DNA of 49,213 nt, from contig CACBXG010000009.1 in the NCBI GenBank assembly GCA_902543145.1, positions 1 to 49,213 of the forward strand, read 5' to 3'. A program made the translations under genes and the position numbers. Source of the stretch: an uncultured SAR116 cluster alpha proteobacterium. Its GTDB lineage: Bacteria > Pseudomonadota > Alphaproteobacteria > Puniceispirillales > Marisalimonadaceae. Positions 1-49,213 of the stretch are shown in pieces. The notes below the pieces were generated by a model. The model did not search any database. It was not told the origin of the DNA and worked only from the letters and a program-made list of their open reading frames with translations. The number at the start of each line of letters is the position of its first letter. Position 1 is the first letter of the stretch.

Positions 1-2
1 TT

Positions 3-209
3 ATATTAGATGGTCAAATAGGTACACAATCAATAAAGGCAATTAACATAGAAACAAATGAGGATGTAACTAATGGTTTACTTATTTTTGGTTTAGTAGG
101 AGGCCAAACTTCTAGAATTAGATTTCCAATACTTACAGACATTTCAAGATTTGAAAATGCCTTGATTGATTTATCTGAAATATGTCAAGGTGTTAATACT
201 AAATATTAA
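3..209 (+). CDS. C-terminal fragment of an unidentified protein, 5' end outside window
   Basis: Reading frame 3 is open from the window edge to a TAA at 207-209 and gives 68 residues, starting ILDGQIGTQS and ending CQGVNTKY. The open frame, coding-like composition and a gene start 22 bases downstream make this the tail of a real gene truncated by the window. I do not recognise the family. It lies just upstream of the secreted protein at 231 and may share its transcript. Confidence 0.55.
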   Translation: MLDGQIGTQSIKAINIETNEDVTNGLLIFGLVGGQTSRIRFPILTDISRFENALIDLSEICQGVNTKY

Positions 210-230
210 TAAAAAGGAAGGTGTTAAGAC

Positions 231-632
231 ATGCCTAATAAAGCTTATCTAAAAATATTTCCATTTTTTGTAGTTTTTCTTATCTTATCCAAGAACGTTT
301 ATGCACAAGGTGCTGCTAGTGACCAATATAAACAAATGGGTGGTGTGACAGGTTTAACTGAAATTTGCTTTAAAACTAAAAATTTAGAGCTAACTTTATT
401 AAAGCAAATTGGACAGTTGTTTTATACACAACCTGAAATGGGTGAAATGATTTTTGGACTCCTATACGACTTTTATGATGCTAAAGCAGTAGCGATGGAA
501 AAAAAAGTTATATGGAATGGAACAGCACAATCTTACAATAAAAAACAATTTGATTGTAAAAAAACAGCGGATAAAAAACTTATAAAACAGTTTGAGATGC
601 AACTTATGAATGGTTTAAAATCCCAAGGCTAA
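231..632 (+). CDS. Small secreted protein of unknown function
   Basis: A 133-residue protein with a clear Sec signal peptide: Lys near the N-terminus, a hydrophobic stretch at about residues 8-22, and a likely cleavage after VYA. The mature part, about 108 residues, has only two cysteines (about 46 and 109), which could form a periplasmic disulfide. It is rich in Lys and aromatic residues. The start is backed by an AAGGAAGG-like purine stretch about 12 bases upstream. No family is recognised. It follows the truncated gene at 3-209 by 21 bases, so co-transcription is likely. Confidence 0.65.
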   Translation: MPNKAYLKIFPFFVVFLILSKNVYAQGAASDQYKQMGGVTGLTEICFKTKNLELTLLKQIGQLFYTQPEMGEMIFGLLYDFYDAKAVAMEKKVIWNGTAQSYNKKQFDCKKTADKKLIKQFEMQLMNGLKSQG

Positions 633-916
633 TTTTTAGCAGTCTAATCGATTTTAAAAAATAATTAAAGTATATAAGAAGTTCATAAATATGCTTGAGC
701 TAACGGTAATATTAATTTATGTGCTGTAAAAAAGATAAAATCCCAATCTGCTGCACACCCTAACTATAAATTTTAGCCAATCAAACATCCCTAAAGCTTG
801 AATAGGATATTTCTTTAAGTATAACACTTTGCTAATCTAAACATATTTGATTAAATTATATTTTAATTTTTTTATGTTTATCATGGTTTTCATTATATAA
901 TTATAAGAGGTAATAT
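633..916. other. AT-rich intergenic region, possible gene remnant
   Basis: No intact gene is seen. On the minus strand two short frames abut with a +1 offset: one reads SKVLYLKKYPIQALGMFDW and continues for about 40 codons, the other reads ADWDFIFFTAHKLILPLAQA and stops at 683-685. This could be a decayed gene, but neither part resembles a family I know. Confidence 0.2.
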
Positions 917-1246
917 ATGTACACAAGAATTCATGTTTTTAAATTTCCAAATAAAGTTGGGAGAGATTCATTTAGATTTTTTTGCATAAATTACACTGAC
1001 AAATTATTTAAAGAAGGTCTAAACTTTTCTTTATTTATAAATGTTTCAGATACCCATCTCCATTACTTAACAGTATGGAAGTCAAAAAAAGATTGGGAAA
1101 TATCATATAAAAAGGCAAAAGAATACTCAGATGTTAAATCACAAATTAAAGAAATGGGCGCTACAATGTCAATTGTTGGAGGTGATACACATGGGAGAAA
1201 AACTTCAAATAGTGATTTTAATTTTTTTGAAAATGTTTCTTTATAA
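917..1246 (+). CDS. Small protein, possible dimeric alpha/beta-barrel (ABM-like) fold
   Basis: A 109-residue cytoplasmic protein with no signal peptide. A GAGG ribosome-binding site lies 8 bases before the ATG. The opening (MYTRIHVFKF, then an INYTD motif) closely parallels the protein starting at 16196 (MYVRTIKITF, then VNYTD). Both alternate beta strands with helices at about 100-115 residues, as in antibiotic-biosynthesis-monooxygenase-like ferredoxin-fold barrels. The fold is inferred from length and strand pattern only, and no catalytic residues can be assigned. It sits alone between two gene-poor stretches. Confidence 0.55.
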   Translation: MYTRIHVFKFPNKVGRDSFRFFCINYTDKLFKEGLNFSLFINVSDTHLHYLTVWKSKKDWEISYKKAKEYSDVKSQIKEMGATMSIVGGDTHGRKTSNSDFNFFENVSL

Positions 1247-1466
1247 GTTTTTATACAGAATAAGCTTTAGAATTAATCTTACCTATATTTCCCGCAGGTA
1301 TCTAAGCTGGTTTTTCTTTTAATACTTTTTTAATAATGATGCTTGTTCATGGATAGCATAAATAGCAGCTATCGAAGCAATCTTTTAAATAGATAATTAT
1401 TTTGAATTTGGCATTAAATAATTCTGCAAATTTTTATATATTAGTAAGTATATGTAAGTTCAAACT

Positions 1467-1721
1467 TTAAAAAAATTTAGACCAAATTTCTAAAATAAAA
1501 ATATATATTCCATAACCATATAAACTGTATACACAAATCTTAAGTATATTATTTAAAATATCATCAGAAGCGTATACCCACTGATGATATTTTTTTTTAA
1601 ATACAAAACTCGTATTTTTTCTTTTGTTCCATAAGAGGAACCAATAAGGAATATTTAGCAAAACGAAAAAACAAAGTGCAATGGTTATTAAACCTAACCC
1701 TAAAATTATCCCAGTACTCAT
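1467..1721 (-). CDS. Small two-helix membrane protein
   Basis: An 84-residue protein with a strongly hydrophobic N-terminal helix (about residues 4-31), a Lys/Arg-rich loop (about 32-47) and a second hydrophobic helix (about 58-80). By the positive-inside rule the loop is cytoplasmic. No family is recognised. It is isolated, with no nearby co-directional gene, and could be spurious, but the clean two-helix pattern and ATG start favour a real gene. Confidence 0.45.
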   Translation of the reverse strand: MSTGIILGLGLITIALCFFVLLNIPYWFLLWNKRKNTSFVFKKKYHQWVYASDDILNNILKICVYSLYGYGIYIFILEIWSKFF

Positions 1722-2451
1722 TTTTAAAATTCACTCATGGTTATATAACTGCACTTAATAAAGTAATGTTGGCAAGAACAATATAGATAATCACATTAAA
1801 TTATTTATAACTTGATCATTAATAATTTTATTATATAAATATGAAATTTTTAATCAATTTCAATATAACTAAATTTACAATAATTAGTAAAATACTCTAG
1901 TTATAAATAATCAATGTTAAATAAAAAATTTCACACTATATGCTGTACATCCTTATTATTCATATGCAGCAATACTCTAATGTCCTGTGCCAAGGTAGTG
2001 TTACACTTAAATGATATATATTTTTGTATTATGTAAGTTTACATTTAAATGTACCGTTAAGTGTATTTAATATATTTTTAATATGTAAATTAATAAAGAT
2101 TTATAATTGTAATTCATATAGGTCTTTTATTTATTAGCAATTTAAATTTATTTTTATTAACTTACTAAATTGTTACTGTTAATAGTTAATTTAGAAGAAT
2201 AAACGGTAGAGCATTTTGTACTTGTTGACATAGATCTAAAAACACACTAATTGAGAATAGGTTTTGTATTCAACCACAAGTGGACTTTTTGTAAACATAA
2301 GTTCACTCAAAGTGCACCATTTCACACTGATATAAAGAGTTAACTTGGATGAGTAGGAAGTAAATAACTTAATTAAGATAATAATATTTGATGTAATTTT
2401 ATCTAGTTCATTGTAAATTAAGTTTGTAGCGATTTAATTAAGAACAGTAAC
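1722..2451. other. 730-base gene-poor region with palindromes and a possible remnant
   Basis: No convincing gene lies here. It contains a perfect 14-base palindrome TACATTTAAATGTA (2040-2053) nested between inverted arms TACACTTAA (2002-2010) and TTAAGTGTA (2057-2065). A short minus-strand frame (1931-2005) reads CNTTLAQDIRVLLHMNN and may be the tail of a lost gene. A promoter-like pair lies at 2225-2253. The rest is AT-rich and featureless. Confidence 0.4.
2225..2253 (+). promoter_or_regulatory. Candidate sigma-70 promoter
   Basis: A consensus TTGACA (-35) is followed after 17 bases by TAATTG, a weak -10. It points at the membrane-protein gene at 2452, which would leave a leader of roughly 190 bases. 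In DNA this AT-rich, -10 matches are common, so the perfect -35 is the main support. Confidence 0.35.
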
Positions 2452-2853
2452 ATGAATATTAGGATACTTAGAGATATTTTTATTTTTTGTCTTTCAGTCT
2501 GGGCAATATTGACAGTTGTATCATTTTATTTTGATGTATATATTCTTTTCCCATTTACTTTAGCAGAGAGTAATGAAATACCATATGAAAACCTTATTGC
2601 AATTAGGCTTGCAATATTTGCTACTTTTGGATTTTACGGGTTAATGCATTTATTACATGGCAGTAAAGAAGTATATCCAGTTCACTTTTTAAAAACATTT
2701 CTATTTATGCTCTCATTTATGGGATTAAATGTCTTCATAAAAACGAATGCAGAAGTTTCTCTAAAACAGTGGTTGATTATATTATTTTTTTTCTGTGTGG
2801 CAATAATTCTTCATTTTTCGACTGTTTCAAAAATTAGACGTTTTGGCAGATAA
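2452..2853 (+). CDS. Four-helix membrane protein of unknown function
   Basis: A 133-residue protein with four hydrophobic segments at about residues 9-30, 47-67, 78-96 and 107-125, ending in a basic tail (KIRRFGR). No recognised family. Its stop codon overlaps the start of the next gene as TAATG, so the two are probably translationally coupled. The downstream partner is a secreted protein, suggesting a two-gene envelope unit of unknown role. The start lacks a strong ribosome-binding site. Confidence 0.6.
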   Translation: MNIRILRDIFIFCLSVWAILTVVSFYFDVYILFPFTLAESNEIPYENLIAIRLAIFATFGFYGLMHLLHGSKEVYPVHFLKTFLFMLSFMGLNVFIKTNAEVSLKQWLIILFFFCVAIILHFSTVSKIRRFGR

Positions 2854-3281
2854 TGATAAGAATATTTTCATTTATATTATTTGTAATAATTTCAAATAAC
2901 GCAATTGCAACTATTCAAGGTAAGACGTTAATTTGTGATAAAGATAGAAGAGGATATAATTTTATAAGTAAGGATAAAGTTGAAGTCATCAGCATCAACT
3001 TTGATGAATTAAATATAATTTCTATTTATCATTCATATAAACTAGCTGAAAATGCAATATTTATTCAAAAGCCTCTAATGGAGTTTTATAAAGAAAAAAT
3101 AACTAAACCTATGGGATGGATATTCAGAAAAAATTTAGATTATGTATCATTAGATTATGTTAATGGAGACTGGAGTAGAAAATTTTCTTGGAGATGTGAA
3201 GTTATTTCATCAAACGAGTTGAAAAAAAGATTAAAAAATAAACTTGATAAATTAATAAATAGCAGTGAAGAAAAATTCTAA
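2853..3281 (+). CDS. Secreted protein of unknown function with paired cysteines
   Basis: A 142-residue protein with a Sec signal peptide (hydrophobic residues about 3-19, likely cleavage after IA). The mature protein has Cys at about 28 and 115, flanking a beta-rich central part with a WIFRKNLDYVSLDY motif and a Lys-rich C-terminal helix. Short secreted proteins with a Cys near each end, presumably disulfide-linked, recur at 13243 and 19335, but sequence similarity to those two is weak. The start overlaps the stop of the upstream membrane gene by one base. Confidence 0.6.
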   Translation: MIRIFSFILFVIISNNAIATIQGKTLICDKDRRGYNFISKDKVEVISINFDELNIISIYHSYKLAENAIFIQKPLMEFYKEKITKPMGWIFRKNLDYVSLDYVNGDWSRKFSWRCEVISSNELKKRLKNKLDKLINSSEEKF

Positions 3282-3480
3282 TTTCGCGATCATTAAGCAC
3301 TTATAATTATTAAAATTGAAAACACAAGAAAAGTATTTATATAAAACTTATTACCAATGATATCTATTAAATATGTTTACTAAAATATGTTAATCCATTT
3401 AAAAGGTTTCTTATGTTTTAATATTTATTTTTCCAAACAATTTACTTTTAATAGATTTTAAACATTTTGGAGATGTTAAT

Positions 3481-3798
3481 ATGGATAAATTTAAAGATGT
3501 CAACGTTGATAAACTAGCAAATATTTATTTTAAAGGAAATGTTATTAGTAGAAATGTTTTTTTTAAAGATGGTTCTAAAAAGACTCTTGGAGTAATGTTG
3601 CCTGGTAAATATAAATTTAATACTGAAGCAAGAGAACTTATGGAAATTATGTCTGGAAAACTAAATTTAAAACTTCAAAATGATGATGAATGGAAATTGA
3701 TAAAAGATGGAATGGATTTCAACATTCCTAAAAACTCGTCTTTCCAAGTTGAGGTTTTAGAATTAGTTAACTATACGTGCTCATACTTTAATGATTAA
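3481..3798 (+). CDS. ppnP: Pyrimidine/purine nucleoside phosphorylase
   Basis: A 105-residue single-domain cupin of the PpnP (YaiE, DUF1255) family, which catalyses phosphorolysis of several nucleosides to base and ribose-1-phosphate. Landmarks are a TLGVMLPGKYKF stretch, ELMEIMSGKLNL matching the conserved EEMTVISG region, an IPKNSSFQVEV turn like NVPGHSEFHLQV, and the terminal YTCSYF like YLCRY. The length matches the usual 94-105 residues. A GGAG site lies 7 bases upstream of the ATG. It appears to be a single-gene unit in nucleoside salvage. Confidence 0.85.
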   Translation: MDKFKDVNVDKLANIYFKGNVISRNVFFKDGSKKTLGVMLPGKYKFNTEARELMEIMSGKLNLKLQNDDEWKLIKDGMDFNIPKNSSFQVEVLELVNYTCSYFND

Positions 3799-3836
3799 GA
3801 TTGTTCACATTCTTATTTGTTTATTTTAATACAAAT

Positions 3837-4006
3837 TTAGACTGTACATGACATGTCTTGACCACAACATAATGGAGATTTGATTTTTTCATGACCATTT
3901 GGACATTTTGAAATTTGAACGTTTGATCCATTATCTAACTCTAAAGTGTCGTTTATTTAGAGTTTCATCACATTCTCCACATGTTGCATTCATAAGTTGC
4001 CACCAT
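3837..4006 (-). pseudogene. Frameshifted small zinc-ribbon protein
   Basis: The minus strand has a good ribosome-binding site (AAGGAG, complement of 4010-4015) and an ATG, giving MVATYECN. The frame is then lost. A CGECDETL segment follows in a second frame, then INDTLELDNGSNVQISKCPN and GHEKIKSPLCCGQDMSCTV in a third, ending at 3837-3839. Joined, these make one roughly 55-residue protein with CxxC-type pairs, typical of a zinc ribbon. Two small indels, one apparently in a short A run, are needed to restore the frame. Decay is the simplest reading; sequencing error is the alternative. Confidence 0.55.
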
Positions 4007-4288
4007 AAACTCCTTGAAAAAGTAGTTGGGTTAATTTTATGTTAAATATTTCAATTTAAAAAAACATCCTTTTGATTGCTTTAATACTAAATCCTACTTA
4101 CAACAATATCTATTTAAACTTCTATTAAATCATTTAACTATTAAAATTATTTTTTTTACTATTTGTAAATTTTATAGTTGTTAACACTTTACCTAGTTTA
4201 TTGTATGGTTGATCAATGGAGTATTGCTTCATGATCTTTTATGTGTATTAGAAAAAAATGCTTTAAAAATTGAAAGTAAAAAATAGAT

Positions 4289-4636
4289 ATGTTCATTGTT
4301 TTAAAAATTATAATCACTGCTTTAATTATAGTAATTGTTACAGAAATAGCTAAGTTTAATGACAGAATTGGTGGATTAATAGCTGCTTTACCTATAACAA
4401 CGTTTTTAATTTTATTTTGGTTACATTATGAAAATAATTCGGTAGAAAAAATCTCTAATCATGTATCATATACTTTTTTATATGTGCTTCCTACACTGCC
4501 AATGTTTCTTGTATTTCCTTATCTTATTAATAAATTTGGTTTTTACTGGTCAATTATAATTAGTGTGCTAATAACTACTTTTTTTATATTTTTAGTCCAT
4601 TTTTTAACTAAAAAATATGGGTATAAGATTATTTAA
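4289..4636 (+). CDS. DUF3147 family membrane protein
   Basis: A 115-residue protein with four predicted membrane helices. It matches the DUF3147 pattern: a first helix ending in ITEIAK-like VTEIAKFNDRIGG, then an IAALPITTFLILFWL helix, a VEKISNHV loop, and two more helices. The family is conserved in proteobacteria but has no assigned function. It lies 64 bases upstream of a TauE/SafE exporter gene on the same strand and could be co-transcribed. No strong ribosome-binding site is seen. Confidence 0.75.
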   Translation: MFIVLKIIITALIIVIVTEIAKFNDRIGGLIAALPITTFLILFWLHYENNSVEKISNHVSYTFLYVLPTLPMFLVFPYLINKFGFYWSIIISVLITTFFIFLVHFLTKKYGYKII

Positions 4637-4699
4637 AATTGTTAGAGATTATCTGGGAGCATTATAGTAAAGAAACTTTAATACACCCATTTTTAAGGT

Positions 4700-5461
4700 A
4701 TGAATTTATCAATGGATTTAGACTATTTTGAAACTTTTACTGTAACTCTAATTTTTATGTCTATTTTTATGGGAGGTATAGTTAAAGGGTCTGTAGGCAT
4801 TGGCATGTCTATGTTTTCTGTTCCAATAATAGCGTTTATCTTACCTCCTACTAAAGCAATGATGCTTTTGTGTTTTCCTGTAATTGTAACTAACCTAATT
4901 CAAATGAATATAAAACAAGGAATAAGCAATTATAGATTTCTTCCAATGTTTTTAATGCTTTTTATAGGAATATTGATTGGTGGAAAGTTGATATTAAAAC
5001 TTAACTTTCAGACAATTTCAATTGTCATTGCTTTAACTATTATTTTTTTTACATTATTTAATTTTTTTGGCTTAAATTTAAAAAATATAAAACAAAAAAA
5101 TGAAAAAATATTATCCTTAATTATTGGTTTTTTCTCAGGAATACTTGGTGGACTATCTACATTTTATGCACCCCCCATAATTACCTTCTTAGTTTCATTA
5201 AATTTAGAAAAAGAAAGTTTTATAAGAACAACAGCTACAATGTATTTTTTAGCTTCAATACCATTATATTCATCACTTATTTATCACGGTTTAGGAAATT
5301 TTTATGATTTGTTAATAAGTTTGGTTTTAACCGCTCCAGCATTGTCAGGGCAGTATTTAGGAACTAAAATTAGAATGAGGTTATCCAACGAAATATTTAG
5401 AAAGACTATTTTATCAATCTTAATTATTATTGGATTTTCCCTATTAATTAAAAATTTATAG
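4700..5461 (+). CDS. TauE/SafE (TSUP) family anion exporter
   Basis: A 253-residue membrane protein with about eight helices in two repeats. Each repeat opens with the family's Gly-rich motif: GGIVKGSVGIGMSM near residues 25-38, and GFFSGILGGLSTFYAPP near 142-158. The family moves sulfite, sulfoacetate or other organosulfur anions out of the cell; the substrate here is unknown. A close paralogue with the same signatures (GLIKGTIGFGM, GGLSTVYGPP) is encoded on the minus strand at 26893-27636. The TAAGG ribosome-binding site supports the ATG. Confidence 0.85.
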   Translation: MNLSMDLDYFETFTVTLIFMSIFMGGIVKGSVGIGMSMFSVPIIAFILPPTKAMMLLCFPVIVTNLIQMNIKQGISNYRFLPMFLMLFIGILIGGKLILKLNFQTISIVIALTIIFFTLFNFFGLNLKNIKQKNEKILSLIIGFFSGILGGLSTFYAPPIITFLVSLNLEKESFIRTTATMYFLASIPLYSSLIYHGLGNFYDLLISLVLTAPALSGQYLGTKIRMRLSNEIFRKTILSILIIIGFSLLIKNL

Positions 5462-5530
5462 AAATTTTTTTATATATATTTTTTTGTTTAGAAAGTAAGT
5501 TTTAATCAATTAAAAAATTTGTGAGTTTAT

Positions 5531-6073
5531 ATGTGTATTAATATAGCTGTCTTATTAAGTGGTAATGGTTCGAATTTAAAAGCTATAATTGATAAAGGTA
5601 TAAAAGTAAGTTTTGTTGCTTCTAATAATCCTAATGCGTTAGGTTTGAAAATTGCAAAGAATGCAAATATACCTTTATACTCTTGGAAAAACGTTTCACA
5701 GCTAGAAGAGGAAGTATTAAAATTAATAATTGACTATAATGTTAAATTATTGGTGCTTGCAGGATATATGAGATTGTTAAGTAAAAATTTTATAAAATCT
5801 TTGCCTTCAAAATTTATCGTAAATGTTCATCCATCAATTCTGCCAAAGTATAAGGGGATGAATGCTATTAAACAAGCATTAGACGATAGTGCTCAATATA
5901 CAGGTGTAACAATACATTATGTAGATGAAGGTATGGATAGTGGCTCTATAATAAAACAAAATATTATCAAAATTAATGATAATGATACTGAAGACACTTT
6001 AAAAGATCGTTTACAAGAAATAGAACATCGTCTTTATTCTGATACAATAAAATCTATTTTAATTAAAAATTAA
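5531..6073 (+). CDS. purN: Phosphoribosylglycinamide formyltransferase
   Basis: A 180-residue GART enzyme that transfers a formyl group from 10-formyl-tetrahydrofolate to glycinamide ribonucleotide in purine synthesis. The nucleotide-binding loop SGNGSNL is at 10-16 and the folate-site motif NVHPSILPKYKG at 98-109. The catalytic triad corresponding to E. coli Asn106, His108 and Asp144 is present as N98, H100 and D136 (DEGMDSG). The length is slightly below the usual 190-215. purM, often its neighbour, is not in this window. Confidence 0.93.
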   Translation: MCINIAVLLSGNGSNLKAIIDKGIKVSFVASNNPNALGLKIAKNANIPLYSWKNVSQLEEEVLKLIIDYNVKLLVLAGYMRLLSKNFIKSLPSKFIVNVHPSILPKYKGMNAIKQALDDSAQYTGVTIHYVDEGMDSGSIIKQNIIKINDNDTEDTLKDRLQEIEHRLYSDTIKSILIKN

Positions 6074-6162
6074 TTATTATTTAATTTTAAAAGATTTTAT
6101 TACTTTATAGTTTATTATTTCAGATATATAACTATACAGTTACTTGAAAGTTGTAATTAACT

Positions 6163-6552
6163 ATGAATATCGGAAAAGCATCTAAATTATCAGAGTTAAC
6201 AGTAAAAGCTGTTAGATATTATGACAACATTGGTCTAGTAAAACCTCATCAAAACATCTTTTCTGGATATCGTGAATATAACAATGAAGATGTTTTAAAA
6301 TTGAAATTTGTAGGAAAGGCTAGAAAATTTAATTTTAGTATTGATGAATGTAGGGAATTATTATCTTTATACGAAAATAAAAGTAGGCCTAGTAAAGATG
6401 TAAAAAAATTAACCCTAGAAAAAATTTCTCAAATAGATGAAAAATTAAAGCAGTTACAAAATTTAAAAGATGAATTAAGTTATCTTGCTAATAATTGTCA
6501 TGGTGATGACAGACCTAATTGTCCAATTCTTGATGCTTTGTCAAAAAAATGA
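6163..6552 (+). CDS. cueR: CueR-like MerR family copper-responsive regulator
   Basis: A 129-residue MerR activator. It has an N-terminal winged helix (residues 1-70 with VKAVRYYDNIGLVKP), a dimerisation helix (about 80-108), and a C-terminal metal loop CHGDDRPNCP. The two cysteines fall at 112 and 120 and a serine at 77, the same numbers as the Cu(I)-site residues of E. coli CueR. This argues for a monovalent coinage-metal sensor. No copA or cueO is adjacent; instead the stop overlaps the start of an EamA transporter (ATGA), which may be its coupled target or simply its neighbour. Confidence 0.85.
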   Translation: MNIGKASKLSELTVKAVRYYDNIGLVKPHQNIFSGYREYNNEDVLKLKFVGKARKFNFSIDECRELLSLYENKSRPSKDVKKLTLEKISQIDEKLKQLQNLKDELSYLANNCHGDDRPNCPILDALSKK

Positions 6553-7400
6553 AAAATATTTCTGATACGTCTGTATCAATAATCTTTATGATTATATCTG
6601 GTTTCAGCTTCATAGTTATGCATAGTGCAGCAAAATTTTTGTCAGAAGAAATCCATATTTTTGAAATAACATTTCTCAGATGTGCGCTTGTTATAGTTGT
6701 TCTATCTCCAATTCTATTTAAAGAAGGAAAATCTACTTTTGTAACTAAACAACCAAAATTTCAGCTATATAGAATAATTACAAATTCAATTGCTATGCTC
6801 TGTTTTTTTTATGGTTTAACATTAACAACATTGTCAGAAGTAACAGCTTTAAATTTAACAGTCCCCATTTTTACTACACTTTTAGCATTTGTGTTTTTAA
6901 AAGAAAAACTAAAACAACATAGGCTTATTGCTCTTTTTGTAGGTTTTTTGGGTGCAATAATAGTTCTAAGACCCGATATCTCAGTAAATGTAGGGGGCAT
7001 TTTTATTCTTATTTCGTCACTAATTTGGTCAATTTCTCTTATTTTTATAAAAAAGTTAACTGAAACAGACTCACCAGTGACAATATCTCTTTATGCTGGT
7101 GTTGGAATGATACCAGCAACATTTGTGGCTGCATATCCATATTTAACAATGCCAAATCTATACCAATTTTCTATAATTTTTTTTATAGCTATTACTGGAA
7201 CAATAGCTCAAACACTTTTAAATAGCGCATTTAAACGAGGGGAGTTGGCAATATTACTTCCCCTTGATTATTTAAAATTAATTTGGTCAGTTTTAATCGG
7301 ATATACTATTTTTGTAGAAAGTACACCTTATACCCTATGGATTGGTGGTTTCTTAATTGTTGGTGCTTCTTCTTACATAGCATGGAGGGAGAGAGATTAA
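6549..7400 (+). CDS. EamA/DMT superfamily transporter
   Basis: A 283-residue inner-membrane protein with ten predicted helices in two EamA repeats (about 9-142 and 150-278). Typical features are an early glutamate-containing loop (EEIHIFEITFLRC), FLKEKLKQH between the repeats, and a C-terminal SYIAWRERD tail. DMT carriers of this type export amino acids, metabolites or drugs; the substrate cannot be read from sequence. Its start overlaps the stop of the CueR-like gene by four bases, so the two form an operon. Confidence 0.85.
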   Translation: MKNISDTSVSIIFMIISGFSFIVMHSAAKFLSEEIHIFEITFLRCALVIVVLSPILFKEGKSTFVTKQPKFQLYRIITNSIAMLCFFYGLTLTTLSEVTALNLTVPIFTTLLAFVFLKEKLKQHRLIALFVGFLGAIIVLRPDISVNVGGIFILISSLIWSISLIFIKKLTETDSPVTISLYAGVGMIPATFVAAYPYLTMPNLYQFSIIFFIAITGTIAQTLLNSAFKRGELAILLPLDYLKLIWSVLIGYTIFVESTPYTLWIGGFLIVGASSYIAWRERD

Positions 7401-7406
7401 AATTAT

Positions 7407-8402
7407 TTATAATTTGACTAATTGTTTACCTAAATTTAAACCATTTAAAATTTTAACGAGTGAACCAGGGGCACTTTCAAGTCCATCACTTATATCCTCT
7501 TCGCTAACCAACTTGCCTTGAATGTACCATTTTAGCAATTTATTATAAATTTCTTTATATTTGTTAAAATAATCTAGAACTAAAAAGCCTTCAATTTTAG
7601 CCCTTTTAATAAGTAAGGTTCGGTTAACCCTTGGACCAAGTGGTATTGGAAATGAAGACATACCTATTGTTCCACATATTACAATCCTAGCTTTAATGTT
7701 TAAATTTTCCATAACTGCATCAAATTGTGTGCCACCAACATTATCAAAAAAGCAGTCAATTCCATTGGGAGCTATTTTCTTTAAGCTATTAGACAAATCA
7801 TTTTCTTCTTTATAATTGATAACTTCATCATATCCAAATTTACTTTTACACATAGCTACTTTTTTGTCTGAACTAGTAAGGCCTATTGTTCTACACCCAT
7901 AAATTTTAGCTAATTGCCCAACTGCTGAACCTACACTGCCAGCAGCAGTTGTAACCAAAACAACATCATTTTTTTTTGGCTTGCATATATCAATTAATCC
8001 TGCATAAGCAGTTATTCCATTTAAACCTAAAATACCTAAATTTTTAGATAGTGGGGCTGATTTTGGATCAATTTTTAATTGAATTTTGTTTTCATCTACT
8101 ACAGAAAATTTTTGCCAACCTAGCCATCCTACTACATATTCATTGACTTTAAAATTTTTGCTTTTAGAGAATATAATTTTACCAACTCCAAAACTTCTCA
8201 TAGTACTATTTATATTAACTGGTTCAGAATAGTTGCCAACATCACTAATCCAGCCTCTCATTGCTGGATCTACGGAAACATACTCCACCTCTACAAGAAA
8301 ATGATTGTCCCTAATTTCGTCAATTTCATCATTTATATTTTGAAACAAATCCTCTGTAATAGTTTCAGATGGACGTTTCTTTAATATAATTTTTGTATTC
8401 AC
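7407..8402 (-). CDS. curA: NADP-dependent 2-alkenal/curcumin-type reductase (MDR superfamily)
   Basis: A 331-residue zinc-independent medium-chain dehydrogenase/reductase of the leukotriene B4 dehydrogenase/CurA group. The N-terminal GroES-like domain carries the group's VDPAMRGW motif (residues 45-51). The Rossmann domain has AAGSVG at 153-158. A NGITAYAGL turn and the FFDNVGG motif further support the assignment. These enzymes reduce activated C=C bonds of enones and alkenals using NADPH, often as detoxification. It ends 6 bases from the convergent EamA gene. Confidence 0.82.
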   Translation of the reverse strand: MNTKIILKKRPSETITEDLFQNINDEIDEIRDNHFLVEVEYVSVDPAMRGWISDVGNYSEPVNINSTMRSFGVGKIIFSKSKNFKVNEYVVGWLGWQKFSVVDENKIQLKIDPKSAPLSKNLGILGLNGITAYAGLIDICKPKKNDVVLVTTAAGSVGSAVGQLAKIYGCRTIGLTSSDKKVAMCKSKFGYDEVINYKEENDLSNSLKKIAPNGIDCFFDNVGGTQFDAVMENLNIKARIVICGTIGMSSFPIPLGPRVNRTLLIKRAKIEGFLVLDYFNKYKEIYNKLLKWYIQGKLVSEEDISDGLESAPGSLVKILNGLNLGKQLVKL

Positions 8403-8465
8403 TAAGTTTTTAATAATAATAAAATCCTAAACAAATTTCTCTTGTTTTTGGTTTAAAAAAAATTC

Positions 8466-8495
8466 TTGACTATAAATAATTAAAGTTCTTATTAA
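8466..8495 (+). promoter_or_regulatory. Candidate promoter of the NMT1-type ABC operon
   Basis: TTGACT (8466-8471) followed after 18 bases by TATTAA (8490-8495) lies in the divergent region between curA and the ABC operon. It is the best -35 in that gap, while the -10 is weak. No TPP riboswitch signature (CTGAGA or CTGATGAG) is present, although some importers of this family carry thiamin precursors. Confidence 0.3.
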
Positions 8496-8621
8496 TTATA
8501 AGTTAATTGATTAATATTTAATCATAAACTAATAAAATTTAATTACACAATAAATACTATAAAAACAAATTTATGATTTACAATTAAAATAACATTTATC
8601 TTGAACATTAATTTTAATGAT

Positions 8622-8627
8622 AGGAGG
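8622..8627 (+). promoter_or_regulatory. Strong ribosome-binding site fixing a TTG start
   Basis: A full AGGAGG sits five bases upstream of the TTG at 8633. Most genes in this window have weak sites, so a consensus site indicates high expression and settles the non-ATG start of the binding-protein gene. Confidence 0.7.
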
Positions 8628-8632
8628 TTAAT

Positions 8633-9634
8633 TTGTTTAAAAATTTAGTTTTAATAATAATTTCTTTTTTGTTTTCAATTACAAGTTATGCAGACACTAA
8701 AATACCATTTACGTTGGATTGGAAATTTGAAGGTCCATCAGCACCTTTTTTTAATGCAATTGATAAAGGTTATTTTAGAGATGCAGGTCTAGATGTTGAG
8801 ATTTCACCCGGCAAAGGATCTTTAGACGCAATTCCAAAGGTTGCAACAGGATCATTTCCTCTTGGCTTTGCTGACATCAACTCTTTAATCAAATTTTTAG
8901 ATCAAAACCCTGGTGCGCCAGTTACTGCAATAATGATGATTTATGATAAGCCACCATTTGCAGTTATAGGAAGAAAATCTCTCGGTATCAAATCACCGGC
9001 TGACTTGCCTGGTTCAGTTTTGGGCGCTCCTCCACCTGATGGTGCCTGGGCTCAATTTCCCTCTTTTGCAAAAGCAAATGGCTTAGACATGAACAAAATC
9101 AAAGTTGAACCAGTTGGTTTTCCTACTCGCGAACCAATGTTAGCTGAGGGCAAAGTTTCTTCCGTAACAGGTTACTCATTTTCATCTTTTCTGAACTTAG
9201 TTCGCCTTGGAGTTCCAGAAGATGATATTACTACAATCTTAATGGCCGATCATGGGCTCAAGCTATATGGAAATGCAATCATTGTTAATACCGACTTTGC
9301 ATCTTCAAATGATAAGGTTGTTAAATCCTTTCTTAGTGCAGTTGGTAAGGGTTGGAAAGATGCTGTTTCAAATCCAAGTTCAGCCATTGAAGCACTTGTT
9401 AAAAGAAACCCAGCTGCTGACAAAAACTTAGAAAAAAGAAGGTTTAATTTGGCCTTATCTGGTAATGTTATGACAGATTATGTTTTAAAGAATGGAATGG
9501 GTAATATTGATAAGGCACGTTTTGAAGCAGCTATTGCTCAATTAAGTGAGACTTATAAATATAAAACTAAACCTGATTCAAAGTTATATTTTACAGATGC
9601 GTACTTACCAAAAGGTGGGTTTAAGTTGAAGTAA
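8633..9634 (+). CDS. ABC transporter substrate-binding protein, NMT1/SsuA-like
   Basis: A 333-residue periplasmic binding protein with a signal peptide (residues 1-20, cleavage after YA) followed by an NMT1/THI5-like domain. Typical family features are FTLDWKFEGPSAPFF at the mature N-terminus, a KGYFRDAGLDVEI motif and an SGSVEAI-like stretch KGSLDAIP. Such proteins capture nitrate, sulfonates, pyrimidine precursors or other small metabolites for ABC uptake; the ligand is not determinable here. The TTG start is supported by an AGGAGG site. The ATPase and permease genes follow, with a hairpin between this gene and the ATPase. Confidence 0.85.
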   Translation: MFKNLVLIIISFLFSITSYADTKIPFTLDWKFEGPSAPFFNAIDKGYFRDAGLDVEISPGKGSLDAIPKVATGSFPLGFADINSLIKFLDQNPGAPVTAIMMIYDKPPFAVIGRKSLGIKSPADLPGSVLGAPPPDGAWAQFPSFAKANGLDMNKIKVEPVGFPTREPMLAEGKVSSVTGYSFSSFLNLVRLGVPEDDITTILMADHGLKLYGNAIIVNTDFASSNDKVVKSFLSAVGKGWKDAVSNPSSAIEALVKRNPAADKNLEKRRFNLALSGNVMTDYVLKNGMGNIDKARFEAAIAQLSETYKYKTKPDSKLYFTDAYLPKGGFKLK

Positions 9635-9649
9635 CTTTAAAACAAATAT

Positions 9650-9680
9650 AAAATAGGGTGAAATTATTTCATCCTATTTT
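9650..9680 (+). terminator. Intercistronic hairpin after the binding-protein gene
   Basis: AAAATAGGGTGAAAT is followed almost at once by ATTTCATCCTATTTT, a 15-base inverted repeat with one G-T mismatch ending in a run of T. It would form a stable hairpin in the 58-base gap between the binding protein and the ATPase. It probably works as a partial terminator or 3' end stabiliser, giving more binding protein than membrane complex. Confidence 0.65.
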
Positions 9681-9692
9681 TAAGGTATAGTT

Positions 9693-10496
9693 ATGTCATT
9701 GTATAAAAAAAAAGACACCATAATAATTAAAGACGTAACACATACCTACAAAACTGAAACTGGTTTACTGCCAGTTATAAAAAACTTAAGTATGAGTGTC
9801 CCAGAAAATGGATTTACAGCTGTTGTAGGTCCCTCTGGTTGTGGGAAATCAACACTAACTAAACTAATTTCAGGTCTTCTGCAACCAGACGAGGGTGAAG
9901 TTTTCCTTAGTGGTGAAAAAATTACCACACCTAGACCTACTGTCGGAATGGCTTTTCAAAATCCTGTTTTGTTAGAGTGGAGAAGTATTATTAAGAATGT
10001 TATGTTGCCACTAGAAATTGTTCCAAATAAACTAAATTCACTAGAAAAAGAGCAAAGAGCAAAACAACTTTTGTCCTTAGTCGGATTAGAGGGATTTGAA
10101 CAAAAAAAACCTTCTGAACTATCGGGGGGAATGCGACAAAGAGCATCATTATGTAGAGCATTAGTACATAAACCAGAAGTACTTATTTTAGACGAACCGT
10201 TTGGAGCATTAGATGCGTTTACACGTGAAGATTTATGGCAAGTAATGCACAATCTAAGAAAAGAAGAACCATTTACTGGAATACTTATTACACATGATTT
10301 AAGGGAGTCAATTTTCCTTGCTGATGAAGTTGTAGTTCTTTCTGGTAGGCCAACTTCAAAACAATTTTTTGTTAAAGTACCAAAATCCAAAACACCAAAA
10401 CTTGAGAGCTTGTATAGCTCTAAATCGATCGATATGCTAAAAAGCCTTCGAAAACAAATAGAAATTGCTCAAAGTCAACAAGAGCAAAATAAATGA
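9693..10496 (+). CDS. ABC transporter ATP-binding protein, SsuB/TauB-like
   Basis: A 267-residue nucleotide-binding subunit of the nitrate/sulfonate/taurine importer class. Walker A is GPSGCGKST (46-54), the Q-loop lies in AFQNPVLLEWRS, the signature is LSGGMRQRASL, Walker B is VLILDEPFGALD, and the H-loop is in ITHDLRES. The sequence is full length with a short family-typical C-terminal tail. It drives uptake of the ligand bound by the upstream binding protein. The stop overlaps the permease start as ATGA (10493-10496). Confidence 0.92.
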   Translation: MSLYKKKDTIIIKDVTHTYKTETGLLPVIKNLSMSVPENGFTAVVGPSGCGKSTLTKLISGLLQPDEGEVFLSGEKITTPRPTVGMAFQNPVLLEWRSIIKNVMLPLEIVPNKLNSLEKEQRAKQLLSLVGLEGFEQKKPSELSGGMRQRASLCRALVHKPEVLILDEPFGALDAFTREDLWQVMHNLRKEEPFTGILITHDLRESIFLADEVVVLSGRPTSKQFFVKVPKSKTPKLESLYSSKSIDMLKSLRKQIEIAQSQQEQNK

Positions 10497-11248
10497 GACA
10501 TATTTTAGTTCCATTATATGCGATAATTATATTTCTTCTTTTGTGGGAGCTTTTAGTATGGTTAAATGAATGGCCGAATTATAAAATGGCATCCCCTTCC
10601 GATATATGGCCTGCATTTTGGAAATTTAAAGGTTTATTTTTCCAATATGGTTGGGATACTCTTTGGCGAACGGTTGTAGGCTTGTTTATAGCAGTACTAT
10701 GTGGTGTTTTTTTAGGTATGATTATGGGTTTTTCAAAGGTTTTGCGTGAAGCAATATACCCATTATTAGTAGGATTTAATGCTATTCCAAAAGCTACTGT
10801 TGTACCCATAATTGCATTAATGTTTGTAGGTCAGCACGATCTAAACACTATTTTAATAGCATTTATGATCTCTTTTTTTCCTATAGCCGTTTCTGTCTCG
10901 ATTGGATTGTCAACTTTAGAACCTGAATATAGAGATATTTTAAGGTCTTTAGGAGCATCCAAATCATTAATATTTTGGAAAATTGCATTGCCAAAAACTT
11001 TACCAGAATTTTTTGGAGCATTAAAGGTAGCTGTTACACTCGCATTTATTGGTACAAACTTGATGGAAATTGTATCCCCACATGGTAGGGGATTAGGTGC
11101 TTTGTTTGATAGTGGTAAGACAAATTCAGATTACCCTCTAATGTTTGCGGTACTTATTGCTTTAGCATTATTGGGTATTGGTTTATATTATGTTGTAGTT
11201 ATTTTGGAAAAAATCTTTGCGGGATGGGCAGAACGTTCCACCGATTAG
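10493..11248 (+). CDS. ABC transporter permease, SsuC/TauC-like
   Basis: A 251-residue inner-membrane permease with about six helices and the BPD_transp_1 coupling motif EYRDILRSLGASKSLIFWKI, which contacts the ATPase. It completes a three-gene importer. Translational coupling to the ATPase through a four-base overlap supports stoichiometric assembly. The ligand is unknown. Confidence 0.9.
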   Translation: MRHILVPLYAIIIFLLLWELLVWLNEWPNYKMASPSDIWPAFWKFKGLFFQYGWDTLWRTVVGLFIAVLCGVFLGMIMGFSKVLREAIYPLLVGFNAIPKATVVPIIALMFVGQHDLNTILIAFMISFFPIAVSVSIGLSTLEPEYRDILRSLGASKSLIFWKIALPKTLPEFFGALKVAVTLAFIGTNLMEIVSPHGRGLGALFDSGKTNSDYPLMFAVLIALALLGIGLYYVVVILEKIFAGWAERSTD

Positions 11249-11294
11249 AAACTTAACACTATTCATAAAATGATAATTAATTTAAATTTAAAAA

Positions 11295-11495
11295 ATGCTT
11301 ATAAAAAAAGAATTTTTAATTAAAAATATTAGAGGGGATTTCGGTAAAGGTATTATTATCGCTACAGCAAGTATATTGTATGCAATCTCCAGATTATTTA
11401 ATGTATTAGATAATCCTATGCTTTTTCTTGATATTTTTATGGTTGGAATTTTTATTTACTCAATTTATCTAATCTCATTTAAATATGTAAAATAG
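11295..11495 (+). CDS. Small two-helix membrane protein
   Basis: A 66-residue protein with a basic N-terminus (KKEFLIKNIRGDFGKG) and two hydrophobic stretches at about residues 19-37 and 43-62. There is no recognised family and no strong ribosome-binding site. It lies 46 bases after the ABC permease and might be a tail gene of that operon. Confidence is limited by its size. Confidence 0.4.
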   Translation: MLIKKEFLIKNIRGDFGKGIIIATASILYAISRLFNVLDNPMLFLDIFMVGIFIYSIYLISFKYVK

Positions 11496-11515
11496 TAATA
11501 TTGAGTTGATTGTTT

Positions 11516-12844
11516 TTATTCACTCCCGATCCAAATATATCCGTCTTTATCCATTATGGGTAGTAAATCCAATGGTATTTCTTTTATGGCTTTTGTTAGT
11601 TCTACAGCCTCTTCAGGTGCCCAGTCTGGACTAGTTATTACCCATTTTTTTACTGCACCAGTTCTCAAACAAAATTTACTGTCATGGAATGGACACAAGA
11701 ACTCGTTTTCTGTTGTAATCTGACCCATTTCAAGTGGTAAGTTCATATGTGGACAAAGATTAGAAAAGGCTGAGAGGTTATCATCATTTCTAACGATTAA
11801 TATTTCTTCGTCATTATGATTAATTTTCTTTTTATCTCCGTTATTCAAATCTTTAGATAACATAATTTTGTTCCAAAACATTCCAGACTCAAAAATTTTA
11901 TCATCTTTAGATTCTAATGATTTTCCTTTCAATTTAGAAATTTCGTATAATGTCGACCTTTGAGATGAACCTTTTAATTTTACCCTAACAAAATCTTCAA
12001 CTTCAGCTCTGTCCTCGATTTCTTTAAATGCTTCTTCTGAAATCAATAATCTTGTTTCAGCTTCTTTATTAGCGGTTTCTACTCTACTAGCAATGTTAAC
12101 AGATTGACCAATGATACTTAGACGTTGATTTCCAGCATTCCCAAGCATACCCACTATTGCCTCTCCATAGTGAACACCTACCCTTACATCAAAATTAATA
12201 TTATAATTATCCAAAAAAACTTTTTTCTTTTTATCTACATCTTCTAAAATTTCTAATGCAGCTTGAGTACATCGATAAACAGAGTCTATTTTGTCATCTA
12301 TACCGAAAGCAGCAAGAAATGCATCACCAATGAAGTTATTGATATCACCGCCATTTTTTTTAACTATTGTTCCCATGTCGTCAAAATATCTATTTAAGAT
12401 GTACATAACATCATAAGAGGGTAATTGTTCACTTAAAGGAGTGAATGAAACTATATCTACAAACATAAGAGCAAGATTTTTTGTGCTCCCAATTGAACCA
12501 ACTGAATTTTTTGTCATTTGATTAGCCAAAATCAAATCTTTTTGATCGAGCAATAATCTTTTAAGCTTTACATTACCTTTAATTTTTGTTTGGCAAGCTA
12601 ATCTTATATTAGATGGTAATTCTAACTTTTCAGACAATTTTTGTTCTGAATTACTCTTTTGAGACAGATTTTCTTCACCTTCAAGAATTTCAACTCTACA
12701 AGTAGAACACATTCCAAGGCCACCACAAGCATGTAGGTGTTGTATGTCATTTCTTAAAGATGCAGTTAATATAGTTTCATCTTTTGAAATTGATATCTCT
12801 GCATTGTCTGGTATCAAATCGATTTTAAATACGTCGTCACTCAT
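11516..12844 (-). CDS. Ferredoxin-nucleotide cyclase-Rieske triple fusion protein
   Basis: A 442-residue cytoplasmic protein with three recognisable domains and no membrane segment. Residues about 5-100 form a plant-type [2Fe-2S] ferredoxin with ligands C40, C46, C49 and C84. Residues about 120-305 form a class III nucleotide cyclase with metal-binding D130 (FVDIVSFT) and D174 (FIGDAF) and transition-state residues N250 and R254 (SVNIASR). Residues about 320-440 form a Rieske domain with C364-P-H366 and C384-P-F-H387. The adenine-selecting Lys is replaced by N170 and its partner by S243, so the product (cAMP, cGMP or other) is uncertain. The layout suggests second-messenger synthesis gated by redox state or electron transfer. 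It appears monocistronic. Confidence 0.9.
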   Translation of the reverse strand: MSDDVFKIDLIPDNAEISISKDETILTASLRNDIQHLHACGGLGMCSTCRVEILEGEENLSQKSNSEQKLSEKLELPSNIRLACQTKIKGNVKLKRLLLDQKDLILANQMTKNSVGSIGSTKNLALMFVDIVSFTPLSEQLPSYDVMYILNRYFDDMGTIVKKNGGDINNFIGDAFLAAFGIDDKIDSVYRCTQAALEILEDVDKKKKVFLDNYNINFDVRVGVHYGEAIVGMLGNAGNQRLSIIGQSVNIASRVETANKEAETRLLISEEAFKEIEDRAEVEDFVRVKLKGSSQRSTLYEISKLKGKSLESKDDKIFESGMFWNKIMLSKDLNNGDKKKINHNDEEILIVRNDDNLSAFSNLCPHMNLPLEMGQITTENEFLCPFHDSKFCLRTGAVKKWVITSPDWAPEEAVELTKAIKEIPLDLLPIMDKDGYIWIGSE

Positions 12845-12913
12845 TTTTAAAATAATAATGATAATAAAAAATGAATCAACTAATGAAAAAAAACTTCCAA
12901 ATTTTACTCTTTT

Positions 12914-13159
12914 TTGATTAACTATGCTTCAAATATATTTAAATATCTTTTGGAATTTGTTTTGAAATATAAAAGTCTTCAAGAAATACAGCAAAACCCT
13001 GTATGGACCAAATTACAGTCTAAAGGTACTGACAAGAAACAACTAAACGAACAATTTTTATCCCTTACTGACGATGAAAAGGTAATAGCAATTGACTTGT
13101 TTGAATCCTTGAAAGTTGTTATGGAAGATTTATTAAAAAAAAATAACACACAGCATTGA
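12914..13159 (+). CDS. Small hypothetical helical protein
   Basis: An 81-residue, probably all-helical soluble protein with a polar C-terminus (LKKNNTQH). The composition looks coding (SLTDDEKVIAIDLFESL), but no ATG or ribosome-binding site is visible. The first in-frame start is TTG at 12914, and a later TTG near 12951 is possible. It lies divergently from the ferredoxin-cyclase gene, 69 bases away. No family is recognised. Confidence 0.45.
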   Translation: MINYASNIFKYLLEFVLKYKSLQEIQQNPVWTKLQSKGTDKKQLNEQFLSLTDDEKVIAIDLFESLKVVMEDLLKKNNTQH

Positions 13160-13242
13160 TAATCTAAATTTTAAACATGTTCTTTTATTTATCTTCTGTT
13201 AATATCTTAAAAATTTTTTAAAAAAATATTGTAAATATAAAA

Positions 13243-13629
13243 ATGTTAAAAAAAATAACCATAATAATTTTGTTTATTTTGTATAGCTTCAAAATATACG
13301 CATTCGAACCTTATTCAGGTATTTCATGCCATAGTGATAAGATAATGGGTAAAGAAGAATATTTTTTTAAACATGATGAAAATCATATCTATGCGACTGC
13401 TTACAAAAGGATTAATGGACAATTTATCAAAGTAGGAAATGTTGTTGGACAAAAAGTTTCGTCTTTTTTATTGTTTGAAGACATGACTGTCGATAAAAAT
13501 TTAAATTTTGCATGGCATTTAGATATGGTCACAAAAAATTTAAAACCATTTATATTAACTGTGGATGATAAAAATAAGTTTGAAATGCCAGAAAAATATG
13601 ATTGCATAAGTAAAAATTTTTGGTTCTAG
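13243..13629 (+). CDS. Secreted protein, VVGQK/LFED paralogous family, copy 1
   Basis: A 128-residue protein with a Sec signal peptide (hydrophobic 5-17, cleavage near IYA) and a mature beta-rich domain with Cys at about 29 and 121. It is clearly homologous to the protein encoded at 18964-19335. Shared features in the same order are a YATAYKRINGQFI-like strand, GNVVGQK followed by SFLLFED, an FAWH motif, an LKPF/LKPV strand and a C-terminal PEKYDC/PEELLC turn. This suggests a small envelope family with a conserved fold. Function is unknown. The cupin gene follows after 18 bases. Confidence 0.7.
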   Translation: MLKKITIIILFILYSFKIYAFEPYSGISCHSDKIMGKEEYFFKHDENHIYATAYKRINGQFIKVGNVVGQKVSSFLLFEDMTVDKNLNFAWHLDMVTKNLKPFILTVDDKNKFEMPEKYDCISKNFWF

Positions 13630-13647
13630 TAAGCGGGTACTGAAAAT

Positions 13648-13923
13648 ATGGCTAAGTCTGAAATAATGATTGATAATGAAAAGACACGAGTTACACGTTG
13701 GTCTTTTAAGCCTGGAGAAGATACAGGTAAACATATTCATGAGTATGATTATGTTGTAGTACCTTTATTGGATGGTCAGCTTAAGATTATTAACCATGAT
13801 GGAAAAATTTCTATATCAGAGCTTTCTAAGGGAGTAAGTTATTTTAGAAAAAAGGGTGTAAACCATAATGTAATTAATAATAATGATTTTCCATATTCAT
13901 TTGTTGAAATTGAGTTTAAATAA
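13648..13923 (+). CDS. Small cupin-domain protein
   Basis: A 91-residue single cupin. Motif 1 is reduced to PGEDTGKHIHEYDYVVVPLLDG with H29 and H31, and motif 2 contributes H73 (KGVNHNVINN). These residues would hold a metal in a small beta barrel. Small cupins include isomerases, oxygenases and sensory proteins, so no reaction is assigned. It lies in a tight run with a secreted protein upstream and an unknown protein downstream, suggesting one transcript. Confidence 0.75.
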   Translation: MAKSEIMIDNEKTRVTRWSFKPGEDTGKHIHEYDYVVVPLLDGQLKIINHDGKISISELSKGVSYFRKKGVNHNVINNNDFPYSFVEIEFK

Positions 13924-13950
13924 AAAAATTATTTTATGAAGGTTTTTAAA

Positions 13951-14283
13951 ATGAGTGATTCAAAGCTTATAAGTTATATAACTTCGGACTTTCAAACAAG
14001 GAGTGATATGAAAGTTGGAGAAGTTGAATGGGAAAAGATAATGAATAAAAACTTTGATAAATTCAAAAAGGCTGGAGCAGTGAGACAAACAATTACTCAA
14101 ATATGGAATAAAGAGGGTACATTAAGGTTAGGCCATTTGTGGGAATATAAAGATGAAAAAGCTTTTGTAGAATGTCAAAAAATTTTTAGAGAAGCTGAAT
14201 TAGAATTTAAAAATAAAACGGGTATAGTTTGGAAGGTTTTTTCTAATAGAGGAATTGTTTTGTATGATGTTAATTATCAATGA
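13951..14283 (+). CDS. Small protein of unknown function, possible ferredoxin-fold barrel
   Basis: A soluble protein of about 110 residues. I place the start at the ATG at 13951 (MSDSKL) because a GAAGG site lies 8 bases ahead; an ATG at 13936 has no such site. A beta-alpha-beta pattern (QTITQIWNKEG, RLGHLWEYKDEKAFVEC) recalls NIPSNAP/ABM-like barrels, but this is weak inference. The stop overlaps the TPR gene start as ATGA, so the two are coupled. It sits in an apparent operon with the cupin. Confidence 0.6.
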   Translation: MSDSKLISYITSDFQTRSDMKVGEVEWEKIMNKNFDKFKKAGAVRQTITQIWNKEGTLRLGHLWEYKDEKAFVECQKIFREAELEFKNKTGIVWKVFSNRGIVLYDVNYQ

Positions 14284-14864
14284 ATAATTTTTTAACAACA
14301 AAGTCTTTTCATCAATATTCTTTAATAAGTAGAATTTTCTTATTTTTTATAATCATTCTTATTTCTTTCCCTCATAAAGCATATTCATCTGAGCTAGATA
14401 ATCTCTTTCTAAAATTAAAACTATCGGATAATGCTGTGTTAGCAAGAAATTATGAGAGTAAAATTTGGAAAATATGGCTTAATAGTGGTTCAAGTGATGC
14501 TAGTAATAATCAAATGCAAATTGGATTAAAATTAATGGAAAATGGTCAATTAGTGCATGCTCAGAAAATGTTTGAAGAAATATCTATTAAAGATCCTAAT
14601 TGGGCGGAGTCATATAATAAAATTGCAACTATAAAATTTTTAAAAGGCGATTATTCTGGTTCGATAAATGACATTCAAAAAACTTTGAAATTAGAACCTA
14701 GACACTTTGGTGCCATATCAGGGTTGGTTCAAATAAATATAATATTAAAAAATTATGAACAGGCATTAAAAAATTTAGAGTATGTTTTAAAAATACATCC
14801 TAATATTGGTATAAAAAAACTAAGGCCATATCTTAAAAAACTATTAAAAAAATTCTCTATTTAA
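14280..14864 (+). CDS. TPR-repeat protein, exported or membrane anchored
   Basis: A 194-residue protein with an N-terminal hydrophobic segment (about 18-34, ending SFPHKAYSS) acting as a signal peptide or anchor. At least two tetratricopeptide repeats follow: MQIGLKLMENGQLVHAQKMF and AESYNKIATIKFLKGDYSGS, then an LKLEPRHFGAISGL unit and a further YEQALKNLEYVL helix. TPR arrays mediate protein contacts, here probably in the periplasm. It is translationally coupled to the upstream gene and probably ends the 13243-14864 unit. Confidence 0.75.
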   Translation: MNNFLTTKSFHQYSLISRIFLFFIIILISFPHKAYSSELDNLFLKLKLSDNAVLARNYESKIWKIWLNSGSSDASNNQMQIGLKLMENGQLVHAQKMFEEISIKDPNWAESYNKIATIKFLKGDYSGSINDIQKTLKLEPRHFGAISGLVQINIILKNYEQALKNLEYVLKIHPNIGIKKLRPYLKKLLKKFSI

Positions 14865-15006
14865 ATCAATTATTATAAATGCAATTTTTATTAATGAAAC
14901 GATAAACATTCATGAATTTTTAGGAATGATTATAAAAGTTTTTTGTTGATTTTGGATGGAAGAATTTTTGAAAAGATAAAGTGAATTAGTTTGTTCTGGG
15001 GATGTT

Positions 15007-15249
15007 TTAAAGATTTAATAATTTTAAGCTTTCAAGTTTTAAATCTAAATTTTTTTTTAAAATAATGTCATTGTCTTTCGAAATAATTTTTTCATTTTCA
15101 TAACAACTAAAACAAAGCTCAACTTCTCTTCCTTTTTGAGTAGTAAAGACTTTAGTAGGTATAGTTTCATAAGAATAGTCAGGATGTGGATTTTGAGTTC
15201 TCTTGCACCACATGCATTTGGCATTTTTTTTATTATATGTAAATGTCAT
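15007..15249 (-). CDS. Small zinc-binding protein of unknown function
   Basis: An 80-residue protein with two CxxC knuckles, C12-M-W-C15 and C46-F-S-C49, a spacing typical of a treble-clef or ribbon zinc site. The C-terminal third is Leu/Lys-rich and probably helical. There is no signal peptide. It starts 12 bases after the stop of the sodium-channel gene on the same strand, so it is probably the second gene of that transcript. No named family is recognised. Confidence 0.6.
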   Translation of the reverse strand: MTFTYNKKNAKCMWCKRTQNPHPDYSYETIPTKVFTTQKGREVELCFSCYENEKIISKDNDIILKKNLDLKLESLKLLNL

Positions 15250-15261
15250 AATTATAATCCA

Positions 15262-16044
15262 TTATTTTTTGTTTTCTAAAGTTTTCTTAATTTCCTTTAA
15301 CTGTTTTTCAATATAGATAATTTTTTTATGTAAATCTTTCTCAGTTAATTTAACTTCCGTATCTCCATCGTTTGCTATTTGTTGCATTGCATCTACGATT
15401 ATACCAATGAACAAATTTAGCACTGCAAATGTTGTAACAAGAATGAATGGTACAAAAAATAACCATGCTAGTGGAAACTCTTTCATTACAGGCCTTACAA
15501 TTCCCATAGACCAACTTTCTAAAGTCATAATTTGAAATAATGTATACATAGAATTACCAACTGTACCAAACCACTCATAAAATTTATCTCCAAAAAAAGT
15601 GGTAGTTAACACAGAAGAAATATAAAAGATTAAAATAATAATTGTCCCTACAGATAAAATACCAGGAATAGAAATAAATATAGCTTGAATTATCCTTTTC
15701 ATTGATGGAACAACAGATAATAATCTTAATGTTCTAAAAATTCGAAAAGCTCTTAAAACTGAAAAAGGTCCTGATGTTGGAATTAAAGATACTACAACTA
15801 TTATAAAATCAAAAATATTCCAGCCATCTCTAAAGAATCTGAATTTGTAAACAGTAATTTTTGCTAGCAATTCAATTGTAAAAATTGTTAAAGATATTGT
15901 ATCAATCAAGGATAAATAAATACCATATTCTGCTTTGATATTTTTGCTTGTTTCAAGTCCAAGAGTGATAGCGTTAACTATGATTACTATTGTAATGAAT
16001 GTAACGAAATATTTATTTTCAATTATATTTTTGATAATAGTCAT
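15262..16044 (-). CDS. Bacterial voltage-gated sodium channel (NaChBac/NavAb type)
   Basis: A 260-residue single-repeat six-helix channel that should assemble as a homotetramer. S4 is VLRAFRIFRTLRLL with Arg at 98, 101, 104 and 107, one every third residue. The pore loop holds the selectivity filter TLESWSM (174-180), the same as NavAb and NavMs. S6 ends LNLFIGIIVDAM, followed by a neck and a C-terminal coiled coil (about 233-260, LTEKDLHKKIIYIEKQLKEI). The role in marine bacteria is not settled; sodium-driven motility or pH and volume control are possible. A small zinc protein follows on the same strand. Confidence 0.93.
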   Translation of the reverse strand: MTIIKNIIENKYFVTFITIVIIVNAITLGLETSKNIKAEYGIYLSLIDTISLTIFTIELLAKITVYKFRFFRDGWNIFDFIIVVVSLIPTSGPFSVLRAFRIFRTLRLLSVVPSMKRIIQAIFISIPGILSVGTIIILIFYISSVLTTTFFGDKFYEWFGTVGNSMYTLFQIMTLESWSMGIVRPVMKEFPLAWLFFVPFILVTTFAVLNLFIGIIVDAMQQIANDGDTEVKLTEKDLHKKIIYIEKQLKEIKKTLENKK

Positions 16045-16195
16045 ACAGCTAACTTTAATTTTTTAAAATTTATTTTTAATAAAAAACTTAAATATTACAA
16101 GATCAGAATTTTAATGTTTCCAAAAGCCTAAAAACTTTACGATTTATTATTTATTTGATTTAATAATTATTATCTAATTTATATAGGTGAATTTT

Positions 16196-16540
16196 ATGTA
16201 TGTGAGAACTATTAAAATAACATTTAAAGATAAAATGTCTAAAAATATGTTTGTAAATTATACTGACACCAAAGCAGACGCTGAAGGCTTTAAAAATGGT
16301 ACATTAATGAAGTTAATTTTTAGTAATTCGGATGTTGTGGCTACATTAGTTCTGATTTTTCCAGATCATAAAACATTCATGAAAGACCATAATAATACAG
16401 CTGGTCCTATAATAGACTCATTTAAAGAACAAGGTTTAAAGATTGAGTTAAATGATGGAGAAGTTTCAGGTACAACTGCAGTATCTTCTAACTTTTTAGA
16501 AATTTTAACCAAAGAAGGCTCTTTCTATAAATCTAATTAG
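16196..16540 (+). CDS. Small protein, possible dimeric alpha/beta barrel, related to gene at 917
   Basis: A 114-residue soluble protein. An AGGTGA site at 16185-16190 precedes the ATG at 16196, so I prefer this to a GTG at 16187. The start MYVRTIKITF and a VNYTDT motif match the protein encoded at 917 in position and pattern, indicating a small paralogous family. The fold is likely ferredoxin-like, as in heme- or quinone-processing ABM proteins, but no active-site residue can be named. It is followed by two small genes on the same strand. Confidence 0.6.
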   Translation: MYVRTIKITFKDKMSKNMFVNYTDTKADAEGFKNGTLMKLIFSNSDVVATLVLIFPDHKTFMKDHNNTAGPIIDSFKEQGLKIELNDGEVSGTTAVSSNFLEILTKEGSFYKSN

Positions 16541-16563
16541 TGAAGTAATAGTAAGACATTGCA

Positions 16564-16761
16564 ATGAGTAATTGGAAAACTGATTTTGAAGTAAAATTTA
16601 GGCTTGAATTTATACATGAAAATGGAAGAAAAGAAATCAAGAATAATACTTTAATTGTAGAAGCAGAAAATGAAGATCAAGCTATTGAAATGGTAATAAA
16701 TGAATACGACAATAGTGTTTTTTTAAAAGTAGATGAGGTTAAGAAGATTTGGAATTATTGA
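16564..16761 (+). CDS. Small hypothetical protein
   Basis: A 65-residue acidic protein with a beta-alpha-beta layout (EVKFRLEFIHENG, TLIVEAENEDQAIEMVINEY). It has neither a signal peptide nor cysteines. It begins 23 bases after the previous gene, and its TGA overlaps a TTG start of the next gene (TTGA). No family is recognised, although similar 'DQA' strand-helix units occur in small DNA- or nucleotide-binding folds. Confidence 0.5.
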   Translation: MSNWKTDFEVKFRLEFIHENGRKEIKNNTLIVEAENEDQAIEMVINEYDNSVFLKVDEVKKIWNY

Positions 16762-17021
16762 TAACTGAATTATCTAAGGATAAATTTGAAATTACAGTAA
16801 AAGCTGATCAATTAACAAAACATATCGTAAGTGTAACAGATCAAATGCTACTTAACCTAACTAACAATAAAACTTCAAAAGAAGAACTTTTAAATTTTAG
16901 CTTTAATTTTCTTCTTGAAAGAGAGTCAAATACTTCGATACTTTCGTCTTTCGATCTTACAGTGATCTCAAAATATTTTCCTGAATACACTAAAAAAGCT
17001 AATGATAAATTTAATGTGTAG
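16758..17021 (+). CDS. Conserved hypothetical protein
   Basis: An 87-residue protein. I start it at the TTG at 16758, which overlaps the previous stop as TTGA and yields MITELSKDKFEITV, the usual beginning of this family; a TTG three codons earlier is possible. The C-terminal signature FLLERESNTSILSSFDLTVI followed by KYFPEY matches, from memory, a conserved alphaproteobacterial hypothetical family with the pattern LLEREPxxSILxxFDLxVIxRYFPEYE. Function is unknown. Confidence 0.65.
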   Translation: MITELSKDKFEITVKADQLTKHIVSVTDQMLLNLTNNKTSKEELLNFSFNFLLERESNTSILSSFDLTVISKYFPEYTKKANDKFNV

Positions 17022-17043
17022 AAATGCATTTAGTGGTTAGTAA

Positions 17044-17430
17044 TTGCGATCTTATCAATTATTTATAATTGTAACAATAGAGATAGAATTAAAAGTTGGA
17101 AAACTTGGAAAATTTATTTTTCCAATTGGGTCTTATGTATACACTGGATCTGCCAAAAAAAATATAGATAAAAGAATAGAAAGGCATCTTTCTAAGAAAA
17201 AAAATCTCCATTGGCATATAGATTATTAACTCAAAAGTGATGCTGTGCAAATTATTAACATAAAAAAATCACGAATGACTGAATGCAGTTTAAATAAAAA
17301 AACAAAGGGAACAATAATTATAAATGGTTTTGGTAGTTCTGATTGTAATTTATGTTGCAAAAGTCATTTGAAATACAAGGAGAATTTAGCATTAGCTGAA
17401 TTATCAGCTAATGCTACTAGGAGGTTATAA
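17044..17430 (+). pseudogene. GIY-YIG/DUF123 family gene with an in-frame stop
   Basis: One frame encodes a DUF123 (GIY-YIG-like) nuclease-fold protein in two parts split by a single TAA at 17227-17229. The upper part has [35 protein letters not shown] and LHWHIDY. The lower part has AVQIINIKKSRMTECSL and GFGSSDCNLCCKSHL, the family's FGSSDCxCxSHL ending. The stop falls where Leu is expected (HIDYLL), so one T-to-A change explains it. The 5' end is weak (TTG start, no ribosome-binding site). It may be a recent pseudogene, a leaky stop (TAA followed by C), or a base-call error. Confidence 0.7.
17387..17416. repeat. Perfect 13-bp inverted repeat (hairpin)
   Basis: TAGCATTAGCTGA, a four-base loop ATTA, then TCAGCTAATGCTA form a perfect hairpin at the 3' end of the broken DUF123 frame. 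No T tract follows, so it is not an ordinary intrinsic terminator. A strong ribosome-binding site begins three bases after it. Confidence 0.8.
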
Positions 17431-17478
17431 ATGAAAAACATTTTACATTTTAATTTAAATCAAAAAATTATGACGTAA
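17431..17478 (+). CDS. Possible 15-residue peptide with a consensus ribosome-binding site
   Basis: An ATG preceded six bases upstream by a full AGGAGG (17419-17424) opens a frame reading MKNILHFNLNQKIMT before TAA. Consensus sites are rare in this window, so this could be a microprotein, a leader peptide, or the start of a gene since lost. No coding gene follows on this strand before the convergent gene ending at 17530. Confidence 0.3.
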   Translation: MKNILHFNLNQKIMT

Positions 17479-17529
17479 ATCTGAAAATAATAAGGTAAAT
17501 TAATGGCATATATTTGAATAAAGTTAATT

Positions 17530-18291
17530 TTAATTTAGATCTTTAACACATCTAAATCCAATATAAACTGCTGACATATTTTTATTTTTTCTTGCTTGAT
17601 GTTTTAAGTGCATCTGTTCTTTACCATACCACCAAGAACCGCCTTTCGTGGCTTTGATACTTTTGTTTTGGATATCTGCCCATTCCCAAACATTAGCGCC
17701 CATATCATACAAACCATTTATTCCTTTTTTTGTAAAACCAACTTTGGAATGACCATTACCTTTTAATAATAATTTCCTATAATTAACATAATTATCAAAG
17801 TCACAATCTTCTAAGCAATTAACACCTTCAGGTGTGTTACCAACTGGATATTCATAAGTTTTCCCATACTCAAAGTTATTAGATGGTTTTTTTCTACTTT
17901 CTTTATATGCTGCGTAAACCCATTCTTCTTCACTTGGAAGTCTTTTATTTTTCCATTTACAAAACATTTGAGCCTCATCAAAATTAATATGTACAGCTGG
18001 CTCATTTAATTCATCTTTTATTCCATAAGGTTTTTTCCAATTCCACCCTTCTTTTTTAACCCAACCTAAAGCATATACGTAACCCCATCCTCTTTTCTCA
18101 GCTTCTGTTTTATAATTTATAGTTTCAGCAAATTTTCTAAACTCTCCAATAGAAACTTCAGTTAAATCAATGGAGAAATATGAAATTTTTTGCATTGTAT
18201 CATCCTTCGCCAATGCAAAATTTGCAAAAAAAATAAAAGCAAGGTTAAAAAAATAAATATTTATCTTTTTTGCAAAATGTTTATAAAGCAA
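17530..18291 (-). CDS. Secreted formylglycine-generating-enzyme-like (SUMF1 fold) protein
   Basis: A 253-residue protein with a signal peptide (hydrophobic about 11-27, cleavage after ALA) and one FGE-sulfatase domain. Family marks in order are FSIDLTEVSIGEFRKF (39-54), a CKWKNKRLPSEEEWVYAA stretch (111-128), NVWEW (200-204), KGGSWW (216-221) and IGFRC at the end. True FGEs have active-site cysteines just after the GGS motif; here Trp and Tyr occupy that region, so it should not make formylglycine by the known route. C159 and C163 may form a disulfide. A periplasmic binding or structural role is possible. No sulfatase gene is in the window. Confidence 0.8.
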   Translation of the reverse strand: MLYKHFAKKINIYFFNLAFIFFANFALAKDDTMQKISYFSIDLTEVSIGEFRKFAETINYKTEAEKRGWGYVYALGWVKKEGWNWKKPYGIKDELNEPAVHINFDEAQMFCKWKNKRLPSEEEWVYAAYKESRKKPSNNFEYGKTYEYPVGNTPEGVNCLEDCDFDNYVNYRKLLLKGNGHSKVGFTKKGINGLYDMGANVWEWADIQNKSIKATKGGSWWYGKEQMHLKHQARKNKNMSAVYIGFRCVKDLN

Positions 18292-18410
18292 ATGTCTAAT
18301 TTATATTATTATCTAATTGTACGCTATATATGTAATTAAAATAAGTATTCCAATATATATTTATGAATTACTATTATTGTGTAATTAAAATTTTATTGGA
18401 TCAGTCTGTT

Positions 18411-18551
18411 ATGATGAATAAATTTAAGGCGTGGCATATATATTTAATTGAAAAAGTCCAAAAAATTACTGGTTTATCAAATTATCAGATAATATGGTTT
18501 AGCTTCATTGAAGGTTTAACAATTGGGTTTATTATTGGATATTTTGTATAA
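18411..18551 (+). CDS. Small membrane-anchored protein
   Basis: About 46 residues from the ATG at 18411: MMNKFKAWHIYLIEKVQKIT followed by a GLSNYQIIWFSFIEG turn and a C-terminal hydrophobic helix (LTIGFIIGYFV). An upstream in-frame ATG at 18363 would add 16 residues, but the family resemblance begins at the second start. The layout, an amphipathic basic N-terminus with a KAWH motif and one helix, resembles a small conserved alphaproteobacterial protein I recall. Function is unknown. Confidence 0.5.
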   Translation: MMNKFKAWHIYLIEKVQKITGLSNYQIIWFSFIEGLTIGFIIGYFV

Positions 18552-18589
18552 ACTAGATTCACTTTTTTAAAAACAAAAATTTTTACGCT

Positions 18590-18889
18590 CTAAAATATGT
18601 CTTTATAAAATTCATTTTCGTTCATATGTTTTGGATTTTCGTTTCCAGTGAATGCTTGTATTTTTTTAATTAAAGTTTCGATTCCAGTCTTCGAAAAATT
18701 GATCTTAGTCCATTTATTATTTTTAATTACTTCCGTCTTAATACCAGGAAGATCAACAGGTAATTTAGCTCTATTAAAAATAGTACATGAGTAGGAGTTT
18801 TTATCTTTAGAAAAAGTGAAAGAAATTACATAGTAATTATAATCAAGTTGACAAATACCGTTAATAAACTTTAATTCTTTAAATTTCAT
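18590..18889 (-). CDS. Hypothetical protein
   Basis: A 99-residue protein without a signal peptide, beta-rich in its first half (YYVISFTFSKDKNSYSC) and ending in a charged helix (TLIKKIQAFTGN, MNENEFYKD). Cys at about 13 and 35. No family is recognised. It is 74 bases upstream of nothing on its strand; the gene before it (18964-19335) lies on the same strand and could share a transcript. Confidence 0.45.
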   Translation of the reverse strand: MKFKELKFINGICQLDYNYYVISFTFSKDKNSYSCTIFNRAKLPVDLPGIKTEVIKNNKWTKINFSKTGIETLIKKIQAFTGNENPKHMNENEFYKDIF

Positions 18890-18963
18890 CTTGTATATTA
18901 AATTTGATTTTATAAATTAATATTTTAAATAAAGGTGATTAATAATACTTTATATTATATGTT

Positions 18964-19335
18964 TTAAATTAAAACACATAATAATTCTTCAGGTAATTTT
19001 TTTAACTTTATAGTCCCTTTACTCAATAAAACTGGCTTCAATTTAAGTGTGTTTTTATCATAATGCCAGGCAAAATCTACTCCAAGGTAAGCATATTTAT
19101 CTTCAAACAAGATAAAAGAACCTTCTTTTTGTCCGACCACCTCTCCAATTTCTATAAAATTATTTTTTATCTTTTTAAACACCGTTGTGTACATGTTGTT
19201 GTCTTTATTAATTTTAAAATCTAAAATTTTAGTGTTATCTGGGTTCTTGCATTTTATAAAAAATGGTTTTTCCTCAGCTTTAACTAATTTAATGTTTAGA
19301 AATGAAAAGAATAAGAAAATCCAAAAAAACTTCAT
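18964..19335 (-). CDS. Secreted protein, VVGQK/LFED paralogous family, copy 2
   Basis: A 123-residue protein starting at the ATG at 19335 (MKFFWIFLFF); a TTG two codons earlier is less likely. The signal peptide ends near VKA. The mature domain shares with the protein at 13243 the strand MYTTVFKKIKNNFI, the GEVVGQK and SFILFED motifs, FAWH, LKPV and a C-terminal PEELLC. The two share roughly four residues in ten by eye. One Cys lies near each end of the mature protein (about 29 and 121). The role is unknown but clearly extracytoplasmic. Confidence 0.7.
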   Translation of the reverse strand: MKFFWIFLFFSFLNIKLVKAEEKPFFIKCKNPDNTKILDFKINKDNNMYTTVFKKIKNNFIEIGEVVGQKEGSFILFEDKYAYLGVDFAWHYDKNTLKLKPVLLSKGTIKLKKLPEELLCVLI

Positions 19336-19473
19336 GCTCAATAATCATTAATAAAATAGATCAATTATATATACTAAAATTCTTAAATTTAGACAATTTT
19401 AATTGATTAATTAACAATGAATTAGTTAAATTGCATCATTATTAATCTTAAATTCAGAAAATGATATTTTAAA

Positions 19474-19638
19474 ATGAATACTAAGCTTCCTTGCCCATTC
19501 TGTTCAAGTAAAAAGGGTTATGTATATATCCAATCACACTATCAATGTCTTGAATGCAAGAGAGTTGTTGATGATTGTTGTAGTGGAGAAGTCATAAACT
19601 TTCATTCTCTCGCTTTTAATAAGAATTTTTTGGAATAA
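19474..19638 (+). CDS. 54-residue zinc-ribbon protein
   Basis: A short frame from ATG at 19474 to TAA at 19636 encodes MNTKLPCPFCSSKKGYVYIQ, then SHYQCLECKRVVDDCCSGE and a 17-residue tail. The CPFC and CLEC knuckles, 14 residues apart, form a rubredoxin-like zinc ribbon, followed by a distinctive DDCCSG. The whole length is coding-like, with the pattern of conserved small zinc proteins found in marine bacteria. No catalytic role is known. It lies between the secreted paralogue and the RraA gene. Confidence 0.72.
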   Translation: MNTKLPCPFCSSKKGYVYIQSHYQCLECKRVVDDCCSGEVINFHSLAFNKNFLE

Positions 19639-19760
19639 ATATCAGAAAATTATTGAAAGAAAAAATAAGTTAATTTTTTTAATAAATCTAGATGTTTCAA
19701 TTGTGTCGACTTTAAAGATTACTTAATGATATGATTTTTAAAATTTACTGGAGTTAAGGA

Positions 19761-20408
19761 ATGACTGATTTAACAACTCGTCTTTCAAAATGTTATGCTA
19801 GCGCTATTCATGATGTGCTAAGAGAAAAGGGGTATCAAAATTGTGTCCTACCACCTGAAATACAGGCTTTACAAAGAGGTCAAAAGTTATTTGGAGAAAT
19901 TTTTACAGTATCTGGCCATGTAGACAAAACATTATCAAGACATGAGTCTTTACTTTTATGGTCTCAAGTTTTATCCAAGGTTCCAAATAATAAAGTTATT
20001 GTTTGCCAACCTAATACACATTCTATTGCTCTTATGGGAGAGCTATCTGCACGAGCATTAATGGTAAAAGGTACCAAAGGTTACTTAATGGATGGGCACT
20101 GTAGAGATGTTGAAGAAATTATAGATGCTCAATTTCCAGTTTTCTGCCGACTATCAACTCCTGCCGATATTGTTGAAAGATGGAGATATAACTTACTTGG
20201 GCAACCTATCACTATAGGAAGCGTTACGATATGTTCAGGTGACTTTATTATAGCTGATATGGATGGAGCTGTTATAATACCTCAAAAAGCAGCAGAAGAA
20301 GTGATTCAAAAGACTGAAGAAGTTATGATTACTGAAAGTGAAATGAGAAAAGCAATATTAAATGGTATGGATCCAGAGCAAGCATATCTTAAGTTTAGAA
20401 AATTTTAG
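19761..20408 (+). CDS. RraA-like aldolase/decarboxylase family protein
   Basis: A 215-residue member of the RraA/HMG-aldolase fold. The characteristic GTKGYLMDGHCRDVEEI segment supplies the Arg-Asp pair that binds the oxo-acid and divalent metal in 4-hydroxy-4-methyl-2-oxoglutarate aldolases, and a GDFIIADMDGAVIIP motif follows. Such enzymes cleave 4-hydroxy-2-oxo acids to pyruvate or decarboxylate oxaloacetate; others bind RNase E. The metabolic form fits the hydroxy-acid enzymes nearby. A GGAGTTAAGGA site precedes the ATG. The MATE exporter gene follows 23 bases later. Confidence 0.8.
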   Translation: MTDLTTRLSKCYASAIHDVLREKGYQNCVLPPEIQALQRGQKLFGEIFTVSGHVDKTLSRHESLLLWSQVLSKVPNNKVIVCQPNTHSIALMGELSARALMVKGTKGYLMDGHCRDVEEIIDAQFPVFCRLSTPADIVERWRYNLLGQPITIGSVTICSGDFIIADMDGAVIIPQKAAEEVIQKTEEVMITESEMRKAILNGMDPEQAYLKFRKF

Positions 20409-20431
20409 ATTTACATAGGTCTAAAATTTAT

Positions 20432-21754
20432 ATGGTTATAAATAGAAAAAATATTTGGTCCTTATCTTGGCCTTTGATAATTGCTAATTTTACCATTCCC
20501 CTAGTAGGCCTTACCGACACCATAATTATGGGACATATGCCTGAAAGCACATATATAGCAGCAATAGCTCTTGGAGGTATAGTTTTTAACTTCATGTATG
20601 CAGGATTAAATTTTTTAAGGATGGGAACAACTGGAATAGTATCTCAAAAACTAGGTTCTAAAGATTTCGATGAAGTGTTTTTAAGTTTGTTAAGACCATT
20701 ATTTATAGCTCTTTTAATTGGAATAGTTTTATTTTTATCAAAAGAATTTCTATTCAATTTATCAGTTTATTTTTTAACTCCGGATGAAAAATTACAAAAA
20801 CTATATAAAGAATATCTCTTTGTAAGAATGATTGGCCTGCCGGCTGGATTATTGAATATAGTATTTTTAGGCTGGTTTTTTGGAATGCAAAAAACAAGAT
20901 CAGTGATGACACAACTTATTACTATCAATGTTGTAAATGTAATTTTTTCCTTATATTTCGCAGTTGTTTTAGATTATGGAATCTTTGGTGTAGCGCTAGG
21001 TAGCGTAATAGCACAATTTTCCGGCCTTTTTATTTCAATTATAATTTTTTCATATTCATTAAAAAAATTAAACTTAAAAACTTTAAATTTCAAAAAGTTT
21101 AAAAATTTGCCTAGATTTCTTAAATTATTTTCTATCAGCAAAGATTTATTTATAAGAACAATGTTGATGGTTTCAGTACAAGCATACTTAATCAAAAAAG
21201 CAGGTCTTATTGGTGTTGATGAGCTTGCTACAATTGAAATTTTATTAGTAATTTTTAGTCTGTCATCATACTCATTAGATGCGTTTGCACACTCTGCAGA
21301 ATCTTGTGTAGGTGTTTCTATCGGCTCTCAAAATAAAAGAAATATTTATAAAGCTATAAGAATTACAACTGAATTTGCTTTATTTTTTTCAATAATTATC
21401 GGTATTGTTTTGTATCTTTTGGAATTTTATTTAATTTCTTTTTTTACAGATATAAGCGCATTGCAAGATTTGACATTCGAATTATGGGGATTAGTTGTTA
21501 TCACACCATTTATATCTATGTTGGCTTTTCAACTAGATGGAATTTTCATTGGCTCAACATTAGCTAGAGAAATGCGTAATTGTATAATATTTTCATCATT
21601 AATTTTTTTCATTATTTTAGAATATTGGTTTGAGAGCAATTTAGATTTAAAAGGCTTATATTCTTGTTTTCTTTTGTTTTTAATTTCTAGAGGGATATTT
21701 TTAACGATGTATTTGCCTCGCGTCTTTAAATTGGTAAAATTAAATAAGGTTTGA
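20432..21754 (+). CDS. MATE family efflux transporter (DinF-like)
   Basis: A 440-residue membrane protein with about twelve helices in two MATE repeats. Typical sequences are LSWPLIIANFTIPLVGLTDT in helix 1, MPESTYIAAIALGGIVFNF in helix 2 and LDAFAHSAESCVGVSIGSQN at the start of the second half. The DinF subgroup exports organic cations, drugs or metabolites using Na+ or H+. The substrate is unknown. It follows the RraA gene closely and overlaps a small membrane gene, so the three are probably co-transcribed. Confidence 0.88.
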   Translation: MVINRKNIWSLSWPLIIANFTIPLVGLTDTIIMGHMPESTYIAAIALGGIVFNFMYAGLNFLRMGTTGIVSQKLGSKDFDEVFLSLLRPLFIALLIGIVLFLSKEFLFNLSVYFLTPDEKLQKLYKEYLFVRMIGLPAGLLNIVFLGWFFGMQKTRSVMTQLITINVVNVIFSLYFAVVLDYGIFGVALGSVIAQFSGLFISIIIFSYSLKKLNLKTLNFKKFKNLPRFLKLFSISKDLFIRTMLMVSVQAYLIKKAGLIGVDELATIEILLVIFSLSSYSLDAFAHSAESCVGVSIGSQNKRNIYKAIRITTEFALFFSIIIGIVLYLLEFYLISFFTDISALQDLTFELWGLVVITPFISMLAFQLDGIFIGSTLAREMRNCIIFSSLIFFIILEYWFESNLDLKGLYSCFLLFLISRGIFLTMYLPRVFKLVKLNKV

Positions 21755-21756
21755 TA

Positions 21757-22176
21757 ATGATTAATGAAAAAGCAGATGTTAATAAATTATTTTTTAGAAA
21801 AATCATTTTATTAATGGTTTTTACAGTGATATTGACAGGTCTAATTCCAAGCATTTTTGATTTTGAAAAATATTATGGTATCAGTCGTTTTATAAACCCT
21901 GGGTACACATCAATATTATTAGATGGTAAATTTGAATTCTATGCTAAAATATTTATGTCTATTTTTTCACTTATTAGCCTGATTTTAATCTATTTTTTTG
22001 TACCTATTGGGAAATATTTTTTTTTAACATATGTTTCTTTAAATTTTTTTTTAATTATGTTTGGTGGTGATATTATCAATTATGGGTTTTTGTATCCTTT
22101 AGAATGGTTAAAAAATGTAACTGAAGCTATATTGTTATATCAAATGTTCTTGGGAGGAAATAAAGAAAATTTTTGA
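21757..22176 (+). CDS. Four-helix membrane protein of unknown function
   Basis: About 139 residues with four hydrophobic stretches (roughly residues 12-31, 62-84, 91-112 and 119-135). I place the start at the ATG at 21757 (MINEKADVN); a TTG at 21751 would overlap the MATE stop as TTGA. The loop GISRFINPGYTSILLDGKFE is extracytoplasmic by prediction. No family is recognised. It is probably the last gene of the RraA-MATE unit. Confidence 0.6.
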   Translation: MINEKADVNKLFFRKIILLMVFTVILTGLIPSIFDFEKYYGISRFINPGYTSILLDGKFEFYAKIFMSIFSLISLILIYFFVPIGKYFFLTYVSLNFFLIMFGGDIINYGFLYPLEWLKNVTEAILLYQMFLGGNKENF

Positions 22177-22234
22177 AAAAAAAATTAAAATTAATTCCTA
22201 ATTTATAAAATCTTGAGAATTAAATTTCACTAAT

Positions 22235-23737
22235 TTAAGTTAAAGTCTTTTTATCAATGAAATCATTTGCTTTTTCAAATATCATTTGTTTTCTATCCTC
22301 ATTCATTCTGTCCAATGATTTAACTAATATTGCAAGTCTTGGATTACTTTTGAAAAAAGCTATATTATCATTCATAAACATCCAATATAATCCATCAACT
22401 ATATCGCACCATTCATCTTTTTTATAATTACTCATTTTTAAAATATAATTAGAGCCACAGGAATAAGGTTTTGTTGCAAATATTCCTCCATCTGCGAATG
22501 TACCCATTCCATAAACGTTAGGAACCATTACCCAATCTGAAGAATCAACAAACATTTCCATAAACCATTTATATATTTCATTTGGATCTATTTTTGACAG
22601 ATTCATTATATTACAAATAATCATTAACCTTGGTATGTGATGTGTGTAACCATATTTTAAACAATCTTTAATTGCGTCATCTAATGGTGTTATACCAGTT
22701 GTGCCTTCATACCAATCAGAAGTTAATTTTCGATCATGTTTCCAAAAATTAGAAGTTTGTTCTACTTTACCTTTGTGATGGTAAATACCTCTAATAAATT
22801 CTCTCCATCCAATAATTTGTCGAATGAAACCCTCTAAGGAATTGATAGGAATTGAATTTAACTTTGCAAAATCTAACGCTTTTTGAATTACTTCATTAGG
22901 TGTTAAAAGTCCAATATTAAGTATTGGACTAATTGCACTATGAAAAAGAAAATTGTTTTCCGAAACTACAGCATCTTCGTAATCTCCAAAATTGAAAAAT
23001 TTTTCTTTAAAAAAATCATCTAACCAATTTAATGACTCTTCTCTGTTTGTTGGCATCCATAAGTTATTTACTAAACCAGGATGATTTCTAAATTTAACAT
23101 TAATAATTGACTTTAACTCTTTGATATCATGTTTATTTTTAATATCTGGTGTTTTTGGTATTAAAGTATTTTTAGGGATTTTTTTCCTATTATCCTCGTC
23201 ATAAGACCATTTTCCTCCAATTGGTTTATTGTTCTCATCAATAAGAATTTTCATTTTTATTCTTATTTTTTGATAAAAACTTGCCATGCGGATTAATTTT
23301 TTTTGTTCATTAGCGAACTCAAAAAATTCTTTTCTTGAAGTTAGAAACATAGGAGTTTGAATTACTTCTTTATGAATATTTTGTTTATTTATAAAATTAA
23401 CAATTTTATTTTCAAAATCATTGTCTTCAATTTCAAAATATTTTAATTTTTCTATACCATGATCTTTAATTATTTTAAGTAACTTATCTTCATACTTATC
23501 ATGAAAACTTTCTTCATCAATTGAATGATAAAATACTGTGTAACCATTCTTAATAAGATTGTCCCTATACTGCCTCATTGACCACAAAAACATTAAAATT
23601 TTTAATTTATGATGTTTATGATTTGTAGTTAGACCAAAATCTTCAGCCATAAAAACCTTGCTGACTTCAGTTTTTTTAATATGCTCAAGTGGAAACAACT
23701 GGTTGCCAAGAACAATTAATAAATCATTACTTATCAT
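22235..23737 (-). CDS. Cryptochrome/photolyase family protein, prokaryotic (6-4) FeS-BCP clade
   Basis: A roughly 500-residue flavoprotein of the clade that repairs (6-4) photoproducts with light. I start at the ATG at 23737 (MISNDLLIVLGNQLFP); a TTG 12 bases earlier overlaps the upstream gene. The N-terminal alpha/beta antenna domain opens with DLLIVLGNQLFP. The C-terminal FAD domain has YGYTHHIPRLMI, SDWVMVPNVYGMGTFADGG and KPYSCGSNYILKMSNY. In characterised members Cys ligands for a 4Fe-4S cluster follow the KMSxY motif (YCxxC); here the sequence is YKKDEW, so at least two ligands seem absent. It is the second gene after the enolase-family gene. Confidence 0.85.
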   Translation of the reverse strand: MISNDLLIVLGNQLFPLEHIKKTEVSKVFMAEDFGLTTNHKHHKLKILMFLWSMRQYRDNLIKNGYTVFYHSIDEESFHDKYEDKLLKIIKDHGIEKLKYFEIEDNDFENKIVNFINKQNIHKEVIQTPMFLTSRKEFFEFANEQKKLIRMASFYQKIRIKMKILIDENNKPIGGKWSYDEDNRKKIPKNTLIPKTPDIKNKHDIKELKSIINVKFRNHPGLVNNLWMPTNREESLNWLDDFFKEKFFNFGDYEDAVVSENNFLFHSAISPILNIGLLTPNEVIQKALDFAKLNSIPINSLEGFIRQIIGWREFIRGIYHHKGKVEQTSNFWKHDRKLTSDWYEGTTGITPLDDAIKDCLKYGYTHHIPRLMIICNIMNLSKIDPNEIYKWFMEMFVDSSDWVMVPNVYGMGTFADGGIFATKPYSCGSNYILKMSNYKKDEWCDIVDGLYWMFMNDNIAFFKSNPRLAILVKSLDRMNEDRKQMIFEKANDFIDKKTLT

Positions 23738-23741
23738 TTTA

Positions 23742-24917
23742 TTACTCAAAAATAGTTACTTTGGTTGTGTTAGTTTTAATAAAATCCCAATCATATTTAA
23801 CTCCCAATCCAATTCCATCAGGTACTGGTACAAAGCCATTATTATTTATGCAATCAATCATATCACTGTAACCACAAGTGTATACTGGAGCCATTGTATT
23901 AGGGCAATCTGGACCAACTAGAGCAACTTCATAAAAATTTGTGTTTCTAGTAGCAGCCATTACATGCCTATGAGCAGGGCCGCATGCATGGATTTCAACA
24001 TCTACACCAAAAGATTCTGCTAAGTGTGAAATTTTTATTGCTCCAGTTATGCCCATATCATATTCTGGGTCAGATCTAAGAAAGTCAGTTCCTCCAGCAA
24101 TAAGAAAATCACATTTGGTTTCTAATCCTCTAATATGTTCTGTTTGCAATATTGGAGTTTTTAACATCTCCCTAAGACGTTTATGTGAAAAAGCAGACAC
24201 ACCACTATCTCTATATGGATCTTCTAACCAAAAGAAGTTTGCTTCATCACAAGCTTTGCCAACATAAAGTGCATCGGCAAAAGTTTTTAGTTGGCATGCT
24301 GGGTCAAGCATTAAAGTCATTTTATCTCCAACTTTTTTTGCCACATGTAAAACATTTTCTGCCTCTTCTTTTGCATTTCCTTCATGCCATCCATGTATTT
24401 TGAAGGCTTTGTAACCCATATCAAAACATTGCTCAGCAAAATCAGCAAAAGCTTCCTTGCTGTTTAAACCACCATTTCTGTCACCATGATATGTGCTTGC
24501 ATATGCTTTAAGATATTTTCTGTAACTTCCTAATAACACAGCAATTGAACAATTTAATTTCTTGCCAGCCCAATCCCACAATGCAATATCTAATGGGCCA
24601 TGGCCCATGTGGTCAAATTGCCTAAGCTCTCTTTTAAAGTCATCGTATATTTTTTCTCTTTCTTCGGCATTATATTCTAATAATTTGGGTGCCAACATTT
24701 TAGCTTGTGCACAAGCTACTTGATTACCTCCCCAGTGAGTAACGTACTCACCTCTACATCCATCTTTAGTCTCTATTACAACCGCAAACTTGTCCAATTT
24801 AATAGAATGGCCTTTGGAATATCCAACTGCTCCAATTGTGTTTGCATTAGTCAATAGACCTAAATTTGCTGCTGAGTGTGTAAATTCGTGTATTTCAACT
24901 CTTTTAATTTGGTTCAT
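23742..24917 (-). CDS. Mandelate racemase-type enolase superfamily enzyme
   Basis: A 391-residue enzyme with an N-terminal capping domain and a (beta/alpha)7-beta barrel. The barrel shows the superfamily array: K173-x-H175 (FKIHGW), metal ligands D205 (MLDPAC), E232 (WLEDPY) and E260 (QTEH), and a possible D287-H310 base pair (EYDMGIT, EIHAC). The group abstracts a proton next to a carboxylate, usually dehydrating or epimerising sugar acids; the substrate cannot be named. It is transcribed divergently from the FMN 2-hydroxyacid dehydrogenase gene and ends four bases before the photolyase ATG. Confidence 0.85.
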   Translation of the reverse strand: MNQIKRVEIHEFTHSAANLGLLTNANTIGAVGYSKGHSIKLDKFAVVIETKDGCRGEYVTHWGGNQVACAQAKMLAPKLLEYNAEEREKIYDDFKRELRQFDHMGHGPLDIALWDWAGKKLNCSIAVLLGSYRKYLKAYASTYHGDRNGGLNSKEAFADFAEQCFDMGYKAFKIHGWHEGNAKEEAENVLHVAKKVGDKMTLMLDPACQLKTFADALYVGKACDEANFFWLEDPYRDSGVSAFSHKRLREMLKTPILQTEHIRGLETKCDFLIAGGTDFLRSDPEYDMGITGAIKISHLAESFGVDVEIHACGPAHRHVMAATRNTNFYEVALVGPDCPNTMAPVYTCGYSDMIDCINNNGFVPVPDGIGLGVKYDWDFIKTNTTKVTIFE

Positions 24918-25043
24918 TTATTTTCCATTTAAAATTTACATAGACAAAATTTAAAAAACTTATATTTATTTAACTACTAGTAAAATTATTAAGAATTATT
25001 ATTATAAATTAATTATTCCTGTATTTCATGTAAAGGAAATTAA

Positions 25044-26192
25044 ATGAATTTAAACGATTGTCATAACTTTCAAGATTTTAGAAAACTAGCTAGAAAAAGA
25101 CTTCCTTCACCTATATTTCACTACATAGATGGTGCAGCAGATGATGAGGTTACTTATAATAGAAATACAGCTGCTTATAATGATGCTGATTTAATACCAA
25201 ATGTACTTAGAGGGGTTGAAAATGTTGATTTATCTACCACTATCTTTGGAAAAAAATTAGATTTACCATTTTATTGTGCTCCAACTGCTTTACAAAGACT
25301 ATTTCATTATGAGGGAGAAAGAGCTGTTGGAAAAGCAGCACAAAAATTTGGAACTATGTTTGGGGTTTCTTCATTAGGTACAGTGAGTGTTGAAGAGATA
25401 TCTTCTATTGTTTCAACACCTAAGATGTTTCAATTTTATTTTCATAAAGACAGGGGTCTTAATGACAGTATGCTTGAGAGAGTTAAGGCAGCTAAATTTG
25501 ATGTTTTGGCTCTTACTGTAGATACAATCACAGGAGGCAATCGAGAAAGAGATCTTAGAACTGGTTTTACATCGCCACCCAGACTAACCCTAGCTAGTCT
25601 ATTTAGTTTTGCATCTAAGCCAATGTGGGCAATAAATTATTTAACAAAACCTAAATTTGAATTACCACAATTACAAGATCATGTAAGTGAAGGAACTAAC
25701 ACAGCAACGTCTATAGGAAATTATTTTTCATCAATGTTAGACCAGTCTATGAATTGGAAAGATGCTGAACGTTTAAGTTCAAAGTGGGGTGGTCATTTTG
25801 CACTAAAAGGTATAATGAGTGTTGAAGATGCCAAAAAAGCTGTCGATATTGGCTGTACTGGTATAATGGTTTCAAATCACGGTGGTCGTCAATTAGATGG
25901 AGCTAGAGCACCTTTTGATCAATTAGCTGAAATTGTTGATGCTGTAGGAGATAAAATTGATGTCATTTGTGAAGGTGGAATCCAAAGAGGTACTCATATA
26001 TTAAAAGCGTTATCGGTTGGTGCAAAAGCTTGCTCCGGTGGAAGGTTATACTTATATGCATTAGCTGCAGCTGGTCAAAAGGGTGTTGAAAAGGCATTAG
26101 GTTTATATCGTAGTGAAATAGAAAGAAATATGAAACTAATGGGATGTACGAGCATTAAAGAATTAAATAGATCTAATATAAAATTTAGATAA
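25044..26192 (+). CDS. lldD: FMN-dependent alpha-hydroxyacid dehydrogenase, lactate dehydrogenase-like
   Basis: A 382-residue TIM-barrel flavoenzyme that oxidises an L-2-hydroxy acid to the 2-oxo acid. Active-site residues of the family are visible: Y27 (HYIDG), Y132 (QFYFHKD), K255 (ALKGIM), the base H279 and R282 (SNHGGRQLDG), plus the FMN phosphate region CEGGIQRG. L-lactate is the commonest substrate, but glycolate, mandelate and others occur, so the symbol is provisional. An AAGGAA site precedes the ATG. It faces the enolase-family gene across 126 bases that should hold both promoters. Confidence 0.85.
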   Translation: MNLNDCHNFQDFRKLARKRLPSPIFHYIDGAADDEVTYNRNTAAYNDADLIPNVLRGVENVDLSTTIFGKKLDLPFYCAPTALQRLFHYEGERAVGKAAQKFGTMFGVSSLGTVSVEEISSIVSTPKMFQFYFHKDRGLNDSMLERVKAAKFDVLALTVDTITGGNRERDLRTGFTSPPRLTLASLFSFASKPMWAINYLTKPKFELPQLQDHVSEGTNTATSIGNYFSSMLDQSMNWKDAERLSSKWGGHFALKGIMSVEDAKKAVDIGCTGIMVSNHGGRQLDGARAPFDQLAEIVDAVGDKIDVICEGGIQRGTHILKALSVGAKACSGGRLYLYALAAAGQKGVEKALGLYRSEIERNMKLMGCTSIKELNRSNIKFR

Positions 26193-26212
26193 AAAATTAA
26201 ATTGGCAAGTTA

Positions 26213-26887
26213 TTGAAACCAAATTTGAAACTAATTTCAAAAATTTTTTTGATAACTTCAGTTCCTAAAACAACTTGGAGTTCATATAAACCTGATAATA
26301 TCACCCCAAAATTAGAAACTTTTTTTTTACTATGTTTCGGTTTGTTTCTATTTGGTTTAGGTGAAAGTATATTAGTAATTTCTCAAAATGGCGTTACACC
26401 GTGGACAGTCTTAGCCGAGGGTATTGCTAAGGAATTTGATATTGGTGTTGGTTTATCCACGTTTTATATAAGTTGTGCAGTATTAATTTTATGGTTTCCG
26501 TTAAAACTTAAACCTGGATTAGGTACTATCATGAATATAATTATAATTGCATTAACAATGGGTGGTTTGATACCATTAATCCAATTTTTAAATGAAATCA
26601 TTAATCCTTTGATTTTGTCTATTTTAGGAACATTTATAGTTGCTTTTGGAAGTGGTATTTATTTAATAGCTAACCTTGGTCCAGGGACTAGAGATGGTTT
26701 AATGACTGGAATTGCTAAAAACTATAACAAACCTATTATCCTTATTCGTTTCAGCATAGAATTTTTTGTAGTTTTTTTGGGCTGGCTATTAGGAGGCACT
26801 TTTGGCATTGGAACAATTATTTTTGCAATTTTCATAGGGCCATTTATATCACTTAACTTAAAGTTAGTTCCTATATTAAAAAAATAA
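26213..26887 (+). CDS. YczE/YyaS/YitT-like membrane protein
   Basis: A 224-residue protein with about five hydrophobic segments and the YczE signature: LFGLGESILVISQNGVTPWT, then LIANLGPGTRDGLMTGIA and GTFGIGTIIFAI. The family is common but has no firm function. The TTG start at 26213 has no good ribosome-binding site; no ATG precedes the conserved region. It begins 20 bases after the hydroxyacid dehydrogenase gene, suggesting one transcript, and meets the convergent TauE/SafE gene six bases on. Confidence 0.75.
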   Translation: MKPNLKLISKIFLITSVPKTTWSSYKPDNITPKLETFFLLCFGLFLFGLGESILVISQNGVTPWTVLAEGIAKEFDIGVGLSTFYISCAVLILWFPLKLKPGLGTIMNIIIIALTMGGLIPLIQFLNEIINPLILSILGTFIVAFGSGIYLIANLGPGTRDGLMTGIAKNYNKPIILIRFSIEFFVVFLGWLLGGTFGIGTIIFAIFIGPFISLNLKLVPILKK

Positions 26888-26892
26888 TTTAT

Positions 26893-27636
26893 TTATATTG
26901 TTTTAACAAAAAGCATTATACCAAGAAAAACTAAAGTTACTAGAATACAGTTTCTAAACTGTTTTTGATTAATTTTATCCCTTATTTTTGTACCTATTTG
27001 TTGAGCTATCAAAGCGGGTATTATCAATAACAAGCTCATAATAAGATCTTGTTTTGTAGCAAATCCATAATAAATTAATGATCCATATAATGGAAAAGAA
27101 CCAATAAAGTACATAGTTGACACTGTTCTTACAAATTTCTCTTTTGGTAAGTCTACTGCAACTAAATAAGCTAACATTGGTGGGCCGTATACAGTTGATA
27201 ATCCTCCTAATATCCCAGATCCAAAGCCAATAAAAGAAGTGATTATTCTTTCGTATTTTTTATTGATATTATTATTGATTTTAAAGCCAAAACAATTAAT
27301 TACAGCTGCAAATATTATTAAAATTGCGATTATTTGGGTAATTGTATTTAAATTTATTTCAAGTATTAGTCTTGCACCTATAATTAACCCCACAACTAGG
27401 AATAAAAACATTGGCAAAAACCTGTAGCTACTAATACCTTTTTTAAATTTTATTTGTAAAAAATTCGTTAAAAAGATTGGAGCACAAAGTAAAATCATAG
27501 CTGTGGTTACTGGTACTGCGAACGCAATTAACGGCAAAGCTACCATAGGCATCCCAAATCCAATAGTACCTTTAATAAGCCCTCCAGCCATTACAGCTAA
27601 TATTATCACAATTACTATTATTGGGTCATTATACAT
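26893..27636 (-). CDS. TauE/SafE (TSUP) family anion exporter, second copy
   Basis: A 247-residue membrane protein, about eight helices, in two repeats opening with GGLIKGTIGFGMPM and GFGSGILGGLSTVYGPP. By eye it is about half identical to the exporter at 4700-5461, including the shared KxGISxYRFLPMF loop and the STMYF/ATMYF helix. The closeness suggests an in-genome duplication or two related acquisitions with different anions. Substrate unknown. Confidence 0.85.
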   Translation of the reverse strand: MYNDPIIVIVIILAVMAGGLIKGTIGFGMPMVALPLIAFAVPVTTAMILLCAPIFLTNFLQIKFKKGISSYRFLPMFLFLVVGLIIGARLILEINLNTITQIIAILIIFAAVINCFGFKINNNINKKYERIITSFIGFGSGILGGLSTVYGPPMLAYLVAVDLPKEKFVRTVSTMYFIGSFPLYGSLIYYGFATKQDLIMSLLLIIPALIAQQIGTKIRDKINQKQFRNCILVTLVFLGIMLFVKTI

Positions 27637-27720
27637 TGTTAATCTTAAAAAATTATGGCATTGATAGTATCATTTGTATTATAACACTTAACAAGTAAAG
27701 CTTTATTTTTGTTTAATTAA

Positions 27721-28296
27721 ATGAATAACTTAATAAATTTTCTTAAAACTAGAAGATCCACTACTGTAAAAACAATGATTTCAGGTTACATTAATGAGAG
27801 TGATCTTAATGACATATTAGCATGCGGTATCAGAGTACCTGATCATGGTGCTTTAAATCCTTGGTCTTTAACCGTCATAAAAGACAAAGCAAGACATAGG
27901 ATAGGTAAAGAAATTTTAGCTCCTGAATATATTCTAAACAATCCTAAAGCTACAGAAGATGAAATAGATTTTGAACAAAAAAGATTTTTAAGAGCTAGTG
28001 CTGTAATAGCAGTGTTATTTAAACCTGTTTCACATCCTAAAATACCATCATGGGAGATGGAATTATCTACTGGAGCAGTATGTTCAAATATACTTGTTGC
28101 TGCTCAATCTCTAGGTTATGCCGCTCAGTGGTTAACAGAGTGGTATTCTTACAATGATAGAATGATAAAGGTAGTTGGTGGAAAGCCAGAAACTGATAAA
28201 CTGGCTGGTTTCATTTACATTGGAGATAAAGAAAAAGAGCCAGTTGAAAGAAGAAGACCTAAGATTGAAAACGTGATTAATTATTTAACTGAATAA
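27721..28296 (+). CDS. Nitroreductase family protein, YdjA-like
   Basis: A 191-residue FMN-dependent oxidoreductase. The FMN-phosphate motif TRRSTTVK is at about 10-17, the subgroup-defining GIRVPDHGALNPWSL at about 37-51, and the C-terminal Arg-rich loop (EPVERRRPK) closes the flavin site. YdjA-type members are minimal homodimeric nitroreductases using NAD(P)H; the natural substrate is unknown. The gene appears to stand alone, ending two bases before the convergent dehydratase gene. Confidence 0.85.
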   Translation: MNNLINFLKTRRSTTVKTMISGYINESDLNDILACGIRVPDHGALNPWSLTVIKDKARHRIGKEILAPEYILNNPKATEDEIDFEQKRFLRASAVIAVLFKPVSHPKIPSWEMELSTGAVCSNILVAAQSLGYAAQWLTEWYSYNDRMIKVVGGKPETDKLAGFIYIGDKEKEPVERRRPKIENVINYLTE

Positions 28297-28298
28297 TT

Positions 28299-29282
28299 TT
28301 AAATTTCTTGTTGCTTTAAGCAATTTTCAAAAATATCCTTATCAACATTTCCTCCTGATGCAATTACTAGAACATTTTTATCTTTAATATCTATTTTTTT
28401 AAATATAGCAGCTGCTAATGCAACTGCACCACCAGGTTCGAGAACAATTTTAAGGTATTTAAATGCTGTATTCATTGCAATTAAAGCTTCTTTATCTGAA
28501 ACTGACAAACCAGATGTTAGATTTAATTTGTTAATTTCAAAAGTAATTTTTCCTGGTTTATCAGCTAAAAGGGCATCGCAAATAGAATTATGTTTCATAG
28601 AATTTGGAATTATAGAATTTTCTTTAAGTGATTTTTTGGTATCATCAAAATTTTCTGGTTCAACAGAATATATTTTAGCATTTTGAAATTTTTCTTTTAT
28701 TACTGTACTGATACCAGCGATAAGGCCACCACCTCCGCAACAACATAAAACAATATCTGGCGTAACATTGATTTCATTTAATTGTTCAATACATTCTATA
28801 CCAGCAGTTCCTTGTCCAATTATTACTTTTTCGTCATCAAAGGGTGGAATAATTTTGGCATTTATATCCTTTGCTATTTTTTTCCCAATTTCTTCTCTAT
28901 TTTCTTTATTCCTATCATACTTTACAATTGTAGCACCCCAAAAAGCTGTTCCATTTAATTTTGCCTTTGGAGAATCTATTGGCATTACAATTGTTGCTTG
29001 GCGACCCGTTATTTTTGATGCAGCAGCAACCGCTTGAGCATGATTGCCACTTGACCATGCTACAACTTTTTTAATATCCGATGGAAGCTGGAGTATCGAA
29101 TTCATGGCGCCTCTAAATTTAAATGCACCAATGGTCTGAAGATTTTCAGCTTTCAAAAAAATATTAGCTTCTAATTTTTCATTAATATATTTAGATTTTA
29201 AAATGGGTGTTCTTACAATTTTTCCCTCTAACCTTTTAGATGCTTCTAAAATAGAATTAAATGTAACATTACTATTAACCAT
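28299..29282 (-). CDS. Threonine/serine dehydratase (PLP fold-type II)
   Basis: A 327-residue enzyme with the PLP lysine K55 in IGAFKFRGAM, the substrate loop SSGNHAQAVA and the phosphate-binding CCGGGGLIAG. It lacks the C-terminal regulatory ACT domains of biosynthetic IlvA, so it resembles catabolic TdcB, serine racemase or hydroxyaspartate dehydratase. It deaminates threonine or serine to the 2-oxo acid, or racemises serine; these cannot be separated here. It diverges from dapA with 91 bases between. Confidence 0.85.
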   Translation of the reverse strand: MVNSNVTFNSILEASKRLEGKIVRTPILKSKYINEKLEANIFLKAENLQTIGAFKFRGAMNSILQLPSDIKKVVAWSSGNHAQAVAAASKITGRQATIVMPIDSPKAKLNGTAFWGATIVKYDRNKENREEIGKKIAKDINAKIIPPFDDEKVIIGQGTAGIECIEQLNEINVTPDIVLCCCGGGGLIAGISTVIKEKFQNAKIYSVEPENFDDTKKSLKENSIIPNSMKHNSICDALLADKPGKITFEINKLNLTSGLSVSDKEALIAMNTAFKYLKIVLEPGGAVALAAAIFKKIDIKDKNVLVIASGGNVDKDIFENCLKQQEI

Positions 29283-29373
29283 TAATATTTTCCTAGATTA
29301 TTTTATTCTATATCTTGTTAAATTTAAATGACATGATTATGATAAACACATCATTTTTTTTGAAGAGGTTTTT

Positions 29374-30249
29374 ATGTTATTTCATGGTTCTTATACTGCT
29401 TTATTAACTCCATTTAAAGATAATAATGTAGACTTTAATGCTTACAGAAAATTAATAGATTTTCAAATAGAAAATGGAACAAATGGCTTAGTTCCTGTAG
29501 GAACAACTGGTGAGTCACCGACTTTATCTCATGATGAACATAAAAAGCTTGTTGAAGTATGTATAGATCAGTCAAATGGAAGAGTTCCAGTTATAGCTGG
29601 TGCAGGTTCAAATTCTACGAATGAAGCTGTTGATTTTGTAAAACATGCATGTTCTGCTGGTGCTGACGGTTTGTTAGTTGTTACTCCTTATTATAACAAA
29701 CCTACACAGTCAGGTTTAATTGCTCACTATAATGAACTTATTAAAAATTCTAGTAAGCCAATAATCATCTACGATATACCAGGTCGTTCTGTAATAAAAA
29801 TGAATGATTCCACAATGGCTAAGCTAGCTGAAAATGATCTAATTATAGGTGTAAAAGATGCAACTGCTGATTTAGCAAGACCTACAAGATTGCAAAATAT
29901 AATCGGTGAGGATTTTATTCAATTGTCTGGTGAAGATGGGACGGCGTTGGCTTATTTAGCTGCAGGAGGTCATGGCTGTATATCTGTTACATCAAATATA
30001 GCTCCTAAATTACTCTCAAGAATGCATAATGCATGGAAACAAGGAAATGTTTCAACTGCTCAAGAAATTAATAAAAAACTCATGCCTTTACACGACGCAT
30101 TATTTTATGAAACAAGCCCAGGGCCACTTAAATATGCTGCATCATTATTAGGGCTATGTTCTTCAGAGGCTAGACTTCCAATTGTAGAGATTGAAGAAGT
30201 AAGTAAAACAAAAATAAAAGATGCTCTTTTAAAAGCTGGATTATTATAA
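29374..30249 (+). CDS. dapA: 4-hydroxy-tetrahydrodipicolinate synthase
   Basis: A 291-residue TIM-barrel class I aldolase condensing pyruvate with aspartate semialdehyde, the first committed step to lysine and diaminopimelate. The Schiff-base lysine is K161 (GVKDAT), with Y133 (YDIPGR), T44-T45 (GTTGES) and Y107 completing the site, at the same numbers as E. coli DapA. It opens the conserved plus-strand housekeeping run and precedes smpB by 15 bases. A GAAGAGG site supports the ATG. Confidence 0.95.
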   Translation: MLFHGSYTALLTPFKDNNVDFNAYRKLIDFQIENGTNGLVPVGTTGESPTLSHDEHKKLVEVCIDQSNGRVPVIAGAGSNSTNEAVDFVKHACSAGADGLLVVTPYYNKPTQSGLIAHYNELIKNSSKPIIIYDIPGRSVIKMNDSTMAKLAENDLIIGVKDATADLARPTRLQNIIGEDFIQLSGEDGTALAYLAAGGHGCISVTSNIAPKLLSRMHNAWKQGNVSTAQEINKKLMPLHDALFYETSPGPLKYAASLLGLCSSEARLPIVEIEEVSKTKIKDALLKAGLL

Positions 30250-30264
30250 ATACTTATTATTTGA

Positions 30265-30750
30265 ATGAATAAAAAAAAAATAAACAAAGCTAATTCTCAA
30301 GGTAGAGTTGCAGAAAATAGACGTGCTAAATTTGATTATTCAATAATTGATACCGTAGAAGCTGGAATAGTTTTATTAGGCAGTGAAGTTAAAAGTCTAA
30401 GACTTGGTAGAGCTAGTATTAACGAATCCTATGCAACTAATGAATTTGGACAAATTGTTTTAGTAAATTCAAATATACCAGAATACAATCTAGCAGCATC
30501 TGGTCAAAATCATGATCCTAAAAGAGTTAGACGTCTCTTAGTACACAAAAAAGAAAGAGATAAAATTTTAGGGCAAATAAAGAAAGATGGATGTACGGTT
30601 GTACCTTTAAGTTTATATTTTAATAACAAAGGTTTGGCAAAAATATCTCTAGGCATTGCAGAGGGTAAAAAGAAAGTTGATAAAAGAGAGGTAATTAAAA
30701 AACGAGATTGGGATAGAGAAAAACATAGAATTTTAAAAATTAATAATTAA
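30265..30750 (+). CDS. smpB: SsrA-binding protein SmpB
   Basis: A 161-residue small OB-fold protein that carries tmRNA into stalled ribosomes for trans-translation. Conserved regions are RRAKFDYSIIDTVEAGIVLL, GSEVKSLRLGRASI, the VRRLLVHKKE loop and the basic tail KKKVDKREVIKKRDWDREKH, which enters the mRNA channel. The length is normal. No ssrA gene is seen in this window. It follows dapA by 15 bases. Confidence 0.95.
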   Translation: MNKKKINKANSQGRVAENRRAKFDYSIIDTVEAGIVLLGSEVKSLRLGRASINESYATNEFGQIVLVNSNIPEYNLAASGQNHDPKRVRRLLVHKKERDKILGQIKKDGCTVVPLSLYFNNKGLAKISLGIAEGKKKVDKREVIKKRDWDREKHRILKINN

Positions 30751-30788
30751 ATCTTGTGTTTTTAAATACTTAAGTTCTATATCAATCT

Positions 30789-31301
30789 ATGCAAACTAAA
30801 AAAATAATAATCGGTATTGGTGGAAATATAAACTCAGAGGAAGGGGCTCATCCAATTAAGGTTGCAATGAAGGCAATCAGCTATTTCAAGGATTATTCAA
30901 TTAAAGTTACTAACCAGTCAAGCTGGTATGAGACTGAACCAATTCCAAAGAGCGATCAGCCAAATTTTTTTAATTGTATTGTTTTTGCAAATACAAACTT
31001 AAATGAGTTAGATGTTTTAAAATCATTGCATGAAATAGAACATAAACTTGGCAGAAAAAGAAGGATAGTAAATGAGGCTAGGGTAATCGATTTAGATCTT
31101 ATTGATTATTCTAATAAAATTTTAATGAATAAAGAAATTATTATTCCTCATCCAAGGGCTCATCAAAGAAGGTTTGTAATGGAACCACTTGCCGAACTAG
31201 ACAAAAACTGGGTACATCCAATTTTGAAAATAAATATTAGCAAAATTTTAAAAAATCTACATAATCAAAATATTAAAATTTTTAATGAAAAAAAAAATTA
31301 G
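30789..31301 (+). CDS. folK: 6-hydroxymethyl-7,8-dihydropterin pyrophosphokinase
   Basis: A 170-residue HPPK that transfers pyrophosphate from ATP to the pterin in folate synthesis. Family marks are IGIGGNINSEEG at the N-terminus, SSWYETEPI followed by QPNFFNCIV, and the metal-binding VIDLDLIDY with the IPHPRAHQRRFVMEPLAEL stretch. The length is typical. folP and folB, frequent partners elsewhere, are not here; in this run it lies between smpB and rpoZ. Confidence 0.93.
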   Translation: MQTKKIIIGIGGNINSEEGAHPIKVAMKAISYFKDYSIKVTNQSSWYETEPIPKSDQPNFFNCIVFANTNLNELDVLKSLHEIEHKLGRKRRIVNEARVIDLDLIDYSNKILMNKEIIIPHPRAHQRRFVMEPLAELDKNWVHPILKINISKILKNLHNQNIKIFNEKKN

Positions 31302-31360
31302 TTTGATTTTTTATTGGATATTACTTAAATAATTCTTTAAATGTATGGAGATATGAAAAT

Positions 31361-31765
31361 ATGGCACGTGTAACTGTTGAAGATTGTGTAAAAAAAATAC
31401 CTAATAGATTTGATCTTGTTATAGCAGCAGCGCAACGCTCTAGAGAGATTTCAAATGGTATAGCAATAGAGGTTGACAGAGACAATGACAAAAACCCAGT
31501 AGTTTCATTGCGTGAAATTGCTTCTGAAGCAATTGATGCCGAAAGTTTACAAGAAAGATTTATACGTTCTATGCAAAAAAATTTAAATAAAGAGGATAAT
31601 GAAGTTGAAGAAGAAGCATCACTTGAAGAAGAATTTGCTGCTTATTTAAATGAATCAAATCAAGAAACTAACATTAATAATGATTTCGTAATTAATAAAA
31701 CCATACAAGAAGATGAAGGTACTTTTGAAGACATTTCTGAAGAAATAATTAAAAACGAAGATTAA
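31361..31765 (+). CDS. rpoZ: RNA polymerase omega subunit
   Basis: A 134-residue omega subunit. The core (about 1-75) has [28 protein letters not shown] and [10 protein letters not shown], which clamp the beta-prime C-terminus during assembly. Beyond it is an acidic, low-complexity tail ([12 protein letters not shown]) common in alphaproteobacteria. A GGAGAT site supports the ATG. Placement just before the ppGpp enzyme is the usual order, and omega forms part of the ppGpp site on polymerase in several bacteria. Confidence 0.95.
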
Positions 31766-31823
31766 AAAATCTAAGTTGTTCTCATTTAATCTAGATTAGT
31801 AATCATTTATAATATATTATTAT

Positions 31824-33944
31824 TTGATGATCATTACAGCATCACATCTCTACAACAAAATATCTAAATATGACAACTTTGTTTCATTAGAAGCTATTGA
31901 GAAAGCATATAATTTATCAAAAAAAGCACATGCTAATCAATTTCGAGGTAGTGGTGAAGCTTATTTTACTCATCCTTTAGCTGTAGCTGATTATTTAGTT
32001 AATATGAGATTAGACACCTCTACGATTATTACAGCACTGCTTCATGATGTAGTTGAAGATAGCGAATTTACTCTAAAAAATATTGAAGATGAATTTGGAT
32101 CTGAAATATCAAAACTTGTTGACGGAGTTACTAAACTATCAAAGTTAGATTTAAAATTTGGATTTGCTCAAGCTGAAAATTTTCGAAAGCTTCTGTTAGC
32201 ATCTTCTGATGACATAAGGGTCTTGTTAGTAAAATTAGCTGACAGATTACATAATATAAGAACTATTGATGGCATTAAAAACGATACAAAAAGGTCTAAA
32301 ATTTGTTTTGAGACCTTAGAGATTTTTGCTCCATTGGCTGAGCGTTTAGGAATTAATGCTATACAAAGAGAATTAGAAGATAGATGTTTTGCCGTTTTGA
32401 AACCAGAAACACGTGATTCAATATTAAAACGTCTAAAATTGATATATTCTCAAGATGAATTAAATATCCCATACATTACTAATGAAATAGAAACTCTTTT
32501 AAATAAAAATGATATAAAATGCCTGGTAACTGGTAGAATTAAAAGCAGTTATTCAATTTGGAAAAAAATGCAATATAAAAATTTAAGTATGGACCAACTG
32601 TCTGATATAATGGCATTCAGAGTTATTGTTGATGATGTACCTAGTTGCTATAAAAGTCTTGGATTATTGCATCAAGAATATACTGCAATAATGGGGCGTT
32701 TTAAGGATTATATTTCTGCTCCAAAAAGAAATGGTTATCAATCACTTCATTCAAGCTTAATTGGACCCAAGAAAACAAGAATAGAAGTGCAAATAAGAAC
32801 CTCAATTATGAATGAATTTGCTCTTAATGGAGTTGCTGCACATTGGATTTATAAAGAGGGGGGAAAATGGTCTGAAGGCCTAAAATATAAGTGGGTTAGA
32901 GAATTAATTCAAATTATTGAAGAAAGTAGTGAGCCTGAAGAATTTTTAGAAAATACAAAATTAGAGATGTATATTGACCAAATTTTTTGTTTTACGCCAA
33001 AGGGAAATTTAATAATTTTACCAAAAGGAGCAAACGCAATTGACTTCTCATACGCTGTTCATTCTGAAATTGGTAATTCTGCAGTGGGTGCAAAAATAAA
33101 TAATAAAAATAGATTGATAACAACAGAAATTAGAAATGGTGATCAAGTAGAAATTTTAACTTCTAAAAGTGGATTTCCAGATCCAAAATGGATAGAAATA
33201 TGTATTACTGGAAAGGCTAAATCAGCAATAAAAAGATTCATAAGAAATAGAGAGATAAAAGAATTTTTACAATTAGGAACTGCATTATTGCAAAAAGAAT
33301 ATAGACAACAAAATAAAAGAATGCATGAAAAAAGTTTAAGTAGAGTAATTAATGCGTTTAATCTTTCTGACTTGGACGAATTGCTGATTGAAATAGGAAA
33401 AGGAAACATAAAATCTAGAGATGTGTTAAACTTTTTATATCCAAAAAAAGAAAATTTAAAAAACAAATTACCAATATTAAAAAAACCACATTTACAAGAA
33501 ACTATGAAAATTAAGGGTTTGATTTCAGGGATGGCTACACATTATGCACATTGTTGTCATCCACTACCGGGTGAACGGATTGTTGGAATTGTAACTACTG
33601 GAAAAGGGATTACTGTTCATGCTTTAGATTGTTTTGCACTAGAGAAATTTAATGATATGCCTGAGGTATGGCTTGAAATTTCATGGGAAAGAGAGGGTGA
33701 ATCTTTTCATAAAGGCAGTCTGGTAACAATTTTGTCAAATGAGCCTGGAAGTTTAGCAGACGTTACTAAAATAATAAGTTTAAATGAAGGAAATATATCT
33801 AATATTCAAGTGGTTTCGAGAGACTTAGATTTTTATAAATTTAATATTGATTTAGAAGTTAGAAATTTAAGTCATTTAAATCAAATAATTGCAGCAATAA
33901 GGTTGTCTCATTTTGTAGAAAGTGTACAAAGAGGTAAGGATTAG
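31824..33944 (+). CDS. rsh: Bifunctional (p)ppGpp synthetase/hydrolase (Rsh)
   Basis: A 706-residue long RelA/SpoT homologue controlling the stringent response. The HD hydrolase domain keeps all metal ligands: H50, H74-D75 (LLHDVVED) and D140 (LADRLHN). The synthetase domain keeps GRIKSSYSIWKKM and GRFKDYISAPKRNGYQSLH. A TGS domain (FTPKGNLIILPKGANAIDFS), a CCHPLPG zinc-finger region and a C-terminal ACT domain (NEPGSLADVTKII) follow. Both activities should be present. It is the only Rsh gene seen here, as expected for the group. Confidence 0.95.
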   Translation: MMIITASHLYNKISKYDNFVSLEAIEKAYNLSKKAHANQFRGSGEAYFTHPLAVADYLVNMRLDTSTIITALLHDVVEDSEFTLKNIEDEFGSEISKLVDGVTKLSKLDLKFGFAQAENFRKLLLASSDDIRVLLVKLADRLHNIRTIDGIKNDTKRSKICFETLEIFAPLAERLGINAIQRELEDRCFAVLKPETRDSILKRLKLIYSQDELNIPYITNEIETLLNKNDIKCLVTGRIKSSYSIWKKMQYKNLSMDQLSDIMAFRVIVDDVPSCYKSLGLLHQEYTAIMGRFKDYISAPKRNGYQSLHSSLIGPKKTRIEVQIRTSIMNEFALNGVAAHWIYKEGGKWSEGLKYKWVRELIQIIEESSEPEEFLENTKLEMYIDQIFCFTPKGNLIILPKGANAIDFSYAVHSEIGNSAVGAKINNKNRLITTEIRNGDQVEILTSKSGFPDPKWIEICITGKAKSAIKRFIRNREIKEFLQLGTALLQKEYRQQNKRMHEKSLSRVINAFNLSDLDELLIEIGKGNIKSRDVLNFLYPKKENLKNKLPILKKPHLQETMKIKGLISGMATHYAHCCHPLPGERIVGIVTTGKGITVHALDCFALEKFNDMPEVWLEISWEREGESFHKGSLVTILSNEPGSLADVTKIISLNEGNISNIQVVSRDLDFYKFNIDLEVRNLSHLNQIIAAIRLSHFVESVQRGKD

Positions 33945-34455
33945 GTGGAGTTTTTATATAATAAATTTTAATTTATATTACAGAAATTTATTAAGTAAGG
34001 TTAAAAGAAACATATCTTATTATAAATTAAGATTAGCTCGGTTACCTGACTCTAATTATGCTATCTCTTCAGGCTTTGCATGTGGGGCTACAGTATCTTT
34101 TACACCTCTTCTGGGACTTCATTTTGTTTTAGCTGTAATTTTTGCTTATTTGATAAGGGGGAACTTTATAGCTGCATTGATTGGAACAGTAGTTGGAAAT
34201 CCTATAACTTTTCCATTCATTTGGGGATTAATATATAAAATTGGCTCTTATTTTACAAATATTAATTTACAGAAAATAACTCATGAAATAAATTTTGAAA
34301 TGATATTAAACCAAACTTATGAGATCTTTTTCCCAATGCTTGTAGGTGGTATTATCATAGCGCCGTTGGTTTGGATAATAACTTACTATGTTATTTATAG
34401 TTTTATTGCTTCGTTCAAGAAAAGAAGAAATAAAAAAAACAAAAGGTTATTATAA
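33922..34455 (+). CDS. DUF2062 family membrane protein
   Basis: A 177-residue protein with a basic N-terminal part and DUF2062 helices. Recognisable pieces are AISSGFACGATVSFTPLLGL, IRGNFIAALIGTVVGNPITF and a C-terminal helix ending in a KKRRNKKNKR tail. The GTG start at 33922 overlaps the rsh end by 23 bases; a shorter start cannot be excluded because no ATG is available. Its last base overlaps pdxJ (TAATG). Function is unknown, but position between rsh and pdxJ is conserved in alphaproteobacteria. Confidence 0.8.
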   Translation: MYKEVRIRWSFYIINFNLYYRNLLSKVKRNISYYKLRLARLPDSNYAISSGFACGATVSFTPLLGLHFVLAVIFAYLIRGNFIAALIGTVVGNPITFPFIWGLIYKIGSYFTNINLQKITHEINFEMILNQTYEIFFPMLVGGIIIAPLVWIITYYVIYSFIASFKKRRNKKNKRLL

Positions 34456-35192
34456 TGAATAGATATGTTAGATTAGGAATAAATATTGACCATGTTGCTA
34501 CATTAAGGAATGCTCGTGGAGAAAATTATCCAGAAGTTACAGAAGCTGCAAAAATTGTTGAAAAATCAGGTGCAGATTTAGTAACTGTTCATGTAAGAGA
34601 AGATAGGAGACATGTTAATGAAAAGGATTTAGGCGATATTTTGAATGTTATAAATATTCCTGTTAATCTTGAAATTGCAGCAAACTCAGAAATGGCCAAT
34701 ATTGCGTTTCAATACAAGCCTAAATGTGTATGCTTTGTTCCAGAAAAGCGACAAGAAATTACTACAGAAGGTGGTTTAGATGTAGTAAATAATTTTGATA
34801 AGTTAAAAAAAATTCTTAAATTATTCTCTAAAAATAATATAAACGTAGCTATTTTTATTGATCCAGATAAAGATCAATTAATTGCCACTCAAAAATTAGG
34901 TGTAAAAACAATCGAGTTTCATACTGGTAGTTACGCAAATGCCTTCATAAAGAAAAATAATGTTGAATTAGAATTAAAAAAAATTATTGAAAGCACTGCT
35001 TTTGCAAAAAAATTGGGTTTAAATTGTCATGCCGGTCACGGTTTAACCTATAATAATGTTAGTTCGATTGTATCGATAAACGATATTGTGGAATTGAATA
35101 TAGGACATTTTATTATAGCTAATTCTATTTTTGAAGGGTTAGAAAATTCAATATTAAAAATGCGTAAAATAATTTCAGAAACGATTAAATGA
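34455..35192 (+). CDS. pdxJ: Pyridoxine 5'-phosphate synthase
   Basis: A 245-residue TIM-barrel enzyme that condenses 1-deoxyxylulose-5-phosphate with 3-amino-2-oxopropyl phosphate to pyridoxine 5'-phosphate. Typical stretches are GINIDHVATLRNARG, TVHVREDRRHV, the active-site Glu in VNLEIAAN, CFVPEKRQE, NCHAGHGLTY and ELNIGHFIIA. It is the deoxyxylulose-dependent route to vitamin B6. Start and stop both overlap neighbours (TAATG with DUF2062, ATGA with acpS). Confidence 0.95.
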   Translation: MNRYVRLGINIDHVATLRNARGENYPEVTEAAKIVEKSGADLVTVHVREDRRHVNEKDLGDILNVINIPVNLEIAANSEMANIAFQYKPKCVCFVPEKRQEITTEGGLDVVNNFDKLKKILKLFSKNNINVAIFIDPDKDQLIATQKLGVKTIEFHTGSYANAFIKKNNVELELKKIIESTAFAKKLGLNCHAGHGLTYNNVSSIVSINDIVELNIGHFIIANSIFEGLENSILKMRKIISETIK

Positions 35193-35596
35193 TTATTGGT
35201 ATCGGAACAGACATCTTAAATATAGAAAGACTCAACAAAATTTTAAATAAACATGATCAAAAATTTATTGATCGTATTTATGGGAAGAATGAGATTAAAA
35301 TTTCTAAGAGTAAAACAATAAATTCTATAAATTATTTTGGAAAAAGATTTTCAGCCAAAGAAGCAACTTGGAAGGCCTTAAGTCCTACTAGAGGCGACGG
35401 ACTATTTTTTAAAGAAATAGAAATATTAAATGAAATAAATGGAAGGCCATATTTATTTTTTTCAGGTAAAGCAAAACAATTTATTGAAAAAAAAGAGAAA
35501 AATTTAAAAGCTAAATTAAAATTTGACATTTCTCTGTCAGATGATCCTCCATTTGTTATTTCTTTTGTTGTTATTTCACTTGCTCCTTATGTTTAG
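35189..35596 (+). CDS. acpS: Holo-[acyl-carrier-protein] synthase
   Basis: A 135-residue 4'-phosphopantetheinyl transferase that activates acyl carrier protein with CoA. The metal-binding Asp is in GIGTDILNIERL and the second signature is FSAKEATWKALSPTRG; both are intact. Length is normal for the trimeric AcpS group. It starts inside the pdxJ stop (ATGA overlap), the usual pdxJ-acpS coupling. Confidence 0.95.
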   Translation: MIIGIGTDILNIERLNKILNKHDQKFIDRIYGKNEIKISKSKTINSINYFGKRFSAKEATWKALSPTRGDGLFFKEIEILNEINGRPYLFFSGKAKQFIEKKEKNLKAKLKFDISLSDDPPFVISFVVISLAPYV

Positions 35597-35648
35597 CTAT
35601 TGCATAAAGTAAATTATTTATACAACATATCCATTTGGAGAATATTTT

Positions 35649-36374
35649 ATGAAGAATTCTTTTAAAGAGCTATCTAAAACCCTTTTAATTGCTGGCTCGA
35701 TAGCAATTATTTTTCGCTCTATTTTTTTTGAACCATTTAATATTCCATCAGGCTCTATGATACCAACATTATTGGTTGGTGATTATTTATTTGTGTCAAA
35801 ATACTCATATGGTTATTCAAAATATAGTTTCCCATTTGGATTAGGACCTATAAAAGATAGAGTATTATATAAAACTCCACAAAGGGGAGATGTGATTGTT
35901 TTTAGAAAACCAGGAGATGAAACAATTGATTATATCAAAAGGTTGGTTGCAATTCCAAATGACACAGTACAAGTGAAAGAAGGCATTCTTTATATTAATT
36001 CAAAAAAAACTAAAAGAATAAAGACTAATATAGGGATAATGAAAAATGTATTTGGTGATGAAAAAGTTTTTACACAATATGATGAGGTTTTTGAAGGATC
36101 AAAATCTCATCAGATAATTGAGGCTAGTGATAATGATCCATTTGACGATACTATTTTATTCAAAGTACCACCAAACCATTTTTTCTTCATGGGTGATAAT
36201 AGAGATAACAGTAGGGATAGTAGAACACCAGAGGTTGGCTTTGTTCCAAAGAAAAATTTAATTGGCAAGGCTGAAATTATTTTTTTCTCTCATAATAGTT
36301 CAGCTTCAATTTTTGAGTTTTGGAAGTGGCACAAAGCAATAAGATTTTCAAGAATTGGCAAGGTTATAGAATAA
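35649..36374 (+). CDS. lepB: Signal peptidase I
   Basis: A 241-residue membrane protease that removes Sec signal peptides. One N-terminal anchor (about 9-27) precedes the nucleophile S36 (PSGSMIPTL) and the general base K97 (YIKRLVAIP). The late motif GDNRDNSRDSR is also complete. A GGAG site lies 8 bases before the ATG. The stop overlaps the rnc start (TAATG), conserving the lepB-rnc-era order. Confidence 0.95.
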   Translation: MKNSFKELSKTLLIAGSIAIIFRSIFFEPFNIPSGSMIPTLLVGDYLFVSKYSYGYSKYSFPFGLGPIKDRVLYKTPQRGDVIVFRKPGDETIDYIKRLVAIPNDTVQVKEGILYINSKKTKRIKTNIGIMKNVFGDEKVFTQYDEVFEGSKSHQIIEASDNDPFDDTILFKVPPNHFFFMGDNRDNSRDSRTPEVGFVPKKNLIGKAEIIFFSHNSSASIFEFWKWHKAIRFSRIGKVIE

Positions 36375-37045
36375 TGTGTATCGATAAATTAGAAAAACAG
36401 ATTAATTATAAGTTTAAAAATATTACTTTGTTAGAAGAAGCAATAACACATTCTAGTTTTCAAAAAAACAATTTGAAAATTCATAAAAAAAATTATGAAA
36501 GATTAGAGTTTCTTGGTGATAGAGTTTTAGGTTTGGTGTTATCAGAATATCTATTTAAAACTTTTCCTAAAGCCAAAGAAGGTGCTTTAGATAATTATTT
36601 TCAAAAATTTGCAAATCAAGATAATTTATTTAATTATGCAAAAAAAATAAATCTTTCTAAATTTTTAAAAACACAAAAAGGTGATAATTTAGAAAATAAT
36701 AAATCTATATTGAGTGATGTTGTTGAAGCAATAATAGGTGCAATTTATATTGATACAGGATTAAATAATTGTAAAAATTTTATAATAAATAACATTATTG
36801 ACAAAAATTTAATTTATTCTGAACCCCAAAAACATCCTAAATCCATACTTCAAGAATTTTGTTTACATCAATATAATACTCTACCCAAATATAGTATTTT
36901 AAATAAATCTGGAAATGAACATCAACCTATTTACGAAGTTTCTGTATGTGTTGAAAATCATGATGTGGTTTCTGCAACGGGTACTAATTTAAAAAAAGCT
37001 AAAGAAGCTGCGGCAACAAAATTATTAAATATTTTAAAAATTTAA
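36374..37045 (+). CDS. rnc: Ribonuclease III
   Basis: A 223-residue dsRNA endonuclease for rRNA and mRNA processing. I use the ATG at 36374, overlapping the lepB stop by one base, because upstream in-frame codons lie inside lepB and add nothing conserved. The catalytic signature ERLEFLGDRVLGLVLSEYL is at about 42-60 and the second acidic motif is SDVVEAIIGAIYID. A C-terminal dsRNA-binding domain ends in the basic KKAKEAAATKLL helix. Confidence 0.94.
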   Translation: MCIDKLEKQINYKFKNITLLEEAITHSSFQKNNLKIHKKNYERLEFLGDRVLGLVLSEYLFKTFPKAKEGALDNYFQKFANQDNLFNYAKKINLSKFLKTQKGDNLENNKSILSDVVEAIIGAIYIDTGLNNCKNFIINNIIDKNLIYSEPQKHPKSILQEFCLHQYNTLPKYSILNKSGNEHQPIYEVSVCVENHDVVSATGTNLKKAKEAAATKLLNILKI

Positions 37046-37075
37046 AGTTATTAAAAAAAGTGGTGTATTATTAAT

Positions 37076-37993
37076 TTGGTAAAAATAGACTTTAAATCAG
37101 GGTTTGTTAATTTGGTAGGAATTCCAAACTCAGGTAAATCTACTCTTATAAATAAATTAGTAGGCAGAAAAATTTCTATAGTATCTCATAAAGTACAAAC
37201 TACTAGATTTTGTATTAGAGGAATATGTAATTTTCATTTGTCTAACAAATTGAAATCTCAAATAATTTTTGTTGATACACCTGGTATATTTTTACCTAAA
37301 AGAAGACTTGAAAAAGCCATGGTAAGAGCTGTATGGTCCGAGTTAAATTTAACTGATAAAGTAGTCTTTATTCATGATGTTTTAAAAAAATTAGACAAAA
37401 ACACTAAAGAAATAATTGAAAAAATTTTTCAAATAAAATCAGATGTGATTTTAGTATTGAATAAAATTGATTTGTTACCTAAAGAAATACTACTTAAAAA
37501 AATTTCAGATATAAATAATTTATATAACTTTGAAGAAACATTTTTAATTTCTGCTAAAAATGGAAGTGGTTGTAACAAGTTATTAGAATATTTAGCAATA
37601 AAAATGCCAGAGCATTCTTTTTTCTACGATGAAAATACTATTTCAGATTTGCCTAAATCAATTTTAGCCTCTGAAATCACAAGGGAAAAGTTGTTTAAAA
37701 ATCTTAATCAAGAGTTACCATATAACCTTACGGTTGAAACAGAAAAATGGGTAATTAATACTGATAAAAGTATAAATATCCAGCAGACAATATACATTAA
37801 TAAACAAAGCTACAAACCGATAATATTAGGAAAACAAGGTCAAAATATAAAAAGAATTGGCAATTTGGCTCGTAAAGAACTTGAAAAATTGTTAGATTGC
37901 AAAATTCATTTATTTTTGTATGTAAAATTTAAAAAAAATTGGATGGATGACTTATCTAAATATTCATCTATTGGTTTGAATTATAATGCCTGA
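37076..37993 (+). CDS. era: GTPase Era
   Basis: A 305-residue GTPase needed for 16S rRNA maturation and 30S assembly. G1 is GIPNSGKST (15-23), G2 lies in KVQTTRFCIRG, G3 is DTPG (67-70) and G4 is NKID (129-132). The C-terminal KH domain holds ILGKQGQNIKRIG, the GxxG RNA-binding loop. The start is TTG at 37076; no ATG precedes G1. It overlaps recO by eight bases. Confidence 0.94.
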   Translation: MVKIDFKSGFVNLVGIPNSGKSTLINKLVGRKISIVSHKVQTTRFCIRGICNFHLSNKLKSQIIFVDTPGIFLPKRRLEKAMVRAVWSELNLTDKVVFIHDVLKKLDKNTKEIIEKIFQIKSDVILVLNKIDLLPKEILLKKISDINNLYNFEETFLISAKNGSGCNKLLEYLAIKMPEHSFFYDENTISDLPKSILASEITREKLFKNLNQELPYNLTVETEKWVINTDKSINIQQTIYINKQSYKPIILGKQGQNIKRIGNLARKELEKLLDCKIHLFLYVKFKKNWMDDLSKYSSIGLNYNA

Positions 37994-38744
37994 ATGGAAT
38001 GATGTTGGTATAGTATTATCTGCAAAAAAATATGGTGAAAAAGGTCTGATCATTAATATTTTGTCAGAAAATCATGGACGTTATGTAGGTTGGCTTAATA
38101 ATTATAAAACAAAAAGTGTTTTATTTAGTGTTCAACCTGGAAATTTAGTTAAAGTATTTTGGAAATCTAGAATAACTGAACAAATGGGTAGCTTTAAAAT
38201 TGAACTGATTTCTTCAATTTCAGGAAAGATTTTTGACGAAAAACTTAAATTACAAGCCTTAAATTCATTATGTTCTTTGTTAGAAAAATTTTTACCTGAA
38301 AGACAAAATTATTTTGAGGTTTTTAATGCAACAAAGGCCTTTTTAAATGTTATTGTTATGAATGATGAAATAGATAATAAACAATGGATTAAAGGGTATG
38401 TCAAATGGGAAATTGGATTATTATCATCAATTGGTTTTTCTTTAGACTTAAAACAATGCGCTGTAACAGGACAAAAAAACGATTTATGTTATGTAAGCCC
38501 AAAAACTGGCAAAGCAGTATCTAAGGAAGGTGCTGGAAAATTCGCTCCTAAACTCTTAAAATTACCAATGTTTTTAGGAGGCACAAAAGTTATTGGATCA
38601 AGTCTTCATGAGGAGATTATTATGGGACTAAATATAACAACTTATTTCTTCAAAAATAAATTATTATTATCTATAAATGACTCTAGAATTATGCATTTAC
38701 CAAATCCTAGAGACAGATTAGAAAACATGATTAAAAAAATATAA
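37986..38744 (+). CDS. recO: DNA repair protein RecO
   Basis: A 252-residue recombination mediator that helps load RecA on SSB-coated gaps with RecR. The N-terminal OB domain has [20 protein letters not shown] and HGRYVGWL. The helical C-terminal domain ends with [13 protein letters not shown]. The usual CxxC zinc pairs are reduced (single Cys in [21 protein letters not shown]), as in many alphaproteobacterial RecO. It is coupled to era by overlap. Confidence 0.9.
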
Positions 38745-38761
38745 TTTTTGAGAGTTATTTA

Positions 38762-40978
38762 ATGGAAAATGAAGAATTACAAAATGAAAATATAAGCCTT
38801 ACTCCTTTTTCAAAAGCAATTTCTGAACGATATCTTGCATATGCATTATCAACAATAACTTCAAGATCTTTGCCAGACGTAAGAGATGGCTTAAAGCCTG
38901 TTCATAGAAGAGTTTTGTTTGCGATGATGCAATTAAAACTAAATTATAACGTATCATTCAAAAAGTCTGCTCGTGTTGTAGGTGATGTAATGGGAAAATT
39001 TCATCCTCATGGGGATGCTGCAATTTATGATTCTATGGTACGGATGGCCCAGGACTTTGCGTTGAGATATCCTTTAGTTGATGGTCAGGGTAATTTTGGT
39101 AATATCGATGGAGATAACGCGGCAGCCATGAGATATACTGAGGCAAGAATGTCTAAGGCTGCAGAATTATTATTAGCTGATATTGATAAAGATACGGTAG
39201 ATTTTAGAGTTACTTATGATGATGAGGGAAAAGAGCCTGTTGTATTGCCTTCAGCTTTTCCTAATTTATTGGCTAATGGATCGCAAGGTATTGCAGTAGG
39301 TATGGCAACTTCAATTCCTCCTCATAATATGTACGAATTAATTGATGCTCTTATTCATTTAATCAAATTTCCAAATGCTTCTGATACAACGATTTCTAAT
39401 TTTGTAAAAGGACCAGATTTTCCTACTGGAGGTATTTTAGTTGAACCAAAATTATCAATTGAAAACTCTTACAAAAATGGAAAAGGAAGTTTTAGATTAA
39501 GAGCTAGGTGGAATATTGAAAATATGAAAGGCGGACAATGGAAAATAATTATAAGTGAAATCCCCTATCAAGTACAAAAAAGTAGATTGTTAGAAAAAAT
39601 CTCTGAGTTAATGGATAATAAATCTCTTCCTATGCTTTCTGATATAAGAGATGAAAGTACAGAAAATATTAGAATAGTTATTGAGCCAAAAAGTCGAAAT
39701 TTATCACCTGAAATGATTATGGAAACGCTTTTTAAAAGAACCGACTTAGAGGTTAGGATTTCCCTAAATTTAAATGTAATTGATAAAAAAAATATACCTG
39801 GAGTAAAATCTTTAAAAGAAGCACTAAAATCTTGGTTAGATCATAGACAGATCATTCTGCAGAGAAAAAGTAAATATAGATTAAATCAAATTGAAAATAG
39901 AATTAATATTTTGAATGGTTATATAATTGTATATTTAAACCTTGATAAAGTAATAGAAATTATAAGAGAAGAAGACAATCCTAAGGTGGTTTTAATATCC
40001 TATTTTAAGATTAACGAAATTCAGGCTAATGCTATTTTAGATATGCGTCTACGTTCACTTAGAAAGTTAGAGGAAATTGAACTTAGAAATGAACTTAGTA
40101 AATTAGAAAATGAACAAAATAACCTAAATGAAATTTTAGATAATATTGACGTTCAATGGAAAGAAATTCATTCAGAAATAAAAAATCTTAAGAAAGATTT
40201 TCAAGATATTTCAAATCGAAAAACAGAAATTAGTGACTTACCTCTAGTTGAAGAATTTGATGAAGATCAATTTGTAACTAAAGAACCAATTACAATCATT
40301 TTATCTGATCAAGGTTGGATTAGAACTCATAAAAGTCATTTAAATGATGATGTCGAACTTAAATATAGGGAAGGTGATAAAGATAAATTTAAGATACATG
40401 CCTTTACCACTGATAAAATAATTTTCTTTGCGGACAATGGAAGGTTTTATAGTGTTTCTGCAAACAAGCTTCCTTCTGGAAGAGGGTTTGGAGAGCCTAT
40501 ATCTCTTATTATAGATCTCAAAGCAGAAGATAAAATAATATCTTACTTTCCATTTTTTGAAGGAAATATAGTTTTAGCACTTGAGTCAGGTCATGGTTTT
40601 AAAATTAATACTTCAAATATTGTTGCACAGACAAAATCTGGAAAACAAATATTAAATGTCAAAAGTGATAATAAAGCAAAAATATGTAAAATAATTCAAG
40701 GAGACACTATTGCTGTTGTTGGAAATAATAGAAAACTATTAGTATATCCAATAGATGAAGTTCCAGAATTAAATAAAGGGAAAGGTGTTATACTTCAAAG
40801 GTATAAAGATGGTACATTGTCTGATATAACCACATTTAACAAAAAAGATGGAATAATTTGGAAAATGACTGGTGGACGTAAGAGAACAGAAAAAGATTTA
40901 TTAACATGGCAGGGTAAAAGAGGTGGTGCAGGTAGGATGGTCCCTAATGGCTTTCCAAGACCACCCATTTTTAATTAG
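38762..40978 (+). CDS. parC: DNA topoisomerase IV subunit A
   Basis: A 738-residue subunit that breaks and rejoins DNA to decatenate chromosomes. The catalytic tyrosine is Y125 in [10 protein letters not shown]; the winged-helix region has [13 protein letters not shown] tower, a coiled-coil gate (about 370-500) and a C-terminal DNA-wrapping domain follow, ending GFPRPPIFN. parE is not in the window. It closes the plus-strand housekeeping run; the next 167 bases hold the TRAP promoter region. Confidence 0.95.
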
Positions 40979-41132
40979 TTTTAAGCTTTCAAATAAATAA
41001 AATTAATATTGATCAATCTTTAAGCGATTTTGATTAAAATTAATTTATTTGTTTTTTATGTAATAATTATCTTTTATTAACATTTATTTTGTGTAGTAAT
41101 ATATTCATAAATTCAAATTAATAATACTTAAT

Positions 41133-41138
41133 GGGAGG
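41133..41138 (+). promoter_or_regulatory. Strong ribosome-binding site for the TRAP binding protein
   Basis: GGGAGG seven bases before the ATG at 41146 rules out the in-frame ATG at 41131, which overlaps the site itself. Together with the site at 8622 it shows that binding-protein genes have the strongest translation signals in the window. Confidence 0.7.
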
Positions 41139-41145
41139 ACGTTTA

Positions 41146-42246
41146 ATGAAACGTAGAGATTTTATATCGAAAGCAGGTGTTGGCGTGGTAGCAGGTGTTG
41201 CTGGCGCATCTGCATTATCTGCACCTGCTGTAGCAGGAGGCCATAAAGAGATTAATATCGTATCAACTTGGCCTAGAGATTTTCCAGGTTTAGGATTATC
41301 AGCTCAAAGATTATCAGCAAGAATTACAGAGTTATCAAAAGGTAAGTTAAAGGTCAATTACTTCGCTGCAGGTGAAAAAGTTGGAGCATTTGACGTTTTT
41401 GACGAAGTTGCATCTGGAAATTCACAAGCTTACATTGCTGCAGATTATTATTGGAAAGGTAAGCATCCTGGTTTTGCTTATTTTACAGCCGTACCATTTG
41501 GTATGACTACTGTTGAATGGAATGCATGGATTAAGTTTGGTGGTGGACAACAGCTTTGGGATAAAATGTCAGGTGAGTTTGGTTTAAAAGCGCTTCCATG
41601 TGGTGGAACTGGCACGCAAGCTGGTGGATGGTTTAATAAAGAAATCAACTCTAGTGAAGATCTAAAAGGACTTAAAATGAGAATTCCTGGATTAGGTGGT
41701 ACAGTTATGTCAAAATTAGGTGCTTCTCCAGTCTCATTACCAGGTGGTCAAATATATGAAAATTTAGTATCAGGCTCTATCGATGCTACAGAGTGGGTAG
41801 GACCTTACAATGATTATTTCATGAAATTTTATGAAGCTGCTAAATATTACTATACAGGTGGTATGCATGAGCCAGGTTCATGTCTAGCTTTAGCATTTAA
41901 TGCAAGTTTCTGGGGTAAGTTAACAGATAATGAAAAGGCTCTTATTACTGCCGCTTCCATGGAAGAACATGCAGCTCAATATGAAGAAACATGTGCTAAA
42001 AATGGTGAGTATCTTGCAAAACTTATTAATGAACATGGTACTAAGGTAAAATCATTTAATGATGATGTATGGGATTCATTTGGAGAGGCTGCAGCAGAAG
42101 TTTTTGAAGAAACAAGAAATCATTCTGCATTAGCTAAAGAAATAGATGATGCTTATCAAGCATTTTTAAAAGAATGCGGAAGTATGATGGCAAAGTTTGA
42201 AATATCATACGTTAACCAAAGAAATAGAGTCTTAGGACTTTCATAA
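41146..42246 (+). CDS. TRAP transporter solute-binding protein (DctP family), Tat exported
   Basis: A 366-residue periplasmic binding protein of the mannitol/chloroaromatic-type (FcbT1-like) TRAP group. The N-terminus has a twin-arginine motif MKRRDFISKAG, a hydrophobic stretch and an ALSAPAVAGG cleavage region, so export is by Tat. The mature part has VSTWPRDFPGLG and the family's GLKMRIPGLGGTVMSKLGAS and TEWVGPYND segments, which line the carboxylate site. The ligand is probably an organic acid, not identified. GGGAGG supports the start. A hairpin separates it from dctQ. Confidence 0.9.
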   Translation: MKRRDFISKAGVGVVAGVAGASALSAPAVAGGHKEINIVSTWPRDFPGLGLSAQRLSARITELSKGKLKVNYFAAGEKVGAFDVFDEVASGNSQAYIAADYYWKGKHPGFAYFTAVPFGMTTVEWNAWIKFGGGQQLWDKMSGEFGLKALPCGGTGTQAGGWFNKEINSSEDLKGLKMRIPGLGGTVMSKLGASPVSLPGGQIYENLVSGSIDATEWVGPYNDYFMKFYEAAKYYYTGGMHEPGSCLALAFNASFWGKLTDNEKALITAASMEEHAAQYEETCAKNGEYLAKLINEHGTKVKSFNDDVWDSFGEAAAEVFEETRNHSALAKEIDDAYQAFLKECGSMMAKFEISYVNQRNRVLGLS

Positions 42247-42256
42247 AATAATAACT

Positions 42257-42281
42257 AGAGGTCAGCTAAGAGCTGACCTCT
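42257..42281 (+). promoter_or_regulatory. Intercistronic hairpin between dctP and dctQ
   Basis: AGAGGTCAGCT, loop AAG, AGCTGACCTCT form a perfect 11-bp stem ten bases after the binding-protein stop. No T tract follows, so a 3' stabiliser or processing element that raises binding-protein mRNA over permease mRNA is more likely than a full terminator. Confidence 0.7.
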
Positions 42282-42290
42282 ATTCAAAAA

Positions 42291-43256
42291 ATGGATAAAA
42301 ATATTTATACTTATTACCGATTATTTGGGTGGTCAATATTAGCGATTATATTTGCTTTTTTGGTTGATAATATATTAATGGTCGGCTTTCAATTCCCTGG
42401 CATTTTATCTTTGACTAACGGTTTTTCACTATTCCCATCAATTGAGTTAGTGATTTATGTTTTTTCCTTATGTCTTGTCTTTTATTTTATACCTAAATAC
42501 AAAAACCAATCTCTAAGAATTGATTCTAAATTTTTACATAATTTGAATATCTACATTATTCGTTCTTGTTTTTGGGTAATTTTTTTAATAGGAATAGTTG
42601 ACATTTCAATAGCTTTCTTAAGAGTTGAAAAAATCTTTGACCTTATCTTAACAAAAAATATTACAGCTCAATTCACAAGACCCGTTTTTGTTGGTACTTA
42701 TATACACATACCGTTAATTATATTTGGTTTTATTATAGGCTTATTTACAAGAACATTAGGTTTTCACTGGTTATCTCTTTTAATTGTGTTAAGTGAACTT
42801 GTTATAGTTATTACAAGATTTATTTTTTCATATGAACAAACATTTATGGGAGATCTTGTACGTTATTGGTATGCTGGATTATTTTTATTTGCATCTGCAT
42901 ATACTCTTTATGATGAAGGTCATGTTAGGGTAGATATTTTATATCAAGGACTTAAAGATAGTACAAAAGGTCTTGTTAATTCAATTGGATCGATAACCCT
43001 TGGTGTGTCTACCTCATTAACAATCATCTTTATAGGATTTAACGGGAAACAATCAATAATTAATAGTCCAGTACTAAATTTTGAAATAACACAACAGGGT
43101 AGTGTAGGTATGTTTATTAAATACCATCTCGCTATGTTTCTAGGTATTTTTGGTTTAACAATGCTGATTCAATTTATAAGTTATTTTTTTGAATCTCTTG
43201 CTGATTATCATGGTGAAAAAGGTAAACGAATTATAGAAGATCAGTTAGGACATTAG
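42291..43256 (+). CDS. TRAP transporter small permease (DctQ), extended form
   Basis: A 321-residue membrane protein. The C-terminal half carries the DctQ core, with RYWYAGLFLFASAYTLYDEGHVRVDILYQGL, the family's conserved cytoplasmic motif, and four helices. The N-terminal half adds about four further helices, roughly double the normal 160-200 residues, as in the mannitol/chloroaromatic subgroup. It pairs with the DctM three bases downstream. The start has no strong site and sits just after the hairpin. Confidence 0.85.
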   Translation: MDKNIYTYYRLFGWSILAIIFAFLVDNILMVGFQFPGILSLTNGFSLFPSIELVIYVFSLCLVFYFIPKYKNQSLRIDSKFLHNLNIYIIRSCFWVIFLIGIVDISIAFLRVEKIFDLILTKNITAQFTRPVFVGTYIHIPLIIFGFIIGLFTRTLGFHWLSLLIVLSELVIVITRFIFSYEQTFMGDLVRYWYAGLFLFASAYTLYDEGHVRVDILYQGLKDSTKGLVNSIGSITLGVSTSLTIIFIGFNGKQSIINSPVLNFEITQQGSVGMFIKYHLAMFLGIFGLTMLIQFISYFFESLADYHGEKGKRIIEDQLGH

Positions 43257-43259
43257 TCA

Positions 43260-45914
43260 ATGGAACTTTTATTTTTAGCATTATTAATAATTTTGATGGC
43301 TATTTCTCTTGGATCAGGTTTTCCAGTTGCTTTTGCTTTACCTGGTTCAGCTATAATTTCTATAGGTGTTGCTGCTCTTTTTGGATATTTATTTGAAAAT
43401 AACACGGATGCATATTTTTATTCAGGTGGGGCATCTGAATGGTTGTCTGCCGGAGTTACAAACCTGAGAGGTGTTTATTGGGAGGTTGAAAGAGACACAT
43501 TAATAGCCATACCTTTGTTTATTTTTATGGGCTTAATGCTACAAAGATCTAAAATTGCTGAAGATTTGTTAGTAACCATGGCACAACTTTTTGGTCCTGT
43601 TCGTGGGGGTTTAGGAATTTCAGTTGTTTTTGTTGGAGCATTACTGGCTGCTACAACTGGAATTGTTGGTGCAACCGTTGTAGCAATGGGATTAATATCT
43701 TTGCCAGCTATGCTTAGAAACAAATATTCTGCACCTCTTGCTACCGGAACAATAGCTGCATCTGGAACTTTAGGACAAATCATTCCTCCATCTATTGTCT
43801 TAATTATTTTAGCTGATCAACTTGCAACAGCCTCGGATCAAGCAAGTACTATGAGAAAAGCTCTTTATAAAGAAGCAACAGGAGAAATATCAATGCCGTC
43901 AGTATTTGATGTTGTTTCCACTAGCGCAGGAGAAATGTTTTTAGGTGCTTTTCTTCCAGGAATTTTGCTTGTAGGCATATACATGCTTTTTATTTTGTTA
44001 CTAGCTTTTGTTTCGCCTAAAAGTGCACCCTCAGTTCCGTATGAAGGGAATATGGACAAAAAATTCTGGCTTAATGTAATGTTGATATTAATACCTCCAC
44101 TAACATTAATTATATTAGTGTTAGGCTCTATTATTACTGGAATTGCCACTGTTAATCAGGCTGGTGCAATAGGCGCAGCTGGTGCTATTATAATGGCTGG
44201 TTATAGGCAAACAGAAGGTAAAAAATCCTCTTTGTATCCAGCTATCTTAGTTTTAATTGCAATATTACTTTTGGCATATGCAGTCAGTAATTATACAATG
44301 AATGTAAAACTTATAAATACGTTTGAGGATAAAATAGGTATTTCCATAGGTGTTTTAGGTTCTTTTATCCTATTATTTGCTCTTGGATGGAGTAGTTGGA
44401 GACTATTTAAGTTAAATAATACTATGCAAGGTGTAATGATGGAAACAGCCAAAACAACATCTTTAGTTTTTATCATTCTCTTAGGTGCTGCTATGCTTAC
44501 AGCTGCGTTTAGGGCGTTTGGAGGAGAAGAACTTGTAAAAGAATATTTAAACTCTCTGCCTGGTGGTTTTTGGTCAAAGTTTGTTATTGTAATGATAGTA
44601 ATTTTTATACTGGGTTTTTTCCTAGATTTTATTGAAATTGCAGTTGTAGTAGTGCCAATTGTTGCTCCTATTTTACTCGCGGATCCTTCTGCAAATATAA
44701 CTGCTGTATGGTTAGGGGTAATGATTGGTTTAAATATTCAGACCTCTTTTTTAACTCCTCCTTTTGGTTTTGCTTTGTTTTATTTAAGAGGTGTTGCTTC
44801 AAAAGCAGTTAAAACAATCCAAATGTATAAAGGTGTCGTACCGTTCATAACTCTACAACTAATAGCTTTAGCAGTCGTGGGCTCATACCCATTTTTAGTA
44901 AACTACTTACCAAATAGATTAAATTTTCTTTCAGAAACATCTCCTCCACCTAAGAACCCAAAATTACAATTGTGTACAGAAAAATATATGAAAGAAAATG
45001 TATTAAATTCTAATAATTTAACAAAAGTTTCAGTTACGAATTTATCTAAAGCTGATTTGTCCTCAATGCCCAAGAAATATTACACTACAATTACTAATTC
45101 CATTAATACAATTGAAAGTGGTTTATTGAATTTAAACAAAGCATTTGAAATTGAAGCTAAAATACAAGATCAATCTATAAATTATTTACCATTATTAAAA
45201 ATAGTAAGAAATAAAGAAAAAAATGTTAGAGAACTTGAATCTTTAATTAAAAATAATGAAATAACCATTTCAAGAATTGAAAATGATAATAAACAAAGAG
45301 TTTCATTTTTAAAATCAGAAATTGAAAAACTTAAAAATGATATTCGAATTGAAAAACAAGATTTTCCAAAAAATTGGTCTGATACCTATAAAAATTTTCA
45401 GAAATTAATAAAAGAAGAAAATTTAAATCGTATTAAATACAGAAGAGCAATGGATAATTCTTATGACGAAATTACAACATTGCTTAACATTTTATCATCA
45501 AGAACTGAATTTTATTTATTTAGAGATGAGTTTAAAAAATACAGCAATATATTAGAGATAAGTGAGCCTAAATCTTTATCGAAAGAAATTAAAGTTTTTT
45601 CAAAAAAGATCTCACGTTTACCCGATAATTCAAAGATTACATCCAAACTTTCTAAAGTGTCTAGAAATTTAAAAAAGAAAAAAGTAAACTATAAAAAAGT
45701 TGTCAAAGATTTTAATTTTTCTTTCGCAGAGTATGAAAAAAAATATAGTAATCTTAAAAAAATTGATAATAAAGTAATCGACGCCTTATCAGTATTTCTT
45801 GATAGTACAAAATTTACAATAGGATTAAGACAACAGCAAAAAATTCCTAAAAATATTGCTTTGTTTTTAGCAGGCTGTAAATCTGATCATCGTGATTTGT
45901 CTCTATATTTTTGA
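43260..45914 (+). CDS. TRAP transporter large permease (DctM) with coiled-coil C-terminal extension
   Basis: An 884-residue protein. Residues 1 to about 560 are DctM (FcbT3-like, with the subgroup's insertion near 265-385), the Na+-driven channel subunit: typical stretches are SGFPVAFALPGSA, TGIVGATVVAMGLISLPAML, GTLGQIIPPSIVLIIL and FLTPPFGFALFYLRG. After the last helix, about 320 extra residues form a Lys/Glu-rich soluble region with long heptad-like helices (ISRIENDNKQRVSFLKSEIE, RNLKKKKVNYKKVVKDF). No known domain is recognised there. The stop overlaps a TTG of the next gene, and the ggt ATG follows 11 bases later. Confidence 0.88.
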   Translation: MELLFLALLIILMAISLGSGFPVAFALPGSAIISIGVAALFGYLFENNTDAYFYSGGASEWLSAGVTNLRGVYWEVERDTLIAIPLFIFMGLMLQRSKIAEDLLVTMAQLFGPVRGGLGISVVFVGALLAATTGIVGATVVAMGLISLPAMLRNKYSAPLATGTIAASGTLGQIIPPSIVLIILADQLATASDQASTMRKALYKEATGEISMPSVFDVVSTSAGEMFLGAFLPGILLVGIYMLFILLLAFVSPKSAPSVPYEGNMDKKFWLNVMLILIPPLTLIILVLGSIITGIATVNQAGAIGAAGAIIMAGYRQTEGKKSSLYPAILVLIAILLLAYAVSNYTMNVKLINTFEDKIGISIGVLGSFILLFALGWSSWRLFKLNNTMQGVMMETAKTTSLVFIILLGAAMLTAAFRAFGGEELVKEYLNSLPGGFWSKFVIVMIVIFILGFFLDFIEIAVVVVPIVAPILLADPSANITAVWLGVMIGLNIQTSFLTPPFGFALFYLRGVASKAVKTIQMYKGVVPFITLQLIALAVVGSYPFLVNYLPNRLNFLSETSPPPKNPKLQLCTEKYMKENVLNSNNLTKVSVTNLSKADLSSMPKKYYTTITNSINTIESGLLNLNKAFEIEAKIQDQSINYLPLLKIVRNKEKNVRELESLIKNNEITISRIENDNKQRVSFLKSEIEKLKNDIRIEKQDFPKNWSDTYKNFQKLIKEENLNRIKYRRAMDNSYDEITTLLNILSSRTEFYLFRDEFKKYSNILEISEPKSLSKEIKVFSKKISRLPDNSKITSKLSKVSRNLKKKKVNYKKVVKDFNFSFAEYEKKYSNLKKIDNKVIDALSVFLDSTKFTIGLRQQQKIPKNIALFLAGCKSDHRDLSLYF

Positions 45915-45925
45915 TAGGCATTATT

Positions 45926-47518
45926 ATGCTTTCTTCAAAACTTTCTTATAATTATATGATGACTGCTCCTCATCATTTAGCAACAAAAACTGGTTCTGAT
46001 ATTTTAAAAGAAGGTGGTAACGTTGTTGAAGCTATGATTGCTTCTGCTGCAATGATATCAGTTTTATATCCTCATATGAATTCTATGGGTGGTGATAATT
46101 TCTGGTTAATTTCTGACAAAAACAAAAATGTTTATGCAATTGATTCCTGTGGACCAGCATCTAACAATATAAATATAGATTTTTATAAAAAACTAGGTTT
46201 TAACTCTATTCCGTCACGCGGACCATTTTCGGCTTTAACTGTTCCAGGTGCTGTTGCAGGTTGGAAACTGGCATATGATTTTAGTGTTAAAAATTTAGGG
46301 GGTAAAATTCCAATAAGTAGACTTTTGTTTGATGCGGAACAAGCTGCAAAAGAAGGAATTGCTGTAACTAATACTTTAAGAAATAATTTAAAATCAAAAT
46401 TAAATCAGCTTGTTGATGTTGTAGGTTTCAAAGATGTTTATTTAAAAAATGGCAAAATTCCAAATGTTGGAGATAGATTAATTATTCCAAATTTGTCGAA
46501 TACTTTTTCCTGCCTTATAAAAAATGGGTTAGAGGACTTTTATTCAGGTGAAGTCTTTAGTAAAATCTTATCTGATTTAAATAATTTAGGATCTCCATTA
46601 AATTCAGACGATTTTAAAAGTTATGGAGCAACTTTTGTAGATCCTTTAGAATTAAAAATTAAAGATGCTAAATTATTTAACTTACCGCCACCGACTCAAG
46701 GATTAGCATCTATATTAATTTTAGGATTACTAGATGAATTATCAATTACTTGCAAAAATAATGTTGAATTAATCCATAATATTGTTGAGATAACAAAAGC
46801 AGTTTTTAAGATAAGAGATAACTATATTTCTGATCCGAGATATATGAGTTTTCATGTTAATGAATTTTTAACAAAAGATTTTATTAAAAAATTAGCTAGG
46901 GAAATCAATTTTGAAAAAGCTTCACCTTGGCCAGCGTCTTCTCAGGGTGGTGACACTGTTTGGTTAGGTGCCACCGATACATATGGAAATACTCTAAGTT
47001 TTATACAGAGTATTTATTGGGAGTTTGGCTCAGGTTTGGTTTTACCTAATACTGGTATTACAATGCAAAATAGAGGTGTTAGTTTTTCTCTTGATTTAAA
47101 AAATCATAATCATTTATTACCTGGTAGAAAACCATTTCACACAATTCAACCAGCATTAGCTCATTTCGATGATGGTAGGGTAATGTCGTATGGGACTATG
47201 GGTGGAGAAGGGCAACCACAGACACAAGCTGCTATTTTTTATAGATATAATGTTCAAAATTTAAATCTTCAAAATGCAATTAACGAACCAAGATGGCTGT
47301 TAGGCAAGACATGGGGTGAGGAAACGACCTCATTAAAAATTGAAGAACGTTTTTCTACTGATACTTTTGATAAATTAAAATCTATGGGTCATATCGTTGA
47401 AAAAGTAGGAGCATATGAAGAAATAATGGGACATGCAGGTGCATTAGTCTGTTATCCTAATGGTCTAAAAGAAGGAGGCTATGATTTAAGAAGCGATGGA
47501 TCAGCTATAGGTGGATAA
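45926..47518 (+). CDS. ggt: Gamma-glutamyltransferase family protein
   Basis: A 530-residue Ntn-hydrolase, starting at the ATG at 45926, which has an ATAGG site six bases ahead; a TTG overlapping the dctM stop is less likely. No signal peptide is present, so it is cytoplasmic, unlike classical periplasmic GGT. The autoprocessing nucleophile is T344 (QGGDTVWLGATD). Earlier motifs are GGNVVEAMIAS, MNSMGGDNFW and a SALTVPGAVAGW loop; GGEGQPQTQA near the end is also typical. It transfers or hydrolyses gamma-glutamyl groups or related acylases' substrates. Position in the TRAP operon suggests it acts on the imported solute. Confidence 0.88.
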   Translation: MLSSKLSYNYMMTAPHHLATKTGSDILKEGGNVVEAMIASAAMISVLYPHMNSMGGDNFWLISDKNKNVYAIDSCGPASNNINIDFYKKLGFNSIPSRGPFSALTVPGAVAGWKLAYDFSVKNLGGKIPISRLLFDAEQAAKEGIAVTNTLRNNLKSKLNQLVDVVGFKDVYLKNGKIPNVGDRLIIPNLSNTFSCLIKNGLEDFYSGEVFSKILSDLNNLGSPLNSDDFKSYGATFVDPLELKIKDAKLFNLPPPTQGLASILILGLLDELSITCKNNVELIHNIVEITKAVFKIRDNYISDPRYMSFHVNEFLTKDFIKKLAREINFEKASPWPASSQGGDTVWLGATDTYGNTLSFIQSIYWEFGSGLVLPNTGITMQNRGVSFSLDLKNHNHLLPGRKPFHTIQPALAHFDDGRVMSYGTMGGEGQPQTQAAIFYRYNVQNLNLQNAINEPRWLLGKTWGEETTSLKIEERFSTDTFDKLKSMGHIVEKVGAYEEIMGHAGALVCYPNGLKEGGYDLRSDGSAIGG

Positions 47519-47520
47519 AG

Positions 47521-48240
47521 TTAAAAATTTTGCCAACTACTATTTTCTAGTATCTGTCCTGGCTTAAACCTAGATTTATATGACATGCTGGATAGTTCTT
47601 CAATATAATAACCAAGGTACAAATATTCATAATTTTTACTTTTCCCATACAACAAGCATTGTATGATCATATAATTTCCTAGACCAAACTTATTAAAATC
47701 AGGGTCAAAAAAACTATAAACAGCTGATAAGTTTTTTTTATCAACATCTAAAAGAACAACACCTACTAATTTTTTTGACTTATCTCTAAACTCTAAAAGT
47801 GAAGTTTTTATTGGTGATGTTTCTATCATTGAAGTGAATTCACCCTCATCCATGTCTGACATAGATCCACCTGCGTGTCTATCTAATTGATATTTTTTAA
47901 AAAGTTTATAATGTTCTTTGTTTGATACATTTTTTACTAATTTATGACTAAAATTTTCAAAATTTTTGGAAACTCTTTTTAAACTTTTTGTTATTTTAAA
48001 ATTTTGTATGTCCACTCTGTAAGATTTACAAGCGCTACAATTGTCACATACTGGTTTGTACATCCAATTTTCAACTCTTCTAAAACCATTTATTGAAAGT
48101 TCTTCATATGTATTTTTATTGTAAGAGATATCCGTAGCTATTCTTTTTTCAACATTTCCAGTTAAATATGGACATGAGGTTGCTTTTGTAAGCATGAAAA
48201 TAGGTTGCTCTAGAACGTTTTTAGGTTTTATATCAATCAT
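47521..48240 (-). CDS. bpt: Aspartate/glutamate leucyltransferase
   Basis: A 239-residue aminoacyl-tRNA-protein transferase of the Bpt/ATE family, which adds Leu (or Arg) to N-terminal acidic residues to mark proteins for ClpAP. Conserved parts are SCPYLTGNVEKRIATD, the NGFRRVENWMYKPVC start of a CxxC pair (VCDNCSACKSYRV), KYQLDRHAGGSM and the GNAT-like GLGNYMIIQCL and YLGYYIE. It ends two bases from ggt, tail to tail, and follows hemB on the minus strand, a pairing common in alphaproteobacteria. Confidence 0.92.
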   Translation of the reverse strand: MIDIKPKNVLEQPIFMLTKATSCPYLTGNVEKRIATDISYNKNTYEELSINGFRRVENWMYKPVCDNCSACKSYRVDIQNFKITKSLKRVSKNFENFSHKLVKNVSNKEHYKLFKKYQLDRHAGGSMSDMDEGEFTSMIETSPIKTSLLEFRDKSKKLVGVVLLDVDKKNLSAVYSFFDPDFNKFGLGNYMIIQCLLYGKSKNYEYLYLGYYIEELSSMSYKSRFKPGQILENSSWQNF

Positions 48241-48269
48241 AATTTTAAATACGACTTGTTTTTTAATTT

Positions 48270-49213
48270 TTAAAAAGTTTCATTAATTAATGTTTTTGCA
48301 ACAAATGGAGCAAAATAAGTTATTATTCCATCACAGCCAGCTCTTTTAAAACACAAAATGGTTTCAAATATAATCTTTTCTTCATCAAACCAGCCATTTT
48401 GAATGGCACTTTTTATCATTGAATACTCTCCCGATACTTGATAGGCAATAATGGGAAAATTAAACTCATTTTTTGCTTTACTAATAATATCTAAATAAGG
48501 CATTCCAGGCTTTATTATTATCATGTCTGCGCCTTCATTAATATCAAGTTTAATTTCTCTTAATGCTTCTGCTGAATTTGCTGGGTCCATTTGATAACTT
48601 TTTTTAGATTTATTTGATAAATTGACCGCTGAACCCACAGCATCCCTAAAAGGACCATAAAATGATGATGCATATTTAGCAGCATATGACATTATTTGAA
48701 CGTTAATAAGACCATGTTCATCTAATGCATCTCTAATAGCTCCAACTCTTCCATCCATCATATCACTAGGCGCTATAATATCACATCCAGATTTTGCCTG
48801 TACAATAGCCTGTTTGCATAGAATATCTAGCGTTAAGTCATTATCAATTTGATCTTCTTTTATTATGCCATCATGGCCATGATCTGTATAAGGATCTAGT
48901 GCAACATCAGTTATAACACCTAGATCAGGGTTAACTTTTTTTGAAATCTGAATAGCTTTGCATATTAAATTGTTTTTATTAAGGGCCTCTTTACCATCAG
49001 GTGTTTTTAATTCATTTTCAATTTTTGGAAATAATGCAATTGCAGGAATTTTTAAAAAAGAAACATATTCAATTTCTTTGTGAAGTAAATCTAAAGAATA
49101 TCGATAAATTCCAGGCATTGAACTTATTTCTTCTTTAACTTTTGAGCCATAAGTAATAAAAATTGGATAAATTAAATCATTTACTGACAAATTATTTTCA
49201 GATATAAGTTTTC
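48270..49213 (-). CDS. hemB: Delta-aminolevulinic acid dehydratase, 5' end outside window
   Basis: The minus-strand frame is open to the window edge: upstream of the TTG at 49190 it reads KLISENNLSVNDLIYP, matching the LVRENSLSVDDLI N-terminus of the family, so the true start lies beyond 49213. The enzyme joins two aminolevulinate molecules into porphobilinogen for heme. Both catalytic lysines are visible (SYAAKYASSFYGPFRDA and IIIKPGMPYLDI). The metal loop is DVALDPYTDHGHDG, with Asp instead of the Cys triad, so it belongs to the Mg-dependent, not Zn-dependent, type. Confidence 0.93.
   Translation of the reverse strand, partial: KLISENNLSVNDLIYPIFITYGSKVKEEISSMPGIYRYSLDLLHKEIEYVSFLKIPAIALFPKIENELKTPDGKEALNKNNLICKAIQISKKVNPDLGVITDVALDPYTDHGHDGIIKEDQIDNDLTLDILCKQAIVQAKSGCDIIAPSDMMDGRVGAIRDALDEHGLINVQIMSYAAKYASSFYGPFRDAVGSAVNLSNKSKKSYQMDPANSAEALREIKLDINEGADMIIIKPGMPYLDIISKAKNEFNFPIIAYQVSGEYSMIKSAIQNGWFDEEKIIFETILCFKRAGCDGIITYFAPFVAKTLINETF

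Follow-up and report, generated by a model that had tools for sequence, protein, structure and literature searches.

An uncultured alphaproteobacterium of the SAR116 cluster, an abundant ocean clade, encodes a protein in which a class III nucleotide cyclase domain stands between two different [2Fe-2S] domains, a Fer2-type ferredoxin in front and a Rieske domain behind. With somewhat better than even confidence, we regard this protein as a soluble, probably homodimeric cyclase whose activity would depend on the redox state of the [2Fe-2S] clusters it carries. The gene occupies positions 11516..12844 on the minus strand of the window, by which we mean the whole analysed stretch of 49,213 nucleotides; it starts with the ATG at 12844, ends with the stop codon at 11516-11518, which is included in the span, and the translated ORF has 442 amino acids. 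All three domains exceed their Pfam cut-offs, as expected from an earlier note that had proposed the fusion: Fer2 (PF00111; residues 12-89, 12578..12811, minus) with E 2.8e-12 and 46.8 bits against a cut-off of 21, Guanylate_cyc (PF00211; residues 120-295, 11960..12487, minus) with E 8.1e-24 and 84.7 bits against 21.9, and Rieske (PF00355; residues 324-401, 11642..11875, minus) with E 1.6e-16 and 60.4 bits against 20.3. In NCBIfam and the PDB, the best relatives of the Fer2 part are TIGR02007 (fdx_isc) and the Escherichia coli ferredoxin 1i7h, those of the central part are the class III cyclases CyaB (3r5g) and adenylate cyclase 9, and those of the Rieske part are HcaC, sulredoxin, 3gce and 8jng. 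A literature search, with most subscription journals outside its scope, gave no paper describing this architecture, of which the earlier note had likewise known no description, and found none on SAR116 and adenylate cyclase.

Conservation of the functional residues was assessed in an alignment of 17 full-length members (A1), which were picked to span lineages and share 37-92% identity with the window protein; by Pfam, all of them contain Fer2, Guanylate_cyc and Rieske, and six also contain zf-CDGSH. The four Fer2 ligands (C40, C46, C49 and C84), the two metal-binding aspartates (D130 and D174) and transition-state residues (N250 and R254) of the cyclase, and the Rieske ligands (C364-x-H366 and C384-x2-H387) are invariant in 17/17 members. 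The earlier note had numbered these twelve residues correctly and had rightly called all ligands intact. Its description of the ferredoxin as plant-type was inexact: the Fer2 spacing is CX5CX2CX34C, which we take to be the adrenodoxin/ISC/NqrF pattern, and not the CX4CX2C of plant-type ferredoxins. Assignment to class III was based on a Guanylate_cyc score above the Pfam cut-off and on the presence of the two metal aspartates with the Asn/Arg pair, and the window protein has both. In the Rieske domain, the span between the two ligand boxes is 17 residues in the ten marine-type members and 28-33 residues in the seven rhizobial-type ones. The boxes of the window protein read CPHMNL and CPFH. High-potential Rieske proteins of the bc1/b6f type contain an extra disulphide-forming Cys pair next to the ligands; this pair is absent from the window protein, and its Rieske domain is therefore expected to resemble a low-potential Rieske-type ferredoxin. 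It shares its domain and CxH...CxxH motif with the oxygenase Rieske-type ferredoxins (HcaC, 3gce and 8jng) and with sulredoxin, but these are separate small electron carriers, whereas here the domain is the C-terminal module of a cyclase. We infer that the predicted clusters are assembled in the protein and, going by cluster type alone, it is reasonable to expect that the two differ in potential.

The fusion is not a product of misassembly. A genome scan returned 20 loci and showed that 16 other records (14 SAR116 and two alpha proteobacterium SCGC) contain an intact ORF of 441-444 amino acids that is 88-100% identical to the window protein. Two of the 20 loci (L015 and L020) carry interrupted copies, and two more (L018 and L019) hold a longer form, 43-44% identical. 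In addition, the three domains are each under purifying selection, with dN/dS values (NG86, 15 sequences from the window's genus) of 0.065 for Fer2 (residues 8-105), 0.023 for the cyclase (residues 120-305) and 0.061 for Rieske (residues 323-440); the linkers give 0.010 (residues 106-119) and 0.104 (residues 306-322), values that come from only 14 and 17 codons. Together, the intact records and this selection on all three domains rule out an assembly chimera. A phage or viral origin was also rejected: among eight matching phage records none reaches 80% query cover and the five listed cover the cyclase core only, and three viral contigs match only residues 119-302. No Rfam family reaches its gathering threshold in the window, promoter-like sites are fewer (8) than the shuffle mean (13.3), and no terminator was found.

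Within the window's order, 38 of 136 genomes match the protein at E <= 1e-30 and, sorted by reading of the match ranges, fall into three sets. Nineteen belong to the window's genus, 17 of them uninterrupted including the window's own; the interrupted copies, in G011 (C5:20547-21854) and G027 (C8:2246-3555), may reflect decay or single-cell sequencing error. Eight belong to another family and have the longer form, which in G098 is divided between two contigs. The remaining 11, among them G004 with four stops, match over the Fer2-cyclase part without Rieske. The gene is accessory within the genus. The flanking permease was matched in two of the eight gene-less genus members searched; G048 has the permease and the downstream genes with no cyclase match between them, and the contig of G015 covers the permease side only.

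Beyond the order, the architecture extends to other alphaproteobacteria and to two Rhizobium plasmids. In a sample of 385 genomes of the class, at least three match at E <= 1e-60, namely the window's, G391 (up to residue 405) and G201 (without Rieske), and in a sample of 398 genomes of the phylum at least 15 match at E <= 1e-50, namely the window's, the full-length G751 and 13 with matches that stop at the cyclase. Full-length members occur in at least five of 297 genomes of the order of G751, in two of ten genomes of the order of G391 and in two of 11 genomes of the family of G936, these three genomes included. Among plasmid records, 552 have a match but only two of these reach at least 80% query cover, both from Rhizobium; they are the plasmids of Rhizobium etli 8C-3 and R. 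gallicum R602sp, with full-length relatives 39-40% identical to the window protein. Soluble two-domain Fer2-cyclases, as L044 of G201, L046 of G647 and WP_245126431.1 of Hymenobacter volaticus, share the domain order and are 38-44% identical over both domains, but lack the Rieske domain that the window protein has.

An additional layer of complexity is found in a sister clade whose members carry CDGSH motifs. The six A1 members of this clade (L018, L055, L057, L060, L062 and L075), which come from two orders, share the three domains of the window protein at 43-46% identity but each have two complete CDGSH motifs ahead of them at the N-terminal end, whereas the window protein has none in the motif test (CxCx2[ST]x3PxCDG[SAT]H). 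Genes for this form were located at L018 43-1584, L019 4013-5554, L055 8210-9718, L057 8805-10340 and L060 7954-9489. Judging from its motifs, the CDGSH form would surround a single cyclase with four [2Fe-2S] sites, which belong to three kinds. No separate CDGSH protein was found in the window's own genome, which is 76% complete.

The order in which these domains were gained was approached with a midpoint-rooted tree of the Fer2-cyclase core (37 rows), in which several branches are long and the deep order is unsure. The 19 Rieske-bearing rows and the two-domain protein L044 form one group (91/96), within which the eight CDGSH rows make up one clade (100/99) that joins the three-domain form of SAR116 (97/96). 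The best tree nests the Fer2-only L044 weakly among the Rieske rows (80/84). When L044 is left out the Rieske rows form a single clade (98/95), and when it is included the AU test does not reject their monophyly (p 0.073). In the 5 kb surrounding the L044 gene, a motif scan found no Rieske box downstream, and upstream a single CxH...CxxH-like string dissimilar to a Rieske box. The likeliest history would run from a Fer2-cyclase through addition of Rieske, which L044 may have lost again, to addition of the two CDGSH domains; the trees suggest that domains were gained by stepwise accretion.

The two linkers of the protein behave differently. The hinge between Fer2 and cyclase (residues 90-119, 12488..12577, minus) is 30 residues long in all 17 members of A1, while the tether between cyclase and Rieske (residues 304-322, 11879..11935, minus) varies in sequence and, by lineage, in length (19, 21 or 24 residues). 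Mean pairwise identity in this alignment is 47% for the hinge and 25% for the tether, to be compared with 23% for the N-terminal edge, 31% for the tail and 42-55% for the domains. The distance from the fourth Fer2 cysteine to the first metal aspartate is likewise fixed at 46 residues in all 20 rows of the Rieske group (the 19 Rieske-bearing rows and the two-domain one), and amounts to 47 (seven rows) or 43-44 residues (three rows) in ten other soluble Fer2-cyclases and to 42-43 residues in seven membrane Fer2-cyclases. Because the hinge is invariant and the tether variable, we read the Fer2 domain as probably docked in a fixed register on the catalytic core, and the Rieske domain as its likely tethered electron partner.

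To our knowledge, redox control has been worked out for few bacterial class III cyclases, the main one being the membrane-bound, quinone-linked CyaC. Passages of PMC10463352 describe CyaC of Sinorhizobium meliloti (SMc01818) as a class III adenylate cyclase that carries a [2Fe-2S] cluster and whose activity follows its redox state; a six-transmembrane anchor with two haem B groups links it to quinones, and oxidation by these activates it. Redox control of the window cyclase, as proposed in the earlier note, is plausible, and CyaC, which that note did not name, is a characterised precedent for it. Both proteins join a class III cyclase to a [2Fe-2S] module, a likeness drawn from the description of CyaC in those passages. 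CyaC is held in the membrane by its di-haem anchor (PMC10463352), whereas the window protein has no such anchor and has a Rieske domain in addition. Only 11 residues precede the Fer2 domain in the window protein, which leaves no room for an N-terminal membrane region. Such a region is present in seven other Fer2-cyclases, two from Rhizobium plasmids and five, CyaC-resembling, from the window's own order (L078, L079, L080, L081 and L082). In these seven proteins the segment ahead of Fer2 contains 4-7 hydrophobic peaks and five invariant histidines, which would fit an anchor like that of CyaC. On this comparison, the window protein would be a soluble relative of CyaC that obtains its electrons from a different source. 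We infer that the CyaC cluster is located in a Fer2 domain.

In the model that we favour, the protein would dimerise, electrons would pass between its domains and the cyclase would be gated by the Fer2 domain, which sits directly ahead of the catalytic core on its 30-residue hinge. The corresponding module of CyaC probably gates in the same way, its cluster being fed from the quinone-linked haems of the membrane. In the window protein, the Rieske domain on its looser C-terminal tether probably exchanges electrons between Fer2 and soluble partners, a function that the two N-terminal CDGSH domains of the sister clade may perform likewise. If it behaves as CyaC does, the protein would be active when oxidised. 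An extension of this model in which the distinct [2Fe-2S] modules jointly read more than one soluble redox pool and report the comparison as a cyclic nucleotide is possible but rather unlikely. In this extension the nucleotide may be other than cAMP, given the N/S or N/T purine selectors of the window protein and most Rieske-group relatives inspected and the place of the gene between guaB and guaA in two genomes of one genus.

Which nucleotide the enzyme makes is a separate question. According to passages of PMC4215837, adenylyl cyclases conserve Lys and Asp at the two purine-selecting positions, and guanylyl cyclases have Glu at the first and a variety of residues including Ser and Thr at the second. 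Aligned to CyaB (3r5g), the window protein has the non-canonical pair N170 and S243. Its N170 fits neither the adenylyl nor the guanylyl cyclase pattern, and by the rule of Lys plus Asp (or Thr) the protein is not classed as ATP-specific. The seven other Rieske-group proteins inspected have N/T (four), K/T (two) or L/T (one), four soluble Fer2-only relatives have D/A (two), K/T (one) or N/T (one), and two membrane Fer2-cyclases have K/T. In the window's genome, four more class III cyclases were found, and all of them have Lys at the first position. Since the Lys position of adenylyl cyclases is Asn in the window protein, the 'cAMP-like' signalling of the earlier note is unproven. The pair N170/S243 is non-canonical and proteins of the Rieske group differ at the first selector (N, K or L), which makes the catalytic output uncertain; the product may be cAMP, cGMP or another cyclic nucleotide.

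The genomic surroundings were compared for an electron partner or effector. The loci compared share no neighbour from one lineage to the next, and synteny holds within the genus; the comparison used crude ORF calls, with many false frames in the GC-rich rhizobial loci. The window's genome has two matches to cNMP-binding domains and at least five class III cyclases. In one CDGSH-form neighbourhood, a DCC1-like thiol-disulphide oxidoreductase adjoins the gene, and this ORF family is found in four loci. In G391 and G1136, which belong to one genus, the cyclase gene lies between guaB and guaA, separated by 3 bp from the former and by 26-32 bp from the latter, counted from first in-frame starts (guaB-cyclase-guaA at L055 6740-11286 and L093 1423-4901, all on one strand). 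Seven further genomes of that family gave matches to both guaB and guaA, those to guaA being partial in G1134 and G1137, and in all seven the guaB-guaA interval is 1,396-1,586 bp; elsewhere it is 1,386 bp in the window's genome, 3,421 bp in G751, 66 bp in G101 and 73 bp in G104. Because the gap in other genomes also fits another gene, the position may be incidental and the link to guaB/guaA is weak.

Several other genes of the window were recorded. At 22235-23749 on the minus strand lies a photolyase-related protein (Pfam DPRP and FAD_binding_7) whose gene shares the 8 bp at its start with the end of an enolase-superfamily gene (23742-24917); relatives of this type can bind [4Fe-4S]. Two TauE/SafE-type relatives of sulphite exporters are encoded at 4700-5461 and 26893-27636, and a TRAP transporter DctM-type protein of 884 amino acids at 43260-45914. 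DctM is the sole Pfam family of the latter at E <= 1e-4, and its long C-terminal part appears unrelated to DctM.

Among the alternatives to redox control, a sensor of iron or Fe-S supply, in which cluster occupancy (apo versus holo) and not electron state sets the cyclase, so that it reads iron status or cluster-assembly capacity, is unlikely but has several points on its side. Each enzyme has multiple independent [2Fe-2S] sites with every ligand set conserved, and the sister clade gains two more domains of the CDGSH type, which is known for labile clusters. However, no recognisable iron-regulation gene lies beside the cyclase gene among the window neighbours scanned, and the Rieske domain, elsewhere an electron carrier, would be an unobvious choice for a labile-cluster sensor. 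We consider it improbable that the protein is a gas or oxidant sensor, in which attack of NO, O2 or ROS on one cluster would switch the cyclase. Sensing of NO and ROS by clusters is common, but clusters of the Fer2 and low-potential Rieske types usually serve as carriers that are stable in air, and no recognisable NO or oxidative-stress gene was seen among the neighbours inspected. A point in favour of gas sensing is the binding of NO by the reduced cluster of mitoNEET, reported in PMC9490426.

Improbable to much the same degree is the reverse logic, in which the protein would mainly pass electrons from Fer2 to Rieske in the service of a soluble oxygenase or reductase, and its cyclase fold would act as a scaffold for the dimer or as a switch gated by nucleotides. 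In the electron chains of ring-hydroxylating dioxygenases, Fer2 and Rieske domains naturally work together, and the R. etli 8C-3 copy is located downstream of such an operon (L040 1546-9383), which comprises alpha, beta, reductase and short-chain dehydrogenase genes followed by more ORFs and an alpha/beta hydrolase; the non-canonical N170/S243 would also agree with this reading. Against it, relatives of the alpha, beta and reductase genes are absent around six other rhizobial-type copies, including that of R. gallicum with a cyclase 97% identical (tblastn, E <= 1e-3, 16-19 kb round each copy), and the operon was rejected as a dedicated partner. Moreover, the cyclase retains its metal Asp pair and Asn/Arg in every aligned member and is the most constrained of the three domains. 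Finally, a Pycsar-type pyrimidine cyclase in anti-phage defence is very improbable: although the PycC models of PADLOC match (best E 5.9e-22) and the purine selectors are non-canonical, the matches fall largely on the cyclase core, the lineages have no conserved neighbour in common, none of six neighbouring window proteins scanned matches a Pycsar effector (PycTM/PycTIR-type) and five match no defence model, the sixth being an ABC-transporter ATPase that matches mad3 (E 1.4e-33), mad8, AriA and ATPase-Toprim, as an ABC ATPase may.

Control by the redox state of its own clusters remains the reading of the window protein that we favour. What is new with respect to CyaC-type redox cyclases is the addition of a Rieske domain to the Fer2-cyclase, to which the sister proteins add two CDGSH domains more. 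The resulting series of one, two and four cluster domains on the same core allows asking how electron state is converted into a second messenger, and this soluble family also raises the question of what role a Rieske ferredoxin may have outside oxygenases and respiratory chains.
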